Origin: Pseudomonadota bacterium
Lineage (GTDB): Bacteria > Pseudomonadota > Alphaproteobacteria > Rhizobiales > Hyphomicrobiaceae
Direction: 5' to 3'
Assembly: GCA_018242295.1 (NCBI GenBank)
Contig: JAFECE010000009.1
Coordinates: 203,818 to 267,817 of the forward strand
Length of the DNA: 64,000 nucleotides
In this document: positions 1 to 64,000 of the stretch, one piece after another
Layout of the letters: the number at the start of each line of letters is the position of its first letter
How positions within the stretch are numbered: the first letter of the stretch is position 1
Translations under genes and position numbers: made by a program
Notes under the pieces: generated by a model
Databases searched by the model: none
The model's input: only the letters and a program-made list of their open reading frames with translations
What the model was told of the DNA's origin: nothing

Positions 1-1139
1 CCCGGATAGGGTGCCGCGAGCGAGACCTGAATCGTGTGCGGGTTGATCCGCGTCGCAAACTTGATGGTCTCCTGGATCGTCTCCTTCGACTCGCCCGGAA
101 GGCCGAGGATGAAGGTGCCGTGGATCTTGATGCCGAGCTCGTGGCAGTCCTTCGTGAACCTCTCCGCAACCTCGACCCGCATGCCCTTCTTGATGTTATG
201 CAGGATTTGCTGGTTGCCGCTCTCGTAGCCGACGAGCAGCAGGCGCAGGCCGTTGTCCTTGAGCACCTTCAGCGTATCGCGTGGTACGTTCGCCTTGGCA
301 TTGCACGACCAAGTGACGCCGAGCTTGCCGAGTTCCCTGGCGATCGCTTCCGCGCGCGGCAGGTCGTCGGTGAAGGTATCATCGTCGAACATCAGCTCTT
401 TCATCTGCGGGAACGCCTTGAGGATGTATTTCACTTCCTCGATAACGTGCCCAACGGAGCGGGTCCGATAGCGATGGCCGCCAACGGTCTGCGGCCACAG
501 GCAGAACGTGCAGCGGCTCTTGCAGCCGCGCCCCGTGTAGAACGAGATGTACGGGTGCTTCAGATAGCCGATGAAGTAATTCTCCATCATGAGGTCGCGC
601 TTATAGACCGGCGTAACGAAGGGCAGCGAGTCCATGTCGTGCATCACAGCACGGTCCTCGTTGTGCACGATGACGCCCTGCGAATTGCGGTACGACAGGC
701 CCTTGATGTCGCTCCAGGCCACGCCGTCGGCGACGTCTTTGATGGTGAAGTCGAACTCGTTGCGGGCGACGAAGTCGACGATCGGTGCGTCCTTCAAGCT
801 CTCGTCGGACTGGACCGCGACCTTGGCGCCGATCAGCCCGACCTTGAGGCTCGGGTTGGTCGCCTTCATCGCCTCGATGACCTTGACGTCAGAATCGAAC
901 GACGGCGTCGAGGTGTGCAGCACCGCGAGGTCGTAATCGCGCACTTGGCCGAGCACTTCCTGCAGGCTGGTACGGTGCGGCGGCGCGTCGATCAGCTTGC
1001 TGTTTTCGACCAGAGCCGCCGGCTGCGCCAGCCAGGTCGGGTACCAGAACGACTGGATTTCACGGCGCGCCTGATAGCGCGAACCCGCTCCCCCATCGAA
1101 GCCGTCGAACGAAGGAGCCTGCAAAAATAGTGTGCGCAT
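1..1139 (-). CDS. hpnJ: HpnJ, hopanoid-associated radical SAM protein (3' end beyond window)
   Basis: The reverse strand is open from 1139 to the window edge, giving about 379 residues of a family usually near 470, so the C-terminus is missing. The N-terminus reads MRTLFLQAPSFDGFDGGAGS, the usual HpnJ opening. A radical SAM cluster motif CKSRCTFC (CxxxCxxC) lies in the middle, preceded by YTGRG, and an N-terminal B12-binding-like region comes before it. HpnJ is known to contract the ribose-derived ring in making the cyclitol ether head group of composite hopanoids. It follows hpnI on the same strand. An earlier ATG at 1154 overlaps the hpnI stop (ATGA), but the ATG at 1139 has AAAGG just upstream and matches the family start. 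Confidence 0.93.
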   Translation of the reverse strand, partial: MRTLFLQAPSFDGFDGGAGSRYQARREIQSFWYPTWLAQPAALVENSKLIDAPPHRTSLQEVLGQVRDYDLAVLHTSTPSFDSDVKVIEAMKATNPSLKVGLIGAKVAVQSDESLKDAPIVDFVARNEFDFTIKDVADGVAWSDIKGLSYRNSQGVIVHNEDRAVMHDMDSLPFVTPVYKRDLMMENYFIGYLKHPYISFYTGRGCKSRCTFCLWPQTVGGHRYRTRSVGHVIEEVKYILKAFPQMKELMFDDDTFTDDLPRAEAIARELGKLGVTWSCNAKANVPRDTLKVLKDNGLRLLLVGYESGNQQILHNIKKGMRVEVAERFTKDCHELGIKIHGTFILGLPGESKETIQETIKFATRINPHTIQVSLAAPYP

Positions 1140-1150
1140 GTCCGCGCCTT

Positions 1151-2284
1151 TCATATAGGCCTAACGGTCCCATCGGCGCCGACGCTGTAGCGTCGGCCCC
1201 TCCAACTGACAGCTCCGGGCACATAGCTCGCGACGAAAATCGCGAAGCTCAAGATATCGCGCAAAGGAGTGAGCAAAATCGAACTCTTTCCCCCACCGGG
1301 CAGTCGCTCAACTTGTAACGGAACGAAAAGCCGACATGCAAGCGTCAGAAGCAGGATCATCCACGCTATGGCGTCAAAGCCACCCAATGGCAACGCAGCG
1401 AGCGCGAACGGCAGCGGGTGCGTAATCACGGAACCGGTATAACCTGCGGGATCGACGAGACGAATTGTCCGTGCCCATCGCAGTTCATGTCCGAGCAATT
1501 CCGCAAAACTATCTTCGGAAAAAGTGTGCCCGACGGTGAAGGGTGCGATTGCGACTTTCAGCCCCTTTTGCCGGACCGCATCGCCCATGGCGTAGTCGTC
1601 GGCTAGCGTATCGGCGAAGGCGTCGAAACCGCCAATCTCGGCCAGGGTGCTGCGACGAATTGCGATTGTCGATCCGAAGCATGGCTTCGCAAGGCCGAGC
1701 TGAACGCCGACCAAAACGCTCGGCAGAAAATGTTGATCGACGGCCGCCGCGGCGAGGCGAGACCAGAAGCCACCAATCGCGCGCCCCCGATATAGGCAGG
1801 TCACAAGCCCAACCTCGGGTTGCTGCAATGTGGCAACGACATCCCGAACATAGTGAGGCTCGACGCGCATATCGCTGTCGCTGAGAATCAGAACATCGTG
1901 CCGAGCTCGCGGATAAATATTGAGCACGTTAGCAATTTTCGGATTGCCGCCGGCGCCTCGGGAGGAGGTGACGAGTTCGATCTCTGCGGACGGAAATCTC
2001 TCTTCAAGGTTGCGCACGATCTGAATGGCGGGATCGGCGGCGTCCTGCACACCGCAAATCATCTCGACATCGCCGGGGTAGTCCTGCCGAATGAACGATC
2101 CGAGATTGTCGCCAAGGCCTGGTTCGGCCCCGTAAAGCGGCTTGATAAGAGCGACATTTTCCGTCGGCCCTAAAATCGACTTGGGGCGGCGCGCAAATCG
2201 TGCCACCAAGAAAGCAGCCAACATGGCGTAAATGCTGCCGATAATGGCAATAAGGGTGCATACAAGCCACAGACTGGACGTCAT
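1151..2284 (-). CDS. hpnI: HpnI, hopanoid-associated GT2/GT21 glycosyltransferase
   Basis: A 377-residue protein resembling ceramide glucosyltransferases. An N-terminal membrane segment is followed by a GT-A domain with DSD (metal binding), a later DD pair (LADDYAMG) and the acceptor motif ELRWARTIR, then hydrophobic segments at the C-terminus. HpnI is known to add N-acetylglucosamine to bacteriohopanetetrol, upstream of HpnK and HpnJ. The neighbour hpnJ starts next to or inside the stop codon, so the two are probably co-translated. The gene diverges from mlaA across about 130 bp. Confidence 0.92.
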   Translation of the reverse strand: MTSSLWLVCTLIAIIGSIYAMLAAFLVARFARRPKSILGPTENVALIKPLYGAEPGLGDNLGSFIRQDYPGDVEMICGVQDAADPAIQIVRNLEERFPSAEIELVTSSRGAGGNPKIANVLNIYPRARHDVLILSDSDMRVEPHYVRDVVATLQQPEVGLVTCLYRGRAIGGFWSRLAAAAVDQHFLPSVLVGVQLGLAKPCFGSTIAIRRSTLAEIGGFDAFADTLADDYAMGDAVRQKGLKVAIAPFTVGHTFSEDSFAELLGHELRWARTIRLVDPAGYTGSVITHPLPFALAALPLGGFDAIAWMILLLTLACRLFVPLQVERLPGGGKSSILLTPLRDILSFAIFVASYVPGAVSWRGRRYSVGADGTVRPI

Positions 2285-2417
2285 TCAGACGTTACTTTCT
2301 GGTTTGAGGTGGGGGGAAAGCCTACTGGCGCCGGCACTAAAGCTAGCGTTTTGCACGTAGCTGCGATAGATCTGAGTTTGCTCGGCCGCACGGCTAGGCA
2401 TGGGGGAATATCGGGAC

Positions 2418-3368
2418 GTGAAAGTCACCACGATCGCGAACTGGGTCGGCTGCATTTTAGCCGGTGTGGGTCTGTCGGCTTGCGCCAGCACGTCTGCGCC
2501 TTCAATCGCGCCGCAGCACTTGGCATCGACCGCTAGCGATGACGAGCCAAAAAGCATCGCGGACCCCAACGAGAAATTCAATCGCTCGGTTTTCGACAGC
2601 AACCAGGACTTCAATCACAACGTCCTGTATCCGGCTGCCAAAGCCTATAACGAGAATGTGCCGGAAAGCGTCCGCGACCGCGTCGACGCATTCACGACCA
2701 ATCTTGCCGAGCCGATGGTATTTGCAAACGACGTTCTGCAGCTCCGGCCGGGAGCGGCGGTAACAACACTTGGCCGCTTCGCGCTCAATTCGACGCTCGG
2801 CCTCGGCGGTCTCTTCGACGTCGCCGCGACACAGGGCATGGCGCATCAGTCCGGCGACTTCGGCCAGACGATGTACGTTTGGGGCTACCGTGATAGCGCC
2901 TACCTCGTGCTGCCCGTCATCGGCCCGACGAACGTGCGGGATGCGATTGGCACCGGCGTGGAATTCGCCGCGCAGATTCCGGCCGCCGCGTTAATCCCGA
3001 CGAAGGTCGCGACGCTCGCCAGCCGAGTCAATCTTGCAGGCAGCATCACCAGTCCGCTGACGAACCTCAGCAAAGCCGAAGATATGCAGACGCTCGAGGA
3101 CAGCTCGATCGACTTCTATTCGATGCTCCGCAGTGTAACGGATCAGAAGCGGCAGGCTGAGCTGCAGGAAGCCCTGAACACGAGTGTGTTGACGAGCGAT
3201 CCGGTCCCGCCGGATCCCAACGCGATCGAGCCGGTCACAGAGCTCGTTTCGTCGCCGACGATGCTGCAGAAGCGTCGAATGACTGACGTGCCGAAACTGT
3301 CGAGCGCCTACGATCACGGCGGCACGATCGTCGTCGTCGGTCCGCCGACGCCGGTCGAAGCACACTGA
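2418..3368 (+). CDS. mlaA: MlaA/VacJ-family phospholipid-binding lipoprotein
   Basis: An outer-membrane lipoprotein of the Mla lipid-transport pathway. The signal peptide ends in a lipobox LSAC, followed by the typical MlaA order: NEKFNRSVFDSN, YPAAKAYNENVPESVRDRV, NLAEPMVFANDVLQ, then FDVAA and a Gly-rich YLVLPVIGPTNVRD. I chose the GTG at 2418 because GGGGGA lies nine bases upstream; an ATG at 2400 adds six residues. The C-terminus has an extra low-complexity tail. It converges with the MlaC/HpnM gene, so both soluble parts of a lipid shuttle sit beside the hopanoid genes. Confidence 0.9.
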   Translation: MKVTTIANWVGCILAGVGLSACASTSAPSIAPQHLASTASDDEPKSIADPNEKFNRSVFDSNQDFNHNVLYPAAKAYNENVPESVRDRVDAFTTNLAEPMVFANDVLQLRPGAAVTTLGRFALNSTLGLGGLFDVAATQGMAHQSGDFGQTMYVWGYRDSAYLVLPVIGPTNVRDAIGTGVEFAAQIPAAALIPTKVATLASRVNLAGSITSPLTNLSKAEDMQTLEDSSIDFYSMLRSVTDQKRQAELQEALNTSVLTSDPVPPDPNAIEPVTELVSSPTMLQKRRMTDVPKLSSAYDHGGTIVVVGPPTPVEAH

Positions 3369-3500
3369 TCAATTCGGAATTCAGCTGGTCAAAACGACAG
3401 CAGAAGCGGCCTTTTCAAGGCGCCCGCGCCGCATGAGCTTTCTCTGCCGATGTTTGTAAAAATGTTTCGACCCGCGCGATAAGGCGCCGGGCAAGGCAGG

Positions 3501-3540
3501 AAAAATCGCGGCCGGCTCGTCATCAACAAGACCGGCCGCG
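3501..3540 (-). terminator. Rho-independent terminator after hpnM
   Basis: Perfect nine-base arms CGCGGCCGG (3507-3515) and CCGGCCGCG (3532-3540). Read on the minus strand the stem is followed directly by ATTTTT. It lies just beyond the stop of the minus-strand hpnM-like gene. Confidence 0.85.
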
Positions 3541-3552
3541 AATGACGTGCAA

Positions 3553-4188
3553 TCAGCTTCCGGAAAGCAGCTTATCACCCTGCTTCTTGAGTGAAGCGAT
3601 GAGTGCATCGGCGCCGCCGGATTTCAGGATCGATGTGAACTCGGCGCGGCGGCTGGCAAGTTCGCTGATCGTGCCGTCGAGATAGACATCGACGATCTTC
3701 CATTGCGATCCGGTCTTGCGCATCAGGTAGTTGATCGCGACCGGCTTGCCGTTGCTCTGAACAATCCGGGTTTTCACCATTTTATCCGACGGCGGCCGAT
3801 CCGTGATCTCGGCAATCTCGAATGTCTCGCCGGAGAAGCCATCGAAACGCTTTGCGTAGGTCGCAATCATCATGCGGGCGAACGCGTCGGTCACGGCTGC
3901 CTTTTGCTCGGGCTGAAACGTATCCCAGCTTTGTCCAACCGCCACGCGCGACATCGATTGAATGTCGTAGGTACTCGACAGAACCGGTGCGAGCGCGTCG
4001 AAGCGGCCTTGCACGCCGAGTGCCTGCGCCTGCTTCATCGTATCGAGAAGTTTGGCGTTCAGGCCGTTGATCGTCTTCTCAGGTGCATCGAAGGCCTGCG
4101 CAGTCGCAAGCTGAGGTGAGTTGAGAAGCGTCGCCATCAAAACGGCGATCGACGCTCCAAAAATGCGTAATGTCTTGGCCGGGACCAT
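3553..4188 (-). CDS. hpnM: HpnM / MlaC (Ttg2D)-like periplasmic lipid-binding protein
   Basis: A 211-residue secreted protein with a signal peptide ending near TAQA, followed by an MlaC fold: YDIQSMSRVAVGQSW, FARMMIATYAKRF, VKTRIVQSNGKPVAINYLM, WKIVDVYLDGTISELASRRAEF. MlaC-type proteins carry phospholipids across the periplasm; HpnM is the version found in hopanoid clusters. The start at 4188 has a purine-rich GGGGGATGGG upstream. Its place between mlaA and the divergent dxs, close to hpnIJ, favours the HpnM name, but sequence alone cannot separate HpnM from a general MlaC. Confidence 0.85.
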   Translation of the reverse strand: MVPAKTLRIFGASIAVLMATLLNSPQLATAQAFDAPEKTINGLNAKLLDTMKQAQALGVQGRFDALAPVLSSTYDIQSMSRVAVGQSWDTFQPEQKAAVTDAFARMMIATYAKRFDGFSGETFEIAEITDRPPSDKMVKTRIVQSNGKPVAINYLMRKTGSQWKIVDVYLDGTISELASRRAEFTSILKSGGADALIASLKKQGDKLLSGS

Positions 4189-4450
4189 TGCCCATCCCCC
4201 GATTGTTTGCAGATTTTGTGTACCGACGGCGAGTTAAAATTCTCAGCGGCGGCGCATGTCCTAAGTGGACACGGTGGCGGCATTTAGCCAATTTGCCCAC
4301 AGTTGTCTGCCATTTGTGAGGCTTGGCTGCAACACTTCCCCGCAGAGTCCAGTTTGCTGTGCATGTTCCATTTTTTGCGCCGTGTCATAGGTTCATATTT
4401 GGAAGGATTAAAAGGACTCGAGCAAGCGGGTTTTTGGGGGAGTTCAGTCA

Positions 4451-6385
4451 ATGGACGCAGTGATGCCTCGGGTATCCAAAACACCGCTATTGGACCAAGT
4501 CGATACGCCTGCCGATCTGCGGCGGCTGTCCGAAAGCGAACTTCCTCAGCTGGCCGCGGAACTTCGCGCCGAGCTGATCGATGCCGTGTCGCAAACGGGC
4601 GGCCATCTTGGCGCTGGCCTCGGCGTCGTCGAGCTGACGGTGGCTCTGCACTACCTTTTCGACACCCCGCGCGATCGCTTGATCTGGGACGTCAGCCATC
4701 AGTCTTATCCCCATAAGATTCTGACTGGCCGTCGCAGCAGAATTAGAACGTTGCGCCAGCCCGGAGGGCTTTCCGGTTTCACGAAGCGCACCGAAAGCGA
4801 ATACGACCCGTTCGGCGCTGCCCATTCGTCGACGTCGATTTCCGCGGGCCTCGGCATGGCGGTCGCGCGCGAATTGTCGGGCGAGGCGAACAACGTCGTC
4901 TGCGTCATCGGCGATGGCGCGATGAGCGCCGGCATGGCCTACGAAGCGATGAACAACGCCGGCGCACGCAGCGAAAGGCTCATCGTCGTTCTGAACGACA
5001 ACGATATGTCGATCGCGCCGCCGACGGGCGCATTGTCGTCATATCTTGCTCGCTCGACCTCAAGTGAATCGTATCTCTATGTTCGTGACATCGCCAAACA
5101 GCTGGCGAAGAAATTGCCGAAGAGCTGGGAACGGCGTGCTGCGCGGGTTGAGGAATATACGCGAAACCTCTGGCACGGTGGTGCCTGGTTCGAGGAACTC
5201 GGCTTCTACTACGTCGGCCCGATCGATGGCCACGATCTGGGTCAGCTGCTGCCGGTTTTGAGGAACGTTAGAGACGCCGGCGAGGGGCCGATCCTCGTTC
5301 ACGTCGTGACGAAGAAGGGCAAAGGCTACGCGCCGGCCGAAGCATCGGCCGACAAATATCACGGCGTCGCCAAATTCAACGTCGTGACCGGCGTGCAGGC
5401 GAAGCCGGTAGCAAGTGCGCCGTCGTATACGCGCGTATTCGCCGACAGCTTGATCGCCGAAGCCAAAAAGGACGAGAAAATCGTCGCGATCACCGCAGCG
5501 ATGCCCGACGGAACGGGGCTCGACGTCTTCGGCCGCGAGTTTCCCGATCGCACGTTCGATGTCGGCATAGCGGAGCAGCACGCGGTGACTTTTGCCGCCG
5601 GCCTTGCCACCGAAGGCATGAAGCCCTTTGCCGCGATCTACTCGACGTTCTTGCAGCGCGGCTACGATCAGGTCGTGCACGACGTCGCGCTGCAGAGTTT
5701 GCCCGTGCGATTTGCGATCGACCGCGCTGGGTTCGTCGGAGCCGATGGCGCGACGCACGCCGGAACGTTCGACCTCGCTTTCCTTGGATGCTTGCCGAAT
5801 ATGGTCATCATGGCCGCGGCTGACGAGGCCGAGCTGAAGCACATGGTCGCAACAGCGGCGGCGATCGACGACCGTCCGAGCGCATTCCGCTATCCGCGTG
5901 GCGAAGGCACTGGCGTTGCCATGCCCGAAGTCGGTATCCCGCTCGAAATCGGCAAGGGACGCGTTCTGCGCGAGGGTTCGACGATTGCGCTGCTGTCATT
6001 CGGCACGCGCCTGCAAGAGACCTTGAAGGCGGCCGATCAGCTGGCGGCGCTTGGACTTTCAGCGACTGTCGCCGACGCGCGCTTTATGAAGCCTCTCGAT
6101 ACCGATCTGATCCGGCAGCTTGCTGAAAACCACGATGTCCTGGTCACGATCGAAGAGGGCTCGGTGGGCGGCTTCGGCAGTCATGTGCTGCACTATCTCG
6201 CCGAGAACGGATTGCTGGAGCGGGGACTCAAGGTCCGCTGCAAGGTCATGCCGGATGTCTTCGTCGATCAGGACAAGCCCGAAGTCATGTATCAGCGCGC
6301 CGGGCTCTCGGCCCAGGGGATCGTCGAGACGGTTCGCGAGGCGCTTCAGCTGAACAAGCCTGCAGTCGCTCGCGGTCGCGCCTGA
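4451..6385 (+). CDS. dxs: 1-deoxy-D-xylulose-5-phosphate synthase
   Basis: Full length at 644 residues. DXS condenses pyruvate and glyceraldehyde-3-phosphate in the first step of the MEP isoprenoid pathway, which also feeds hopanoids. The start [17 protein letters not shown] is the family signature. The thiamine diphosphate motif GDGAMSAG (about 154-161) pairs with LNDNDMSI (about 181-188), and the transketolase motif [13 protein letters not shown] lies near 376. The ATG at 4451 has GGGGGAG upstream; the leader to the divergent hpnM is about 260 bp. Confidence 0.97.
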
Positions 6386-6390
6386 CAGTA

Positions 6391-6433
6391 TCGGGCGCGT
6401 CCCTCTCAAGCGATCCGCTGGAGCCGCGCCCGA
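6391..6433. terminator. Stem-loop between convergent genes
   Basis: Arms CGGGCGCG (6392-6399) and CGCGCCCG (6425-6432) separated by 25 bases, between the dxs stop and the convergent small secreted gene. There is no clear T-run, so it is only a probable bidirectional terminator. Confidence 0.5.
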
Positions 6434-6438
6434 ACTAT

Positions 6439-6732
6439 TCAGCGTTTGCCGTGATCGTCTTTTTTGTCTGACGGTGCGTCTTTATCCGGCGGTCCCTCTA
6501 TGACCTTGCGGCAAGCCGGGCTCAATTTATTGATGTTCTTGTTGAGGCAGGCGACGATGCGGTCTTCGCTCGGGATCTGCCAGAAACAGAGGCTGAGCAC
6601 GTCCGGCGTGCAAGCGGATTGCTCTTCAGCCGTTCCACTATGAGCTAATGAAGCGCCAGTTTGTGCGAACGTGATCAGCGCAGTCGCAACGCAAGCGACG
6701 AATATTTTCTCGATCGGAATTTTGCCCCGCAC
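6439..6732 (-). CDS. Small secreted Cys-motif protein, paralogue 1
   Basis: About 97 residues. A hydrophobic signal segment is followed by a mature domain starting SGTAEEQSACTPDVLSLC and continuing IPSEDRIVACLNKNINKLSP, then ACRKVI. The four cysteines (CTPDV..LC, ACL, ACR) match Cys-rich repeat domains seen in many uncharacterised rhizobial secreted proteins. The tail is rich in Lys and Asp. I prefer the GTG at 6732, with GAGGA upstream, over a TTG at 6747. The next gene on the same strand is a paralogue, implying a tandem duplication. Function unknown. Confidence 0.75.
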   Translation of the reverse strand: MRGKIPIEKIFVACVATALITFAQTGASLAHSGTAEEQSACTPDVLSLCFWQIPSEDRIVACLNKNINKLSPACRKVIEGPPDKDAPSDKKDDHGKR

Positions 6733-6776
6733 GTTCTGTCCTCGCAAGAACTGGCTTTCCTAAAGTATCGAGGCGC

Positions 6777-7046
6777 TCAACGTGCCTCGCGGGATTTTTT
6801 GCTGGCTGTATCTCCCGCCATGACGGCACGGCATGCCGGGCTGAGCTTGACGAGATGGCGATTTAAACAGGCAACGATGCGGCCTTCGTCGGGAATCTGG
6901 GCTGAACAGAAGCGGAAGACATCAGGCGTGCACGCCTCTTGCTCTTGCTGCGTGCCGCTGTGGGCGTAGCTCTTGGCTGAGATTCCACAGATGAGAGCGG
7001 CGCCGGCCAGCGCCAACGATGCCCCCAGGACCCCCGAATTCTTCAC
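6777..7046 (-). CDS. Small secreted Cys-motif protein, paralogue 2
   Basis: 89 residues with a clear signal peptide (ending KSYAHS) and a mature part SGTQQEQEACTPDVFRFC, IPDEGRIVACLNRHLVKLSP, ACRAVM. It shares the four cysteines and the IPxExRIVACLN core with the downstream gene at 6439-6732. The cysteines probably form disulfides in the periplasm. Role unknown. Confidence 0.8.
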   Translation of the reverse strand: MKNSGVLGASLALAGAALICGISAKSYAHSGTQQEQEACTPDVFRFCSAQIPDEGRIVACLNRHLVKLSPACRAVMAGDTASKKSREAR

Positions 7047-7179
7047 TTTTCCAATCTCTCACTGATGAAAGGCAAGTGACCTCGGCATATGCCTAGAACC
7101 CGTGTTGAGACTAAGGCAACGTGCTCAGAGAACGGTGCCCGCTGAGCATTTTACCAAGTTTCCGGGTTCATGAGTTCGC

Positions 7180-7638
7180 TTACGGGGCCGTTCCGGGCGA
7201 CGGAGCGCTGGGCGTAGGCGCGGCTGCCGGCGGTGCCTCGGTCGTCGAAGGTGCAGCGGCGGCCGGTGGCTCCGTGCTCGATGTCGAGCTTGGCGCCGAC
7301 GACGGCGGAGCTGCACTTTCCTCCGCTGCTGCCGAACGAACCTCGCAAAGCGTCGACGAGTCGAGCGAGGTCTTGTTCATGAAAGCCCAGTTCGCGAACG
7401 CTACGTAGCATACCGCGACGGCTTCCTTGTTCTGAAGCGTGACGATGACGTTGTCGGTCTTCACCTTTTCAGTCACGCGCTTCGCGACGTCGAGAGGTAT
7501 GAGCGTTACGGATTTGACTTCGAAGCCTTTGGCTACGAGGCCAGTAAACGAAGATTGCATCCGCTCGTCCGCCGAAGCCGCGACGGGGAGCAATCCCATG
7601 ATGGCGGCAAATGCGATTCCGGGGCCAATGCTGCGCAT
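7180..7638 (-). CDS. Secreted protein with Ala/Pro/Ser-rich tail, unknown function
   Basis: 152 residues. A signal peptide (cleavage near ASADE) precedes a globular segment of about 75 residues containing SFTGLVAKGFEVKSVTLIP and KTDNVIVTLQNKEAVAVCYV. A low-complexity Ala/Pro/Ser/Thr tail makes up the last 50 residues. The start at 7638 has GAGG eight bases upstream. I do not recognise the family. The tail may be a periplasmic spacer. Confidence 0.7.
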   Translation of the reverse strand: MRSIGPGIAFAAIMGLLPVAASADERMQSSFTGLVAKGFEVKSVTLIPLDVAKRVTEKVKTDNVIVTLQNKEAVAVCYVAFANWAFMNKTSLDSSTLCEVRSAAAEESAAPPSSAPSSTSSTEPPAAAAPSTTEAPPAAAPTPSAPSPGTAP

Positions 7639-7781
7639 AAGATCCTCACTGCTCAGAGGGACATCCGTTATTTCGTAAAAACGTCACTACTACGGCGCGG
7701 TGAACCCCTCAATATGACAACGCTCGGGCCGCGTTTAGACTTGGGGACAAGCGAGCCTTTAAGCGGCAACGATTGGCAGCG

Positions 7782-8654
7782 CTAGTTGGTCGCTTCCCGA
7801 GGATAAAAAATCGCGACGGGAGCCGCATAGTCCGGCAGAGCTAGGCTTGATGTGATCTCTTCGCCGCCCGTGAGGAAATCAGGCAGGAAATGCGTGTGGG
7901 CGCCAGCCGGAGATTGGGCTCCCGGCATTGGAATTCTGGTGAAGACCTCAATCCGCGCCGCCGCGCTCTCGACGACCCGGTTCGGACTGGCGGCAATGAC
8001 TTGCATGCCGATTGCCGTCATGACTTCGGACCAGTGGCGGCCATCCTGGGCTGACAATGAGGATGCGAGAGCGGCATCGCCCGTGCGGACGCAGAACCGC
8101 GAGTATTTGCGGCCTATGCCATAATCAAAAAGCTGGTCCGCCTGATGACGGGCATCGATCGCTTGCGAGTCCGGGCCAAGCGATTGCAAAACCGGCGATG
8201 AGAGGATAGCGGCGCGCCCCCTCGGCAGGCCAAGAACGATTGGGCCGCCTTCGCCAAATGAAAATGCCCGAACTTTGTCGTTGACGGCGAGACGGAACGA
8301 AGCGTCCGGCGCACGCGCGATGACGACATCCGATCGCGCCTCGATGTCGATTGTGCGTTCGGCAGTGCATGGAAATTCCGCAACCGCACCCGGCGCCCCG
8401 GTCACCCATGTGCCGCCACGCGCCACGATGGTGTCCCTGGCCCACGCGACGAGTTCCTCGCGTGTCCAGGGAAGAAGACGTACGCGAACGGAAAGCTTTG
8501 CAAGCCGGCTTGGCAGCTCCGACCAGACGGCATCGCGCTGACTTTCGTTCATGGCGATCCAGTCGCCGATTTCGCGCCCGGTGCGGCCGCATCCAAGGCA
8601 ATAGCCTGTGGAGTCGTCGAGCTTGCAGATGCCAATGCAAGGCGAATGGCGCAT
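7782..8654 (-). CDS. DUF1289 domain protein with long C-terminal domain
   Basis: 290 residues. The first 50 form a DUF1289 domain: CIGICKLDDSTGYCLGCGRT, a CxxxC plus CxxC set likely to bind metal, then the usual IGDWIAMNESQRDAVW. Stand-alone DUF1289 proteins are about 60-100 residues, so the remaining 240 residues are an added domain of unknown role, without membrane segments. No strong ribosome site is seen at 8654. It follows cbtA on the same strand after about 100 bp. Confidence 0.8.
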   Translation of the reverse strand: MRHSPCIGICKLDDSTGYCLGCGRTGREIGDWIAMNESQRDAVWSELPSRLAKLSVRVRLLPWTREELVAWARDTIVARGGTWVTGAPGAVAEFPCTAERTIDIEARSDVVIARAPDASFRLAVNDKVRAFSFGEGGPIVLGLPRGRAAILSSPVLQSLGPDSQAIDARHQADQLFDYGIGRKYSRFCVRTGDAALASSLSAQDGRHWSEVMTAIGMQVIAASPNRVVESAAARIEVFTRIPMPGAQSPAGAHTHFLPDFLTGGEEITSSLALPDYAAPVAIFYPREATN

Positions 8655-8760
8655 CGGTGCGGAACGTCTTTCAAACGAAGGATTGCGAGGAGATGATATT
8701 CAAATGGAGGCGGCACCCACGGCGCGCCCCCATTTTTCGTTCTGAACTTCGACGCCGGCG

Positions 8761-9477
8761 TTAGCGCGCCAGTCTTTCGCGATCGCCGGCGATAAGCCAG
8801 CCGAACAGCAGCCCGATCGCCGTCCAGAGGATGAACTGAGTACCCAACGAGGCGATGCGGAAGTTCCAAAGCAGATCGGCAGGGAACTTCTCAGGCACCT
8901 CGTTGATCACCGGCAGCGCGTAGGCAGCGACAACGACCAAGACGAGATAGACCACAGTTCCGAGAATTGACGCATTCCAGCCGCCGAACTTCTCGATGGC
9001 TTGCCGTCCGAAGCTGATGGCAATCGCCAGCGCCATGAGCGAGAAGACGATCATCCCGAAATAAAGCTGCGTTCGATAGCCGATCGTCTCGCCTTGCCCC
9101 ACGGCAGGCGGGTTCGCCGGGTATTTGAGGTAAGGCACGAAGTACAACGCCAAAAAGCCGACGGCTGCGATCACGAGCGCTGTGCTGCGCGGCGAAAGAT
9201 GAAGAAGACGGCCGCTGACGAACGCGTATGCGAGTGCGAAAAGACCGCCGAGCGCCGTTCCGTAAAGGGCGACGCCGGTTAGAAGCCCGACGCTTGCCTG
9301 CACCTCACGGCTGACGATTTCCGGTTCCGCCGCCTCGCCGGGAACTGGCGTATGCGAGGCTTCCTCGAACGCGATGGCGCGGTCGACCTGCGGTTCGCCG
9401 ATCACCTTCGCGAATCCGAAAGCCAATAAACTAGCGATGAGCCCGGCAATCATGCCGCGCACGAGAAGACTTCCCAT
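8761..9477 (-). CDS. cbtA: CbtA, cobalt transporter subunit
   Basis: 238 residues with about five membrane segments, opening LLVRGMIAGLIASLLAFGFA and containing GEPQVDRAIAFEE, which is typical of CbtA. CbtA with CbtB is thought to import cobalt and is often placed under B12 control. The ATG at 9477 has GGGGAG upstream and lies 18 bp after cbtB. The riboswitch ahead of cbtB supports a role in cobalamin supply. Confidence 0.93.
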   Translation of the reverse strand: MGSLLVRGMIAGLIASLLAFGFAKVIGEPQVDRAIAFEEASHTPVPGEAAEPEIVSREVQASVGLLTGVALYGTALGGLFALAYAFVSGRLLHLSPRSTALVIAAVGFLALYFVPYLKYPANPPAVGQGETIGYRTQLYFGMIVFSLMALAIAISFGRQAIEKFGGWNASILGTVVYLVLVVVAAYALPVINEVPEKFPADLLWNFRIASLGTQFILWTAIGLLFGWLIAGDRERLAR

Positions 9478-9495
9478 GTCTGGATCTCCCCGATG

Positions 9496-9708
9496 TCAAT
9501 GGCAGGGGAAGCCGAGGAGATGGCGTCCGTCGTGCACGAATTCGTGCACATACATGCCATTGAAGATCGACGTAGCGCCTTCTTCAACGCCGACGAAGTA
9601 CATGGCGAGAATGAACAGCAACCCGGCGAAAACCGCCCAGGGCAAAATCTCTTTGAGAGGGATGGGTGCGCCTACCGAGGCGTCCGAGATGGTTGCAGAT
9701 TGTGACAT
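9496..9708 (-). CDS. cbtB: CbtB, cobalt transporter subunit
   Basis: 70 residues with one membrane segment (LPWAVFAGLLFILAMYFVG) and a His-containing C-terminus MYVHEFVHDGRHLLGFPCH that matches CbtB. The ATG at 9708 is preceded by AAGGAGG nine bases upstream; a TTG two codons earlier is less likely. The His cluster probably binds cobalt. It is the first gene after the cobalamin riboswitch and is followed by cbtA. Confidence 0.93.
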   Translation of the reverse strand: MSQSATISDASVGAPIPLKEILPWAVFAGLLFILAMYFVGVEEGATSIFNGMYVHEFVHDGRHLLGFPCH

Positions 9709-9754
9709 AGGCAAATGCCTCCTTGGGATTACGCGTCCCGTTTCAAGCTTCGGC

Positions 9755-9875
9755 GCCTATCATAGGAGGGTCTGACTTTCGATGGACGGTATAGGCGTCC
9801 CCGAATACAGTGGCGCGACCGTTCCGGAATCTCACCGGCTTCCTGCCTATGACGATGCGCGCGTCACCATAAGCC
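9755..9875 (-). promoter_or_regulatory. Cobalamin (B12) riboswitch upstream of cbtBA
   Basis: On the minus strand the core features run in order: GGCAGGAAGCCGGTGAGATT ahead of a closing CCGG, then CGCGCCACTGTA with the invariant GCCACTG (9808-9814), and AGTCAGACC near the 3' side (9769-9777). This matches the cobalamin aptamer consensus (GGTGNNANTCC, CNACTGT, AGTCAG-ACC). It lies between the cbtB start and the divergent phosphatase-like gene. Such switches normally repress on adenosylcobalamin binding. Confidence 0.93.
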
Positions 9876-9911
9876 AGGCCATAAATTTGTCAATGTAACC
9901 AACCGGCCAGC

Positions 9912-10469
9912 ATGCAGTCGCGCCTCACGTTCATCGCCAACGCTTCAACCCCAGCCATCCGGGCCGCAGCCTTCCCGCTGGACGAGGGCATTGACGACTT
10001 TGGGAAAAGAGATGCCGCGGCTCTTGCCAAAGAGCTGCGCCGCTCGGGGTTAGCCCTGGCGAGCCCGGCGGCAAGAGCAGTTGAAACGGCGATGGCACTT
10101 GGCCTCGAGCCCGTGATCGACGAGGGGCTGCGAGACCTCGATCTCGGCCGCTGGGCAGGACGCACGTTGCCCGAGATCGCAGAGCGCGAACCCGAGGCTC
10201 TCAAGGGCTGGCTTTCTGATCCAAGGGCCACCCCACATGGCGGAGAGAGCGTGGAGAAGCTTATCGCGCGCATGGCAAATTGGCTGAACGCCGCGTTGCC
10301 TCGAGAGGAAAATATTATCGCAATTACGCATTCAGCCGTAATGCGCGCAGCGATCGTCTCGGCGATCGCCGCAGAGCCAGCATCGTTTTGGCATATCGAT
10401 ATTGCGCCGTTGAGCATTGTCGAACTCGGCTCCAACGGGCAGCGCTGGACCCTTCGCGCACTCAGATAA
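9912..10469 (+). CDS. Histidine-phosphatase-fold protein lacking the RHG motif
   Basis: 185 residues with the layout of phosphoglycerate-mutase-like phosphatases: an N-terminal strand LTFIANAST, SGLALASPAARAVETA, an acidic LRDLDLGRWAGRT, PHGGESVEKLIARM, and the late ITHSAVMRAAI. In active members the first motif is RHGE/RHGQ; here R, H and G read A, N and A, so the phosphohistidine residue is absent. The later His and the LASP Ser remain. It diverges from the riboswitch-controlled cbtBA genes, a frequent neighbourhood for this family. It may be a non-catalytic binding protein. Confidence 0.82.
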   Translation: MQSRLTFIANASTPAIRAAAFPLDEGIDDFGKRDAAALAKELRRSGLALASPAARAVETAMALGLEPVIDEGLRDLDLGRWAGRTLPEIAEREPEALKGWLSDPRATPHGGESVEKLIARMANWLNAALPREENIIAITHSAVMRAAIVSAIAAEPASFWHIDIAPLSIVELGSNGQRWTLRALR

Positions 10470-10712
10470 TGAGCTGTCGTGGCGATCGTGAATCGGCAGC
10501 TAAGCCTCCGGAGACGGACAATCAGCACACATGCTTTGTCCCGGAAAGGACGGCCCGATAACGGTCTCAATACCTAGAACATCATACCCGATTGTCGGGA
10601 AAAACGGGCGCGTACACTAATAGGAGTGTGCACCGATAGGAATGCTCGGCGCGATTCCACTCCAACACTGCGTCGGCGCGCGAGCTGAGGCCCTCAGTTA
10701 AGCGAGGACAAT

Positions 10713-12437
10713 ATGGTCCGTATGAAAAGTAGCCACGCCTACGCGGCGGCGCTGTTCACGTCGCTTGCATACGCTGCGTCGACCCCTGCATCCGCTCAGG
10801 AAATTGAACATCACAAGAAGGAGGCGCCGAAAGTCGAAGCGCCCGCTCCGACAGTGACTCAGGAAATGCTGACGAACGCTGCGAACGACGCGAAGCAGTT
10901 CCTGCACACGAACGCCAACTACGAGCAGACCCGCTTCTATCCCGGCAAACAGATCAATACGTCGAACGTCGCAAAGCTTCATCCGGCGTGGATCTTCCAG
11001 ATGGACGTGAGAGAGTCCCTCGAGACGACACCGATCATCGTTGGCGAAGTCATGTACGTCACGACGTCATTCGATCATGTCTATGCGCTTAACGCCAAAA
11101 CGGGTGAACAGTACTGGCACTACAAGCACAAGATGGGGCCGATCACGACCTACTGCTGCGGTCCCAACAATCGCGGCGTCGCGGTGCTCGGTGACAAAGT
11201 ATATTTTGGAACGCTCGACGCCAAGCTCGTCGCTCTCAACGCGAAAACGGGTAGCGTCGTCTGGGAGACGGAGATCGCCGACCCTGAATTGGGCTACAGC
11301 GAAACGATGGCGCCGACGGCCGTCAACGGCAAGATTCTGATCGGCACCAACGGCGGCGAATATGGCATCCGCGGTTTCTTCCGCGCCTATGACGCCGAGA
11401 CTGGCAAGCTCGTCTGGAATTTCGACACGGTCCCCGAAAGCACAGTCGGGATCTGGGCCACGAAAGATGCGACCGGCAAGGATTTGCATCGCGATATCGA
11501 GGCTGAAAAGGCGCAACTCGCCAAGACGGGAGATCCATACAAAAAGCTCGGAGGAGGCGTTTGGCAAAACCCCGCAGTCGATCTCAAGCTGAACCGGATC
11601 TACATTGTGGTCGGCAACCCATCACCCGACCTCGACGGATCACTGCGGCCCGGCGACAACCTCTATACCGACTCGCTCGTCGCTCTCGACCTCGATACCG
11701 GCAAATATGTTTGCCATTTCCAGTTCATCCCCCACGACGTGTGGGATCTCGACTCCGTTAGTCCGCCTATCCTTGTCGACGTCAAAGATAAGGACGGAAA
11801 GACCGTCCCTGGCGTGCTCCACGCTGGAAAAACCGGACACGTCTACGTCAATAGACGTGACGATTGCAGCATGATCCGCTTTTCCGATCCGATGGTGTCG
11901 CAGGAGAACATGTGGACCCTTCCGACGCCGGAAGGTGCACGCATGCTCCCCGGTGCTAACGGCGGCGTGGAATGGTCGCCGATGGCGGTTGATCAGAAAC
12001 TCAACCTTGCATACGCCGCGAACCTGCATCAGCCGATGACGTATCAGGTGCAGTCGAGCCCCTATCCCGATGGCAAGCTATGGCTCGGCGGCGCCTTCAA
12101 GGTAATCCCGGGTGAAGAGCAATTCGGCAATGTCTCGGCAGTGAACTACAACACCGGCAAGATAAAGTGGCAGGTGACGACGCCACAGCCGATGATGGGA
12201 GGCGTTCTCGCAACGGCTGGTGACCTCGTATTCACCGGTGAGGCAAACGGATGGTTCCGTGCCTACAACGCCGACAGCGGCAAAATACTTTGGTCGTTCC
12301 AAGCCGGCGCCGGCGTCAACGCGCCTCCGGCGGCCTATGCGCTCGGTGGCAAGGAATACATCGTCGTCGGCGCAGGCGGAAACACGCAGATCGATTTCAA
12401 GCGCGGCAATAATATCATCGCCTTCACGCTCGACTGA
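10713..12437 (+). CDS. PQQ-dependent alcohol dehydrogenase, predicted lanthanide type
   Basis: 574 residues with a signal peptide (ASAQ near 29) and an eight-bladed quinoprotein propeller with several AxxxxTGxxxW blade motifs. The vicinal disulfide CC is at 148-149, the metal ligands Glu216 (GGEYG) and Asn302 (GNPSP) are present, and the catalytic Asp345 sits in HDVWDLD. Asp347, two residues on, is the extra ligand typical of lanthanide enzymes such as XoxF and PedH. The segment [19 protein letters not shown] resembles the ethanol-dehydrogenase side of the family. An alternative ATG at 10722 would shorten the signal by three residues. A diheme cytochrome c gene follows at 12530. Confidence 0.92.
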
Positions 12438-12529
12438 TCATCCGTGAACGTTCGGAAGGAGTGCCGAGCACTTCTTCCGAATCGCATCGAATGAGATCGT
12501 GACCAGTTCGCTCACGCGGAGCTCGGCTT

Positions 12530-13141
12530 ATGATGGATCGTAAATGTTCTTTGCCGATCGCAATTGCAGCTATGGCTGTGGCGTTGCCGCTGACCATGGA
12601 AATTGCATCGGCTGCCCGCGTCGAGGAAAACGCGAAAATCTGCGCGAGCTGCCACGGCGAAAATGGCATTCCCCAAGAGAAGACGACGCCAATCATTTGG
12701 GGCCAAAATGAAGGCTACCTTTATCTTCAGTTGCGCGACTTCAAGAGCGGCGCGCGGAAGAACGATCAAATGTCTGCCATTGTCGCGAGCCTCGAGAAAG
12801 CCGACTTCAAGGCATTGGCCGCTCACTTCGCGGGACTGAAGTGGCCTAACCTCGCGCAACCTTCACCATCGAAGGACGACACGAAAAGGGCGCTGACGGT
12901 TATCGGCTCTATCGGCTGCACCTCCTGCCATCTCGATCAGTTTCAGGGTGACGGGACAACGGCTCGGCTCGCCGGCCAACAAGCGGAATACCTGTTGAAC
13001 ACGATGACCGCATTTCGCGACGGCTCTCGCGGCAACAACCCCGGCATGTCGGATCTTATGAAGGCAGTGCAGCCACCAGACCTCAAACCCATCGCCGACT
13101 ATCTTGCGAGCCTTCAGGTCGTTGGCGGCAACAACCAATAG
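12530..13141 (+). CDS. Periplasmic diheme cytochrome c (c4-like)
   Basis: 203 residues with a signal peptide (SAAR) and two haem-binding motifs, CASCH near residue 38 and CTSCH near 128, each followed by an Arg/Gly-Gln-containing helix (YLYLQLRDFKSGAR and YLLNTMTAFRDGSRG) as in cytochrome c4. Methionines in QMSAI and PGMSDLM are likely axial ligands. It lies 92 bp after the PQQ dehydrogenase and probably accepts its electrons; that pairing is inferred from position. Confidence 0.9.
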   Translation: MMDRKCSLPIAIAAMAVALPLTMEIASAARVEENAKICASCHGENGIPQEKTTPIIWGQNEGYLYLQLRDFKSGARKNDQMSAIVASLEKADFKALAAHFAGLKWPNLAQPSPSKDDTKRALTVIGSIGCTSCHLDQFQGDGTTARLAGQQAEYLLNTMTAFRDGSRGNNPGMSDLMKAVQPPDLKPIADYLASLQVVGGNNQ

Positions 13142-13143
13142 CG

Positions 13144-14085
13144 CTAGCTGATCGTGAGTTTCTTGCGCAGCGCGTCGCTGGCAGCGAGATCAGCTGCTGT
13201 CTTGCCCGCTTTATCGTGCAAGGTTTTGTCCGCGCCTTTGGCCAGCAAGACATCGACGGCTTTCTCGTGCCCGAGCGATGCGGCGATCATCAAGGCCGTG
13301 CGACCGCGATTGTCCTGATCGTCGATGTGCGCGCCGTGATCGATCAGCAGCGCGAGTACGTCCGCCACGTCGCTCGATCCTGCCCCATCTGCATGTCCTG
13401 CGGCCCACATGAGCGCGGTCAAATCATTGCCGTAGCGCGCGTTGACGTCGATGGCATGATCGAGCAGCAAACGCACGACTTTCGGAAAGCCACGGGCAAC
13501 CGCGTAGCAGATGGGCGCCTTGCCGGTCGCGTCGGAGATTTTCGGGTCGCCCCCTTTGTCCAGAAGCAGGCGCACGATCTGCTCGTTGCCGGCATATGAG
13601 GCCGCCGCGATGGGCGTAAGGCCTGTCCGTCCAGGAATGTTCACGTCCGCGCCATGCCCGATCAGCGCCTGCACGGTCGAAGCATTGTCTTGCTCCGATG
13701 CCGCAAATAGCGCCGTTCCACCATCGAGGTCGCGGGCGTTGATGTTGGCGCCACGAGCGAGGAAAAGCTCGACGATGTCCGTATGCCCGGTTGTGGCCGC
13801 GTGAAAGAGTGGCATGGAGCCGAGGTGATCGCGTGAGGCGAGCGAAGCGCCGTCGTCGAGCAGCCGGCGTGCAAGCTCGATGCAACCTTTGTCGGCTGCT
13901 GCGGAAAGTGCAGCGTTGATCTCCAGCGGTCCGGCGGATTGCTTTATTTGAGCGTAATGCTGCTCCTGCTCCTGACAGACGCGCACTTTCGCGAGCGCAT
14001 CGCTGGCAGAGGCCATGCAGCAGAAAGAAGCAACGAAGGCGGCAGTTACCGAGGTGCGAAGAGTGTTGGACACGAGAGGCTCCAT
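13144..14085 (-). CDS. Secreted ankyrin-repeat protein
   Basis: 313 residues from ATG 14085. A signal peptide (MASASDALA) is followed by a Cys/Gln-rich linker and about seven ankyrin repeats with the usual GxTPLxxAxxxGxxxIVxLLL pattern, for example GLTPIAAASYAGNEQIVRLL and GRTALMIAASLGHEKAVDVL. An upstream start at 14211 would overlap the next gene, so I reject it. The protein is probably periplasmic. The stop lies two bases from the convergent cytochrome gene. Binding partner unknown. Confidence 0.88.
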   Translation of the reverse strand: MEPLVSNTLRTSVTAAFVASFCCMASASDALAKVRVCQEQEQHYAQIKQSAGPLEINAALSAAADKGCIELARRLLDDGASLASRDHLGSMPLFHAATTGHTDIVELFLARGANINARDLDGGTALFAASEQDNASTVQALIGHGADVNIPGRTGLTPIAAASYAGNEQIVRLLLDKGGDPKISDATGKAPICYAVARGFPKVVRLLLDHAIDVNARYGNDLTALMWAAGHADGAGSSDVADVLALLIDHGAHIDDQDNRGRTALMIAASLGHEKAVDVLLAKGADKTLHDKAGKTAADLAASDALRKKLTIS

Positions 14086-14101
14086 TGCTGGAGCCAAATA
14101 T

Positions 14102-14395
14102 CTAGCGCCCCAATCCTTTCGATTTCCACTCTTCGTATTGCACCCGCGCGAGCTTGTAGGCGTCCGGTATCGACAGGGCCCACACGAATAGCCCCAATGC
14201 GGATCGCCCAATTATCGACCGATCCGGTGGGGCGATTTGCCAAGTGATGAGCGCCAGCAGCAGCGTGAACATTGCAAACATAAAACCGCGCTGCGGTTGG
14301 CCGATTGCAACGTGCCCCATGCCGGGAAGCACAATGGCGAGAGCGAGAACCAGATAGGGGTTCATCGGCTTGCGCTCGACTTGCAGTGCATTCAT
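14102..14395 (-). CDS. Small membrane protein, unknown function
   Basis: 97 residues, with two to three hydrophobic segments (YLVLALAIVLPGMGHVAIG, FMFAMFTLLLALITW, and a weaker third). The GxGHxxxGxxxRG pattern is common in small membrane proteins of unknown role. The start overlaps the stop of the upstream gene (ATGA), so translation is coupled. An internal ATG at 14365 (MNPYLVLA) is possible. Confidence 0.72.
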   Translation of the reverse strand: MNALQVERKPMNPYLVLALAIVLPGMGHVAIGQPQRGFMFAMFTLLLALITWQIAPPDRSIIGRSALGLFVWALSIPDAYKLARVQYEEWKSKGLGR

Positions 14396-15072
14396 GCGGC
14401 AGACACCAGCTTGACGTTGAGAAGAAGATTTTCGATTTCTACCACTGCCGCGATGACGTCCTCAAGCCCTTCGGGGTCGAGCCTGGCACCTTCGAAGACG
14501 ATCTGCCGGAGAATGAGATGTTCACCGCGCTTGCCTTCCGCGAGCTGGCGCATGATGCGGATGCCACGCGGAGTGACAGCGATCTCCTTGAAATGGGGGT
14601 CGCGAAGAAGGCTCGCAACGTAAGGCGCGATCCGGTCGAGAACCTGACGAGCACCCGGGCCTTCGCCCTTGATAAGGCACACGTACGGAAAGTTTGCAGG
14701 CGGCGCCAGCCGTTCGTTGAAGTGATCGGTCAGCGAAAAATAATCCGCACCCGATTGTCGGACGAGGATTGCAACGCTCCCGTCGACTGGCAGTTTGCGC
14801 TTCAACGTGACGTCGAGCCAAAGCTGCGGCAAGCGGCGAAACGTCAGCGTGTCGGGAATGAGAGCGACGCGAAACGAGCGTCCGCGAAATTTCCCTTCCA
14901 TCTTCGGAAAGCCGCAAGCGTCGATTTCGACCTTCGGCGTGTCGAGAACATTCAGGGAAGGCTCGAGAATGGAATGACGGGCCGCTGCGGCCACTCGTGC
15001 TTCGCGGCGACCGAACAAGACAAGAATTGAAACCGTCGTGGTCAATAGTAAAGCGGCGAGCGTAAGAGACAT
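14392..15072 (-). CDS. Membrane-anchored conserved hypothetical protein
   Basis: 226 residues. A single N-terminal membrane segment (LTLAALLLTTTVSILVLFG) precedes a soluble domain with FRGRSFRVALIPDTLTFRRL, SVAILVRQSGADYFSLTDHF and EIAVTPRGIRIMRQL. I do not recognise a named family. It heads a three-gene minus-strand unit with the small membrane protein (four-base overlap) and the ankyrin protein. Confidence 0.7.
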   Translation of the reverse strand: MSLTLAALLLTTTVSILVLFGRREARVAAAARHSILEPSLNVLDTPKVEIDACGFPKMEGKFRGRSFRVALIPDTLTFRRLPQLWLDVTLKRKLPVDGSVAILVRQSGADYFSLTDHFNERLAPPANFPYVCLIKGEGPGARQVLDRIAPYVASLLRDPHFKEIAVTPRGIRIMRQLAEGKRGEHLILRQIVFEGARLDPEGLEDVIAAVVEIENLLLNVKLVSAA

Positions 15073-15089
15073 GAATGGTTCTCACACGA

Positions 15090-15125
15090 AAAGAGAGGTG
15101 GCGCATCGCAAGGATGCGCCACCTC
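15090..15125 (-). terminator. Rho-independent terminator after permease operon
   Basis: Perfect 12-base arms GAGGTGGCGCAT (15095-15106) and ATGCGCCACCTC (15114-15125) with a seven-base loop. On the minus strand the stem is followed by TTTTCG. It ends the four-gene unit beginning near 17404. Confidence 0.88.
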
Positions 15126-15131
15126 CGGACC

Positions 15132-16517
15132 TCAGTAACCTACCGGCCGCGGCCAGTTCATCGTGAACTGGTCGCCGCGCCGAACGTACTTGTAGCGGTG
15201 GAAATGGAACCAGAGCGAGGCGACGATGAAGAACACCATCATCGCAGCGAGCTGAGTGCCATAACCGAGAAACACTGCGAAGTACGTTGTGGTGCAGATC
15301 GCCAGGAGCACGAGCGCCGGCAGCGGATGGAACGGATGCACATATCCGCGCTCAATCGTATCGAGCGGCCACTTCTTCCGGAAGAAGATGACCTGGACCG
15401 ACATGTACGTGTATTCGAGCAGACCTGACAGGATCGAGAAGGTGATGACCTGATCAAGCGGCGCGAAGTACGCGAAGATCAACGCGACGGGCACGAGGAA
15501 CACAATCGACCGGAATGGCGTCCTGTTCTTCGGATGCACGGCGCCGAACCACGACGGCAGATAACGGTCGCGGCCCATCGAGAACCATGCTCGCGAAGCA
15601 TCGTTGATGCAGCCGTTGGCCGAAGCCAGCGTCGAGAACATCGTTCCGATGAACAGCAGCACCATCAACGGCGACGAGTTCGTCAGCCGTGCGGCATCGA
15701 ACAGCGGCGTCGTCGCTTGACCGAGGTATTCCCAAGGCATCAAGCCTGCGCAGAGGTACCACGTCATCGTCGCTGCGATGAGCAGCGTCATAATGCCGGT
15801 CATCGTTCCGAGCGGTAGCGAGCGCGCCGGTGACCGGACTTCCTCGGCCGCCTGACACGTTCCTTCGATACCCAGATAGTACCAGAGACCGAAGTGAAGC
15901 GATGCCAGGACACCGATCCAGCCATAGGGCAATCCGTTCAGGATTTCCTTATGGTTGAGCATCTCGGTCGACCATGGCTTCACGCCCATGAACAGGACGA
16001 CGACGGCGATGAACGCGATGGCGGTGAGGATCAGGTTCACCGTCAAGGTCGCGTAGACGCCCCGGTAGTTGAGCCAAGCCAGGAACATGATAGTCAAGAC
16101 GATGAACGGCTTGTCGTGTGCTTCGGCAAATCCCGCCATCTGTCCCACTGTTTGGACGAGATAGCCGAGCGTAATGGCATTCGCGGCTTCAAGCATCGTG
16201 TATGCGAACACGAGGTAGAGGCCGACGTTGAACGCCATCAAAGGTCCGATGATGTGTTTCGACTGCGCGTATTGACCGCCAGCAGCAGCGACGGTGGACG
16301 TCACTTCCGAGTCGATCATAGCGACGCAGGTGTAAAGAAGGCCGGCAGCCCAGCAGGCGATGAGAGCGGCGATTGCGCCGCCCTTGCCGACTGCGAAGTT
16401 CCAACCCATGTACTCGCCGACGAGCACGATACCGACGCCAAGTGCCCACACGTGCGCGGGGCCCAGCACGCGGAGAAGAGAAATCTTCTCTCCGTGAACA
16501 GCAGTTGTTTGAGTCAC
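15132..16517 (-). CDS. APC-superfamily amino acid/amine permease
   Basis: 461 residues with about 12 membrane helices and the APC-family opening LGPAHVWALGVGIVLVGEYM, the GGQYAQSK segment in helix 3 and IEGTCQAAEEVRSPARSLPLG. It resembles the ethanolamine/amino-acid permease branch. It starts at GTG 16517, overlapping the stop of the 61-residue gene (GTGA), with AGGGGG upstream. Three small membrane proteins are coupled ahead of it. The substrate is not evident; short amines are a reasonable guess in a methylotroph. Confidence 0.88.
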   Translation of the reverse strand: MTQTTAVHGEKISLLRVLGPAHVWALGVGIVLVGEYMGWNFAVGKGGAIAALIACWAAGLLYTCVAMIDSEVTSTVAAAGGQYAQSKHIIGPLMAFNVGLYLVFAYTMLEAANAITLGYLVQTVGQMAGFAEAHDKPFIVLTIMFLAWLNYRGVYATLTVNLILTAIAFIAVVVLFMGVKPWSTEMLNHKEILNGLPYGWIGVLASLHFGLWYYLGIEGTCQAAEEVRSPARSLPLGTMTGIMTLLIAATMTWYLCAGLMPWEYLGQATTPLFDAARLTNSSPLMVLLFIGTMFSTLASANGCINDASRAWFSMGRDRYLPSWFGAVHPKNRTPFRSIVFLVPVALIFAYFAPLDQVITFSILSGLLEYTYMSVQVIFFRKKWPLDTIERGYVHPFHPLPALVLLAICTTTYFAVFLGYGTQLAAMMVFFIVASLWFHFHRYKYVRRGDQFTMNWPRPVGY

Positions 16518-16699
16518 TTGTGTCCCCCTTGATGTGGTGGGTCGATGACGAGCGCATCGTCGATGTCGCCTTCGCGGGAGGAAGTCAGAAGGTCTTCACT
16601 GTATGCGCGATTGGTTCTGATCGTATCGATGAGGATGTAGAGGCCGAGCACGATCGACAGGCCCCAGGCCGCGTATTCTAAGAGTTGCCAATTGTCCAT
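16514..16699 (-). CDS. Single-pass small membrane protein upstream of APC permease
   Basis: 61 residues with one membrane helix (YAAWGLSIVLGLYILIDTI) and a charged C-terminal tail ending DPPHQGGHK. The stop overlaps the permease GTG, and GAGG precedes its own ATG. Nine bases separate it from the gene before. I know no named family; the coupling suggests a permease accessory subunit. Confidence 0.75.
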   Translation of the reverse strand: MDNWQLLEYAAWGLSIVLGLYILIDTIRTNRAYSEDLLTSSREGDIDDALVIDPPHQGGHK

Positions 16700-16708
16700 C
16701 TAGGAGCC

Positions 16709-17104
16709 TCACTTTTTGCCGAAACGTTCTTCGATGACTTCGATGTATTCTTTCTTCGAGAGCGCAAACAGCAGAATGAAATAGCCGAGCACGATGACCG
16801 CAGTGACCGCGAGTTCGGTAGGGCTGAAGCTGTAATCAAATCTTGACGTGATGAGTGGAGCAGCGGTGTCCGGATGAAATCCGAGCTTTTCCCATTGTGC
16901 AGCTTGCGCTGCATTCTGGCCGAGTCCGGCCCACGTCGACTTGTCGGCGATCGGCAGATCGATTTTACCGCCGCCGGCGAGCTTCAAGTAGAGAGGAGTG
17001 AATAGGGCGGCGAGCACGAGTACGAGCAGGAACAGACTGTCGAAAAGCTGTCCGAGAGCGGATTGTTTTGGAGGTTCGTAGTGAGGCTTTTCCACGGTTC
17101 CCAC
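16709..17104 (-). CDS. Two-helix membrane protein in permease operon
   Basis: 131 residues with helices near 24-43 (LFLLVLVLAALFTPLYLKLA) and 98-115 (LAVTAVIVLGYFILLFAL), an extracytoplasmic loop between, and a charged C-terminal tail. The GTG at 17104 abuts the upstream stop; a second GTG at 17095 follows GGTGGG and may be the real start. Family unknown. Confidence 0.72.
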   Translation of the reverse strand: MGTVEKPHYEPPKQSALGQLFDSLFLLVLVLAALFTPLYLKLAGGGKIDLPIADKSTWAGLGQNAAQAAQWEKLGFHPDTAAPLITSRFDYSFSPTELAVTAVIVLGYFILLFALSKKEYIEVIEERFGKK

Positions 17105-17404
17105 CTATCGGCTTAAAGATTTTTTCTTTGCTAGATCGATGTAGTGCAGATCTAGCCCATAGATTGCTTCGCGCGCCTCGCTGAGGTGCGCGACCATCGC
17201 GAGGATGGCGGCGGTGTTGAATAGAAGGACGAGCCCGCCAAAAGCCGCGAGCGTCCAAACAACTTGCTCGTCGCCCAGGTAGTCTTTCACTTCAACGAAG
17301 ACGAAGGCGTAGAGCGCCCACAGAACGGCAACCGCAACCAGTGACCATGCACGGTCACCGGAGAACATGCCGGCGATGCGAGGATCGGTATTCAACTTTT
17401 GCAT
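17105..17404 (-). CDS. Small two-helix membrane protein, first gene of permease operon
   Basis: 99 residues from ATG 17404, chosen because AAAGGAGGG precedes it; the longer frame from 17530 lacks a good ribosome site. Helices lie at WSLVAVAVLWALYAFVFVEV and VVWTLAAFGGLVLLFNTAAI, followed by HLSEAREAIYGLDLHYIDLA. It leads an operon of three small membrane proteins and an APC permease. No family assigned. Confidence 0.75.
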   Translation of the reverse strand: MQKLNTDPRIAGMFSGDRAWSLVAVAVLWALYAFVFVEVKDYLGDEQVVWTLAAFGGLVLLFNTAAILAMVAHLSEAREAIYGLDLHYIDLAKKKSLSR

Positions 17405-17601
17405 TTTCCCTCCTTTTGGGTCGGGGCATCCGCTGACGATCGGATTTGTCGATTGAAGCATTGATTGGATCAATGCCATGGCCGGTCCGAGTTCCGCTTC
17501 GCCCTTGAGAGTTGTTTCGTCCTGCGACATTAGGTGACGCAGGGAGGCGGGCGTTCGTCAACATTTTTTCGTGCGACGAAACATGAATTCGATGACGCGA
17601 C

Positions 17602-17628
17602 GCAAAAAAATATGCTGCTACGCAGCAT
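17602..17628 (-). terminator. Rho-independent terminator upstream of permease operon
   Basis: Seven-base arms ATGCTGC and GCAGCAT (17612-17628). Read on the minus strand the hairpin is followed by ATTTTTTTG. It lies between the glycan synthase gene and the permease operon, so it probably ends the synthase transcript; attenuation of the permease operon is the alternative. Confidence 0.75.
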
Positions 17629-17718
17629 TCTGAGTTAATTGAATCAATGACTTAGTGTGGGTGCGCTGCAAATAAGCGCCGTAAGCTTAATCAAATTGAT
17701 TTTTTATTGCGGAGCACA

Positions 17719-17750
17719 CGCTTCGAATTCGAGCTTATCAATTCGAAGCG
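17719..17750. repeat. Perfect 11-bp inverted repeat after the glycan synthase gene
   Basis: Arms CGCTTCGAATT (17719-17729) and AATTCGAAGCG (17740-17750), just beyond the synthase stop at 17766. No T-run follows on either strand, so it may be an RNA-stabilising 3' hairpin or part of the termination region. Confidence 0.6.
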
Positions 17751-17765
17751 ACCGAGCCTCAGATC

Positions 17766-19736
17766 CTACCGAAAAACGCGCGCTGCAAGGGCGGATACAA
17801 CTAGATGCGGCTTGATCTTCCCGACCGAAGTAGAGGTCCTACCCGAGAAAATGAACCTTAAAAGATGCGCTTTCGAGCCCGCGGAATTTTCGAATTCAAC
17901 GCCAAAGCCATGCTCGGTTTTTCGCCGGATATAGGCCTCAACCGACACGTCCGCGAACCGCACGCGAACCTCGCTGCCAAGCGGCAAAGGTGGGTTGCCC
18001 AAGAGATGCATACCGCTCACCGAAACGTCGGACGCATAAAATTCGAATAATTGTCCATCGGCGCCGAGCTTGACGGGAACGCGAACATCGAAGCGCTCGC
18101 CGTTGCGTCGTTGCTGCTGCTCGCTGCAGACATAGCAGCAGAGCGTGAGCACAACGATATTGTACCAACTCCAGAAGAGCGCGATGGCGCTCGATTCCGC
18201 CAACGGCCGCGTTGGGTCAATGAGAAAGGCGGTGACGATTCCGGCCGCTGTCAGCGCGAGCAGAGTGCCGAATATTCTGAGCAGCGGCCATTGGATGAAT
18301 TGCTTGCTACGGTCGCCGCCCTTGGCCGTCACTTTGAACTTCTGGCCGTTCGGCCGCAAAAGTCCGGCAACGACGGATTTCAAGACTTCGGTCGAGCACA
18401 GCATCTGATAGAGGTCTTGCATCAGCGGCAGTACCCGCCCTTCCGTCAGCCACAGGAATATGGCGATTTGCGCCGCGAGAAAGGGCGCAAGATACCAGAT
18501 CGCGTCGATGACGTTGGCGTGGACGGCCTCAATGCCGAAAAGCAGATAAAGCGCCGGTACGATGACGCCGAGCACACGAAAAAGATGTGTCGCCGACCAG
18601 TGAAGAAACGTCTCGCAAAGCATGACGCGATCGACGAAGGGAAGGCCGTTCCCGATTTTCAAGGGACCGCTCGGGCCACGGCAGATTTGTACGAAGCCAA
18701 GGCACCAGCGCGCCCGTTGACCGGTGTACTCGGCGAGTCCTTCCGGCGCGAGACCGAGCGAAAGCACCTCGTTCAGATAGACCGTGCCATAGCCCTTCTC
18801 ACGCAGCCGCAGCGAAACGAGGTAATCCTCGGTTACCGAATCCGTCGGAAAGCCGCCGATGCTCTGCAAGGCGTCGAATCTGATGATCGATGACGTGCCG
18901 CAACAGAAAGCGGCGCCCCAGGCATCCTTGGACGCCATGACGATGTCGAAGAAGAAGCGCTGCTCGTCGGGCCACACGCGCGTCAGTGCCAGATTGCTCT
19001 GAATGGGATCGGGATTGAAAAAATGCTGCGGTGTCTGCACGACGCCCACTTTGGGGTCGAGCGCGAGCGCCAGTCCTCGCATCAAGAATTCCGGGAGTGG
19101 CACGAAATCCGCGTCAAGGATCGAAATGAAATCCGGTTTTTCATCGAGCGCGGCGAGCTTCTTCAGCGCAGCGTTGATGTTTCCGGCCTTGGCGTGCGCG
19201 TTGTTGCTTCGCGTCAGATAGCCAACCCCGTGCCGCTCGCAGAGAGATGCAAGCCAAGGTCGCCGCCCATCGTCACAAACCCAGACGCGGAAGTTCGGAT
19301 AATTGATGGCGAGCGTGCCGATGATCGTGCGCTCGAGAATGCTTTCATCTTCGTTATACGTGCAGATGAGCACGTCGACCTTTGGCAGTCTCGGTTGAGC
19401 GAGAAGCTTCGGAAGATTGCGTTCGACCTCGGCTGTGCGATTGCGGGTTCGCGTCAGAAAGATCTGCGATGCCGTGGCGCCGAGCATCGTGACGGCTTCC
19501 ACGGCGGTGAAAAGAAATCCCACGATGAAGTCGATGGGATCGCTCGCCGAAGGAATCGTGCTGAACATTCGCCATGTCATGTACCGCCAGCCAAGACCGA
19601 GGCAGATGATGATGGCGCACGTTCGCACGACAGTATTGTTGCGATTGACCCACGGCAGGATTGCCGCCGCAAGCAGGCCAATGATGAAGGCCGGCAGCAA
19701 GGCATCGAAATAGTTCATTTCTGCAGCGGACGTCAT
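17766..19736 (-). CDS. PilZ-domain processive GT2 (BcsA/BgsA-like glycan synthase)
   Basis: 656 residues of an inner-membrane processive glycosyltransferase. N-terminal helices are followed by the catalytic domain with DD (155-156), DAD (208-210), TED (302-304) and QRARW (340-344), then further helices and a C-terminal PilZ domain with RxxxR (544-548) and DVSVSG (570-575), the known cyclic-di-GMP site. There is no BcsB, BcsC or BcsZ nearby; the partner is an HlyD-like protein 12 bp upstream. This layout resembles the bgsBA genes for mixed-linkage beta-glucan in rhizobia more than a cellulose operon. The product is inferred. Confidence 0.88.
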   Translation of the reverse strand: MTSAAEMNYFDALLPAFIIGLLAAAILPWVNRNNTVVRTCAIIICLGLGWRYMTWRMFSTIPSASDPIDFIVGFLFTAVEAVTMLGATASQIFLTRTRNRTAEVERNLPKLLAQPRLPKVDVLICTYNEDESILERTIIGTLAINYPNFRVWVCDDGRRPWLASLCERHGVGYLTRSNNAHAKAGNINAALKKLAALDEKPDFISILDADFVPLPEFLMRGLALALDPKVGVVQTPQHFFNPDPIQSNLALTRVWPDEQRFFFDIVMASKDAWGAAFCCGTSSIIRFDALQSIGGFPTDSVTEDYLVSLRLREKGYGTVYLNEVLSLGLAPEGLAEYTGQRARWCLGFVQICRGPSGPLKIGNGLPFVDRVMLCETFLHWSATHLFRVLGVIVPALYLLFGIEAVHANVIDAIWYLAPFLAAQIAIFLWLTEGRVLPLMQDLYQMLCSTEVLKSVVAGLLRPNGQKFKVTAKGGDRSKQFIQWPLLRIFGTLLALTAAGIVTAFLIDPTRPLAESSAIALFWSWYNIVVLTLCCYVCSEQQQRRNGERFDVRVPVKLGADGQLFEFYASDVSVSGMHLLGNPPLPLGSEVRVRFADVSVEAYIRRKTEHGFGVEFENSAGSKAHLLRFIFSGRTSTSVGKIKPHLVVSALAARVFR

Positions 19737-19748
19737 CCCGGCGCTCGC

Positions 19749-21254
19749 TCAATACGTGCGTGAAAAGCCGGCGGCGCTGGCAGTATCGAACTGGACGAGC
19801 CCGGAACGCCCGATGCGGCAGTCGGCGTGCTTCAGGAGATCCGGAAATCTAAGCGTAACGTGATAGGGCTCGCGGCTGAGCGCATTTTGCTGGATCGCAC
19901 TGTTCGATGCGACGGCGGCAAGGCCATTCAGGCTGACAACGGTGCCCTTAAGCTCTCCGCCGCCGTCCCGAGGCTTGAACGTGGCCGTCTGTCCGACAGC
20001 TAATCGCTGATAGGCAGTTTCGCTGACGCTCGCCGTGACGATTGCGCTTCCGCAATCGAGAAGCTTGACCAGGTCTTGGCCGGCGTTGACGTGCTCGCCA
20101 GGTGCGGTCAGCATTTCCCATACGCGCCCGTTCACGGTCGAACGGATCGCCACTTGTGAAAGTTCGTCGTGACGCTCCTGTTCCTTGACGAGTTCCGCCT
20201 CTACGCTTTCGAGTTCCGCCCTGCTGCCGACAAGGCGCGCCTGCACGTCTGATAGCTCGAGCGAGACCTCCATCTTGCGCTGCGCCGACTGGGGCGTATC
20301 GTTATAGCTGTCGCCGACGTACGTTCCCCTTTTTGCCGCATCGAGCTCGACGAGCATGCCCTTGCGGCGCTCGGCTTGGCCCTTGACGGCTTGCTCCGCG
20401 ACATGCGCATCGCCCACCGCCTTATCGAGAAACGCCTGGCTCACCGCATCTGTTTTGCGCAACGTCATCGCTCTCGTCAGCGCATCGGCAGCGACCGAGT
20501 ATTGCGCCTCCGCCGACGCCGAGTCGGTGTCGGCCTGCCGCAATCTCTGCTCGAGTTGCTCGATGCGCCCGATACGGAACCGCTCTTGCTGCACTGACAA
20601 CTCTTCGAGGCTCGTGAGGAGGAGCTGCTTCTTTCCTTCCAGCGCACCGATATTCGTTCTGAGTTGGTTGCGCTCTCTCGTCAGGTTCGCGAGATGAGAG
20701 GAATCCGCTCTAGGGTTGCGAACGACGAGAATATTTTGGTCATGACTGAACATGCTGCCGACATCGGTATCGGCCTCCGCCATGCTGACCTCGCCCTCGA
20801 TGGGCGCCCTGAGTGTTATCACCCGCGCATTGACGACGGCTTCGGCGCTTGTCGTTGCAAGCAGCCGCTGCACGGGAAGCCAGCCGAGTGCCAATGCAAG
20901 CGCGACCGCCAATACGGATTTGATAATCGTAGCTGGCCGGATATCGGAAGGCAGCGCGATTGGCCCGATCCCTTTGGTGGGGCTTTCAGCAGGCTCAGGA
21001 GCCGGAACGACACGCGGTTCTGGAGTTTCACTGGGGGTGTCGCCGCGCAAGTTCTTGACCACGGCGTCGAGGTAGGCGAGCTGGACGTCGGTTGTGAACT
21101 CGTTTTCACGCGCCGCCTCAAGTGCTGCAGCGTCGGCCGGATCGGTCGACGCTGAGGCGCGCAGCCTCGGAGACCTTGTAGTGACAGTCATGCTAGACGC
21201 CGAATTGGACGACATGGGCCACGCGCTCGGTTGGAGGGTTCCGTGAGACGCCAT
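19749..21254 (-). CDS. HlyD/membrane-fusion-like partner of the glycan synthase (BgsB/Alg44-like)
   Basis: 501 residues. A disordered N-terminus leads to one membrane helix (TIIKSVLAVALALALGWLPV), then a lipoyl-like half (APIEGEVSMAEADTDVGSMF), a long coiled coil of about 150 residues rich in Glu/Gln/Arg/Leu, and the second half with STVNGRVWEMLTAPGEHVNA. This is the HlyD adaptor plan, without the PilZ domain of Alg44. It lies first in the operon, so it probably guides the glycan through the periplasm. Three in-frame ATGs compete for the start. Confidence 0.85.
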   Translation of the reverse strand: MASHGTLQPSAWPMSSNSASSMTVTTRSPRLRASASTDPADAAALEAARENEFTTDVQLAYLDAVVKNLRGDTPSETPEPRVVPAPEPAESPTKGIGPIALPSDIRPATIIKSVLAVALALALGWLPVQRLLATTSAEAVVNARVITLRAPIEGEVSMAEADTDVGSMFSHDQNILVVRNPRADSSHLANLTRERNQLRTNIGALEGKKQLLLTSLEELSVQQERFRIGRIEQLEQRLRQADTDSASAEAQYSVAADALTRAMTLRKTDAVSQAFLDKAVGDAHVAEQAVKGQAERRKGMLVELDAAKRGTYVGDSYNDTPQSAQRKMEVSLELSDVQARLVGSRAELESVEAELVKEQERHDELSQVAIRSTVNGRVWEMLTAPGEHVNAGQDLVKLLDCGSAIVTASVSETAYQRLAVGQTATFKPRDGGGELKGTVVSLNGLAAVASNSAIQQNALSREPYHVTLRFPDLLKHADCRIGRSGLVQFDTASAAGFSRTY

Positions 21255-21440
21255 GCTACGTGCAATGAATGACGTAATGCTGAGGATTTGATTTAATTAG
21301 TTCTTACGACTGACCGGATGAGAGACATCCGATTTGCGCGATGCCCTGTAAGCCCGGTCATACGGTTTTAAGTGCCCAAGGCCGCAGTTTCAGTTTCGCC
21401 GCCAAAGTCCTTCTGATCGAAACCTTTACATCATTTGTTG

Positions 21441-21464
21441 ACTATTGATGTACACTTTAATAGT
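21441..21464. promoter_or_regulatory. Palindrome upstream of haem-type receptor
   Basis: Arms ACTATT (21441-21446) and AATAGT (21459-21464) with GTAC in the core, in the divergent region between the HlyD-like gene and the receptor gene. A TTGTTG/TAATAG pair with a 17-bp spacer overlaps it and could be the promoter. An iron-responsive operator is possible but unproven. Confidence 0.35.
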
Positions 21465-21599
21465 GTGGCGTAACCCGATCCGTCGGGTCTTCTTGGCGTG
21501 CGCTTCCGGGGGAGGTTCGCAGAGAAGGAGGCAAGCCCGCCATTGAGCGCAAGAGCGCCCAGCCAGCCAGCCCGTAGCAATCTGGAATCACGGGGGAGT

Positions 21600-23927
21600 A
21601 TGGCGATGGCTGTGCGTGGCTTTGATATTTCAAGTTCGAGACCGATAGGCTTCGGCGCCGGGGGGCAATCGGGGGGAACGTTCGGTAAGGCCGCACTTGC
21701 GCTGACGGTTTCGGCCGCTGCGCTTGTGCTGGCCGTACCGGCATTTGCGCAAGAGACGCAGCTGCCGGGAATCAACGTGCAGGGCGCTCAAGCGAAGAAG
21801 AGCAGTGCGCCGAAAGCTAAGCCAAAGCCGAAGCCCGCTCAGGCCGCGCAATCGGAGCCTGTTGCTCCGCCGCCGGAGAGCGAGGGCGGAAATCAAGCGG
21901 CGACAATTGATGCACCATACAATACGCCCGCTGGCGTCAGCGTCGCCGGTCAAAGCGAGATTCAGACATTCGGTCAGACCAACGTTCAGGACGTCTTCCG
22001 CGCCATGCCGGGCGTCTCGACCGGCAACGATCCGAACAATCCTGGCGTCGCCGTCAACATCCGCGGCTTCGAGGGCCAAGGCCGCGTAAACATGATGATC
22101 GACGGCGTGCGGCAGAATTTCCGGATCACCGGGCACACTGCAGGAGGATTCGCCTATGTCGATCCGCTGCTTCTGGCGAGCATCGAAGTCCAGCGCGGCG
22201 CGGTTTCCGGCGTCGGCGGTTCAGGCGCCCTGGCGGGTTCCGCCAATATGCGCACACTCGACGTGGATGACGTTTTGAAGCCCGGAAAGAATTACGGAGC
22301 GCTCACTAGCCTGACGTGGGGCAGCAATGGCGTCGGATTTTCAGAAATGGGAGCTGGCGCCATTCGCAGCGGCGCAATCAGCATCGTCGGAGCGATCAGC
22401 AAGCACAATCAGGATGACTACGACAACGGTCGCGGACAGCGAGTCCCGTTTACGGATCAAGACCTAATTTCAGGATTGGCAAAGGTCCACATCCAGATTG
22501 ATCCAACACAGCAGCTCTCGTTTGGCACCGTTCTCTACAACAATGATTTCACGGCGAACTCTTACAATCAAAACATCGATTCAAAAATCTATACGGCCAG
22601 CTACGAATACAATCCCGGAAACGACCTGATCAACTTCCGCGCAAATTTTTCGGGAAGTGATCTGAAGTTGAAATATTTGAGTCCCGCGGAAAACTTGAAT
22701 TCTGTTGTTTATAGCCAAGCTGGGCGGCGAATAGAAGATATAGGCCTTGGATTCGACGTTTCCAATACTTCGCTGTTCGATTTGGGCGGCATCCATGTCA
22801 TGTCCAACTATGGCTATGAATACTTCCATGACGACGTCAATGCATGGAACGTGGTTAATGCTAACCTGAACGGCGGCACGAATCCCTCGGGTAAATCCTC
22901 GATCGGGGGCGCATTCTCGCAAACGACGTTCTCCAAGAGTATCTTCGATTTCATCGTTGGTCTCCGTTACGATGATTACAACCTCAAAGGTTCTGGCGAC
23001 GTTTTCGTCGATGCTCTGCCTGGCTACTATGTCGGTCAACCCGGCACCTATACGCCTGCTTTGCCATCGTTCCTCGCGACGGGTCCGTACAAGGTCGACA
23101 AGTCGGACGGCGGATTTAGCCCTAAGCTGACATTGGCGGTTAAGCCTGTCGATTGGTTCCAGCCTTACGTGACGTGGTCCAATTCGTTTCGCGCTCCCAC
23201 AATTTCTGAAACACTACTGGGAGGCGTTCATCCCGGAGCTGGCGATCCCACTCAGTTTGCCCCTAATCCATACCTGCAACCCGAGACTCAAACAGGGTGG
23301 GAGTTCGGCTTCAACTCAAAGGTCGATGGTCTTTTCCAACCCGGAGATTCGTTCCGCTTCAAAGGCAATTACTACACAATGGATGTAGAGAATTACATCA
23401 CTGCTAGCACGGTAGATCCCTATGGACTGCTTTGGTTTTACGTCAATAATCCAGGCACCTCGAAGGTCGAAGGCGTCGAGCTGCAGGGCACATATGACGT
23501 CGGTTACGCTTTCGCAGGCTTGAGCTACAGCCATAACCACACCACGCTTCCGTCGCAGTTGGACGGTCTCGGCATGCATAGCTATTTGCCGGGCGACATA
23601 GCGACCGTTACGGGCGGCTTACGGTTCTTCGATCAGCGTCTGACAGTGGGGGCGCGCGCCTATTACACGTCGAAGAGTCAGGCCGGAGATCTCAACACGG
23701 AATCCTTTGGCGGTCCCGCATTCTACGAGGGCTATACGACCTACGACCTCTTCTCCAATTACAAGGTCAACGATGACGTCGACGTTGGTCTGAACATCAC
23801 CAATCTCACCGATGTAGCTTACTCGCCTGCGCTCAGTGCAGGGGGCACGGGGGGAAGCATCAACCATGTTCCGGCAGACACCGGTCGTGGCCGCACGTTC
23901 CTGCTGACGACCCGGGCGCAATTCTAA
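21600..23927 (+). CDS. TonB-dependent receptor, haem/haemoglobin type
   Basis: 775 residues from ATG 21600, which has GGGGGAG upstream; the frame is open further but earlier starts lack support. A signal peptide (VPAFAQ) is followed by a Lys/Pro/Ala-rich linker, then a plug domain with NIRGFEGQGRVNMMIDGVRQ and a 22-strand barrel ending in RAQF. Within the barrel, NSFRAPTISE and NPYLQPET correspond to the FRAP and NPNL boxes of haem receptors. A TonB gene follows after about 100 bp, suggesting a dedicated energiser. Ligand assignment is by motif only. Confidence 0.87.
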   Translation: MAMAVRGFDISSSRPIGFGAGGQSGGTFGKAALALTVSAAALVLAVPAFAQETQLPGINVQGAQAKKSSAPKAKPKPKPAQAAQSEPVAPPPESEGGNQAATIDAPYNTPAGVSVAGQSEIQTFGQTNVQDVFRAMPGVSTGNDPNNPGVAVNIRGFEGQGRVNMMIDGVRQNFRITGHTAGGFAYVDPLLLASIEVQRGAVSGVGGSGALAGSANMRTLDVDDVLKPGKNYGALTSLTWGSNGVGFSEMGAGAIRSGAISIVGAISKHNQDDYDNGRGQRVPFTDQDLISGLAKVHIQIDPTQQLSFGTVLYNNDFTANSYNQNIDSKIYTASYEYNPGNDLINFRANFSGSDLKLKYLSPAENLNSVVYSQAGRRIEDIGLGFDVSNTSLFDLGGIHVMSNYGYEYFHDDVNAWNVVNANLNGGTNPSGKSSIGGAFSQTTFSKSIFDFIVGLRYDDYNLKGSGDVFVDALPGYYVGQPGTYTPALPSFLATGPYKVDKSDGGFSPKLTLAVKPVDWFQPYVTWSNSFRAPTISETLLGGVHPGAGDPTQFAPNPYLQPETQTGWEFGFNSKVDGLFQPGDSFRFKGNYYTMDVENYITASTVDPYGLLWFYVNNPGTSKVEGVELQGTYDVGYAFAGLSYSHNHTTLPSQLDGLGMHSYLPGDIATVTGGLRFFDQRLTVGARAYYTSKSQAGDLNTESFGGPAFYEGYTTYDLFSNYKVNDDVDVGLNITNLTDVAYSPALSAGGTGGSINHVPADTGRGRTFLLTTRAQF

Positions 23928-23961
23928 TCGCCTCGCGAAAGCGCGACGCATCGACAAAGTT

Positions 23962-23995
23962 CTGCATCGGCGGGAGCCATCTTCCGCCGATGCCT
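23962..23995 (+). terminator. Stem-loop between receptor and tonB
   Basis: Ten-base arms GCATCGGCGG (23962-23971) and CCGCCGATGC (23982-23991), followed by CTTTC. It may partly terminate after the receptor so that less tonB than receptor is made, or stabilise the receptor mRNA. Confidence 0.6.
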
Positions 23996-24029
23996 TTCGA
24001 GGCAACGAGTACCAGGGAGACCAGCGAAA

Positions 24030-25121
24030 TTGACGTTCCTTGAACGGCAGGATCACCGGTCGCGCGAAATGCGCTCGTCAGATTCCCGATCTCGCGCCTT
24101 CGAACCGCGGCGGCCGCAAGGCAACGTCGTCCCCTTTGCGTTTGATAAAACAGGCAGCAACGACCGGAGAGCACCCAATCGAGGGATCGCCGGAGCCGTA
24201 GCAGCGGCGCCGCCACCAAATCCCGCGAAAGCGGAATCCCGAAAGCTGCTCATTGCCACGATTGCTATTTCCGCGGCAATTCATGCAGCTGCGATCGCGT
24301 CGATAATGTCGGGCGACGCCGGCGAGCAATTCGGGATGCTCGATAGCAAGATCGATACCTTCAGCCTTTCGACGACCCAATCGATCGTTCTCGAATCGAT
24401 CTCCACCGATCAAGCGGAAATGGCGTCCGCAGCCGCCGCGGCCTCTCAGGCCGGAAGCGTAGAATCCGCCGAATCCGCGCCGCAGGAAAAGGCGGAGGTG
24501 AAGGAGACACCGCTCACCGATCAGCCGCCGCCGAAGCCGATCAAAGTCGCCGACGTGACGCCATCAGCCGTCGCACCAACGGAAGACCCTTTGCCGGTCA
24601 TAAGGGGTGGCGGAGAGCCCGACGCGGCAAGCGAGATCAAAGCCGAGGAGTTCTCTGAAAAGCCCGTCGAAGAAATGCCAGATGCCATAGAGACGAAAGA
24701 CGACGCTCCGGCAAAGGCGAAGCAGGAACAGAAGGTCGAAAAAGAACGCAAGATCGAGCAGGAGCAATCGCATCATCAGACGGCAGGCGGTGCCGTATCG
24801 CGTTCGAGCACCTCGAATGCGGCCGTCGACGGCAGGGCTTCCGCAAGCCGCGGCAATGCGTTGAGCTATGCGGCGGGCGTGCGGTCCCGCGTCGAGCGCA
24901 ACAAGCCGTCGAGCAATGGCCTCCGCGGCACAGTCAGTGTTTCGTTCGGAATTACGATTACAGGTGAATTAAGCTATGTGAGGCTGTCGGAGTCCTCCGG
25001 CAGCGCTAAACTCGATCAAGCGGCGATGGATGCTGTTCGGCAGGCCGCGCCGTTCGGCGAACCACCTTCCGGGCTGACGCCCACTCAACTGAGCTACGTG
25101 ATCCCGTTTTACTTCCGTTGA
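24030..25121 (+). CDS. TonB-family energy transducer
   Basis: 363 residues. A cytoplasmic N-terminus is followed by one membrane helix (LLIATIAISAAIHAAAIASI), a long Pro/Lys/Glu-rich periplasmic spacer with PPPKPIKVADV, and a C-terminal TonB domain YAAGVRSRVERNKPSS, GTVSVSFGITITGELSYVRL, SSGSAKLDQAAMDAVRQAAP, ending in VIPFYFR. It couples the proton gradient (through ExbBD, not in the window) to outer-membrane receptors. The TTG at 24030 has AGGGAG upstream; an ATG at 24069 is the alternative. Confidence 0.9.
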   Translation: MTFLERQDHRSREMRSSDSRSRAFEPRRPQGNVVPFAFDKTGSNDRRAPNRGIAGAVAAAPPPNPAKAESRKLLIATIAISAAIHAAAIASIMSGDAGEQFGMLDSKIDTFSLSTTQSIVLESISTDQAEMASAAAAASQAGSVESAESAPQEKAEVKETPLTDQPPPKPIKVADVTPSAVAPTEDPLPVIRGGGEPDAASEIKAEEFSEKPVEEMPDAIETKDDAPAKAKQEQKVEKERKIEQEQSHHQTAGGAVSRSSTSNAAVDGRASASRGNALSYAAGVRSRVERNKPSSNGLRGTVSVSFGITITGELSYVRLSESSGSAKLDQAAMDAVRQAAPFGEPPSGLTPTQLSYVIPFYFR

Positions 25122-25229
25122 GGCCCTCGCTGGCTCGCCCGATTTGCCAACAAAACCCAGACGCGGAAGACCGCACATTGCACAAATGCGGTCCGCGCTG
25201 AAAACCAATATGAAACCAAAATACCACGA

Positions 25230-25259
25230 GAGCACCCGAGTTAGCTAGCTCGAGTGCTC
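25230..25259. terminator. Bidirectional terminator-like hairpin
   Basis: Arms GAGCAC-C-CGAG (25230-25240) and CTCG-A-GTGCTC (25249-25259) between tonB and the convergent gene at 25287. On the minus strand the stem is followed by a short ATTTT run. Confidence 0.65.
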
Positions 25260-25286
25260 CCGGTAATGATCGTTGAAGCCGTGTCG

Positions 25287-25691
25287 TCAGACGAGAGCTT
25301 CTTCCTTCACGGGCACAGCCTCTTCTTCCTTCACCAGCGGCATAGCCAGTGGACGTTCGATCTGAGTGTCGCAAACGCGGGCCACGACGCCAGGTCCCAG
25401 AGCCTGAAGCGTTATCACTCGGCCGTTCCTAAAGCGGATAGCGTCACGGTGAAATGGCCCGTCCACCTGCGTGAACGTGGCGCTTTCCCGGTCCGATACA
25501 TCCGCATGCTCTTGAATAAACGACGAGATGCCGGAAAGCTGAAGCTCCATATCGCACGCCATGCAAATAGCGACCGACTGATCACCACGGGCTACAAAAC
25601 CCACGGTTCCGCTCGGAAACTTATTGCTGATGTACTCCTCGCCCCGTCGCGCTGGCCGGCTCTGAAACATTTCTAGAGAATAGTCGCACAT
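25287..25691 (-). CDS. Conserved hypothetical protein with MCDYSL start
   Basis: 134 residues. The opening MCDYSLEMFQSRPARRGEEY, then GTVGFVARGDQSVAICMACD, matches a family of hypothetical proteins I recognise from Hyphomicrobiales by its MCDYSL start and QSRPA box. The C-terminus ends in a Glu/Val/Lys-rich tail (VKEEEAVPVKEEALV). I chose the ATG at 25691, which has GAGG six bases upstream, over the ATG at 25703. Function unknown; no signal peptide. Confidence 0.72.
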   Translation of the reverse strand: MCDYSLEMFQSRPARRGEEYISNKFPSGTVGFVARGDQSVAICMACDMELQLSGISSFIQEHADVSDRESATFTQVDGPFHRDAIRFRNGRVITLQALGPGVVARVCDTQIERPLAMPLVKEEEAVPVKEEALV

Positions 25692-25785
25692 GTCTGACCT
25701 CATCAGTTTGGTGCCACTAGTTCGGAGAACCCGTGAGCCGACTGCGAAGTTCCTGCCACGTGCCCGTAATGTTGAACGAAATCAG

Positions 25786-26676
25786 TTACGGCAAGACAGA
25801 CCATCGCTTGAACCAATTCTCGGCCTGGATCCAGGCATCTTTGGCTGCTTCCGCATGGTAGCTGGGACGGTAATCGGCATGGAAACCATGAGGCGCGCCG
25901 GGATAAATTTTGAATTCCGCTGTTTTTCCCGCAGCTGCTAAGGCCGCCTTCATCATATCGACCTGTGCCGGTGGAATGCCTTGATCGTCGCCGCCGTAAA
26001 GACCGAGCACGGGAGCCTTCATGTCGGCCGCAAGCTCGATGGGGCTTTTCGGCCAGACCTTCCTTTGCGCTTCCGGGTCGACGAGCGAGCCGTAAAAGGC
26101 AACGCCCGCTTTGACGTCGGGATTGGAGGCGCAATAGACCCATACGGTCCGGCCGCCACGGCAAAAGCCTAAAATGCCGAGCTTCGATGCGTCGCCGCCC
26201 TGGCTCTTGCCCCAGCGAACGGTCGCATCGAGGTCCGCGATAAGTGCAGAATCGGCTTTTGAGTTCACGAGCGGCATCAGCTCCTTGATGTCGCTGATCT
26301 TCGTAAGGTCGCCAAGTTTGAAATAATAATCCGGAGCAATTGCAAAGGCGCCGAGCTTTGCAAGACGCCGCGTCACGTCCTTGATGTAGGCGTGAAGGCC
26401 GAAGACCTCCATACAGACTAGAATGATCGGCGGATTGCGCACGCCCGTCGGCCTTGCGTAATAGGCCGGCATGGCACCTTCGGAAGTTTCCACCTTAGCG
26501 GTGCCGGTATCGAGACCTTCGGCGCCCGTCGTAATCGGGTTCGCGCGAACGGGCCCGGCTGCGAGCGTGTAGCCCGCGGCAGCCGCCGCGGATGCCGTCA
26601 TGAAGCGGCGCCTCGAGAGATATGCGCGCCGGATAAGTCCAAGAAGGTCGGACGCGACGTGTTGATGAGCAGTCAT
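25786..26676 (-). CDS. Tat-exported dienelactone-hydrolase-family protein
   Basis: 296 residues of the alpha/beta-hydrolase fold. A twin-arginine signal SRRRFM is followed by a hydrophobic Ala-rich stretch and a mature domain with EVFGLHAYIKDVTRRLA, the nucleophile motif GFCRGG (Cys), the acid in YGGDDQGIP and PGAPHGFHAD with the catalytic His. The Cys-Asp-His triad defines dienelactone hydrolases, which open lactone rings of chloroaromatic intermediates. Many such paralogues have unknown substrates. It follows the efflux operon on the same strand after about 100 bp. Confidence 0.88.
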   Translation of the reverse strand: MTAHQHVASDLLGLIRRAYLSRRRFMTASAAAAAGYTLAAGPVRANPITTGAEGLDTGTAKVETSEGAMPAYYARPTGVRNPPIILVCMEVFGLHAYIKDVTRRLAKLGAFAIAPDYYFKLGDLTKISDIKELMPLVNSKADSALIADLDATVRWGKSQGGDASKLGILGFCRGGRTVWVYCASNPDVKAGVAFYGSLVDPEAQRKVWPKSPIELAADMKAPVLGLYGGDDQGIPPAQVDMMKAALAAAGKTAEFKIYPGAPHGFHADYRPSYHAEAAKDAWIQAENWFKRWSVLP

Positions 26677-26777
26677 ATCCAGATCCTTTTCGACGCCACT
26701 TAATCTACATCGATCTTAGCCGTTCGGCTCCTCACGATATGTTGGATGGCGGCGCGGCGGAATGACGGCGGAAGCAC

Positions 26778-27695
26778 TCAATCGTCTCGCGATGATTTCC
26801 CGCTCGCAATGCTTTTTCGGTCATCCGGTGAGGGGTTGATAACCACTGTCGATGTCCGGCCGGCAACGAGACGCAGTCCGTTCGGAACATCATCCAAAGC
26901 AATGCGCACAGGAATGCGCTGAGCAAGGCGTACCCAGCTGAAGGTTGGATTGACGTCAGCGAGCAAGTTGCTGCCATTGCTTCTGTCGCGATCTTCAATG
27001 CCGCCGGCAATGCTCTCGACATGACCGATGATCGGCCGGTCTTCGCCCATCATGCGAACAGTCGCTTTGTCGCCGACGTGGATCAGCGGTAGCTTCGTTT
27101 CCTCGAAATATCCGTCGACATGAAACGAATCCTGATCGATGAGCGCCGCGACACCCTTTCCTGCCGTCACGTAGTTTCCGGGCTTCAAATCGAAGTTCGT
27201 AATCGGACCATTGACCGAAGCGCGAACCTCTGACCGTGCGAGATTGAGCTTCGCCACATCGCGATCCGCCTCCGCCTGATGTAAATCCGCCTGCGCTTTC
27301 GCTTCGGTAGCCGTCACCTGCTCGACCTTCTGCTGGCTGACCGCAACACTGCTCATGGTGTGGTAGCGCACCAGATCCTTCTGGGCCGCCTCTAGTGTCG
27401 CCTTCTGTCCCTCGACGTTGGCTTCCGCCTGTCGCAGTGCCAGCAGGAACCGGTCCCGGTCGATGCGGAAGAGAACATCCCCTTTGTGAACGACCTGATT
27501 ATCCCGCACGAGAACGTCGGTGACGAGACCGGATACATCAGGCGCAATCGCGATGATATCCGCCCGCACACGGCCATCGCGCGTCCAAGGTTCGATCTCG
27601 TATTGGACCCACAGCCGCCATCCGGCAAAGATCGCAAATGCGATCGCAGCAACAGTCACGGTAAAGCGGCCGAGCTTGGATAAGAGGGAATTCAT
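26778..27695 (-). CDS. AaeA/HlyD-like efflux adaptor
   Basis: 305 residues. One N-terminal helix (FTVTVAAIAFAIFAGW) is followed by a lipoyl-like motif DVSGLVTDVLVRDNQVVHKG, a helical hairpin rich in Ala/Glu/Gln and the return GKGVAALIDQDSFHVDGYFE. This is the membrane-fusion plan of AaeA and EmrA. Its ATG overlaps the stop of the DUF1656 gene by one base. Together with the FUSC pump it probably exports aromatic acids. Confidence 0.9.
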   Translation of the reverse strand: MNSLLSKLGRFTVTVAAIAFAIFAGWRLWVQYEIEPWTRDGRVRADIIAIAPDVSGLVTDVLVRDNQVVHKGDVLFRIDRDRFLLALRQAEANVEGQKATLEAAQKDLVRYHTMSSVAVSQQKVEQVTATEAKAQADLHQAEADRDVAKLNLARSEVRASVNGPITNFDLKPGNYVTAGKGVAALIDQDSFHVDGYFEETKLPLIHVGDKATVRMMGEDRPIIGHVESIAGGIEDRDRSNGSNLLADVNPTFSWVRLAQRIPVRIALDDVPNGLRLVAGRTSTVVINPSPDDRKSIASGKSSRDD

Positions 27696-27898
27696 CAGTT
27701 AACCTTCAAAAAAATAACGCTCGCGCCAAGCAAGCAGACGTAAATGCAAAGATTGAACAACGACGGGTGCCAAACAAAACGATAGACGCCGAGGTATCGC
27801 AATCCGCGCGCCGTCACGCTCATCGCAACGTAGGCAAGGATTGCGCATACGAGAATGGACGGCACGAAGACGCCGAAGATGTTGAGTTCCGCGTTCAT
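27695..27898 (-). CDS. DUF1656 (AaeX-like) small membrane protein
   Basis: 67 residues with two membrane helices and the DUF1656 pattern LNIFGVFVPSILVCAILAYV, RFVWHPSLFNLCIYV. It lies between the pump and the adaptor, overlapping both (ATGA with the pump stop, TGATG with the adaptor start). DUF1656 proteins accompany AaeAB-type efflux systems; their role is unknown. Confidence 0.9.
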   Translation of the reverse strand: MNAELNIFGVFVPSILVCAILAYVAMSVTARGLRYLGVYRFVWHPSLFNLCIYVCLLGASVIFLKVN

Positions 27899-29928
27899 TC
27901 GGCGGCCTCGAGTATTTGCGGAGCGTGTGGGAGAGCCGGCGGCGCCGGTTGGCCTGGGAAGAGGCTACGCCTTAATCCGATAAGCCCGAGCAAGGCCTTG
28001 CGGGCGGAAGCGTCGCGCTGGTCCCGCACGACGTCGATTGCGCGATCGATCCCGTCGAGAAGTGCGGTCGGCACCTGTGCCGAATGGCTACCCGTATAAT
28101 GCCGCTTCAACATCATGAGAACAGCATCGACGCGGCGTCTCGAATACGCCGTGAGCCCCAGACGCGCGTGCCGAAGGTCGATGATATTAAACCCCTGCCG
28201 CAGTTCTCTGATCGCATCAGGGATTCTGTGGCCGGCAGCTTTCGCGCGTGGAGCGAGGAGGATCAGCCGGTCGAGCATGACGCCCGTCAAGCGCGCGTCC
28301 TGGGATGCATCCTCGGCATTCGCTATTTCGGAGAGCGTTGCTCTGTTCGCATTGGCAAGCCGGAGAATGCTCCATTCCGCGCCGACCGTGCGCAGCAGGG
28401 AAGCCATGACGGCGGCAAGACCCACGCCGCAGATCGTCGCGATGCTTGCGTTCATGAACCCGGCTGTATCCACACTGAAGTGTGCCTGGATGCCGACAGT
28501 CGCGATGCCATTAACACCCAAAGACAGGCCGATCAGAAATGTCTCTGGCTTCGACATGAGCAGACCGATCGTCAAGAGCGGCGGCGCGAGCACCAGCACC
28601 AGCGTTTCGAAGTTGTGGACGTGTGGAAGAACGCCGAAGACGTAAAGTCCGGCCATGGCCGAAGCGACGACGGCCCATTTGGCGAAGGCGACAATAGAGG
28701 GCACCGGATTGTCCTGAGCCGCAAATAAACTTCCGGCGACAGCAGCCATCATCGCCGCCACGCCGCCTTCCGGCCAGGCAAGCAAAATCCAGAAGGTGCA
28801 GCAGACGGCGATCGTCGCAAAGCTGACCATGGCTGACACGAACGCCTGACCGCGATCGCTATGGCGCGCCGGATTCGCAACACCGCCAATCTTATATGCG
28901 AAACCGGTCGAGCGAGGCGCAGTGTTTCCGGCCATAGCGGCCATCACCTGGAGACAATCGCTGCGGATTGCCGTCAGATCCCGCAGCCGCATCAGCAGGG
29001 TGAGTTCGAGCAGATCGCGCCACGTCCGTTGAACGCCGGGCGACGCGATGCGCTCGTCGATATCTTTGCCCAGGCGATCGAGCTCGTGTGAATCGGTTGA
29101 CCGCCCCGGCGTGAGCCAGCGATCCACGCGTTCCACAAAAGCCTGCACGGTGCCTGACGGGCCGCCAAGCGCAGCAAGCTCGCGGAGCCCGTCCGAAATC
29201 GACGACAAAACCGGAAGCAGCATGAGCATTCGCGGCTGGGTCTCACGAATGAGACGCGGCAGCTCCGGATGGCCACCCGTATCATAGACGAGGTGGCTCG
29301 CGAGATTTTCGATCTCGCCCGTATCGGCGGCGAGACGAAGACGGTGGGCATCGGCCTCAGTGCCTGCCTTGGCTCCAAGCGAGTCGCGTGCACTCGCATC
29401 GGCATTCTTTAGCCACGCCGTGAGCCGTTGCGTGACCGCCGTAACGACGGGGCGCGGAAATACAACGCTCGAGACCACGGCGGCACACACAATGCCGAGA
29501 ATGATCTCCTCCGTTCGGGCAAGCGCGACGTCGAATATCGCGTCAGGTACGTTGACGGTCGGAAAGCCGATCAGTGCGGCGGTATAGCCCGCCAGCATGA
29601 ACACGTAGCTCCTCGGGCTCCGATCGAGCAGGGATATATAGAGACAGAGGGCTGCCCAGCTTGCCATGGCGAGCACGAGCAGCACCGGCGCATTGGCGAG
29701 ATTGGGCACCATGACAACGGCGGCGACCGCGCCGATCAGCGTTCCCATCACGCGAAAGATGGCCTTCGATCGCGTCGCACCCGACAACGGATTGGACGCG
29801 ATATAAATGGTCGCCACCGCCCAGTAAGGATTAGGCAGCGAAATCCAAAGACTGACAAACAGCGCGAGTGAAGCAGCCGCGAACGTCTTTACGGAGAACA
29901 GCCACTGTTGCGTCGTGGGGAGGCCCAT
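27895..29928 (-). CDS. FUSC/AaeB-family efflux pump
   Basis: 677 residues from ATG 29928 (MGLPTTQQWLFSVKTF). Two blocks of about six helices flank a large cytoplasmic helical region, as in AaeB; the first block contains LPNPYWAVATIYIASNPLSG, the family signature. A longer frame reaches 30069 but would run through the probable operator region. It is first in a fully overlapping pump-DUF1656-adaptor operon and diverges from a TetR regulator. Confidence 0.9.
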   Translation of the reverse strand: MGLPTTQQWLFSVKTFAAASLALFVSLWISLPNPYWAVATIYIASNPLSGATRSKAIFRVMGTLIGAVAAVVMVPNLANAPVLLVLAMASWAALCLYISLLDRSPRSYVFMLAGYTAALIGFPTVNVPDAIFDVALARTEEIILGIVCAAVVSSVVFPRPVVTAVTQRLTAWLKNADASARDSLGAKAGTEADAHRLRLAADTGEIENLASHLVYDTGGHPELPRLIRETQPRMLMLLPVLSSISDGLRELAALGGPSGTVQAFVERVDRWLTPGRSTDSHELDRLGKDIDERIASPGVQRTWRDLLELTLLMRLRDLTAIRSDCLQVMAAMAGNTAPRSTGFAYKIGGVANPARHSDRGQAFVSAMVSFATIAVCCTFWILLAWPEGGVAAMMAAVAGSLFAAQDNPVPSIVAFAKWAVVASAMAGLYVFGVLPHVHNFETLVLVLAPPLLTIGLLMSKPETFLIGLSLGVNGIATVGIQAHFSVDTAGFMNASIATICGVGLAAVMASLLRTVGAEWSILRLANANRATLSEIANAEDASQDARLTGVMLDRLILLAPRAKAAGHRIPDAIRELRQGFNIIDLRHARLGLTAYSRRRVDAVLMMLKRHYTGSHSAQVPTALLDGIDRAIDVVRDQRDASARKALLGLIGLRRSLFPGQPAPPALPHAPQILEAAE

Positions 29929-29949
29929 CGCACGTCCCGAAATCGGGGT

Positions 29950-29999
29950 GCGGGTCTCATACCCGCGATTGAAACTTGATTGTTGCCCCGTACGGGTAT
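29950..29999. promoter_or_regulatory. Inverted repeats in the efflux/TetR divergent region
   Basis: A hairpin GCGGGT-CTCAT-ACCCGC (29950-29966) sits just upstream of the pump start, and ATACCCG (29959-29965) also matches CGGGTAT (29993-29999) in inverted orientation. Either could be the operator of the divergent TetR repressor. Confidence 0.4.
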
Positions 30000-30124
30000 A
30001 AATGAACCTACGGTCACTTTTGTCAATGCGGTGCGGTGGCCTTGAGCTTGCGTAAAATGCATGGGTCATAATCGCAAACGGCAGACCTCAAGGGCGAAAT
30101 CCCTCCAGGCTGATAGAAGGGCAT

Positions 30125-30790
30125 ATGCAAAAGAACACTCAGGATCTCCGTCAGGCAAGTCGCCGTCCCGTAGCGGTTCGGCGACGCGGTACAAGCCCAG
30201 AAAAGACGGCTCAGACGCGACAAACGATTGTCGATGCGGCGTTAGCGGAATTTCTCGAGAAAGGTTTCGCCGAGGCGACGATTGAAAGCGTTTCGAAGCG
30301 TGCGGGCGTCGCAAAGGGGCTGATCTACCGCTATTTTGAAGCCAAGGAAGCTCTCTTTTCCGCAGTTGTGCAGCAGGAGATCGTTCGCGCGCATATCGAT
30401 GTGGACGAGTCGAAAAGAAGTCCAGGCGAGAGCGTAGAAGCCTTTCTGCGTCGAACGCTCCTCGCATCCATTCGCAACATCGATAAGAAAAGCCGCGCGG
30501 ACATTGCTCGCGTCGTCATCGCTGAAGGCGCGCGGTTTCCGGCGCTTGTCGAGATCTATCGCCGGGACGTCATCGATCCGCTCACCGAGAAGATCAAACG
30601 TCTCGCGGTCTCGGCCAAAAAGTCAGGAGAGCCAGTAAACGGCCGAGTTCTCAAAAATCCACATCTTCTTCTGGCACCAATTTGGGCCGGCATCGTGATC
30701 AACAAATTTCTGGATAAGGCAAACCCCGTCGATATCGGCGAGATGTTTGAAACGCAACTCGACATGATCTTTTCCAGCGAACGTAAGTAG
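30125..30790 (+). CDS. TetR/AcrR-family transcriptional regulator
   Basis: 221 residues. The N-terminal helix-turn-helix reads TRQTIVDAALAEFLEKGFAE, then VSKRAGVAKGLIYRYFEAKE, a textbook TetR DNA-binding domain. The C-terminal helical domain would bind the inducer. It is divergent from the AaeXAB-like operon, so it most likely represses it and is released by an aromatic or toxic ligand; that is inference from position. Confidence 0.92.
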   Translation: MQKNTQDLRQASRRPVAVRRRGTSPEKTAQTRQTIVDAALAEFLEKGFAEATIESVSKRAGVAKGLIYRYFEAKEALFSAVVQQEIVRAHIDVDESKRSPGESVEAFLRRTLLASIRNIDKKSRADIARVVIAEGARFPALVEIYRRDVIDPLTEKIKRLAVSAKKSGEPVNGRVLKNPHLLLAPIWAGIVINKFLDKANPVDIGEMFETQLDMIFSSERK

Positions 30791-30802
30791 CCGTAGATCA
30801 AC

Positions 30803-31831
30803 TCAAGGCTCGTCCCTGAAGATATCCTGCAGAGAATTCGGGATCCACGATTTGCTCTTTGGCGGCGGAGTCTTTGCCGGAAGCGGCAGCTCCTCCTGCG
30901 GCGGAGGACCACCTAGAAAAAAGAGAAGCGGCGGAAAAGCCGGCTCCTGTTGCTCCACAACAACCGTTTCGACAACCGCTGGCGACATCCGGTTGACCCG
31001 GGGGACGCGGCGCGAATAAGCAAGTACGCGTTTGCCCCTTTCAACGGGACGCTTCGCCTGTACGAGTGGCACGGCCAGCGGCATATCGCTTTGAGCAGCT
31101 AAGCTTTCTATCCCTTCGGGAAAGCTCGCCGCATTGACCTCTGTCTTGAAGGACTCTTGTGGGTTCGTCGGCAAATCAGCGATCGCGTAATCCTGACTCT
31201 GGAACGGCAAGCTCCAACGCCGTTCGTCCATCACAAGCAACGGCAATTGACTTGCAGTCGCTTGCGGTGCCTCCGGTGAAGAGGCCGGCTTTACCGGATC
31301 CTCGGCAAGGGGCGTCGAATCCGCAATCTTCAATTCCGCAACGTCTTCGACGTTTTCCAAACGGAAGGAGTGAGGCTGGGATGCAAGCTGCAATCGCAGG
31401 CCGTCGCCAAAACTTAGGCGATCTACCGAGTGAAAAGGCGGCGGCGCTGTTTTTAACTGTTCCGTTCGCGGGAGGCCGATGGGCGAGAATAGAATCGCGA
31501 GCGGGAGGAAGAGCAGAACCAGTCCGACCCGCGTTATAATCTCTGTCTCCTTCGGCGTGGGACGGCGAATTGAAATTCTCGAGACGTTTTGACGGACGCG
31601 ATCGACCCACGCTTGCCACCCTTCGGCGATGGACGCGGCAAACTCCTTTGCACTGGAAAAAAGATGCGCGCGCGTGCTCTCTTCATCGGACGGTAAGGCG
31701 GAGAAAGGAACGGAAAATTCGTCGCCCTGTTCGGGTGTGGGCTCGCTCGGCTGCGATGAGCGCGTGAATCGCTGGCTACGAAGACGCCGAACAGTACCGG
31801 TGCCATCGTCGTTGTGAGCGTCGGCCGCCAC
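30803..31831 (-). CDS. Single-pass membrane protein of unknown function
   Basis: 342 residues. A polar Ser/Thr/Glu-rich N-terminus of about 100 residues precedes one membrane helix (VGLVLLFLPLAILFSPIGL), then a low-complexity outer region rich in Pro, Glu and Ala, including FPPLLFFLGGPPPQEELPLP. I find no enzyme motif. It converges with the TetR gene and is separated from the polysaccharide genes by about 380 bp. Confidence 0.6.
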   Translation of the reverse strand: MAADAHNDDGTGTVRRLRSQRFTRSSQPSEPTPEQGDEFSVPFSALPSDEESTRAHLFSSAKEFAASIAEGWQAWVDRVRQNVSRISIRRPTPKETEIITRVGLVLLFLPLAILFSPIGLPRTEQLKTAPPPFHSVDRLSFGDGLRLQLASQPHSFRLENVEDVAELKIADSTPLAEDPVKPASSPEAPQATASQLPLLVMDERRWSLPFQSQDYAIADLPTNPQESFKTEVNAASFPEGIESLAAQSDMPLAVPLVQAKRPVERGKRVLAYSRRVPRVNRMSPAVVETVVVEQQEPAFPPLLFFLGGPPPQEELPLPAKTPPPKSKSWIPNSLQDIFRDEP

Positions 31832-32212
31832 GTTGCGAGTCCTTGATTACAGAAAATGCTCTATTCAGCCGTCAATTAGCGAAAAATTTAAAGTGCTTCG
31901 GAAAGCAATACCTTGCGCCACGGAGCGCTGCAGGGGAATTGATCGAAAGGGTTGACGGATTATTTCCAATTGTCAGTGGACAGCGTATAATTAAATTGGG
32001 CGCCTGAATTCCCGCTATATTTTTTGGCGGAATGAACGACGTTTTCTGCGTGCGATCGTGAGAGGCGTGGGTGGCCAAATGTCCACAGATGCAGGATAAT
32101 CGGGTCAAACAAGTTGACGGTGAAGGCCGTTTTCTGCGAAAAGCCAATATGCGCGAACGAAGAACGGATGTTCGCGCCGGGCAATTTAACCAAGCCCACG
32201 ATTTGAGATCGG
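31832..32212. other. Intergenic region before the polysaccharide export operon
   Basis: No convincing gene. It is AT-richer than its surroundings. A TATAAT at 31986-31991 with TTCCAA 16 bp upstream is the best promoter candidate for the export operon, leaving a leader of about 220 nt. Confidence 0.4.
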
Positions 32213-33193
32213 GTGAACAGCTTTCACCCGTCGTTCGGTAGATTCCTCTCAAGCAAATATCGGTGCAGCCGCCTCTCCTCTTCACTGGCGATATGGCGCG
32301 CCGATGCCGCCACAGAAATATCCCTTCCTATAAATGAGTGGAGGAATCATCCGATTTCTCGATCTGAGCAAACGCATCTGCGCGTCCTCGAAGCCTCGCG
32401 CAGCGAACGGAATTACTGGTCCGATCTTTGGCATTACCGCGAGCTCTTCGCCATCCTTGCTTGGCGGGACGTCGCGGTCCGCTACAAACAGACGATAATC
32501 GGCGTCGCATGGGCAGTCGTCCGGCCTCTGCTGACTATGGTCATCTTCACGGTCGTATTTGGAAAGCTCGCGAAGCTTCCGAGCAATGGAGAAGTGCCGT
32601 ATCCGATCTTGGTGTTCGCAGGCATGCTGCCGTGGTTTCTCTTTTCCAGCATCCTCAGCGAAGCATCGAGCAGTCTCATCAATAACGCGACCCTGATCGG
32701 TAAGGTCTATTTTCCGCGCTTGATCGTACCGGCGTCAGCCGGAGTTGTCGCTCTCGTCGATTTCGCGATCAACCTCGCAATTCTTTTTGGTTTGATGGCC
32801 TGGTATGGGTACCAGCCGAGCTGGCACATTGTGTTCCTTCCGATTTTCATCGCGTTCGCGATTATCGCGAGCCTTGGGCCGGCGCTCTATATCACCGCGC
32901 TCAATGTCAAATATCGCGACGTCCGGTATGCCATTCCCTTCGCGATCCAGTTTGGGCTTTACGTTTCACCCGTCGGCTTTTCGAGCGAGATCATCCCTCC
33001 GGAATTTCGGTTCTGGTACAGTTTGAACCCGGTCGTCGGCGTCATCGATGGATTTCGCTGGAGCCTTCTCGGCGATGGAAGCCACCTCTATATGCCGGGC
33101 TTCCTCGCAAGCATCGGTGTCGCGGTCTTCATGATGTGGTACGGCCTCAGATATTTTCGCGGCGCCGAGCGCGCTTTTGCGGATCTCGTGTAA
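32213..33193 (+). CDS. ABC-2 type polysaccharide export permease (Wzm-like)
   Basis: About 326 residues from the GTG at 32213, though the first 50 residues look unlike the family and the true start may be a later non-ATG codon. The conserved part begins YWSDLWHYRELFAILAWRDV, RYKQTIIGVAWAVVRPLLTM, then six membrane helices with GMLPWFLFSSIL, GKVYFPRLIVPAS and YSLNPVVGVIDGFRW. This is the Wzm class exporting O-antigen or similar glycans. The ATPase gene follows 19 bp later. Confidence 0.9.
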   Translation: MNSFHPSFGRFLSSKYRCSRLSSSLAIWRADAATEISLPINEWRNHPISRSEQTHLRVLEASRSERNYWSDLWHYRELFAILAWRDVAVRYKQTIIGVAWAVVRPLLTMVIFTVVFGKLAKLPSNGEVPYPILVFAGMLPWFLFSSILSEASSSLINNATLIGKVYFPRLIVPASAGVVALVDFAINLAILFGLMAWYGYQPSWHIVFLPIFIAFAIIASLGPALYITALNVKYRDVRYAIPFAIQFGLYVSPVGFSSEIIPPEFRFWYSLNPVVGVIDGFRWSLLGDGSHLYMPGFLASIGVAVFMMWYGLRYFRGAERAFADLV

Positions 33194-33212
33194 AGCGCTA
33201 CGAGTCCGAAAA

Positions 33213-34478
33213 GTGACTGACATCGTCATTCGTGCCGAGAGGCTCGGCAAGCGCTACGTCATCGGGCATCGGACAGAGCGCGAGCGCTACACCGCACTGC
33301 GCGATGTGCTGACGCGTTCGACGACGCGACTGTTGCGTGCCGCCTTGGACGTCGCGCGTGGCCGCCAACTGATTGACGGCGACGAAAGGGAAGAGTTTTG
33401 GGCGCTGAATGATGTCTCGTTCGAATTGAAGCGCGGCGATGTCGTCGGCGTCGTTGGCCGCAACGGTGCCGGCAAATCGACGCTACTCAAAGTCCTTTCG
33501 CGCATCACCGAACCGACACGAGGGCGTGTTGAAATCAGGGGCCGCCTCGCGAGCCTGCTCGAAGTCGGAACCGGCTTTCATCCCGAGCTTTCGGGGCGCG
33601 AAAACATCTACCTCAATGGCGCAATTCTCGGCATGCGGCGCGCCGAGATCGACCGGAAATTCGATGAAATCGTCGCCTTCGCCGAGGTCGAGAAATTCCT
33701 CGACACGCCGGTCAAGCGTTACTCGAGCGGAATGTATGTCCGCTTGGCTTTCGCGGTCGCCGCGCACTTGGAGCCGGAAATTCTCGTCGTCGATGAAGTG
33801 CTGGCGGTAGGCGATGCCGAATTCCAGAAAAAATGCCTCGGCAAGATGAAGGATGTCGCGGGGCGGGGGCGCACCGTTATTTTCGTGAGCCACAACCTGG
33901 CGGCCGTCAAAGCTCTTTGCAACCGAGGCCTTCTCCTCGCAGGTGGTCGCGTTGCGCGCGATGACACGGTCGATGCTGTGATCAGGCAATACGTCAATAC
34001 GAGTGATGCCGCCTATTCGATTTCCTTCGAAGCGAACGCGTCGCGGCCCGCGATCTCTGCGATCGACGTCGATAGCGCAGAACTCGCCGAACGGAACCTT
34101 ATCGTCGATATCCACTTCGCTTCGCCGAAGCCTCTGCATACGGCCGTCGGTGGCATCGTCCTGCGAGCCGACACAGGCGAGGCCGTCTGGGGATCGAACA
34201 GCCGATTCCATCCGAGCCGGAATCCGGTCAGGGGCGTTTCGCGCGGCGTTCTGCGGTGCGAGGCGCGCCGATTGCCGATTCGCCCCGGGCGGTATTCGCT
34301 ATCGGCGTGGTTAGGCGATTGGCATGAAGATTATGACGCCAGGATTGACGTTCTGAATTTCAACATCGGCGCGGATGACGCGCATAGCCTGCTTCCGCCA
34401 GCGTCGGCCGTGGGCCATCTCGATTGGCCCGCCGAATGGGGCGCGGCAATCGAACCCAGAGAATCTGCCACCGCCTGA
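33213..34478 (+). CDS. ABC polysaccharide export ATPase with C-terminal glycan-binding region (Wzt-like)
   Basis: 421 residues from GTG 33213; a TTG at 33177 would overlap the permease gene. Walker A GRNGAGKST lies near 82-90, the signature YSSGMYVRLAFAVA precedes Walker B ILVVDEVLAVGD, and the switch His is in VIFVSHN. The last 160 residues form an added beta-rich domain like the Wzt C-terminal domain, which in some O-antigen exporters recognises a modified chain end. A methyltransferase follows and may make that end. Confidence 0.92.
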   Translation: MTDIVIRAERLGKRYVIGHRTERERYTALRDVLTRSTTRLLRAALDVARGRQLIDGDEREEFWALNDVSFELKRGDVVGVVGRNGAGKSTLLKVLSRITEPTRGRVEIRGRLASLLEVGTGFHPELSGRENIYLNGAILGMRRAEIDRKFDEIVAFAEVEKFLDTPVKRYSSGMYVRLAFAVAAHLEPEILVVDEVLAVGDAEFQKKCLGKMKDVAGRGRTVIFVSHNLAAVKALCNRGLLLAGGRVARDDTVDAVIRQYVNTSDAAYSISFEANASRPAISAIDVDSAELAERNLIVDIHFASPKPLHTAVGGIVLRADTGEAVWGSNSRFHPSRNPVRGVSRGVLRCEARRLPIRPGRYSLSAWLGDWHEDYDARIDVLNFNIGADDAHSLLPPASAVGHLDWPAEWGAAIEPRESATA

Positions 34479-34561
34479 TCGATGCGATGCCGCGAGTCTC
34501 AACGCGGAAGCGAAGAAGAATTGAGATGCTTCAGAGGAACCAACGCCGGTTGGAAACGCAC

Positions 34562-35311
34562 ATGAGCGAAATTCCCTACCACTTCCACCGCAACCTTCAC
34601 TCGCTCGCCGGAGCGAGGCACGCGCTCGCCTATCTTCTATCGGAAGGCACATACGCGAGTCTCCTCGACGTCGGCGCGGGTACAGGAAGCTGGCTCAAGG
34701 CCGCTCGTGAGATGGGCATCGACGATGTGGTCGGCGTCGATGGCGTCGCCGCCGCACCGGCCGATCTTCATGTCGAAGCCAGCCGGATCAAAACCTACGA
34801 TCTGCGCCAACCGCTATCGCTCGGCAGAAGCTTTGATGTCGTGCTCTGTCTCGAGGTCGCCGAACACCTTCATGAGGAATGGGCGGTCGTTATCGTGGAG
34901 ACGCTATGCGCGCACGGAAATTGCATATTCTTTTCGGCCGCGGCGCCCGGTCAGCGCGGCGAGCATCACGTAAACTGCCAATGGCCGACATACTGGCAAG
35001 CCTTGTTCAACGCGCGCGGTTACGTGTGCAATGACGATCTGCGTCCGATCATCTGGAACGACAGCATGATCGAACCTTGGTACCGGCAGAACATTTTCTC
35101 GGCACGTCGTGAACCAGAACGGGCCGGAAAGGAACCCCGTATCCAACACCTCATCCATCCCGAGATGACGCCTCATATGGATTTCCCGGACTCGCCCATC
35201 GCGCGACGGCATTCCGATCTCTCGCAAGGCAAATATCATCCGGCCCATTACCTGCGTCTTCTCAATCGATCTGTAGGCAAACGATATGGCGTGTGCCTGC
35301 CGGTTCGCTGA
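34562..35311 (+). CDS. SAM-dependent methyltransferase in polysaccharide operon
   Basis: About 249 residues from ATG 34562; an ATG at 34526 is possible. The SAM-binding motif LLDVGAGTGSWLKAARE is followed by VVGVDGVA and CLEVAEHLHEEWA, the class I methyltransferase order. C-terminal to it is PGQRGEHHVNCQWPTYW, common in methyltransferases of surface glycan loci. It lies between the Wzt-like gene and two glycosyltransferases, so a sugar or chain-end methylation is likely. Confidence 0.85.
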   Translation: MSEIPYHFHRNLHSLAGARHALAYLLSEGTYASLLDVGAGTGSWLKAAREMGIDDVVGVDGVAAAPADLHVEASRIKTYDLRQPLSLGRSFDVVLCLEVAEHLHEEWAVVIVETLCAHGNCIFFSAAAPGQRGEHHVNCQWPTYWQALFNARGYVCNDDLRPIIWNDSMIEPWYRQNIFSARREPERAGKEPRIQHLIHPEMTPHMDFPDSPIARRHSDLSQGKYHPAHYLRLLNRSVGKRYGVCLPVR

Positions 35312-35312
35312 T

Positions 35313-36341
35313 ATGGACGGAATCTCGGTCATCATCTGCGCGCACAATAGCGCTGAGCGCATCCGGCCGACGATCGATGCGCTCGCCCGCTGCCGGGCGA
35401 ATTTCCCAGTCGAAATCATTGTCGTCGATAACAATTCGACCGACGGAACCGCCGGACACGCCAAAGAAGCATGGGATGCATGCGGCAATGATCGCTTTGC
35501 GTTCTCGATCGTCGATGAGCCGCAAGCCGGCCTCGCATATGCGCGCCGTGCCGGAGTGCGTGCCGCATCGTTCGGCATCGTCGTCTTCTGCGACGACGAT
35601 AACTGGCTTGCCGAAGATTATTTGATGCATGCCATGAGGATTATGCGCGATCCTCACGTGGGTGCAGCTGGCGGCTGCTCGACGCCGGGGAACCCGGAAA
35701 ACTTGCCATCCTGGTTTTACACATTCTCGTGGGGCTTCGCCGTCGGTGTCCCGTTATCGCGAATTGCGCAACTGCCGGACGAGCCGGAAGCGGCGACGAG
35801 CGTCGATGCACTTTGGGGTGCAGGCCTCGTGACCCGGCGAGACATCATCAAATATCTGTACACATTGCCGGGCTTTCCCGCGCTCAGTGGTCGAAAGGGA
35901 GCAGAACTCCTCTCAGGCGAAGATCTCGAGATATCGGCGTGTCTGTTGGGCGCCGGATTCAAATTGCTTTTCAGCGAAAGCCTGCGGTTCAAGCACGATA
36001 TCGCGCCGAAGCGGCTGACGACGCACGCTTACGCAAAACGCCTCTTCACCAATTTCGAACGGGGCTTTATGGTTCACGGACAATATACGAAAATGATCCA
36101 AGCCTTCGAAAATCCGTCGCGGGCCGCGTTCATTGGCTGCGCCCGCATAGTCAAGCACTTGCTCCTCGGCCGACTGAACCGCGAGTCTCCGCTGTCGTTG
36201 CTCGCGGCGCTTCGCCTGCCGGCCTTGCTGACGAGCGATCAACGGCGAATATACGAGACGGTGCGGACCCTGCGCATGCTCAGCTCGCAGAACGTCTCGA
36301 CGCAGGTATTGCAGAACGTCGGATCGGAAAGTCCGGCCTAG
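35313..36341 (+). CDS. Family 2 glycosyltransferase
   Basis: 342 residues from ATG 35313, one base after the methyltransferase stop. The GT-A domain opens SVIICAHNSAERIRPTIDAL, with IIVVDNNSTDGT and the metal motif FCDDDNWL; LSGEDLEISACLLGAG is the acceptor-side acidic motif. No processive QxxRW is seen, so it likely adds single sugars. The operon points to repeat-unit or cap assembly. Confidence 0.9.
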   Translation: MDGISVIICAHNSAERIRPTIDALARCRANFPVEIIVVDNNSTDGTAGHAKEAWDACGNDRFAFSIVDEPQAGLAYARRAGVRAASFGIVVFCDDDNWLAEDYLMHAMRIMRDPHVGAAGGCSTPGNPENLPSWFYTFSWGFAVGVPLSRIAQLPDEPEAATSVDALWGAGLVTRRDIIKYLYTLPGFPALSGRKGAELLSGEDLEISACLLGAGFKLLFSESLRFKHDIAPKRLTTHAYAKRLFTNFERGFMVHGQYTKMIQAFENPSRAAFIGCARIVKHLLLGRLNRESPLSLLAALRLPALLTSDQRRIYETVRTLRMLSSQNVSTQVLQNVGSESPA

Positions 36342-36347
36342 CGCTCC

Positions 36348-37781
36348 ATGAGTCTGATTGACGTGGAGCAGCGGCCGTTGCGAGCTGAACGTCCGGTCTG
36401 CATCCACTTGGTTGGCGCCTCGAGCATTACGGGCGGCGGCGGCTCCAACACATTTGTGCGCGCCTTGGCGAGGCGCCAGACCGGTCTTGGTTGGCAGCCG
36501 GTCGTCATCCTCAATAAAAATCCAGAAGACGTTGATCGCGCCATCGCGGCTTCGGCATATGGCGATTTTGAGGTTCGCGTGTTGCCACCGGTGCTCGGGA
36601 CGAACAGAAGAGCCTATTACGCCCGCCGTCCGGATGCGGCCCCCGGCGTACGCGAGCTCTTCGAGGAGCTGAAGCCGGCCGTCGCGCACTTTCATACGCT
36701 CGGTATGACCGCGGGACTACTACACCTTGAAGCCGCGAAAGCTGCTGGCGCGCGGACAATCGTCACCTATCACACGGGCGGCATTTCATGTCCGCAAACC
36801 GGACTGCTCGAAAATGGCGTATCGCCATGCGACGGCCGCCTCGAAATTACCCGCTGCACGCGCTGCCGGCTCGCCAATCGCAAAATGCCGGTGGGATTGG
36901 CTGATCTGCTCGCGCGCGTTGAAGCGGCGGATGGCAGCCAAAGCCGAGAGAGTCTTATCGGTCGCATTTTTTCATCGCGTTCGATGACCACGACCTTCAT
37001 CGACGCATTTCGCGCGGCGACCGAACTGATCGACGTGTTTCACATCCAATCACGGTGGATCGCCGATGTCCTTCACGGCAACGGTGTGCCGGCCGAGAAG
37101 ATCGCATTCGTCGAGATGGGTGTTTCGCAAAGCCCTGTAGCCTTCGACGCCGGCTCGCCTGAGGAATTCAACGAGCGCCGGCCGCTGCGGCTGGTGTTCG
37201 CGGGCCGCTGTAGCGATATCAAAGGCATCGAAACGATCCTCGGCGCCCTGAAGAGAATTGACCGGCGCGCTCCGCTTACCATTTCGCTGTTGGGTTCGGG
37301 CTGGAATTCCGATTACGGAGCGCGGCTCCTTCGGCCGTTCGCTGGCGACAAGAGGGTGCACCCGCCACGGGTCGTTGACGCCGAAGCAATGCTCCACGAA
37401 CTCGTCGCGCACGACGCTTGCCTGGTGCCGTCGGTATGGCTCGAGACGGGCCCCCTCGCAGTTTATGAGGCCATGGCCGCCGGACTTCCGGTCATCGGCA
37501 GCCGTCTCGGCGGCATAGCGGAACGCATTCGGGATAATGTTGACGGATTGTTGTTCTCGCCAGGCGATGCGAAGGCCTTGGCGGGCCTGATTGAACGCCT
37601 GCTCGCCTCTCCCCACGAACTCCGGAGGCTCCGGCGGAATATTCGCCCACAGCGCACCTTTGATCATATGGCGTGTGAACTCGACACGATTTATCGCTAC
37701 AAGACCGTGGATGGTACGGCGACGGATGAATTGGACGAAGGAACGTCACGAGCAGCGGCGGGTTTTTCACGGCAAGTCTGA
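36348..37781 (+). CDS. Family 4 glycosyltransferase with Cys-rich insert
   Basis: 477 residues with a GT-B fold. The N-terminal half opens CIHLVGASSITGGGGSNTFV; a Cys cluster (ISCPQTGLLENG, later CTRCRLANRK) in the middle probably binds zinc. The C-terminal half has FAGRCSDIKGIETIL and the nucleotide-sugar motif ETGPLAVYEAMAAGLPVI with the E-x7-E pair. It starts seven bases after the GT2 stop. It is last in the export operon. Confidence 0.9.
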   Translation: MSLIDVEQRPLRAERPVCIHLVGASSITGGGGSNTFVRALARRQTGLGWQPVVILNKNPEDVDRAIAASAYGDFEVRVLPPVLGTNRRAYYARRPDAAPGVRELFEELKPAVAHFHTLGMTAGLLHLEAAKAAGARTIVTYHTGGISCPQTGLLENGVSPCDGRLEITRCTRCRLANRKMPVGLADLLARVEAADGSQSRESLIGRIFSSRSMTTTFIDAFRAATELIDVFHIQSRWIADVLHGNGVPAEKIAFVEMGVSQSPVAFDAGSPEEFNERRPLRLVFAGRCSDIKGIETILGALKRIDRRAPLTISLLGSGWNSDYGARLLRPFAGDKRVHPPRVVDAEAMLHELVAHDACLVPSVWLETGPLAVYEAMAAGLPVIGSRLGGIAERIRDNVDGLLFSPGDAKALAGLIERLLASPHELRRLRRNIRPQRTFDHMACELDTIYRYKTVDGTATDELDEGTSRAAAGFSRQV

Positions 37782-37802
37782 GGTTCAATCGGAGACCAAG
37801 CG

Positions 37803-38249
37803 ATGTCGCGTGTCGTCGGGATCGACCATATAGCGGTTCGCGTGAGTGATTTTCCGAAATCGAAGGCCTTCTACGGCGGTCTTTTCGATTTCCTGGGTTT
37901 CGAGGTGTTGGACGAGTACGAGGACTCGATCGGTTGGACCAACGGTAAGACCCGGTATTGGATTAGTCAGGCAGATGCGGACGGACGGAAGCACAAACAC
38001 CGCACCGGCGATGTCGGTCTTCACCATTATGCATTTCAGCTGCGCAACCGAAAGGACGTCGATGATCTGCAAGACTACTTGAAAAAGCACAGCATAGAGA
38101 TCGTGGATCCAGCCGGCGAATATTATGACGATTACTATGCAGTTTTCTTTCTGGATCCTGACGGCATTAAGCTCGAGGGCATGAAATACGGCGAAAAGCA
38201 CGAAAAAGCCGAAGCCAAACATCAGAGTAAGGGCCACGCAAAGGCTTGA
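37803..38249 (+). CDS. VOC (glyoxalase-fold) protein
   Basis: 148 residues. It reads as one glyoxalase unit: GIDHIAVRVSDFPKSKAFYG, HHYAFQLRNRKDVDDL, FFLDPDGIKLEGM. The metal-binding His and Glu positions (DHIAV, LHHYAF, KLEGM) are kept. The tail is Lys/His-rich. GGAG precedes the ATG. Substrate unknown; it lies before the ergothioneine genes by about 110 bp. Confidence 0.87.
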   Translation: MSRVVGIDHIAVRVSDFPKSKAFYGGLFDFLGFEVLDEYEDSIGWTNGKTRYWISQADADGRKHKHRTGDVGLHHYAFQLRNRKDVDDLQDYLKKHSIEIVDPAGEYYDDYYAVFFLDPDGIKLEGMKYGEKHEKAEAKHQSKGHAKA

Positions 38250-38360
38250 TGCCAATTGCATTCGCTATGGCAGCTGGCCAGGGAACCATCCCGGATGGTA
38301 TGGTGTTTGAAGGTTTGGTTCCGGTGATCTGCGCGGCTGCGCGGGCGAAAAATCCAGAGA

Positions 38361-39701
38361 GTGCGTTTGGAACATCCTGCGGCCGACACGGCGCCCCCAA
38401 GCGAAAACATTGCTTCTCCCCCGCAGTCCGGAGAAGAGGAGCTTTCAAACGGCCGTGACGCGCTTGCTGCCCGCCTGTTCGAGACGCGGCGGCATTCTCT
38501 CGTTTTGGCAGAGCCGCTCTCTGCCGAAGACATGGTCGTGCAAGCCTTCGATGATGCCAGCCCTACCAAGTGGCACCTCGCGCACGTAACCTGGTTCTTC
38601 GAAAACTTCATTCTAAAGCCGCATCTTGCCGGCTACCGGGTTTTCGACGAGGCTTTCAACTACTGCTTCAATTCCTATTACGAAAGTCTGGGGCCGCGAC
38701 ATCCGCGCCCGAAGCGAGGCCTGTTGACGCGGCCGGCGTCGGAGCGCGTTTTCGCCTACCGTAGCTACGTCGATAAAGCCCTTCAGCGGCTCCTATCGAG
38801 CGACGTGAGTAATGGCGAAATTGAACAGCTGATTGAAATCGGAATCAATCACGAGCAGCAGCATCAAGAGCTGTTGTTGACGGATATCCTCGCGCTCTTT
38901 GCGGCAAATCCATTACGCCCCGCCTATCATGCAAAGCCGTTCGCCATCGATCTCGCCGAACCTGAGCCGCTGACATGGACGGAATATCCGGGCGGCATTG
39001 TTGGAATAGGCCATACGGCCGAAGGCTATTGCTGGGACAACGAGCGGCCGGGGCATGATGCACTCGTTCAACCGTTCAAGCTCGCGAACAGGCTCGCCAC
39101 GAACGCCGAATGGCTCGCCTTCATGGAGGATGGTGGTTACAGCACACCTGCGCTCTGGCTTGCCGACGGCTGGTCGACGGTCAATCGCGAGGGCTGGGAA
39201 TCTCCGCTCTATTGGGAGAAGTCGACGGACGGCGGCTGGTCGCAGATGTCACTTCAGGGCCTGCTGCCTGTCGCCCCTGCTGAACCAGTTACGCATGTCT
39301 CCTATTATGAGGCCGATGCATTCGCGCGATGGGCCGGCAAGCGTTTGCCGACCGAATTCGAGTGGGAAGCATCAGCGCGCGCTCATAGCGCCGAAGCGGA
39401 GAAATCGTCCGGCGTACTGCGACCGCAACGAAGCGAAACGTCGACACTTAAAGGCCCGAAACAGCTTTTCGGACAGGTCTGGCAGTGGACAGCGAGCGCA
39501 TATCTTCCCTATCCGGGCTATCGGCCACCCGCTGGCGCAATCGGCGAATACAACGGGAAATTTATGGTCGGGCAACACGTGCTGCGCGGCTCCTCGTGCG
39601 TCACGCCCCCCGGACATTCCCGCGCGACCTACCGCAATTTCTTTTATCCCCACCAGCGCTGGCAGTTCCTCGGCTTGCGCCTCGCGGCGGAGGCCGAGTA
39701 A
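38361..39701 (+). CDS. egtB: EgtB, ergothioneine sulfoxide synthase
   Basis: 446 residues, GTG start at 38361. The N-terminal DinB-like domain has the iron ligands in KWHLAHVTWFFE and HEQQHQELLLTD. The C-terminal formylglycine-enzyme-like domain contains PVTHVSYYEADAFARWAGKR, LFGQVWQWTASAY and HVLRGSSCVTPPGHSRATYR. EgtB joins hercynine to a sulfur donor using oxygen. Its stop overlaps the egtD start by one base (TAATG). No EgtA, EgtC or EgtE is present in the window. Confidence 0.95.
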   Translation: MRLEHPAADTAPPSENIASPPQSGEEELSNGRDALAARLFETRRHSLVLAEPLSAEDMVVQAFDDASPTKWHLAHVTWFFENFILKPHLAGYRVFDEAFNYCFNSYYESLGPRHPRPKRGLLTRPASERVFAYRSYVDKALQRLLSSDVSNGEIEQLIEIGINHEQQHQELLLTDILALFAANPLRPAYHAKPFAIDLAEPEPLTWTEYPGGIVGIGHTAEGYCWDNERPGHDALVQPFKLANRLATNAEWLAFMEDGGYSTPALWLADGWSTVNREGWESPLYWEKSTDGGWSQMSLQGLLPVAPAEPVTHVSYYEADAFARWAGKRLPTEFEWEASARAHSAEAEKSSGVLRPQRSETSTLKGPKQLFGQVWQWTASAYLPYPGYRPPAGAIGEYNGKFMVGQHVLRGSSCVTPPGHSRATYRNFFYPHQRWQFLGLRLAAEAE

Positions 39702-40666
39702 TGCGTCACGTTCCAACGCTCGAGAGATTACCGGCAAGCGTAACGGCAGTGGCCGGTGATTTTTCTCTAAGCGTCATTGAAGGATTATCGCGCGCACAAA
39801 AAACACTGCCGTGCCGCTTTTTCTACGACGCGCGCGGCAGCTGCCTGTTTGAAGAAATAACGCAGCTCCCAGAGTATTACCCGACGCGGACCGAGATCGA
39901 GATCCTCAATGCACGTGCTGCGGAGATCGTGAAGGGATTTTCAAGCGGCGATGTTCTCGTGGAATTCGGATCCGGCTCGAGCCGGAAGACGGAGATCCTG
40001 CTCGACCGTATCGCCGATCGCGTTATGTACGTTCCCATAGATGTTTCCGAGGCCGCGTTGGCTGAGGCAGTTTCGCGCCTGGAAGAGAGATACCCCGAAC
40101 TCGAGATCAGGCCGCTCGTCGCGGACTTTTCAAATCTGACAAAGCTTCCGCATGAATTTTCAGGGGCTCGCCGAACCGGCTTTTTTCCCGGCTCGACAAT
40201 CGGCAACCTTGCGCCGAACGATGCGGTTGCTTTGCTTTCGAAGTTTAGAAAAGTCCTGGGAGAGCGCGGCCGGTTGATCATCGGCGTCGATCTGAAAAAA
40301 GACGCGCGCGTTCTCGTCCGAGCTTATAACGATGCGGCGGGCATCACGGCCGATTTCAATTTGAATCTTCTGGTTCGCATCAATCGGGAACTCGCTGGCA
40401 CGTTTGACCTGACCGCCTTTCATCATAGGGCGATTTACGATCCGCGCTCCGGCCGCATCGAAATGCACCTCGTCAGCAATCGTGCGCAGGACGTCATGGT
40501 GTGCGGGCGGCGCTTTCATTTCGCCAATGGCGAAAGCATCCACACGGAAAACTCCTATAAGTACACAGTATCGGAGTTTCGCGCGCTTGCCGAAAGGGCC
40601 GGCTGGAAATCCAGTCGTGTGCTGACAGATTCTAACAAGCAATTCAGCGTTCACGAGCTGATCTGA
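39701..40666 (+). CDS. egtD: EgtD, histidine N-alpha-methyltransferase
   Basis: 321 residues, starting at the ATG that overlaps the egtB stop. EgtD makes hercynine by trimethylating histidine. Visible motifs are KTLPCRFFYDARGSCLFEEI, LPEYYPTRTEIEIL, the SAM site LVEFGSGSSRKTEILLD, FFPGSTIGNLAPNDA and SYKYTVSEFRALAERAGW. The pair gives the two core steps of ergothioneine synthesis. A terminator follows 12 bases later. Confidence 0.96.
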   Translation: MRHVPTLERLPASVTAVAGDFSLSVIEGLSRAQKTLPCRFFYDARGSCLFEEITQLPEYYPTRTEIEILNARAAEIVKGFSSGDVLVEFGSGSSRKTEILLDRIADRVMYVPIDVSEAALAEAVSRLEERYPELEIRPLVADFSNLTKLPHEFSGARRTGFFPGSTIGNLAPNDAVALLSKFRKVLGERGRLIIGVDLKKDARVLVRAYNDAAGITADFNLNLLVRINRELAGTFDLTAFHHRAIYDPRSGRIEMHLVSNRAQDVMVCGRRFHFANGESIHTENSYKYTVSEFRALAERAGWKSSRVLTDSNKQFSVHELI

Positions 40667-40677
40667 AGTCGATACAA

Positions 40678-40711
40678 GGCGTGCGAGGAAAATCGTCTTC
40701 GCACGCCTTTT
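40678..40711 (+). terminator. Rho-independent terminator after egtBD
   Basis: Eight-base arms GGCGTGCG (40678-40685) and CGCACGCC (40700-40707) followed by TTTT. Confidence 0.9.
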
Positions 40712-40891
40712 CTATCGCATCGGCCGGTTGAATGGTGCCGAGAACGCTTATCCACAACATCCTTTGTCCAAGGCTGGAACTGGCGTAGGCGCGATGCTGT
40801 TTTTCTCACGGATGGGAGAGAACAGACGAGATGAACGCAAATCTTTTGCCGCTTGAAATCATCCTCGCACGACGGGCGATTACCGCCGCGA

Positions 40892-41167
40892 TTACTTGCT
40901 GGATTTTGGTCTTTGGGCCAAAGGACGCATGATGTCCGGATTTTCCGCATCGGTCCCGCGCGCACATTCGATGTCGTACAGTCGGTTAAGACGCTCGAGG
41001 ATCGGCCGCGAGGTCATCCAATCCATGTCTTCTTGCAGGATCTCCTTCAGGCGGTCCGTTATCCGGTCGGAGAAGATCTCGACCCAGTGCCGCTGCGGCT
41101 CGCTTGGCGCGACTGATCCCGATGGATCGCCTTCGATGCGCCGGTTACTCGACTTACTCCAACTCAC
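40892..41167 (-). CDS. Small hypothetical protein of coupled pair
   Basis: 91 residues, charged, with a helical middle (VEIFSDRITDRLKEILQEDM, RPILERLNRLYDIECARG). The GTG at 41167 overlaps the stop of the upstream gene (GTGA), which is the main evidence that both are translated. No family recognised. The cysteine and acidic content do not suggest a DNA-binding protein. Confidence 0.5.
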   Translation of the reverse strand: MSWSKSSNRRIEGDPSGSVAPSEPQRHWVEIFSDRITDRLKEILQEDMDWMTSRPILERLNRLYDIECARGTDAENPDIMRPLAQRPKSSK

Positions 41168-41709
41168 GGCGATGTTCCAAATGGCTGCATGTTCTCGACT
41201 GGCCAGACAAAATAGCCGTTTGCGGCCATGCCGCGGAGAATGGGTTCAGGGTCTATTCCGAACGGCGTGACTTCCTGCACACCAAGCTGGAATTCCCGAG
41301 CAAAGTTCCATTGGCAAACTCGGGGGTGCGGCAGGTTTCTGCCATCGCGATCGAACGTAACGGCGCTCAGCGTGTGGGCGGAATTAACGAACAAAAACGC
41401 CTTTCGGGCGTCATCCGGAACAGAGCCGTTCATGACTATGTAATCGCTTCCCAAAGCGCCGGTTCCCGAGGCGTGATCAGCGTGAAAAGGACGCGCGTTG
41501 AATGTCGGTGGCGAGCTGAAATTTGGGGGATTTCTGCAAGCGATCGGGACATCGGCGGGGCTTGCGTAGGCAGTAGAGCATACCCTAGTCTCGCTTGAGC
41601 CCGGATGCAGCCTGGATATGCTGCCGGCTAAGCCGCGACCGTCGATTTCCGGACCGCTATATCGTTCTATGAGGCAACCGCACGCGGGAACCGAAACAGT
41701 TGGCGCCAT
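41164..41709 (-). CDS. Hypothetical protein of coupled pair
   Basis: About 181 residues from ATG 41709; the start is uncertain because the frame is open further. The C-terminal 110 residues look most protein-like: RPFHADHASGTGALGSDYIV, SVPDDARKAFLFVNSAHTL, NFAREFQLGVQEVTPFGIDP. No family recognised. It diverges from the response regulator at 41773 and overlaps the downstream small gene by four bases. Confidence 0.5.
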   Translation of the reverse strand: MAPTVSVPACGCLIERYSGPEIDGRGLAGSISRLHPGSSETRVCSTAYASPADVPIACRNPPNFSSPPTFNARPFHADHASGTGALGSDYIVMNGSVPDDARKAFLFVNSAHTLSAVTFDRDGRNLPHPRVCQWNFAREFQLGVQEVTPFGIDPEPILRGMAANGYFVWPVENMQPFGTSP

Positions 41710-41772
41710 TTGCGCGTCCGCGGGCAACAAAGGAGACATCCAATCGAACCGGCGCCTGCAGGAAAGGGCGAA

Positions 41773-42159
41773 GTGCTGGCGCCACTCTCCATACTTGTTG
41801 TGGAGGATGAGGTTCTCATTCGGCTGCACCTCGCCGAAGAGCTGCGCGACGCTGGATATACGGTGATCGAGGCGGCGGATGGCCACGAAGCAATGACGTT
41901 GCTTACGAGCATCGATGGCATCGGCCTCGTACTAACGGACATTCGAATGCCCGGCGGTATCGATGGCATCGATCTCGCGCGTTGGGTGCGCGCAAAGTTC
42001 CCCGAAATCAAAATCGCTCTTGTCTCTGCCGAATATTATTCGGAGACATTCGCCGAATTCGATGGTGGCTTCACAAAGCCCATCCGCATTGGCGACCTTT
42101 TGCGTCGCGTGCGCCAGTTGCTGCCTCAGGCGGAACGGGGGAGTTCGTCAAGTCGTTAA
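41773..42159 (+). CDS. Single-domain response regulator (receiver)
   Basis: 128 residues from GTG 41773 (AAGGG upstream). It is a lone CheY-like receiver: SILVVEDEVLIRLHLAEELR (acidic pocket), LVLTDIRMPGGIDGIDLARW (phospho-Asp), ALVSAEYY and GGFTKPIRIGDLLRRV (Lys). No output domain. The partner kinase is not in the window. A decayed relative lies directly downstream. Confidence 0.88.
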   Translation: MLAPLSILVVEDEVLIRLHLAEELRDAGYTVIEAADGHEAMTLLTSIDGIGLVLTDIRMPGGIDGIDLARWVRAKFPEIKIALVSAEYYSETFAEFDGGFTKPIRIGDLLRRVRQLLPQAERGSSSSR

Positions 42160-42193
42160 GTGGCTGGATCTGATTCAAAAAATCCAAGCCCGG

Positions 42194-42409
42194 CGACGGC
42201 GCTCATCGTCGAAGTTGCCGTGCTCGTCCGGAGGGCGATCGCGGCTATCGCGTCATCGAAGCTGCAAGCAGCGATGAGTGGCTGATCGTGCTGCAGAAAA
42301 GTGCGAACGAAGCCGGATCATTCTAGCGCTGAATTGTCGGCGATCATTGTGCAGATGATGGCAAATGTACCGGTCAAACGCGGAATTCATTAAGCCAGAC
42401 CATCTTTAG
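42194..42409 (+). pseudogene. Decayed response regulator receiver
   Basis: Three pieces of a receiver domain lie in order but in shifting frames: ATALIVEVAVLVRR (42194 on), GYRVIEAASSDEWLIVLQ (from about 42240) and EFIKPDHL (42383-42406), which correspond to the opening strand, the second helix and the Lys-Pro motif. The phospho-Asp segment is missing. About 215 nt remain of a normal 360. The pieces resemble the intact neighbour at 41773, so duplication followed by decay is likely. Confidence 0.7.
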
Positions 42410-42430
42410 ATATCGCTACGCGGGCACTGC

Positions 42431-42586
42431 GCGGATATCGATGTCATCATCATTCACTGGCATCCCACCGCCGAAGAATGGCGGTATTATCTCGAGGGAT
42501 CGGCAGAGATGGCGGTTTTCCTCGCCGAGGGCGACGTATTTTTTCATTCGAGGACGATAGCGGCTCTCATTTCGCGATGGGGCTAA
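42431..42586 (+). pseudogene. Fragment of oxalate-decarboxylase-like cupin
   Basis: An open stretch of about 51 codons encodes ADIDVIIIHWHPTAEEWRYY, then LEGSAEMAVFLAEGD, ending in a stop. HWHPxAEEWxYYLxG is the metal-binding cupin motif of bicupin oxalate decarboxylases (normally HxHxxxxE followed by more than 100 further residues). It has no start codon or downstream cupin strands, so it is a remnant. Confidence 0.65.
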
Positions 42587-42658
42587 CGCTCATCGCGACG
42601 TAAACTCCGTAATGCCGAGCAAGTAGAGCTTCACATCTAACATGTGTCAGAAACACAA

Positions 42659-42823
42659 ATGAACTTCCTGATGGACTACGTAAAGGCGATCGATGTCATA
42701 GCAGTCATCGCCTGCGTCGCGCTTGCTATTGCTGCATTCGTACGCCGGGAGAACTTCTGGCTCGGCGTCCTTGCGATCGTCGTCATAATTTGGGCGGCGA
42801 CGAGACTGCCTGGCCTGGTTTGA
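42659..42823 (+). CDS. Small two-helix membrane peptide
   Basis: 54 residues: MNFLMDYVKAIDVIAVIACV, an Ala-rich first helix, then NFWLGVLAIVVIIWAATRLP. The hydrophobic pattern with a short charged turn (VRREN) looks like a real membrane peptide, but the ribosome site is weak and it lies beside decayed sequence. Confidence 0.4.
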   Translation: MNFLMDYVKAIDVIAVIACVALAIAAFVRRENFWLGVLAIVVIIWAATRLPGLV

Positions 42824-43024
42824 ACGCGCTTCGCCAGAAATTGCCGGCGGCACGCCAGTAGAATTGGCTTCTCGATGCAGCTTGAAGCGCCAATTTCGTC
42901 CGGTCTTTGCCGAAGCGCCGCGCGCCCTCCTTGCGACCGCACGGCTGGCTTGACCATCAGCAAAAAAATCCGTCAGGGTTGATTTGAAATGAGGCGAACG
43001 GAACGGCCTCTCAGAGGATAGCAT

Positions 43025-45325
43025 TTGGACTCGATCAACACCCGCATTGCCAAGGAACTTAGCGTTCAGCCCGCTCAAGTGACCGCGGCCGTAGACCTGC
43101 TTAAAGAAGGCGCAACCGTCCCCTTCATCGCGCGCTACCGCAAAGAGAAGACCGGCGGACTCGATGATACTCAACTCCGCAAGCTCGAAGAGCGTCTGGG
43201 GTACTTGACCGAACTCGAAGACCGGCGCGCATCGGTGCTGAAGAGCATCAACGAGCAAGGTAAGCTGACGCCGGAATTGCAACGCGCGATTTCCGCCGCG
43301 GACACCAAGGTTGAACTCGAGGATCTCTACGCACCCTTCAAGCCGAAGCGGCGAACGAAAGCCCAGATCGCGCGCGAGGCCGGGCTCGAGCCGCTGGCCG
43401 ATGCGCTCATCGGAAATCCATCGCTTGATCCGCCGAAAGAGGCGGAAAAATATGTCTCTACCGAGAAGGGCGTGAGCGACGCCAAGGCAGCGCTAGAAGG
43501 CGCGCGTTCCATCCTGATCGAGCGGATCGGCGAAGATGCGAAGCTCGTCGGTGATTTGCGCCAGTGGCTGTGGGCGACAGGCCTCCTCATTTCGAAAGTG
43601 CTGAAGGGCAAAGATGCCGAAGGCGCAAAGTTTTCCGACTATTTCGATTTTCACCAGGCAATCCGCCAAATACCGTCGCACCGTGCGTTGGCGCTCTTGC
43701 GCGGGCGGAACGAGGGTTTTCTCGACCTTGATCTCGATGTCGAATTGGAGCCGAACCGGCCGCATCCGGCCGAGGCAAAGATCATGGCCGCTTTCAACAT
43801 CGCCGAGCGCAGCCGCGCCGCGGACAAGTGGCTGATCGATACCGTCAAGCTTGCGTGGAAGACGAAGCTCCACACATCCCTCGCCGCCGATCTGCTGACG
43901 CGGGTGAAGGAGGAGTCTGACACCGCAGCCATCGGAGTCTTCAAGTCCAACCTCAAGGATCTGCTTCTCGCAGCGCCTGCGGGTTCGCGCGTAACGATGG
44001 GCCTCGATCCCGGCATACGTACCGGCGTGAAGGTCGCCGTTGTCGATCAGACCGGCAAGGTTCTCGATACGGCCACCGTCTATCCGCACGAACCGCGTAA
44101 CGATTGGAATGGTGCGCTCGCTACGTTGGCCGCGTTGTGCATGAAGCATAAGGTCGACATTATTGCCATCGGCAACGGAACAGCCAGTCGTGAAACCGAC
44201 AAGCTCGGCGCCGATCTGATGAAGAAAATGCCAGATCTGAAACTGACAAAGGTGATCGTCTCCGAGGCGGGCGCATCAGTCTATTCCGCATCCGAGATCG
44301 GCGCGCGGGAGTTTCCGAATCTGGACGTGTCCTTGCGTGGCGCGGTGTCGATCGCGCGTCGTCTGCAGGACCCGCTCGCAGAGCTCGTGAAGATCGAACC
44401 AAAAGCCATCGGCGTTGGCCAATACCAGCACGACGTCAACCAAGCAGAGCTCGCGCGCTCGCTCGATGCCGTCGTCGAAGACTGCGTCAACTCCGTCGGC
44501 GTTGATGTAAACATGGCCTCGGCGCCGCTCCTCGCCCGCGTTGCCGGACTGAATGCTACGATAGCGGCCAATATCGTTCTGCACCGGAATGAGAACGGCG
44601 CCTTCAAGAAGCGCACGGAAATCAAAAAGGTCGCTCGCCTGGGTCCGAAGGCCTACGAGCAAGCGGCCGGCTTTTTGCGGATCGCGAATGGTCCGAACCC
44701 GCTCGACGCATCGGCTGTACATCCTGAAGCCTACGACGTCGTCGAACGCATCGCGAAGGAGATGAGGCGGCCCGTCAAGGCGATGATTGGCGACAGCGCA
44801 TTCCTGAAATCCCTCAACCCGAAGCAATTCGCTGACGAACGCTTCGGCACGCCAACCGTGATCGACATTCTGGCCGAGCTTGAAAAGCCCGGCCGCGATC
44901 CACGTCCCGAGTTCAAGACGGCCGAATTCAAGGAGGGCGTCGAGAAAATCGCGGATTTGCGTCCCGGCATGATGCTCGAAGGTGTCGTGACCAACGTGAC
45001 GGCATTCGGCGCCTTCGTCGATGTTGGTGTGCATCAAGATGGATTGGTGCATGTATCCGAGCTTGCAGATAAATTCGTGAAGGATCCGCGCGAGATCGTG
45101 AAGGCGGGAGACGTGGTGAAGGTCCGCGTGAAGGACGTCGATGTCGATCGCAAGCGCATCGCGCTCACCATGAAATCCGGAGCGGTCGAAAGCCATTCGC
45201 CTGCACGCGAAAGAGGCGCCGATGTGCGGCGAGCAAATGTTCAGGCGTCGAGTCCTAAGAGCCACGAGGGGGAGTCGGCTCTTGCAGCTGCGCTCCGCCG
45301 CGCACGAGAAGCCGGGAAAAATTAA
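43025..45325 (+). CDS. tex: Tex family S1 RNA-binding transcription accessory protein
   Basis: 766 residues, full length. It starts at TTG 43025 with GAGG upstream. The N-terminus [20 protein letters not shown] and [20 protein letters not shown] is the Tex signature, followed by the YqgF/RNase-H-like part ([20 protein letters not shown]), helix-hairpin-helix region ([11 protein letters not shown]) and the C-terminal S1 domain ([20 protein letters not shown]). Tex binds RNA and influences transcription and stress tolerance. The protein ends in a basic tail. Confidence 0.96.
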
Positions 45326-45330
45326 AGGCT

Positions 45331-45348
45331 GCAGAGTTATCGCTCTGC
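45331..45348. terminator. Hairpin between convergent tex and GntR genes
   Basis: Arms GCAGAG (45331-45336) and CTCTGC (45343-45348); on the minus strand a T-rich stretch follows about 10 bases later. Probable shared terminator. Confidence 0.5.
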
Positions 45349-45358
45349 TCAGGCCAAA

Positions 45359-46096
45359 TCAAAAAATGCCTTCGCTGTGCTCTGCGACGTAAGCTGCAAG
45401 GCCCAGCGTGTGGTCGCGCGCCAATTTTTCGGCGAGTTCCGTCTCGCGTCTTTCCAAAGCTTCGATGATTCCGAGGTGATCTTCGATCGACCGCGCGGCG
45501 CGATGGTCGCGGCCAATCGTAATCTGCCTGATCCCGCGCACGTGCAGCACCAGGTTCTCCGTCATCTCAGCGAGGAGGGGAGAGCCCGTCAGTTCAATCA
45601 TCGTTTGGTGAAAGCGGATATTCGCTGTCGAATATTCATACAGAAAATCCTCGGGCTTGTGGCTTGCGTCGAATTCTTTGAAAAGCAGGCGCAGCCTTCC
45701 GATTTCCTCGTCGCTTGCGCGTTGCGTAATAAGTCGCGCGGCCATGCCCTCGAGTGCGGCCCAGACTTGAATCATCTCTACGACTTCGTGCTTGGTCTTT
45801 TTGACGACCATAATCCCGCGACGCGGTACCGATTTAACGAAGCCTTGCTGCTCGAGCATGAGTATGGCTTCGCGCACTGGCGTGCGGCTCACGCCGAGTT
45901 TTTCGGACAAGTGACGCTCGTCGATCCAGGCTTGCTCTGGCGAGCTGTAAATATCCATCTCTATGATTGCGCTCTTGAGAGCCTTGTAGGCTTTCGCCTT
46001 GAAGGTTTCTTCTTGCGCGAAAGGCTTGAGGACAAGATCTGGTGTTGAGGTTTGAGATAAAGGCCGGCCTGCGCGAGCCTGGGCTTTTTCAGCCAC
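45359..46096 (-). CDS. GntR-family (FadR/FCD) transcriptional regulator
   Basis: 245 residues. The winged helix has RHLSEKLGVSRTPVREAILM, LEQQGFVKSVPRRGIMVVKK; the C-terminal FCD domain has an all-helical effector pocket with NIRFHQTMIELTGSPLLAEM and HLGIIEALERRETELA, whose His/Asp residues usually bind metal. A 40-residue unstructured N-terminus precedes the HTH. The target is not evident; no neighbouring metabolic operon is oriented with it. Confidence 0.92.
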   Translation of the reverse strand: MAEKAQARAGRPLSQTSTPDLVLKPFAQEETFKAKAYKALKSAIIEMDIYSSPEQAWIDERHLSEKLGVSRTPVREAILMLEQQGFVKSVPRRGIMVVKKTKHEVVEMIQVWAALEGMAARLITQRASDEEIGRLRLLFKEFDASHKPEDFLYEYSTANIRFHQTMIELTGSPLLAEMTENLVLHVRGIRQITIGRDHRAARSIEDHLGIIEALERRETELAEKLARDHTLGLAAYVAEHSEGIF

Positions 46097-46474
46097 GATT
46101 GTAGTCTCCCGAACGGACGCGAATTTTCTTGTGCCTTAGTTTAGGCCAAGATCGTGCCAGTCCCCAATTACTTCGGTGTGATGTTGAGCGGCTCAGTACC
46201 GCAGACGCATAAGGGCGCTACAGAGGCTGCCGGCCGGGATCTACTCCCAAATCCAGGACATTGACGCAAACGCCGGCGCCTATCACGCATCGCGTCGGCC
46301 TCATCGGATATAGCCGATGTGATCGCTCGCTGCTGTCGACTGGGTCGAGTCAACGCGTCTTGAATTTTCGGGCCGAAGTCTGGTCCAAGGTTCAATTCGA
46401 TACAGAATATTGCGCCTTAATCGACCCGGCGCCCTTGGGTTGACGTTGGATGTCAATCGCCCGTTTCCAACTGC
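46097..46474. other. Intergenic region between GntR and PepSY genes
   Basis: About 380 bp with no supported gene on either strand. Short open frames lack ribosome sites and protein-like composition. It presumably holds the GntR gene promoter near its right side of 46096. Confidence 0.4.
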
Positions 46475-48184
46475 TTACCCCTTGGAACGTCGGGCTCCAA
46501 CTTCCTGCTTACCGGCCCTAAACGAAGAGGCCGCGCCGCGGGCTATGGAGGCTCCAAAATCGAACGAGCGATTCCAAAGGCGCATCAGCCGGCGCCAATA
46601 CATTCTTGCATCCGCTTTTCCCGCAGCCCAAAAGCCCGGGTAGCGGATAAGCTCGATGAAGGACACAAGAGAGCGACAAACCGCTACGAGAAGAAGCCCG
46701 ATGGTGTTCAAGAGCCTACGGATGCCAACAAGCGCGATGGAAATGAGAAGCATTGCGGCGCGTGCGGAGTAAGCAGTCATGGGCCATAGCGAGCTACTCG
46801 TCGAACCGCCGGCGTTCAGCGCGTCACGGGAAATCTGCTCGAAACGGGATCGCAACCGGGCCTCATCCGTTAAGCGATCGAGAAATTGCAAGACCCGGCC
46901 GGACGCAAAGACCGCAAAAGCAAAGGACGCCGTTGCAAGTGCTGACCGTCTGCGTGCCAATTGAAAGTGCTCGGGCGACTTGGCACGCGCAAGCCGCTTC
47001 TTAAGCCAGATCACGATTCCGGTGAGGGAGAGTGCCGCCACGACGATGCCCATGATGGACAGCGCGATACGTCCGGGGACACCCGCTATGCGCCCCGAGT
47101 GCAACGGAAACTGAAGCTGCATGAAGATATCGGCTGCAGTCCCGGCCCAGGGCACAGTCTCACCCAACCCGGCTCCGGTGTTTCCATCGAAGTAAAGCGT
47201 TTTGGTTCCCATGCCGCCCTCGCCATGCTCGGCACCAAGCTCAAAGAATGAAACGCTGTAGACACCGAACTCCTGACTGTAGAAGACGCTCCCTAACGGT
47301 TCTTTCCATGACCGCTTGTTCGCCTCCTTGCTTGCAAGACCGATGACGGCAGCGAACGGCAGCGCAGCGGCGATGGGCTTATCGAGCGGTGCGGGAGTGC
47401 GTGCGTCCCAGATCTCGGGTGTAAGAGATGAAATCTTGCTCAACACCGGGCGGACGACTTCCGTGCCGAGATTCATTGAAATCGACGTGAACGCGAGAAT
47501 GAGAAGAAGCAGCCACGTCCAAAGACCGAAGGCGCGATGGATGTCGAAGTTAAGACGATAGCGGCTGGCGTTAGATTTGATGCGCCAGGCTGGTGCCCAC
47601 CGCTGCATCCACGATTTGTTGCCCCCCTGCGCACGCGCGACCGCCGGGAAAGTCAGCCACAATCCGACGAAGCAATCGAAAGTCCAGACGAGACCGACAA
47701 TCCCCATAAGCCAAATGCCCCAGCGATCGCTGTTGAAGAAATCCGGGACATGCATCGAATAGTGGAGCTTGTAGAGAAACGGCAGCAGATCCCGCCGATC
47801 GAGTGGGATCTTGCCCCAAAAGCGCTTACCAGCGATCGCACCGGTCGCGGGTTCCAGATAGACCTGATTGTAATCCAATTCGTAGAGCTTACCCGTCGCA
47901 GTATCGATACGCGGTTCGACAAAGAGCTGCGCCGTTTCTCCCGCTTCGAATGACATAGGAAACCACGTCACGCGCGCACGCGGATCCGTTGCCTCGAAAC
48001 GCGCGACCAGTTCCAGCGCCGGCAACGGGGTGCCGGCTTGCTTCGCCACGAAGAGATCGGGATTGAGCCACTCGTCGAGTTCGTGGTCCCAGGAAATGAC
48101 GGCTCCCGTCAGTCCGGCCACGAGAAGAAACACCGCGATGAAAAGACCGGCCCACCGATGAATAATGACAAGTAAGCCGCGCAC
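46475..48184 (-). CDS. PepSY-associated membrane protein with C-terminal extension
   Basis: 569 residues. The first 400 are a PepSY_TM family protein: IIHRWAGLFIAVFLLVAGLT, HELDEWLNPDLF, KIPLDRRDLLPFLYKLHYSM, NFDIHRAFGLWTWLLLLILA and GLSLTGIVIW-like C-terminal helix; the His residues in helices are the usual haem-type ligands. Such proteins next to TonB receptors are thought to reduce or release siderophore iron. The last 165 residues form two added hydrophobic segments and a basic tail. It diverges from the siderophore-type receptor. Confidence 0.88.
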   Translation of the reverse strand: MRGLLVIIHRWAGLFIAVFLLVAGLTGAVISWDHELDEWLNPDLFVAKQAGTPLPALELVARFEATDPRARVTWFPMSFEAGETAQLFVEPRIDTATGKLYELDYNQVYLEPATGAIAGKRFWGKIPLDRRDLLPFLYKLHYSMHVPDFFNSDRWGIWLMGIVGLVWTFDCFVGLWLTFPAVARAQGGNKSWMQRWAPAWRIKSNASRYRLNFDIHRAFGLWTWLLLLILAFTSISMNLGTEVVRPVLSKISSLTPEIWDARTPAPLDKPIAAALPFAAVIGLASKEANKRSWKEPLGSVFYSQEFGVYSVSFFELGAEHGEGGMGTKTLYFDGNTGAGLGETVPWAGTAADIFMQLQFPLHSGRIAGVPGRIALSIMGIVVAALSLTGIVIWLKKRLARAKSPEHFQLARRRSALATASFAFAVFASGRVLQFLDRLTDEARLRSRFEQISRDALNAGGSTSSSLWPMTAYSARAAMLLISIALVGIRRLLNTIGLLLVAVCRSLVSFIELIRYPGFWAAGKADARMYWRRLMRLWNRSFDFGASIARGAASSFRAGKQEVGARRSKG

Positions 48185-48239
48185 TTCCCCTCCCGCTTTT
48201 TGGTCTCTTTGCGTGCGAGATCAATTATCTAATATTGTA

Positions 48240-48252
48240 TACTTGAAAAGTA
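48240..48252. promoter_or_regulatory. Palindrome between PepSY gene and siderophore receptor
   Basis: TACTT-GAA-AAGTA (48240-48252) lies in a very AT-rich divergent intergenic stretch. An iron-responsive operator would be expected here; the sequence does not match a site I can name. Confidence 0.35.
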
Positions 48253-48317
48253 AATAATAGGACGTTACGGTTCATGCGCGGACGGCTCGGGGAGTCGCGA
48301 TCCGCGTGGGGGGATGT

Positions 48318-50594
48318 ATGATTTCGAATTGGCAAAGTGTCCGGCAACGGACGCTGCGGCTCACTGCGCTCTCGGTTGTCCTTGGCGTCGCGCCCGCGAA
48401 CGCACAAGAGTCGGCTCCGACCGTGCCGCTTCCCGAGGTCGTGGTCCAGGGGCAGACGCAACCCAAGCCCACGCAAAAAAAATCGGCTTCCAAAGCGAAG
48501 CTGACGGCCAAATCGCAAGCAGCCGCGACCTCCGCGGCGAAAGAGCCAGTAGCCGTCAGCGATGGCGCGAGCACGCCGGCGGGAGCGACCAATGGTTACG
48601 TCGCAACGGAGGGGATTGCCGCCACCAAGACATCAACTCCGCTCGTCGAGGTTCCGCAATCGATATCGACGGTCACGCGTCAGCAGCTCCAGGATCGCGC
48701 CCCGCAAAACCTGGGAGACGCAATTCAGTATGTACCGGGCGTACGTGTGAACGTTTCTGGATACGATCCACGCTTCGATACCTTCAACATCCGTGGTTTC
48801 GATGCCACCTATATGGGCATCTATCGCGACGGTCTGCGCCAGATGAGCAGTGGTTTCGGGCAATTTCGAACCGAACCTTATGGTCTCGATAGCGTCACGA
48901 TCCTGCGCGGGCCGGTTTCGTCACTATACGGCGCCAGCAATGCCGGCGGCATCGTGGACATGTATTCGAAGCGTCCGACCGAGACGCCGTTCCACGAAAT
49001 CGAGTTCCAAGCCGGAAGCTATGACCGGTTTCAAGGTAACTTCGATTTTTCCGGTCCGACGGCTCCCGGAAGCAACGTGCTTTACCGGATGACGGGCGTC
49101 GTGCGCGACAGCAATACCGAAGCAATGGGCGTTCCGGACGACAGACTCTATCTGGCGCCGGCGCTGACGTTCAAGATCGATCCCGACACCAAGCTCACGA
49201 TCCTTGGCGAGTACATGGCCGCCAAGACTGGCGGCAACATGGCTTGGTACAACGACTATAGTTCCGGCCATGCGCGGCGTACGAACATTTGGTCAGGCGA
49301 CCCCGCCTTCAACGCCTTCGACCAAACCCAAGAACGCATCGGCTACGAATTCGAGCATCGCTTCAACGACGCGATCACGTTCCGCCAGAAGGCGCGCTAT
49401 TCGCATCTCAGTTCTGTCGGCGAATACATCGACATCATCGAACTCATAGAACCGGACGTCTGGAGCCGCGCCAACGGCGTTGTCGAAAGCAACGTGAATA
49501 ATTTTGTCATCGATAATCAGGCCGAAGCGCGCTTCTCGACCGGACCGCTGAAACACGTCGCTCTCGGGGGCGTTGATCTTGCCTATGTCTGGTACAAGGA
49601 AGGGAACGGCTTCGGCGATCCCATCGAAGACGGCGGCATTGTTCCTCCTCTCGTCAACTATAACTATGCGGCGCAGCATATCCCAACACCGGCGATCTCG
49701 ACGGTCACGCATCAAGATCAACTCATGGTCGGCACCTATTTGCAGGACCAGATCAAGCTCGATCGTTGGGTGTTGACCGTTGGCGGCCGGCGTGACTGGG
49801 TAAATACCGCCACCGACACGGATGGAGATGTCCTCAAACAAAACGATGCAGCGTGGACTGGACGAGCCGGCCTCAGCTATTTGTTCGATTCAGGTTTTGC
49901 GCCGTACATCGCTTACGGCACCGGCTTCGTCGCCAATTCGGGTACGGATCTCGTTACTGGCAAGCCCTTCGATGCGACCACATCGGAATCGAAAGAGGTC
50001 GGATTTAAATATTTTATTCCGGGCTACAACGCATCGATTGCTTCCGCTGTTTTTGACATCCAGCAGACCAATGGGCTCAGGGACCAATGCGTCGACGTCA
50101 ACGACGTCACCGAATGCGGTTCCGTGCAGACCGGCGTCTTGCGCTCGCGCGGCTTCGAGATTGAGGGCACCACGACGCTCAATAACGGGCTGAGCCTTCT
50201 AGCTTCGTATTCCTACATCGACATGCGCATCGAAGACAACACGGGCGGAAACCAGGGCAACGTGCTTTCGAGCGTGCCTTTCAACACGTTCTCTCTCTGG
50301 GGCGATTATACGCTACGGTCAGGACCGGCGGTAGGACTGGGCTTCGGACTTGGTGTCCGTTACATCGGATCGAGCTTCGGCGACGACGAGAACACGTTCA
50401 AGAATAGTGGGCACACGCTCTTCGATGCGGCCCTTCACTACGATCTCGCAAAATTTGATCCACGCTTCGCCGGAGCGCGTTTGCAGATCAATGCCAACAA
50501 CGTCTTCGACACGCGAGACGACGTCTGCTCGTCCAATTATTGCTATCTCGATCAGGGCCGCACGGTTCTCGGAAGCCTGCGGTATCGTTGGTAG
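48318..50594 (+). CDS. TonB-dependent siderophore receptor (ferrichrome type)
   Basis: 758 residues from ATG 48318; a GTG at 48306 is the alternative. A signal peptide (VAPANAQ) is followed by a Lys/Pro/Ala-rich linker, then the plug of FhuA-type receptors: LVEVPQSISTVTRQQLQDRA, DAIQYVPGVRVNVSG, NIRGFDATYMGIYRDGLRQM, SVTILRGPVSSLYGASNAGG. The barrel ends SLRYRW. The PepSY gene across the divergent promoter supports iron-siderophore uptake. Ligand identity unknown. Confidence 0.92.
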   Translation: MISNWQSVRQRTLRLTALSVVLGVAPANAQESAPTVPLPEVVVQGQTQPKPTQKKSASKAKLTAKSQAAATSAAKEPVAVSDGASTPAGATNGYVATEGIAATKTSTPLVEVPQSISTVTRQQLQDRAPQNLGDAIQYVPGVRVNVSGYDPRFDTFNIRGFDATYMGIYRDGLRQMSSGFGQFRTEPYGLDSVTILRGPVSSLYGASNAGGIVDMYSKRPTETPFHEIEFQAGSYDRFQGNFDFSGPTAPGSNVLYRMTGVVRDSNTEAMGVPDDRLYLAPALTFKIDPDTKLTILGEYMAAKTGGNMAWYNDYSSGHARRTNIWSGDPAFNAFDQTQERIGYEFEHRFNDAITFRQKARYSHLSSVGEYIDIIELIEPDVWSRANGVVESNVNNFVIDNQAEARFSTGPLKHVALGGVDLAYVWYKEGNGFGDPIEDGGIVPPLVNYNYAAQHIPTPAISTVTHQDQLMVGTYLQDQIKLDRWVLTVGGRRDWVNTATDTDGDVLKQNDAAWTGRAGLSYLFDSGFAPYIAYGTGFVANSGTDLVTGKPFDATTSESKEVGFKYFIPGYNASIASAVFDIQQTNGLRDQCVDVNDVTECGSVQTGVLRSRGFEIEGTTTLNNGLSLLASYSYIDMRIEDNTGGNQGNVLSSVPFNTFSLWGDYTLRSGPAVGLGFGLGVRYIGSSFGDDENTFKNSGHTLFDAALHYDLAKFDPRFAGARLQINANNVFDTRDDVCSSNYCYLDQGRTVLGSLRYRW

Positions 50595-50833
50595 CGCCCG
50601 AAGTGACTGGCAGGGACGCAGTTCGCGCGCCTCGTTCGCGAATGGGTCGCGAGCATCGCTATAGGTACTCATTTTCGATCATTGACTCTAAGCGGGCACT
50701 CAATAACTTATGGTGCATATGGACTGGGAGCGAAGCGCAGCCACGGTCCGATTTTCTTGTTCGCTGATTTTTTATAATCCCCAAAGTGCGGCGCTGCGTT
50801 GTTGCCGCGCAATCTGTTTCAAGGGAGCGTCAC

Positions 50834-51211
50834 ATGACGGCACCTTTTCCCGCCTCCCATCTGCGATTGAAACGCGCCTACGAACCGCCCGCGCCTTCTG
50901 ACGGCGTTCGGATACTCGTCGATCGGCTTTGGCCCCGCGGGGTCAGTAAAGAAGAGGCTTCGCTCGACGAGTGGGAAAAAGACATTGCGCCGAGCACCGA
51001 ACTCCGTAAATGGTTCGGCCACGATCCGGCACGCTGGACGGAATTTCAGCGCCGCTACCGAGCCGAGCTTCAGCAGCACGACGATATCCTGAAGCACATT
51101 CGTGCACTGGCCAAGGCGCATACCGTCACCCTCGTTTACAGCGCGCACGACGAGGAACACAATGATGCCGTTGTCCTGAAGGACGTCCTGCTCGAAGGAC
51201 GGCATGCCTAA
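50834..51211 (+). CDS. DUF488 family protein
   Basis: 125 residues from ATG 50834 (GGGAG upstream). DUF488 motifs: LKRAYEPPAPSDGVRILVDR, LWPRGVSKEEASLDEWEKDI, ELRKWFGHDPARWTEFQRRY and VTLVYSAHDEEHNDAVVLKD. The small cytosolic family has no agreed function. It lies alone before the glycosylase-like gene. Confidence 0.9.
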   Translation: MTAPFPASHLRLKRAYEPPAPSDGVRILVDRLWPRGVSKEEASLDEWEKDIAPSTELRKWFGHDPARWTEFQRRYRAELQQHDDILKHIRALAKAHTVTLVYSAHDEEHNDAVVLKDVLLEGRHA

Positions 51212-51282
51212 GTTCGCATGCCATTGTCTCGGCGAATAACAGAGCCTAGCTTGGCACGCAGGTTTGCGAGGAATCCTAAAAC

Positions 51283-51945
51283 GTGCCCAGGACAACGATC
51301 GTCCCAATCGAGACCCCTTCGTTCGATACTGGCGCGCTCGATGCCTTGGTGAGATCTATTCGTGCGTGCCGAGTCTGCCGTGACAATCCCCGCTATGGGA
51401 AGCCGCTGACTCACGAGCCGCGACCCATCCTCCAAATTTCGAAGACGGCGCGCATCTGTGTCGTTGGCCAAGCTCCGGGAACGCGCGTCCATAAATCAGG
51501 TCGTCCGTTTGATGATCCATCAGGGGTCAGATTGAGGCAGTGGCTGGGCATTGATGAGACTGAATTCTATGATTCCTCGAAGATCGCGATCATCCCAATG
51601 GGTTTTTGTTTTCCGGGGTTGAGGCCCGACGGCAGCGACTTGCCGCCCCGCCGGGAGTGCGCGGAGATCTGGCGAGCAAAATTGTTCGCTCACTTGCCGA
51701 ATGTGAAGCTGCGCTTACTTATTGGCGGCTACGCTCAACGATGGCATCTCGGCGAGAAGGCAGCGCGGCAGGGCGTCAATCGGACGGTGCAGCAATGGCG
51801 CGACATTTATGAGGAAGATCCATCATTGCGCCGAATTCCGTTGCCGCATCCATCGTGGCACAACAACAAATGGCTTGAACGCAATACGTGGTTCGACACG
51901 GATCTGCTTCCGGTGCTGCGCGCAAATGTGTGCCGCCTGCTTTGA
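51283..51945 (+). CDS. Uracil-DNA-glycosylase-superfamily protein
   Basis: 220 residues, GTG start. The N-terminal IRACRVCRDNPRYGKPLTHE carries a CxxC; motif 1 is VVGQAPGTRVHKSGRPFDDP, and the late motif LPHPSWHNNKWLER holds the His-Pro-Ser expected of the superfamily. The version with GQAPGTRVH is a small bacterial subgroup whose DNA substrate is not settled. It could remove uracil or be inactive on it. Confidence 0.88.
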   Translation: MPRTTIVPIETPSFDTGALDALVRSIRACRVCRDNPRYGKPLTHEPRPILQISKTARICVVGQAPGTRVHKSGRPFDDPSGVRLRQWLGIDETEFYDSSKIAIIPMGFCFPGLRPDGSDLPPRRECAEIWRAKLFAHLPNVKLRLLIGGYAQRWHLGEKAARQGVNRTVQQWRDIYEEDPSLRRIPLPHPSWHNNKWLERNTWFDTDLLPVLRANVCRLL

Positions 51946-52086
51946 TGACTCCGGCATGTGATCGCGATGCGCTCAAACATTTGTGCGGCGATCGCATTAA
52001 ATGCGTGTCAAAGCCGTAACCGTATCCTTATTCATCGCCGCAATTCTCTATTCATTGCGCTCGCCCGAGCAAGAAGGAGGCGACTG

Positions 52087-52794
52087 ATGAAAGTTCTGAT
52101 GGTGATAACCTCGCATGACACTCTCGGTAATACCGGTCGCAAGACCGGTTTTTGGCTCGAAGAGCTTGCTGCTCCCTATTACGTTTTCAAGGACTCCGGA
52201 GCTGAGATCACCCTTGCATCCCCAAAGGGCGGCCGGCCACCGCTTGACCCCAAGAGCAACGAGCCTGAATTTCGAACTGAGTTGACGCTCCGGTTCGAGA
52301 AGGACGCGGCGGCCGCGGCGCAGCTCGATAAAACCCTTCGTCTCGACAGCGTCAGGCAAGAAGACTTCGACACCGTTTTCTATCCGGGCGGCCATGGCCC
52401 AATGTGGGACCTCGCCGAGGACAAGCACTCCATCGATCTGATCGAATCCTTCCTTGCTGCTGGCAAACCATTCGCCGTCGTCTGTCATTCCACTGGGGCT
52501 CTGCGTCATGTCAAAACGGCAGACGGCAAGGTTCTCGTAGAGGGAAAGGAAGTCACGGGCTTTACCGACGGCGAGGAGGAAGCAGTCGGCCTCACGAAAA
52601 TCGTGCCCTTCTTGGTCGAAGATGAAATGTTGAAGCTCGGTGCCGTGTTTTCGAAGAAGGCGAACTGGGCGTCTCACGTCGTGACCGACGGCTTGCTAAC
52701 GACGGGACAGAATCCGCATTCCTCAGGACCAGCGGCCAAGGTTCTGCTCGCCAAACTAGCGGAGCGCCGCAAGGCGCCCGCACACGCGAAATGA
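52087..52794 (+). CDS. DJ-1/PfpI-family glutamine-amidotransferase-like protein
   Basis: 235 residues from ATG 52087 with GAAGGAGG upstream. The fold reads MVITSHDTLGNTGRKTGFWL, EELAAPYYVF, SPKGGRPPLDP, FYPGGHGPMWDL and the nucleophile elbow VVCHSTGALRHV with Cys. These match Hsp31-like type 1 amidotransferase-like proteins that act as chaperones or glyoxalases. It converges with gdhA. Confidence 0.92.
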   Translation: MKVLMVITSHDTLGNTGRKTGFWLEELAAPYYVFKDSGAEITLASPKGGRPPLDPKSNEPEFRTELTLRFEKDAAAAAQLDKTLRLDSVRQEDFDTVFYPGGHGPMWDLAEDKHSIDLIESFLAAGKPFAVVCHSTGALRHVKTADGKVLVEGKEVTGFTDGEEEAVGLTKIVPFLVEDEMLKLGAVFSKKANWASHVVTDGLLTTGQNPHSSGPAAKVLLAKLAERRKAPAHAK

Positions 52795-52812
52795 TAATCC
52801 GGTCATTGAATG

Positions 52813-52843
52813 CGCGGAGTGGCAAGTCTCTCGCCACCCCGCG
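52813..52843. terminator. Bidirectional terminator-like hairpin, DJ-1 gene and gdhA
   Basis: CGCGG-A-GTGGC (52813-52823) pairs with GCCAC-C-CCGCG (52833-52843) with one mismatched pair. It lies between the two convergent stops; T-runs are short. Confidence 0.6.
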
Positions 52844-52865
52844 TTAGTGGTCTTCACTCCTTAGT

Positions 52866-54263
<1,398 letters not shown>

Positions 54264-54449
54264 TTAATTGTTATCTGATTAGGAGACACGGTATGGTTGT
54301 TCGATGCCGCATCTTTGGGCAGGCGCGGTTCGAGTGCCACAGCGGGCTCAGTAGCACAAGCCTTTCGATCTAACTTCAATCACCCGAAATCACTGCCCTC
54401 TCAGCAATTGCTGAAAAGCTCCATTCGCGAAGTGAAAGCTGCATCTCGC

Positions 54450-54910
54450 GCGCCAGCTGCAAAACTCAAAGATTATTTGCCCCGCGCCGTTCCGCTGGAG
54501 ACGATATCGAAGCCCGTGGGCAGAGGCTGCCGGCTGCAGCAATGGCGGCAACGGCCTTTCAGAAAGACCTCGGCGCAGTTCACTCGGTCAGTCACCCCAT
54601 TGGCGCAATCTACGGCGTCCATAACGGGCTGACCAACGGAGTCGTCATGCCCCATGTCCTTGCATTCAACGCTCCGAACATCGGTGATAAAATGCAACGG
54701 CTGGCCGCTTACATCGGGTGGATCGATGGCAAGTCATCCGGGGCGTCCGCTGTTCGGGCCATCAACGACTGGATCCTCCAATTGAGATCAGAGATAGGTA
54801 TCTCCGCGACGATCGCCGATATTGGAGTCGAGAAGGAGAAATTTGCAGATATCGCGCGGCTCGCGGTCGTTGACCCGACCGCAGGCACAAATCCGGTCCC
54901 GCTAAACTGA
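54450..54910 (+). pseudogene. 3' remnant of iron-containing alcohol dehydrogenase
   Basis: The final 122 codons (54542-54910) encode AATAFQKDLGAVHSVSHPIG and NGLTNGVVMPHVLAFN, ending in DPTAGTNPVPLN, the C-terminal part of class III Fe-dependent alcohol dehydrogenases including metal-binding His residues. Just upstream, KLKDYLPRAV in one frame continues as AGDDIEARGQRLPAAAM in another, showing a frameshift near 54490. No cofactor-binding N-terminus is found, so about two thirds of the gene is lost. Confidence 0.82.
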
Positions 54911-55096
54911 AGAAATCGTCCGAGAGTTTCTGGGTGAAATGCACTCAGGAACAATTCAAAAGATTGCCTGAGAGCCTGCGTTTCATCTTCCCGGAACCAG
55001 CGGTCGTGATCCCGACATGTGGTCCGGAGTAGCGAGCCTTGGATGACTGACGTTCGCTTCGGGTCAGGCGCGAAAAGGCCTCTCCGCGAACGAGAA

Positions 55097-55123
55097 CTCG
55101 GCGCGAAAGGACATCGCGCCGAG
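55097..55123. repeat. Perfect nine-base stem-loop
   Basis: Arms CTCGGCGCG (55097-55105) and CGCGCCGAG (55115-55123), between the dehydrogenase remnant and the small secreted gene on the minus strand. No T-run follows, so it may be a 3' RNA hairpin of either neighbour. Confidence 0.5.
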
Positions 55124-55167
55124 CAAGGAATAAAAGGTCGCCCCGTATCAAATTCTTGGGCCGGCTA

Positions 55168-55536
55168 TTAACGACGGTCGTCGAAGTCGCCGAGCCGATT
55201 AAAGCAATCCTGCAGCTGCTGAGAGCGGAACAGCTGGTCGCGAGCTAGATCGGAACGCGGCGCCCAGCGGCACCAGCGAAAGTGAGGTGCCATATCCGTG
55301 GTCCACTGAGGCCCACGGAAGCCGCACCGGTATCGGATGTTTGCATCCGACTGGACCGACGCGATACGGGCATAGAGCTCGCAGCTTGCACGTTTGCCTT
55401 CGACGTCTCCGCGCCGATCATCCCCGCCAAATTTAAAGCTGAAGCCACGGTCATCGAAACGCATCGTCTGAGCTTCGACACCCCCAGCCAATCCAGCAAG
55501 CGCTGTCATAAAGACCACCAAAGTCATAATTCGCAT
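55168..55536 (-). CDS. Small secreted Cys-containing protein
   Basis: 122 residues from ATG 55536 (AAGGA seven bases upstream); an open frame upstream to 55785 is not credible. A signal peptide ends near GGVEAQ. The mature part holds MRFDDRGFSFKFGGDDRRGD and CELYARIASVQSDANIRYRC, with later RWCRWAP and DCFNRLGDF, giving four cysteines likely in two disulfides. Family not recognised. Confidence 0.75.
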   Translation of the reverse strand: MRIMTLVVFMTALAGLAGGVEAQTMRFDDRGFSFKFGGDDRRGDVEGKRASCELYARIASVQSDANIRYRCGFRGPQWTTDMAPHFRWCRWAPRSDLARDQLFRSQQLQDCFNRLGDFDDRR

Positions 55537-55784
55537 GTGCAATCCTTGGTTCGAGTTTGCAGGAGCTGCGATATCGATGGATTGTGGCTGAGATGTTGCG
55601 GTGTCCGCTGAAGGACGCGAAATATGCGATCGCGGATGTCGCTTTTTGCCCCGCAAGAAGTCTATCCAGATGAGGTTGGCACGCGAAAACGTTGACTCCG
55701 GCAACTCGCTGAGGGGCGACATGCGCCAAGTATAGCGCGACATCGCTTTTCCTGGTGGCCTCTTCTCTGAGATATCGATTGCCA

Positions 55785-57044
55785 TTACCGCGCGGGCTTA
55801 AGATCGCGCTCGCGTGGTCCGTCGGGCCGCTCATAGTCGGCACCGATGGTGGGCCCGCATTCGGTCGCACGCGGTAATGTCAGTTGAGTGACGATCCCAT
55901 CGATCGCATCGCGATGCTCCGCAATGAAGTCGCGTGTTCGCGCCTCGAGACGTGCGAGGGCGTCAGGCGACGAATCGTCTAGCTCGATTGGCGGCGCACC
56001 GAGATCAACCTGCACACGATAGTAATCGCCGTGCCCTTCAAGCTTTTTCTCGACGATGCCGTCGATGGCGGGATCAGAGAATGCGATGTCGAGGAGCGGG
56101 TCCATCCAGCCGAGCACACCCCAGCCCCATGCCTCATTGAATGTGTATTTCCGCGTCGAGCGTCCGGTCCCGATCGATACGAGCAGCATAGGCTTATCAG
56201 ACCGTATGACTTGGCCATAGGCCAGGGCATCCAGCGACGGATTATTCGCGAAGAGCGCACCGTCTACCAGCGAGAGATATTCTATCGTCTTGTTGGGCGT
56301 GCGATAGGCGATATGGGCCGGAGGGAAGAACGTCGGCGCCGCGGTCGCGCCACGCACGATGTCGCGCATATAGAAGCGACCCTGGCCGCCCCAGCTCACA
56401 AACCACACCCGGTTGTTGGCCTCGATGTCGTAGGCGGGCACGGCGACGTTGGTCAGTGCCTCCTGCAGGCGCACGTCTTCGAAGTAGGATCGGAAGAGGA
56501 CTTCCACGTCGCTCGGGTCGAATTTTGGCCGGAAGATGCGCCTCAGATTGCGGAACGGGCCAAGAGAAGATGGAAATATTCGCCCAGCCTGACCGCGGTA
56601 GAGCTTGACGAGATCGTCGGCACTGAGCGCGGGCTTATGCGCGTCCACATTGCTCGGGCGCGTCAGGCCAAGCGCGAGGATCGAACCCGTCGAGGTGCCG
56701 ACGATCAGGTCGAAAGATCTCGAGATCGGCTGTCCCGTCCGCCGCTCGATCTCGGCTAGAATGAGTGCAGGGACGAGGCCTCTGACGCCACCGCCGTCAA
56801 GAGAGAGTATGCGTGTGCAATCACCGTAGGTTCGCGGACCGATGCCGGGAACGTATGTGACGCTCGACGCACCTATGGTTGCGATGTCTCCTTCGATCGG
56901 GCTGATTGCGAGGGGCGGAGGAGGCTCCCCGGTCGCGTGCAGCCAAAAAGCAAAACCGCCGCTCCCGGCGGCAATTAGCAGAATAGCGAATATAGCTACA
57001 AACCTAAGTGCCGTGCGCCCGACCCCGGTCCCGCCGTCCGCCAT
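55785..57044 (-). CDS. Membrane-anchored patatin-like phospholipase
   Basis: 419 residues. An N-terminal helix (LRFVAIFAILLIAAGSGGFA) anchors it; the patatin domain starts near 78 with the oxyanion motif SLDGGGVRGLVPALIL, the nucleophile elbow GTSTGS and the dyad Asp in LVDGALFANNPSLDALAYG. Patatin enzymes hydrolyse membrane lipids. Most bacterial patatins of this length are soluble, so the anchor is notable. The gene diverges from the tRNA-like/slipin region across 300 bp. Confidence 0.9.
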   Translation of the reverse strand: MADGGTGVGRTALRFVAIFAILLIAAGSGGFAFWLHATGEPPPPLAISPIEGDIATIGASSVTYVPGIGPRTYGDCTRILSLDGGGVRGLVPALILAEIERRTGQPISRSFDLIVGTSTGSILALGLTRPSNVDAHKPALSADDLVKLYRGQAGRIFPSSLGPFRNLRRIFRPKFDPSDVEVLFRSYFEDVRLQEALTNVAVPAYDIEANNRVWFVSWGGQGRFYMRDIVRGATAAPTFFPPAHIAYRTPNKTIEYLSLVDGALFANNPSLDALAYGQVIRSDKPMLLVSIGTGRSTRKYTFNEAWGWGVLGWMDPLLDIAFSDPAIDGIVEKKLEGHGDYYRVQVDLGAPPIELDDSSPDALARLEARTRDFIAEHRDAIDGIVTQLTLPRATECGPTIGADYERPDGPRERDLKPAR

Positions 57045-57342
57045 GGTCTACCCCGTAACGCTTCTCCCGACGGGCACATTATAAGCAATTTTGTGCCGTC
57101 CGTTGTAGACCGCGTTCTATCGGATCAATCCGGTAAACCGCAACACCGTCGAACAGTCTACGGACTAAAGAATACGAACCCTGCTGGTTCGAAACATTTT
57201 TTCTCCGGGGCACCGGCGGCTTCAATTCCGCCCGAATTTCGCGGCTTATGCACACTCCTTGCCGAATGCAGATGTCCCGGTTTTCCAAGCCTGGCTGGCG
57301 CGCGCCGCATTGCGGAGTGTGTGTTCCGCGTTCGATGAGACC
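57045..57342. other. Divergent region between patatin gene and tRNA-like pair
   Basis: No gene. It must hold the promoters of the patatin gene (minus) and of the tRNA-like transcript (plus). I searched by eye for a sigma-54 GG-N10-GC site and found none at a sensible place. Confidence 0.4.
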
Positions 57343-57409
57343 GGGTATTAGCTCAGCGGTAGAGCACCCGCTTAGGCGGGAGGACGGGGGTTCGATTCCT
57401 TCATACTCA
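57343..57409 (+). ncRNA. tRNA-like RNA 1 with shortened anticodon arm
   Basis: 67 nt. A six-pair acceptor stem GGGTAT/ATACTC, then TA, D arm GCTC-AGCGGTA-GAGC, and a T arm with canonical loop TTCGATT are all present. Between D and T arms only 14 nt form the anticodon arm: CCCG-CTTAGG-CGGG (six-base loop) or CCCGC-TTAG-GCGGG (four-base loop); a normal arm has 17. The T stem contains two G-U pairs. No CCA is encoded. Read as tRNA the anticodon would be TAG, but decoding is doubtful. Confidence 0.75.
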
Positions 57410-57413
57410 CACA

Positions 57414-57480
57414 GCGACTAGCTCAGGGGTAGAGCACAGGACTGTTATCCTGCTGTCGCGGGTTCGATTCCCGCTTCGCA
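57414..57480 (+). ncRNA. tRNA-like RNA 2 with six-base anticodon loop
   Basis: 67 nt, four bases after the first. The D arm GCTC-AGGGGTA-GAGC and T arm GCGGG-TTCGATT-CCCGC are perfect. The anticodon stem CAGGA/TCCTG is perfect but its loop is CTGTTA, one base short of the normal seven (nominal GTT, asparagine). The acceptor stem pairs only GCGA with TCGC, about three pairs short. No CCA is encoded. It looks like a tRNA mimic, not a working tRNA. Confidence 0.75.
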
Positions 57481-57538
57481 ATCCGAATGCCAATCGGAAA
57501 CTGCTTGATGGGAACCGGCCATGACTTCCGCTCTTCAC

Positions 57539-57658
57539 ATCCGGGCAACCGGATTTGGAGGGCAAGCGGTGGGACGTTCTGCGCTTCCGGCAGATACCGT
57601 CGCCACGCACCGCTCTGCCGCCGGGCACCGGCGCGAGGTCATCCGTAAGGATGCTCGC
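57539..57658 (+). ncRNA. Candidate structured RNA between tRNA-like pair and slipin
   Basis: Three hairpins in order: ATCCGG-GCAA-CCGGAT (57539-57554, GNRA loop); AGCGGTG (57565-57571) with CACCGCT (57608-57614) enclosing GACG/CGTC and CTGC/GCAG; and GCGAG-GT-CATCC-GTAA-GGATG-CTCGC (57633-57658, GNRA loop). No open frame with a ribosome site fits. The density of stems and GNRA loops suggests RNA function, possibly one transcript with the tRNA-like elements; a T-run at 57740-57745 could end it. Confidence 0.45.
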
Positions 57659-57820
57659 GGCCGCAACCCGAACGAAAGGGCGAAGCGAGACGACTGAAGC
57701 CGGAGCCCGCGCTCTTGCTGTGAAGACACGGCCGGTTACCTTTTTCGATCATTGCGAACGAAACGATCGCTGAACAAAGCAAAAGAATAGAAGGTCAAGA
57801 AGGGCCCAGGAGTATTTTCA

Positions 57821-58978
57821 GTGCAGCGCGCAGGACTATTTTCTGAGTTTACGGTCAAGGACGATGAGCGAGCCTTTTTGTCCCGCGACGGCCGCTTCGA
57901 GCGGCTACTCGAGCCGGGCCGGCACAGGGCTTTCGATTGGAACCGCCGGCTCTCCGCTGAAGTGGTGAAGGTCGTGCGCGCGGAAATCCCGGCCGAAAAG
58001 GCGCTGCTGCTCAGGAAGACCCATCCGGAGCTTGCGGAAGAACATTTCGCCATCGTCCAGCCCGCGTCTTCGGAGGTCGCCATCGTCTCGTTCGACGGCG
58101 AGCCGAAACACCTGGTTCTTCCCAACACCACGCGGGCGTTCTGGAAGACGGTCACGCGTGTCGATGTTGAAACGATCAACACGAGCAGTGACATCAGGGT
58201 GTCGAAGCGCCATCAGGACAAGCTCGATCTTGCCCGCACGTCGGTCATCACCTCGGCGGTCGTCGAGGCGTATGAGGCTGGCCTGCTCATGGTCGACGGC
58301 AAGCTTGAGGAGCGGCTGGCGCCTGGGCGTCATGCATTCTGGACGGTTGGCCGCACGGTCAAAATCGTCAAGGCCGATCTGCGCCCGCAACCGCTCGAAG
58401 TAACGGCGCAGGAAATCCTGACCAAGGATCGGATTGGCATTCGCGTGACGTTGACGGCATTCGTCAAGGTCGTCGACGCTGAGAAATCGGTGCTGTCGAC
58501 GAGTGATGTGAACGGCACGCTCTACCGGATGATTCAATTCGCCATACGCGAAGCCGTTGCGGCGCGTACGCTCGATGAAATTTTGGCGGCGCGCGACACG
58601 ATCGACAACGAGGTGCGAACGTTCGTATCCGAGCGGGCGAGACAGCTCGGTGCTGAGGTCGGCGAAATCGGCGTCAAGGACGTGATCCTGCCGGGCGACG
58701 TGCGCGAACTCTTGAACAAGGTCGTTGAGGCCGAACGTGTGGCGAAGGCGAACTTGATCCGTCGTCAGGAGGAAACGGCGTCGACCCGTTCATTGCTCAA
58801 CACGTCGAAATTGATGGAAAACAATCCGCTGCTTCTCCGCCTCAAGGAACTTGAAGCACTCGAAAAGCTCGTCGAGAAGGTCGGGCGCATCGACCTTCAT
58901 ACGGGCGCCGGTGCCCAGGGCTTCGACGCTCTTCTGACGAACCTGGTTCGGATCAAGGGCTCTCTGGAGAGCGAGTGA
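57821..58978 (+). CDS. Slipin / SPFH (band 7) family protein
   Basis: 385 residues, GTG start with AGGAG eight bases upstream. An unusual soluble N-terminus of about 100 residues (LFSEFTVKDDERAFLSRDGR) precedes the SPFH core: EAYEAGLLMVDGKLEERLAP, ILTKDRIGIRVTLTAFVKVV, QFAIREAVAARTLDEILAAR, ARQLGAEVGEIGVKDVILPG, followed by a helical region KVVEAERVAKANLIRRQEET. No membrane hairpin is evident. Slipins organise membrane microdomains and recur near bacterial RNA-repair genes. A terminator follows directly. Confidence 0.9.
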   Translation: MQRAGLFSEFTVKDDERAFLSRDGRFERLLEPGRHRAFDWNRRLSAEVVKVVRAEIPAEKALLLRKTHPELAEEHFAIVQPASSEVAIVSFDGEPKHLVLPNTTRAFWKTVTRVDVETINTSSDIRVSKRHQDKLDLARTSVITSAVVEAYEAGLLMVDGKLEERLAPGRHAFWTVGRTVKIVKADLRPQPLEVTAQEILTKDRIGIRVTLTAFVKVVDAEKSVLSTSDVNGTLYRMIQFAIREAVAARTLDEILAARDTIDNEVRTFVSERARQLGAEVGEIGVKDVILPGDVRELLNKVVEAERVAKANLIRRQEETASTRSLLNTSKLMENNPLLLRLKELEALEKLVEKVGRIDLHTGAGAQGFDALLTNLVRIKGSLESE

Positions 58979-58992
58979 CACGACAAGAAGAA

Positions 58993-59032
58993 GGGGCCGG
59001 TGGTTTCTGCTTCCGCCACCGCCCCTGGTTTT
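58993..59032 (+). terminator. Rho-independent terminator after slipin gene
   Basis: GGGGC-C-GGTGG (58993-59003) pairs with CCACC-GCCCC (59016-59025), one bulged base, followed by TGGTTTT. Confidence 0.8.
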
Positions 59033-59117
59033 GAGTGGTGGCCCGCTAGCGTCAGATCCTTCAGAAAGCGATGGTGTTTTTTGCTCTGGACGCTTTGGGA
59101 CGCATTCCCATCGAAGT

Positions 59118-59306
59118 TCATCTGACGAGAAAGAAATACATTCCCAGCAGGAGTGCCACCATGAACGCTAGGAACATTCTCACAATCCGCAGCGCGCTTT
59201 GGTAGAAGCGCACATGTTCGTCAAAGTCTTGGGTGTCGGGAACATGCCCCGAAGCGCCACGGAGCTCACCCTCACGTTGCAAAATACCCAGAGCGGAATC
59301 AGCCAT
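59118..59306 (-). CDS. Small aa3-oxidase subunit IV-like membrane peptide
   Basis: 62 residues with a strong GGGGAGG ribosome site. The C-terminal half, DEHVRFYQSALRIVRMFLAF followed by MVALLLGMYFFLVR, has the layout of the alphaproteobacterial aa3-type cytochrome oxidase subunit IV family (an acidic-His helix entry then one membrane helix). No other oxidase genes are nearby, so it could be a stand-alone peptide. Confidence 0.65.
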   Translation of the reverse strand: MADSALGILQREGELRGASGHVPDTQDFDEHVRFYQSALRIVRMFLAFMVALLLGMYFFLVR

Positions 59307-59708
59307 GTAATCACCTCCCCAAAAAATTGTTCTGAATTTTTCGTGCCTTTCGCGCAGGTGAATGCTCGGAGTTCACAGGGCGGAGCAAGCAAGTCCAGAA
59401 TTTGGAAGTATGATTTTCTGCAGTGCAGTGAGCGATATCTTCGCCCCTTCGCTCATGGCGAGATTGCCAGTTTCCGGGCCGGCATTCAATGCGCTCCATA
59501 GAGGCTCAAACGAAAACTCTTTGGCCGCGTATCCGATAGAGCAAGCGTCGAACGGCGAAACCGTCCTGGAAAAACCGTTCATTCTCTGGCAACGGCAAGA
59601 AGCAACATCATGTTCGGACAGGGGGAATCAAAGCCGGTCGTCACGTGCATAAACACTGTCCAGCCACACCGCGTGCTTGTGACCGAAAATCGTTTGCCGC
59701 GTCCAGCT
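59307..59708. other. Intergenic region without supported gene
   Basis: About 400 bp between the small membrane peptide and the TIR-less hypothetical at 59709. Open frames are short and lack ribosome sites. I see no repeat or RNA signature. Confidence 0.4.
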
Positions 59709-60392
59709 TTAGAACGCGCCTGATGTTACTTGCAGGGGCGCGTTGTCTCCGCTCAGCAGGGCGCCAGGGAAGAATGTCGGCACGTCAGCTTTGATGGTGA
59801 CAGCTGGTGGGTCAGTAGCTAGGGCTTTGTCTAGCCATCCGGCCGGGGCGGGTAGTGTGACGGAAACCGTCATGTCGAGTTTTGAGGCGGGTTCAATGAG
59901 ATTTTTCCCGCTCGAGCCCGGACGATAAAATAATATCGTGCCGGTGAAGGCGCTACGGCCCGACACGGAGATCGGGGCAAATGGAACTTTCGGACGCTTC
60001 AGGCGCTCCGCAACGTCATCCCGGCTTCCGAAATACTGGGCGTCAGCCACATAGCTGCTCTTGAATTTTTCTATTTGGCCGGTGGCCGGGTTCTTCGCTT
60101 CAAGTTGAAGCGAGAGAACGGCGCCATCGCGCGCTCCGCTGTTGGTTATGGTAACGGGTACGGCTAGGCCCTCAAAAGGGCCATAGGGATCGCGTGTATA
60201 TTGAATGTTTTCAGAAACATAGAGCTTGATTTCAGGCTGTCTCAGCGTGGTCTCCCACAAGGATACGACAGATCCGGTCAGCGCCAATCCCGAAATCAGA
60301 ACCGCCAGCCAATTGCCCGTTCCGTGCGTTGCGGCTTCGCTCGTGATTTCGGCGGCATCGTTGACGATAGGCGGTGCCTTCGAAGATTGCAT
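59709..60392 (-). CDS. Single-pass membrane protein with beta-rich outer domain
   Basis: 227 residues. One N-terminal helix (NWLAVLISGLALTGSVVSLW) is followed by an outer domain with LYVSENIQYTRDPYGPFEGL, AVPVTITNSGARDGAVLSLQ, LQLEAKNPATGQIEKF and GRSAFTGTILFYRPG, a pattern of immunoglobulin-like strands. No catalytic motif. Family not recognised; it stands alone. Confidence 0.7.
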   Translation of the reverse strand: MQSSKAPPIVNDAAEITSEAATHGTGNWLAVLISGLALTGSVVSLWETTLRQPEIKLYVSENIQYTRDPYGPFEGLAVPVTITNSGARDGAVLSLQLEAKNPATGQIEKFKSSYVADAQYFGSRDDVAERLKRPKVPFAPISVSGRSAFTGTILFYRPGSSGKNLIEPASKLDMTVSVTLPAPAGWLDKALATDPPAVTIKADVPTFFPGALLSGDNAPLQVTSGAF

Positions 60393-60924
60393 GTTTCCCC
60401 CAATAAATGTCGAGTATCCGCCCTACGGCAGCTACATGAGACCCAATGTTGGCCGAAATTATCACCGTGCAGTTTAGTTTCTATACGGCTTATTCGTCTC
60501 TGCGGTCCGCACTTCCATACAATCTTTGTCCGCCGCATAGGCGCATCGCGCGCGAACTCTTTGGGGTGGCTGACGCGTTGCGCCGCGGCGTTCATGCTCG
60601 CATTGCTTTTGCCAGAAGCGGTTCTCGCTCGAACGATTGGTTCGTTTGCTTTGGATCGTTGATCCCGATTTTGTCCGCGCGCGCGTAATGCGCGAATAGA
60701 TAGGCAAAAGTGTGCCAAGCGCGGGACAATGGAATTTCCTCATTGCATAAGAATTGCGCGGCTGCATGCGATTTGGGCGGACGCGTCGACTTACCTTCGG
60801 ATCGACGGGCAGCGCACATCAGATCGATGTCAATTGTCATTACAAGGGCTAGTATGGGGATCTGTTAAAGTGCAGCTTCCCAATTCAGCGTACCCGGTTG
60901 ATGCCAGGGTCCCCAGATAGGTTT
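60393..60924. other. Intergenic region upstream of the copper receptor terminator
   Basis: About 530 bp with no gene I can support. Both strands have open frames of 80-150 codons, but none has a ribosome site or family resemblance. Confidence 0.4.
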
Positions 60925-60972
60925 TGAAAAAAAGGATTGCGTAGCCGACGAATCCCATCGCCGGCTACGCAC
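60925..60972 (-). terminator. Rho-independent terminator after copper receptor gene
   Basis: Arms TGCGTAGCCG (60938-60947) and CGGCTACGCA (60962-60971). On the minus strand the stem is followed by ATCCTTTTTTT. Confidence 0.9.
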
Positions 60973-60983
60973 CACCTCCAGAC

Positions 60984-63323
60984 TTAGAAGCTCACCGTCA
61001 CGCCCGCATTGAACGAACGTCCTTGGCCGGGAGCGGGCGAGATCAGACCGATCTGCCCCGCAGCCGCATAGTCGGCCCAGTCGACACCGCCGAGGGGCGG
61101 GTAATAGAGCTTGTCAAATAGGTTCGCGACACCGAAGTCAAAGCGCACGTTCTGCCATTGATAGCTGGATCGCAAATCGACGAGCGCGTAGCCTGGCGTC
61201 GTCGGCTCGTGACGCAACGCGTTGACGTCATTTTTGTCTTTGACGAGCGTCAGCTGCACTGCATTCGACCAGTTGCCGAGCTGATGGCTGAGCGTCAGCT
61301 GCGCGTTGAGCGGCATCATGTGATACAGCGTGTCACCGGTATCGAGGTTCTCGCCGTTGACATAGCCGATGATGCCGGCGAGGCCGAACTGGCCGTATAC
61401 GGGGCTTTCCCAAAGATTGAGACTTCCGGAAACGTTGACGCCGTAAAGCTGCGCGGCATGGTTGGCAAACTGAAGGGTCACGAACTCGGTCGACGGCATG
61501 GCCATCGGACCCATACCGCCCATGTCCATGCCGCCGCCCATACTGGACTGCGACTTTAGGAAGTTGGCATCGATGTAGTCCCGCACGTAGGTGTAGTAGG
61601 GCGTGACCTTGATCTCCCACGCGCGGCGCGCGCTGTCATGCCAGCCAGCCGTGAAGCTGACCGTATTGCCAATCTCGGGTTTGAGATCGAGATTACCGAC
61701 GTAGCCGTTGGCATCGCCGTACCAGCCGATCATATCGGATGCCATGGCTCCCGTGCTCCAGGCGTACCGTTCGTAGAGATTGGGCGAGCGGGTTTTGCGG
61801 GCATAGCCGATTTCGTATGTCTCGTTGGCCGACGGTTCATAGCGGGTGAGGGCCGTAACATCGAAGTTGGCGTCGGTGCGCGCATGGCTCCGCGCGTTGA
61901 ATGCCGTCGCGTCAGCTGCGTACATCGAGCTGTATCCAGTCACGTCGCCGGTATCCATCCACACCATGTCATTGCGGACTCCGATCAGCGTGCTCCACGC
62001 GTGGTCCCAACGGTGTTCCCACTCCGCAAAGGTTCCGAGGCGCTGGCGGGTGCCGTGATTGATATCGACAAACGTGTCCGGCCCCATCATTGGATCCATG
62101 CCTGCGACCGGCGGCCACCAGTCGTTCAGCGTTTGGCGATGGAACTCGTTGCCGATGCGCAGGACATCCACAGTCGTCAAAGGTACTTCGGCTTTTACTG
62201 AATAACCCGCGTCCGTTCCGTCGACGCTCATTGGCATCGCGCCAGACTTGTCTGCCAACATATCCATCCGATGCTTCGTCTGATGATAGTAGGCGCGAAA
62301 GTCGAGCGTGCCCCAATCGAAATGAGTCAGGTAGCGAGTGTTGAAAAGCCACGCATCGTTATCGACCATATCCATGCGCTGGTTGACGAACCCCTGGTAG
62401 GGAACCGAGGCATAGACGCCTTGGAAGGTGAACAGGTCGGCGCCGTTCCGAATTCCCAACGACAAGGCATGATTGTAGGCTTGATAGAGAGTTGACCGGA
62501 CGATAGGGCCATCGTCCCCCCGCGCATAATCATCAGCCTTCGCCCACGCACCCGTATACCCAAGGCTGAAGTTCTGCGTTGCAGCCTCCGCATGTGCTGA
62601 TGTCGTGATGCCGTCCCCGTTGCTGCGGTAGAATGCAGAGATGCTGCCCGACGTCCGGACGCCTTCAGCGAGATCGGCAAACTGCGGCGGGCGTGACTCG
62701 ACGTTGATCGTCCCACCAAGGCTGTCGCCGCCTTTGCTGACAGGTGTCACGCCCGCGATCACGTCCGCGGTGGCCACTTGCGATGGGTCGATGTACGACA
62801 GCGGCGGATTCATTTGATTGGTGCAGGCTGGCGAGATGACCATGCCGTTGACCAAAACCTTGACCCTGTCGCCGTTGAGGCCATTGATCGCCGGTAGGCT
62901 CGAAATTCCACCGGATGAGTAGACGCTGACGCCCGGCACTTGGGTAAGAAGTTGCGCCGTGTCGCTCGTATTGGGCCGCTGCGATTGGATTGCCTGTCCG
63001 GAAAGACGGGTGGTCGTGAGGGGGACAGCAAGCCCCTTCGCTCCAACGCCGGCGGTCGCGGATGCCGGAGGTGCGTCCAGTGGCGTGGATGGCGGAGCTG
63101 TCGGTACGGTATTTTCGAAATCCGCGTTCGAAGGTGCGGAAGACTGGATTTTCTTCTTAGCTGCTTTTTTCGGAGCTTGGCTTTCGCGGTCCTGTTGAAC
63201 CACGACGGGTGGCAAAGGTTGGCTTGAAGTTTCTTGCGCCACCACCGCTCTGCTTTGAAGGCCTAAGGCAATGACAGTCGTCGCAGCTGCGCCAAGCAGC
63301 TGAGTTCGCCGTGTGCGATACAT
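60984..63323 (-). CDS. TonB-dependent copper receptor (OprC/NosA-like), Met-rich
   Basis: 779 residues from ATG 63323 (GGGGA upstream). A signal peptide (AVVAQ) leads to a Lys/Ala/Pro linker, a plug with QLLTQVPGVSVYSSGGISSL and VKVLVNGMVISPACTNQMNP, and a barrel ending GVTVSF. Met clusters in predicted loops (MDMLADKSGAMPM, AGMDPMMGPD, SMGGGMDMGGMGPMAM) and the CxNQM motif are typical of copper receptors. The neighbours (DUF2946, Met/His-rich protein) agree. Confidence 0.92.
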   Translation of the reverse strand: MYRTRRTQLLGAAATTVIALGLQSRAVVAQETSSQPLPPVVVQQDRESQAPKKAAKKKIQSSAPSNADFENTVPTAPPSTPLDAPPASATAGVGAKGLAVPLTTTRLSGQAIQSQRPNTSDTAQLLTQVPGVSVYSSGGISSLPAINGLNGDRVKVLVNGMVISPACTNQMNPPLSYIDPSQVATADVIAGVTPVSKGGDSLGGTINVESRPPQFADLAEGVRTSGSISAFYRSNGDGITTSAHAEAATQNFSLGYTGAWAKADDYARGDDGPIVRSTLYQAYNHALSLGIRNGADLFTFQGVYASVPYQGFVNQRMDMVDNDAWLFNTRYLTHFDWGTLDFRAYYHQTKHRMDMLADKSGAMPMSVDGTDAGYSVKAEVPLTTVDVLRIGNEFHRQTLNDWWPPVAGMDPMMGPDTFVDINHGTRQRLGTFAEWEHRWDHAWSTLIGVRNDMVWMDTGDVTGYSSMYAADATAFNARSHARTDANFDVTALTRYEPSANETYEIGYARKTRSPNLYERYAWSTGAMASDMIGWYGDANGYVGNLDLKPEIGNTVSFTAGWHDSARRAWEIKVTPYYTYVRDYIDANFLKSQSSMGGGMDMGGMGPMAMPSTEFVTLQFANHAAQLYGVNVSGSLNLWESPVYGQFGLAGIIGYVNGENLDTGDTLYHMMPLNAQLTLSHQLGNWSNAVQLTLVKDKNDVNALRHEPTTPGYALVDLRSSYQWQNVRFDFGVANLFDKLYYPPLGGVDWADYAAAGQIGLISPAPGQGRSFNAGVTVSF

Positions 63324-63445
63324 AATGCATTTCCCCACATGACCGCGATCGGCGCGCACGAATGGGACGCCGTTTGGTCAGCTCTTGGATGATTTGATTG
63401 AGATATGGCGGATCATCCGCAGAAGCGGACGATCCAAAATCGTCA

Positions 63446-63826
63446 TCAGGCGCGCGACGGCGGACCGCGACTGCGCGCTTTTACGAGATAGACGAGGGAA
63501 AGGAGTGCTGCTTCGCTCGCATCGATCTTCTGACCAAGCGAGGATAGCGGATTGACCGTTGGCGAGGCTGCGGTGATTGCAAGCTGAAACGCGGCGAGGC
63601 CTTTGCAGAAGGGACAATTCGATGTTTTGCCGTCCGGCTGCTCAGAGCGGGATTTGCCGCTCTCGCAGATGACATCGGCGAAACTGCCGAAATCCGCGAC
63701 AAAGAGAAAGTGCCTCAGCTCGGAAATAAGATGGTTCGGAAGAAGCGCAGCAAAGTTCACGATTCCCAGCAGCGCAAACGCCGCCGAGATCATGGAACGT
63801 CTCGCTGCCCAATTATTCCACCCCAT
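63446..63826 (-). CDS. DUF2946 family protein
   Basis: 126 residues. An N-terminal hydrophobic segment is followed by a CPFCKGLAAF motif, the CPxC box of DUF2946, and a hydrophobic C-terminal region with ALLSLVYLVKARSRGPPSRA. DUF2946 genes commonly accompany copper TonB receptors; the Cys pair may bind copper. It lies between the receptor and a Met/His-rich protein gene on the same strand. Confidence 0.88.
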   Translation of the reverse strand: MGWNNWAARRSMISAAFALLGIVNFAALLPNHLISELRHFLFVADFGSFADVICESGKSRSEQPDGKTSNCPFCKGLAAFQLAITAASPTVNPLSSLGQKIDASEAALLSLVYLVKARSRGPPSRA

Positions 63827-63889
63827 AGCAAAACCGTAAGACCGCTCTCCCTAGACGTCAATCATCTTCGCGTCTTTAAAGCGCGATCG

Positions 63890-64000
63890 TTATTGCATGT
63901 GATCGTGCTTCATCTCGGAGTCATCCATCTTCATCTCGCTGTGGTCCGCATCGGAACTGCCCATCGATCCAATCGCTTCCACTTTGTAGTCAATGTCGAC
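63890..64000 (-). CDS. C-terminus of a Met/His-rich periplasmic protein, probably a copper chaperone
   Basis: The last 36 residues of an open frame entering from the right edge: VDIDYKVEAIGSMGSSDADH, then SEMKMDDSEMKHDHMQ. The beta-strand followed by a Met/His tail resembles the end of PCu(A)C-type copper chaperones. The N-terminus lies outside the window, so the family is tentative; the copper block around it supports the idea. Confidence 0.6.
   Translation of the reverse strand, partial: VDIDYKVEAIGSMGSSDADHSEMKMDDSEMKHDHMQ

What the first reader, a model, noticed from the sequence alone, without database searches (positions are those of the whole stretch)
57343..57480. Two tandem 67-nt tRNA-like RNAs with shortened anticodon loops
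Both have normal D arms and the canonical T loop TTCGATT, equal length (67 nt) and a four-base spacer, so they look selected, not random decay. Yet each has an anticodon arm too short for decoding (14 and 16 nt against 17), a reduced acceptor stem and no CCA. A tRNA mimic, such as the tRNA-like module of bacterial Y RNAs, would keep exactly the elbow features seen here. Two independent tRNA genes decaying in parallel is the dull alternative.
Basis: partly seen in the sequence, partly recalled or inferred. Interest (0 to 1): 0.8.

Follow-up and report, generated by a model that had tools for sequence, protein, structure and literature searches.

The report
Twin tRNA-mimic RNA beside slipin gene
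Two odd tRNA look-alikes turn out to be the core of a large conserved RNA encoded just before a slipin-type ring-protein gene; some related bacteria carry a similar RNA beside RNA-repair genes, so it is probably a working RNA, not two dying tRNA genes.

Summary
The two elements (57342-57410, 57414-57480) are the middle of a conserved structured RNA of about 480 nt (about 57265-57745), directly upstream of a slipin (SPFH/Band_7) gene (57821-58978). In 103 family genomes the RNA model scores at least 113 bits in 38 and full-length slipin is in 38; 37 have both, and the two exceptions are contig ends. Helices covary. Element 1 usually has a shrunken anticodon loop (7 nt in 5 of 39) but in relatives keeps G3-U70 (34 of 39) and an encoded CCA (31 of 39). 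Element 2 has a 7-nt loop with many anticodons (36 of 39); its 6-nt loop in the window is a one-base loss absent from the sister species. Several gammaproteobacterial slipins of this family, with a divergent RNA, sit beside rtcB/rtcA, rtcR or rlaP. The window genome has no detected RtcB, RlaP or Ro60, so this is not a classical Y RNA. Best reading: RNA partner of a slipin assembly in the tRNA-damage response. A "novel tRNA-like molecule" with SPFH proteins was predicted in 2016 (recalled, paper not held), so I call it a new variant.

The parts
57224..57238 (+). AATTCCGCCCGAATT, palindrome-like motif about 50 nt upstream of the RNA's conserved 5' hairpin; possible operator or promoter element
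   Evidence: strict form in 6 of 39 leaders (shuffles 0), loose form TTYYGCC..AA in 17 of 39 (shuffle mean 0.05, maximum 2) at a near-constant distance
57265..57335 (+). 5' domain: hairpin 57274-57295 and hairpin 57297-57327 carrying the conserved CUGGCGCG...GUGUUCC motif
   Evidence: A6: 25 pairs, 93.3% paired, 12 pairs with double changes, 0 of 500 shuffles
57342..57410 (+). tRNA-like 1: D arm, T arm, 7-position acceptor with G3 (57344)-U70 (57407) and a C1xA72 mismatch, 5-bp anticodon stem capped by TTAG (57372-57375), no anticodon; tail ACA at 57411-57413 where most relatives have CCA
57414..57480 (+). tRNA-like 2: D, T and anticodon arms, short acceptor, no CCA; loop CTGTTA (57442-57447), one base shorter than in the sister genome
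57507..57743 (+). 3' domain: long rod closed by GGGAACCGGCC/GGCCGGUUACC, with the motifs GAUACCG and CUNAAG; the T run after it is 57741-57745
   Evidence: A5: 74 pairs, 83.6% paired, 61 pairs with double changes, 0 of 500 shuffles
57821..58978 (+). slipin gene (GTG start, 385 aa): N-terminal beta domain 1-135, SPFH/Band_7 147-318, long C-terminal helices; no clear transmembrane segment
   Evidence: Pfam PF01145 1.4e-29; AlphaFold2 mean pLDDT 80.7; hydropathy

Best explanation
A two-part module: a structured non-coding RNA (about 480 nt) holding two tRNA mimics, and the slipin it precedes. Shown by comparison: the RNA is conserved and folded; element 1 is an acceptor/elbow mimic that has usually lost a normal anticodon loop, element 2 an elbow/anticodon-arm mimic without an acceptor end; the module is inherited as a unit in the family; some gammaproteobacterial slipins of the same protein family lie in rtcBA, rtcR or rlaP RNA-repair loci behind a related, rearranged leader. 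Inferred: the RNA is processed from or transcribed ahead of the slipin mRNA and stays with slipin rings as their RNA cofactor, presenting tRNA-shaped surfaces that recruit or occupy tRNA-handling enzymes (anticodon nucleases, RNA ligase or nucleotidyltransferase, perhaps alanyl-tRNA synthetase) when tRNAs are damaged. In the window genome it would act without RtcB, RlaP or Ro60.
For: Co-inheritance: 37 of 103 genomes with both, 64 with neither, 1 and 1 mixed, both mixed cases at contig ends. RNA-to-slipin distance 262-507 nt, same strand, 37 of 37. T-loop motif within 800 nt upstream of slipin in 78 of 78 testable loci (2 of 80 had too little upstream sequence) against 27 of 397 control windows; two motifs 55-90 nt apart in 65 of 78 against 3 of 397. 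Motif GTGTNCC just before the first T loop in 39 of 42 close and 21 of 36 distant loci (L112, L114 and L118 among them) against 10 of 407 control windows; GATACC between the first T loop and slipin in 39 of 42 and 19 of 36 against 30 of 401. Covariation, 0 of 500 shuffles in each of three domains. Between window and sister, 0 of 4 changes in the tRNA-pair region fall in paired columns. rtcB-rtcA-leader-slipin in L112 and L114, rtcB-leader-slipin in L111; rtcR beside leader-slipin-rlaP in Citrobacter. RtcB in 27 of 39 element genomes against 21 of 64 others, p 5e-4, not corrected for phylogeny. Papers, passages only: PaFlo8 SPFH gene in the P. aeruginosa rtc locus (PMC13086221); slipin, rtcB and a tRNA array under one repressor in Anabaena (PMC10272220).
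Against: No expression, binding or phenotype data. The window genome has no detected RtcB, RlaP or Ro60, and 12 of 39 element genomes lack RtcB. The RNA was never seen away from slipin, which also fits a cis-acting leader. In the rtc loci the leader is rearranged (one full tRNA-like plus a hairpin with a T arm, read by eye) and the pair model scores only 46.7-59.9 bits (L111, L112, L114, L118), no better than ordinary tRNA pairs, which reach 90; in E. coli and Citrobacter it scores 10.2 bits and ARAGORN finds nothing, so that version is a by-eye candidate. Other gamma loci (L108, L115) have no repair gene among the two neighbours scanned, and 72 neighbours in other loci gave no recurrent partner. 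G3-U70 and CCA are not universal in distant loci (by eye, e.g. L093, L105). RlaP is not enriched (6 of 39 against 8 of 64, counted).
Confidence: 0.47

Rival explanations
1. Cis-acting leader: the RNA is the 5' untranslated region of slipin mRNA and uses its tRNA mimics (for example as targets of RNase P, an anticodon nuclease or a tRNA-binding protein) to switch slipin expression when tRNAs are damaged.
For: Always directly upstream, same strand, 37 of 37 in the family; in several loci the 3' domain ends about 20-110 nt before the start codon, and only some copies have a T run there; no copy found away from slipin.
Against: Very large and elaborate for a leader; element 1 keeps an acceptor stem and CCA in most relatives, which a simple cleavage target would not need.
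Confidence: 0.28
2. Decoy: the mimics are sacrificial substrates or competitive inhibitors of anticodon nucleases; the fast-changing anticodons of element 2 track different nucleases.
For: 13 different anticodons among the 36 seven-base loops, with position 33 U in 32 of 36; competitive inhibition of an anticodon nuclease was suggested as a possibility for YrlA (PMC7790460, passages).
Against: No nuclease partner identified; GUU is the commonest anticodon (14 of 36); does not explain the 3' domain or slipin.
Confidence: 0.12
3. Element 1 is a real aminoacylation substrate: it is charged with alanine through G3-U70, and the charged RNA serves a non-translational reaction or a sensing role with slipin.
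For: G3-U70 in 34 of 39, against 2 of 44 ordinary tRNAs of this genome, both tRNA-Ala; CCA in 31 of 39; among G000 tRNAs the closest to L050's element 1 is tRNA-Ala(CGC), 75%.
Against: Discriminator base is U in 24 of 39 and A in 10 of 39, while the two tRNA-Ala here carry A; the window's own element 1 is closest to tRNA-Gly and tRNA-Val (69%) and L045's ties Val and Ala (73%); the window copy has lost CCA and has C1xA72; some distant relatives lack G3-U70 (by eye).
Confidence: 0.1
4. Two ordinary tRNA genes decaying in parallel.
For: The window copy has small private defects (6-nt loop 2, no CCA).
Against: Conserved as a pair with covariation and a fixed position before slipin.
Confidence: 0.01

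Closest known systems
SPFH/Band-7-associated tRNA-like non-coding RNA of RNA-repair systems (Burroughs and Aravind 2016, Nucleic Acids Res 44:8525; recalled from its abstract, paper not held)
   Same: tRNA-like RNA coupled to an SPFH/Band-7 gene and, in some Gammaproteobacteria, near rtcB/rtcA/rtcR
   Different: Here: a tandem pair, 5' and 3' domains adding up to about 480 nt, no RtcB, RlaP or Ro60 detected in the genome; whether the 2016 work described any of this could not be checked
Bacterial Y RNA YrlA (RF02553) with Ro60/Rsr
   Same: tRNA mimicry, gene beside its presumed protein partner, RNA-repair context in relatives
   Different: No YrlA-level score, no TROVE protein found, slipin instead of Ro60, two mimics instead of one
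tmRNA (RF00023)
   Same: Acceptor-type tRNA-like domain with G3-U70 and no normal anticodon arm (tmRNA features recalled)
   Different: No tmRNA match in the window; two elements in tandem; no tag reading frame was looked for
Vault particle (major vault protein plus vault RNA)
   Same: SPFH-type protein linked with a non-coding RNA; the full-length slipin model matches MVP structures, best Foldseek E 6e-11
   Different: The N-terminal domain alone gives no MVP match in the 50 rows shown; stomatin, prohibitin and HflK/C score better; RNA unrelated as far as known

Membership tests
Functional decoding tRNA | 7-nt anticodon loop with a triplet | tested here: not met
   Loops of 4 and 6 nt in the window
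Functional decoding tRNA | tRNA fold score above Rfam gathering | tested here: met
   48.5 and 42.8 bits against 29
Functional decoding tRNA | 3' CCA encoded, as in the other tRNA genes found in this genome | tested here: not met
   CACA after element 1 and no CCA after element 2; 44 of 44 ordinary tRNA genes encode CCA
YrlA / bacterial Y RNA | Score above RF02553 gathering | tested here: not met
   No match in window 57150-57850 at E up to 5; 26.9 bits over the pair of L117 against 69
YrlA / bacterial Y RNA | Ro60/Rsr (TROVE) partner in the genome | tested here: not met
   PF05731 not found in G000; 2 of 60 relatives positive, neither among the 9 genomes then known to carry the element; control found it in 1 of 14 genomes
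tmRNA | Score above RF00023 gathering | tested here: not met
   No match in the window
SPFH-associated tRNA-like RNA (2016) | tRNA-like RNA next to an SPFH/Band-7 gene | tested here: met
SPFH-associated tRNA-like RNA (2016) | RNA-repair gene context | tested here: inconclusive
   Met in some gamma relatives; no RtcB or RlaP found in the window genome
SPFH-associated tRNA-like RNA (2016) | Same RNA sequence and structure as the published one | not testable with these tools
   Paper not held

The most novel reading that the evidence does not exclude
A bacterial ring- or vault-like ribonucleoprotein: a soluble SPFH protein assembles around a 480-nt RNA that splits tRNA mimicry into an alanylatable acceptor half with no working anticodon and an anticodon half with no acceptor, and it senses or buffers tRNA damage without RtcB or Ro60. 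A candidate reduced form sits in about 30% of complete E. coli genomes.
Probability: 0.2. Interest if true: 0.92.

Novelty: new variant of a known kind. Interest (0 to 1): 0.7.

Why it matters
It defines a large structured RNA with no Rfam family in the release searched (other than the tRNA hits inside it), widespread before one slipin family in Alphaproteobacteria, with related leaders in Beta- and Gammaproteobacteria and less certain ones in two cyanobacteria and an acidobacterium. It divides tRNA mimicry between two modules and gives SPFH proteins a concrete RNA link. The protein family reaches a tractable host: 1,623 of 5,426 complete E. coli genomes match the slipin gene, and 1,620 cover at least 80% of its upstream stretch. 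That makes a role of SPFH proteins in RNA repair directly testable.

Tried and rejected
Rejected: decay of tRNA genes; YrlA membership; tmRNA; a sigma-54 promoter in the window (best score 14 of 24, 0.64 of shuffles as good). In that scan 8 of 82 loci reached 0.04 or less; the top scores (22 of 24) were E. coli L197, Citrobacter L198 and L109, and only L197 and L198 have the full TGGCACG; a similar box in Burkholderia L199 was seen by eye. A phage home: no match of the slipin protein at E 1e-20 in 50,697 phage records. The vault reading was weakened by the N-terminal domain. RlaP co-occurrence is not enriched. The three next-best RNA-model hits looked at in the family (84.7-90.2 bits) are ordinary tRNA pairs or arrays, so the 113-bit cut is clean. 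A neighbour scan of 72 genes found 2 RtcB, 1 RTC and 1 RtcR and otherwise no repair family among the 25 families shown. PADLOC gave nothing for four proteins. Not searched: class- or phylum-wide counts with the RNA model, metagenomes, viral contigs.

Full report
WHAT IS THERE. Window 57342-57410 and 57414-57480 both pass the Rfam tRNA threshold (48.5 and 42.8 bits, gathering 29); ARAGORN reports only the first, with an undefined anticodon. Element 1: acceptor positions 1-7/66-72 with a C1xA72 mismatch and G3-U70, normal D and T arms, a 5-bp anticodon stem capped by TTAG, tail CACA. Element 2: D, T and anticodon arms, loop CTGTTA, short acceptor. The other 44 tRNA genes found in this genome (46 matches less these two) all have a three-base anticodon and an encoded CCA, and none is more than 69% identical to either window element.

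RELATIVES. BLASTN with 57200-57800 in 60 genomes (own included) gave a match in 41, most of them short hits on ordinary tRNAs; beyond the window's own genome, eight cover the pair: one other species of the genus (G014, 95%) and seven diverged genomes, one of another family. In all eight, and in the window, a slipin/SPFH gene lies just downstream on the same strand. A scan of genome contigs with the slipin alignment returned 80 named loci (the best 80 of 341), about half Hyphomicrobiaceae or other Rhizobiales, but also sphingomonads, Maricaulis, Parvularcula, Gammaproteobacteria, two cyanobacteria and a Terriglobia genome. Of the 78 with at least 400 nt upstream, 78 have a T-loop motif within 800 nt upstream, against 27 of 397 control windows from the same loci; 65 have two motifs 55-90 nt apart, against 3 of 397. 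L069 and L096 were untestable. The 5' motif GTGTNCC lies within 170 nt before the first T loop in 39 of 42 close and 21 of 36 distant loci, against 10 of 407 control windows, and GATACC between the first T loop and slipin in 39 of 42 and 19 of 36, against 30 of 401.

ONE RNA, NOT TWO tRNAs. From the 45 loci L041-L085 I aligned 38 plus the window (39 rows). L066 and L069 (little upstream sequence), L072, L076 and L085 (no pair under the strict T-loop pattern) and L061 and L084 (no 5' motif under the strict pattern) were set aside before alignment. RNAalifold shows a 5' domain, the two tRNA-like domains and a 3' rod. Pair counts: tRNA pair 39 pairs, 97.1% of cells paired, 27 pairs with changes on both sides; 3' domain 74 pairs, 83.6%, 61 pairs; 5' domain 25 pairs, 93.3%, 12 pairs; in each case 0 of 500 shuffles reach the observed values, and sliding the partners drops pairing to 34-51%. 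The structures were predicted on the alignments then counted, which favours them, and the shuffles do not remove relatedness. The window sequence alone folds somewhat better than shuffles (z -2.7, 1 of 100 as good), but its minimum-energy fold keeps only some of the tRNA arms. Apart from tRNA, no Rfam family reached its gathering score over the RNA in the window or in the loci tested.

FEATURES OF THE TWO MIMICS (39 rows). Element 1: 3:70 is G-U in 34 and A-U in 5 (ordinary tRNAs of this genome: G-U in 2 of 44, both tRNA-Ala); CCA at 74-76 in 31; discriminator U in 24, A in 10, G in 3, C in 2. With a 5-bp stem the loop is 7 nt in 5 and 3-6 nt in 29; after extending the stem inward it is 4 nt in 20, 3 in 10, 5 in 3, 6 in 5 and 7 in 1. 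Against this, ARAGORN reads a three-base anticodon in element 1 in 15 of 39, an undefined one in 23, and makes no call in 1 (my count). Element 2: 7-nt loop in 36, 6 in 3 (window, L062, L065); 13 different anticodons, GUU commonest (14 of 36); U33 in 32 of 36. So element 1 has usually lost a normal anticodon loop, while element 2 keeps a decoding-shaped loop of drifting sequence. The window's short loop 2 is local: its sister L041 has 7 nt. The missing CCA is shared with L041 but not with L042 (ACCA). Between window and sister the tRNA-pair region differs at 4 columns, none paired; in the 3' domain 10 of 16 differences are in paired columns and the window forms a standard pair at 8 of those 10; in the 5' domain 3 of 5 are in paired columns and the window pairs at only 1. 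The window also has 2, 12 and 6 positions of the tRNA-pair, 3' and 5' consensus structures that it does not pair in standard fashion, gaps included.

CO-INHERITANCE. A covariance model of the pair (R1) scores 113 bits or more in 38 of 103 family genomes; the next genome is at 90, and the three next-best hits are ordinary tRNA pairs or arrays. Full-length or long slipin matches (E 1e-78 or better) are in 38 of 103. 37 share both; G022's contig starts inside the RNA and G116's ends 341 nt after it. G077 has only the C-terminal 85 residues of a slipin and no RNA or T-loop motif in the 4 kb around it, a remnant without RNA. Genomes whose only match is a distant SPFH protein (23-36% identity) have no R1 hit at 113 bits. 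Within the window's genus 2 of 22 carry the module, so it is patchy. The RNA-slipin gap is 262-507 nt, median 360 (37 genomes).

LINK TO RNA REPAIR. L112 and L114 read rtcB-rtcA-leader-slipin and L111 rtcB-leader-slipin. Their leaders are rearranged: one full tRNA-like, a hairpin and a T arm on a short stem (by eye), with R1 at 46.7-59.9 bits, no better than ordinary tRNA pairs; the tie rests on position, T-loop pairs and, in L112, L114 and L118, the GTGTNCC motif. Citrobacter has rtcR, then a leader, slipin and RlaP; E. coli a similar leader, slipin and RlaP, with no rtcR annotated in the stretch. Those leaders (a GUGUUCC hairpin and a single T arm behind a TGGCACG box) were recognised by eye; R1 gives 10.2 bits and ARAGORN nothing. 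1,623 of 5,426 complete E. coli genomes match this slipin gene. Burkholderia L199 has a tandem pair by R1 (64.3 bits), within the range of ordinary tRNA pairs. In the window's family RtcB is in 27 of 39 element genomes against 21 of 64 others (p 5e-4, phylogeny ignored), but the window genome (99.99% complete) has no RtcB, RlaP or Ro60 match. Papers seen as passages only: PMC13086221 places the SPFH gene paFlo8 in the P. aeruginosa rtc locus, with no occurrence of 'tRNA' in its main text; PMC10272220 lists slipin alr0740 and rtcB among genes raised in a repressor mutant that also controls a tRNA array in Anabaena; PMC7790460 suggests that YrlA's tRNA-like domain could inhibit an anticodon nuclease.

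THE PROTEIN. AlphaFold2 (38 sequences, mean pLDDT 80.7, pTM 0.57) gives an N-terminal beta domain, the SPFH domain and long helices. None of 11 family members tested shows a clear membrane anchor (maximum Kyte-Doolittle 1.29 in the window; L058 borderline at 1.71). Foldseek finds stomatin (1.5e-15), prohibitin and HflK/C, then major vault protein at 6e-11 and QmcA; the N-terminal domain alone has no match at E 0.001 or better and no MVP in the 50 rows shown. The vault analogy is only suggestive.

MECHANISM AND NOVELTY. Shown by comparison: a folded, conserved, slipin-linked gene unit with divided tRNA mimicry, and an RNA-repair neighbourhood for some members of the protein family. Inferred: that the RNA acts in trans with slipin, and on what. 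The cis-leader rival is serious because the RNA was never seen away from slipin. In the listings and passages of my literature searches no held paper described this RNA; the 2016 Burroughs and Aravind abstract, recalled and not read here, names a novel tRNA-like molecule with SPFH/Band-7 proteins, so I file this as a new variant, not a new kind.

Noticed in passing
L106 and L110, about 430 to 300 nt upstream of slipin: In two cyanobacterial loci a T arm with ATACTCC-GCCA comes before GGAGTAT-TA-D arm: the tRNA halves look circularly permuted (by eye).
   Followed up: no
L108 213-5609 and L114 5470-11393: Slipin loci with 20 and 14 ARAGORN tRNA calls nearby (counts include the leader's own tRNA-like), reminiscent of the Anabaena trn array.
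   Followed up: no
window 57224-57238: Conserved AATTYCGCCNNAATT motif before the RNA; a longer form made from the window itself occurs once in the genome. It may be a regulator site.
   Followed up: partly
window 57175-57191: Hairpin CGAACCCTGCTGGTTCG with a T-rich tail on both strands between the patatin-like gene and the RNA; the count is not above shuffles.
   Followed up: no
L197 5500-6000: The E. coli slipin leader is an unannotated structured RNA candidate behind a sigma-54-like box; 1,620 of 5,426 complete genomes cover at least 80% of the stretch.
   Followed up: partly
G000, whole genome: The 44 tRNA genes found include no Ile-GAU or Ala-UGC, perhaps because an rRNA operon is not assembled.
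   Followed up: no
window 48306-50594 (+) and 60984-63359 (-): Two large TonB-receptor-like reading frames flank the region (by eye).
   Followed up: no
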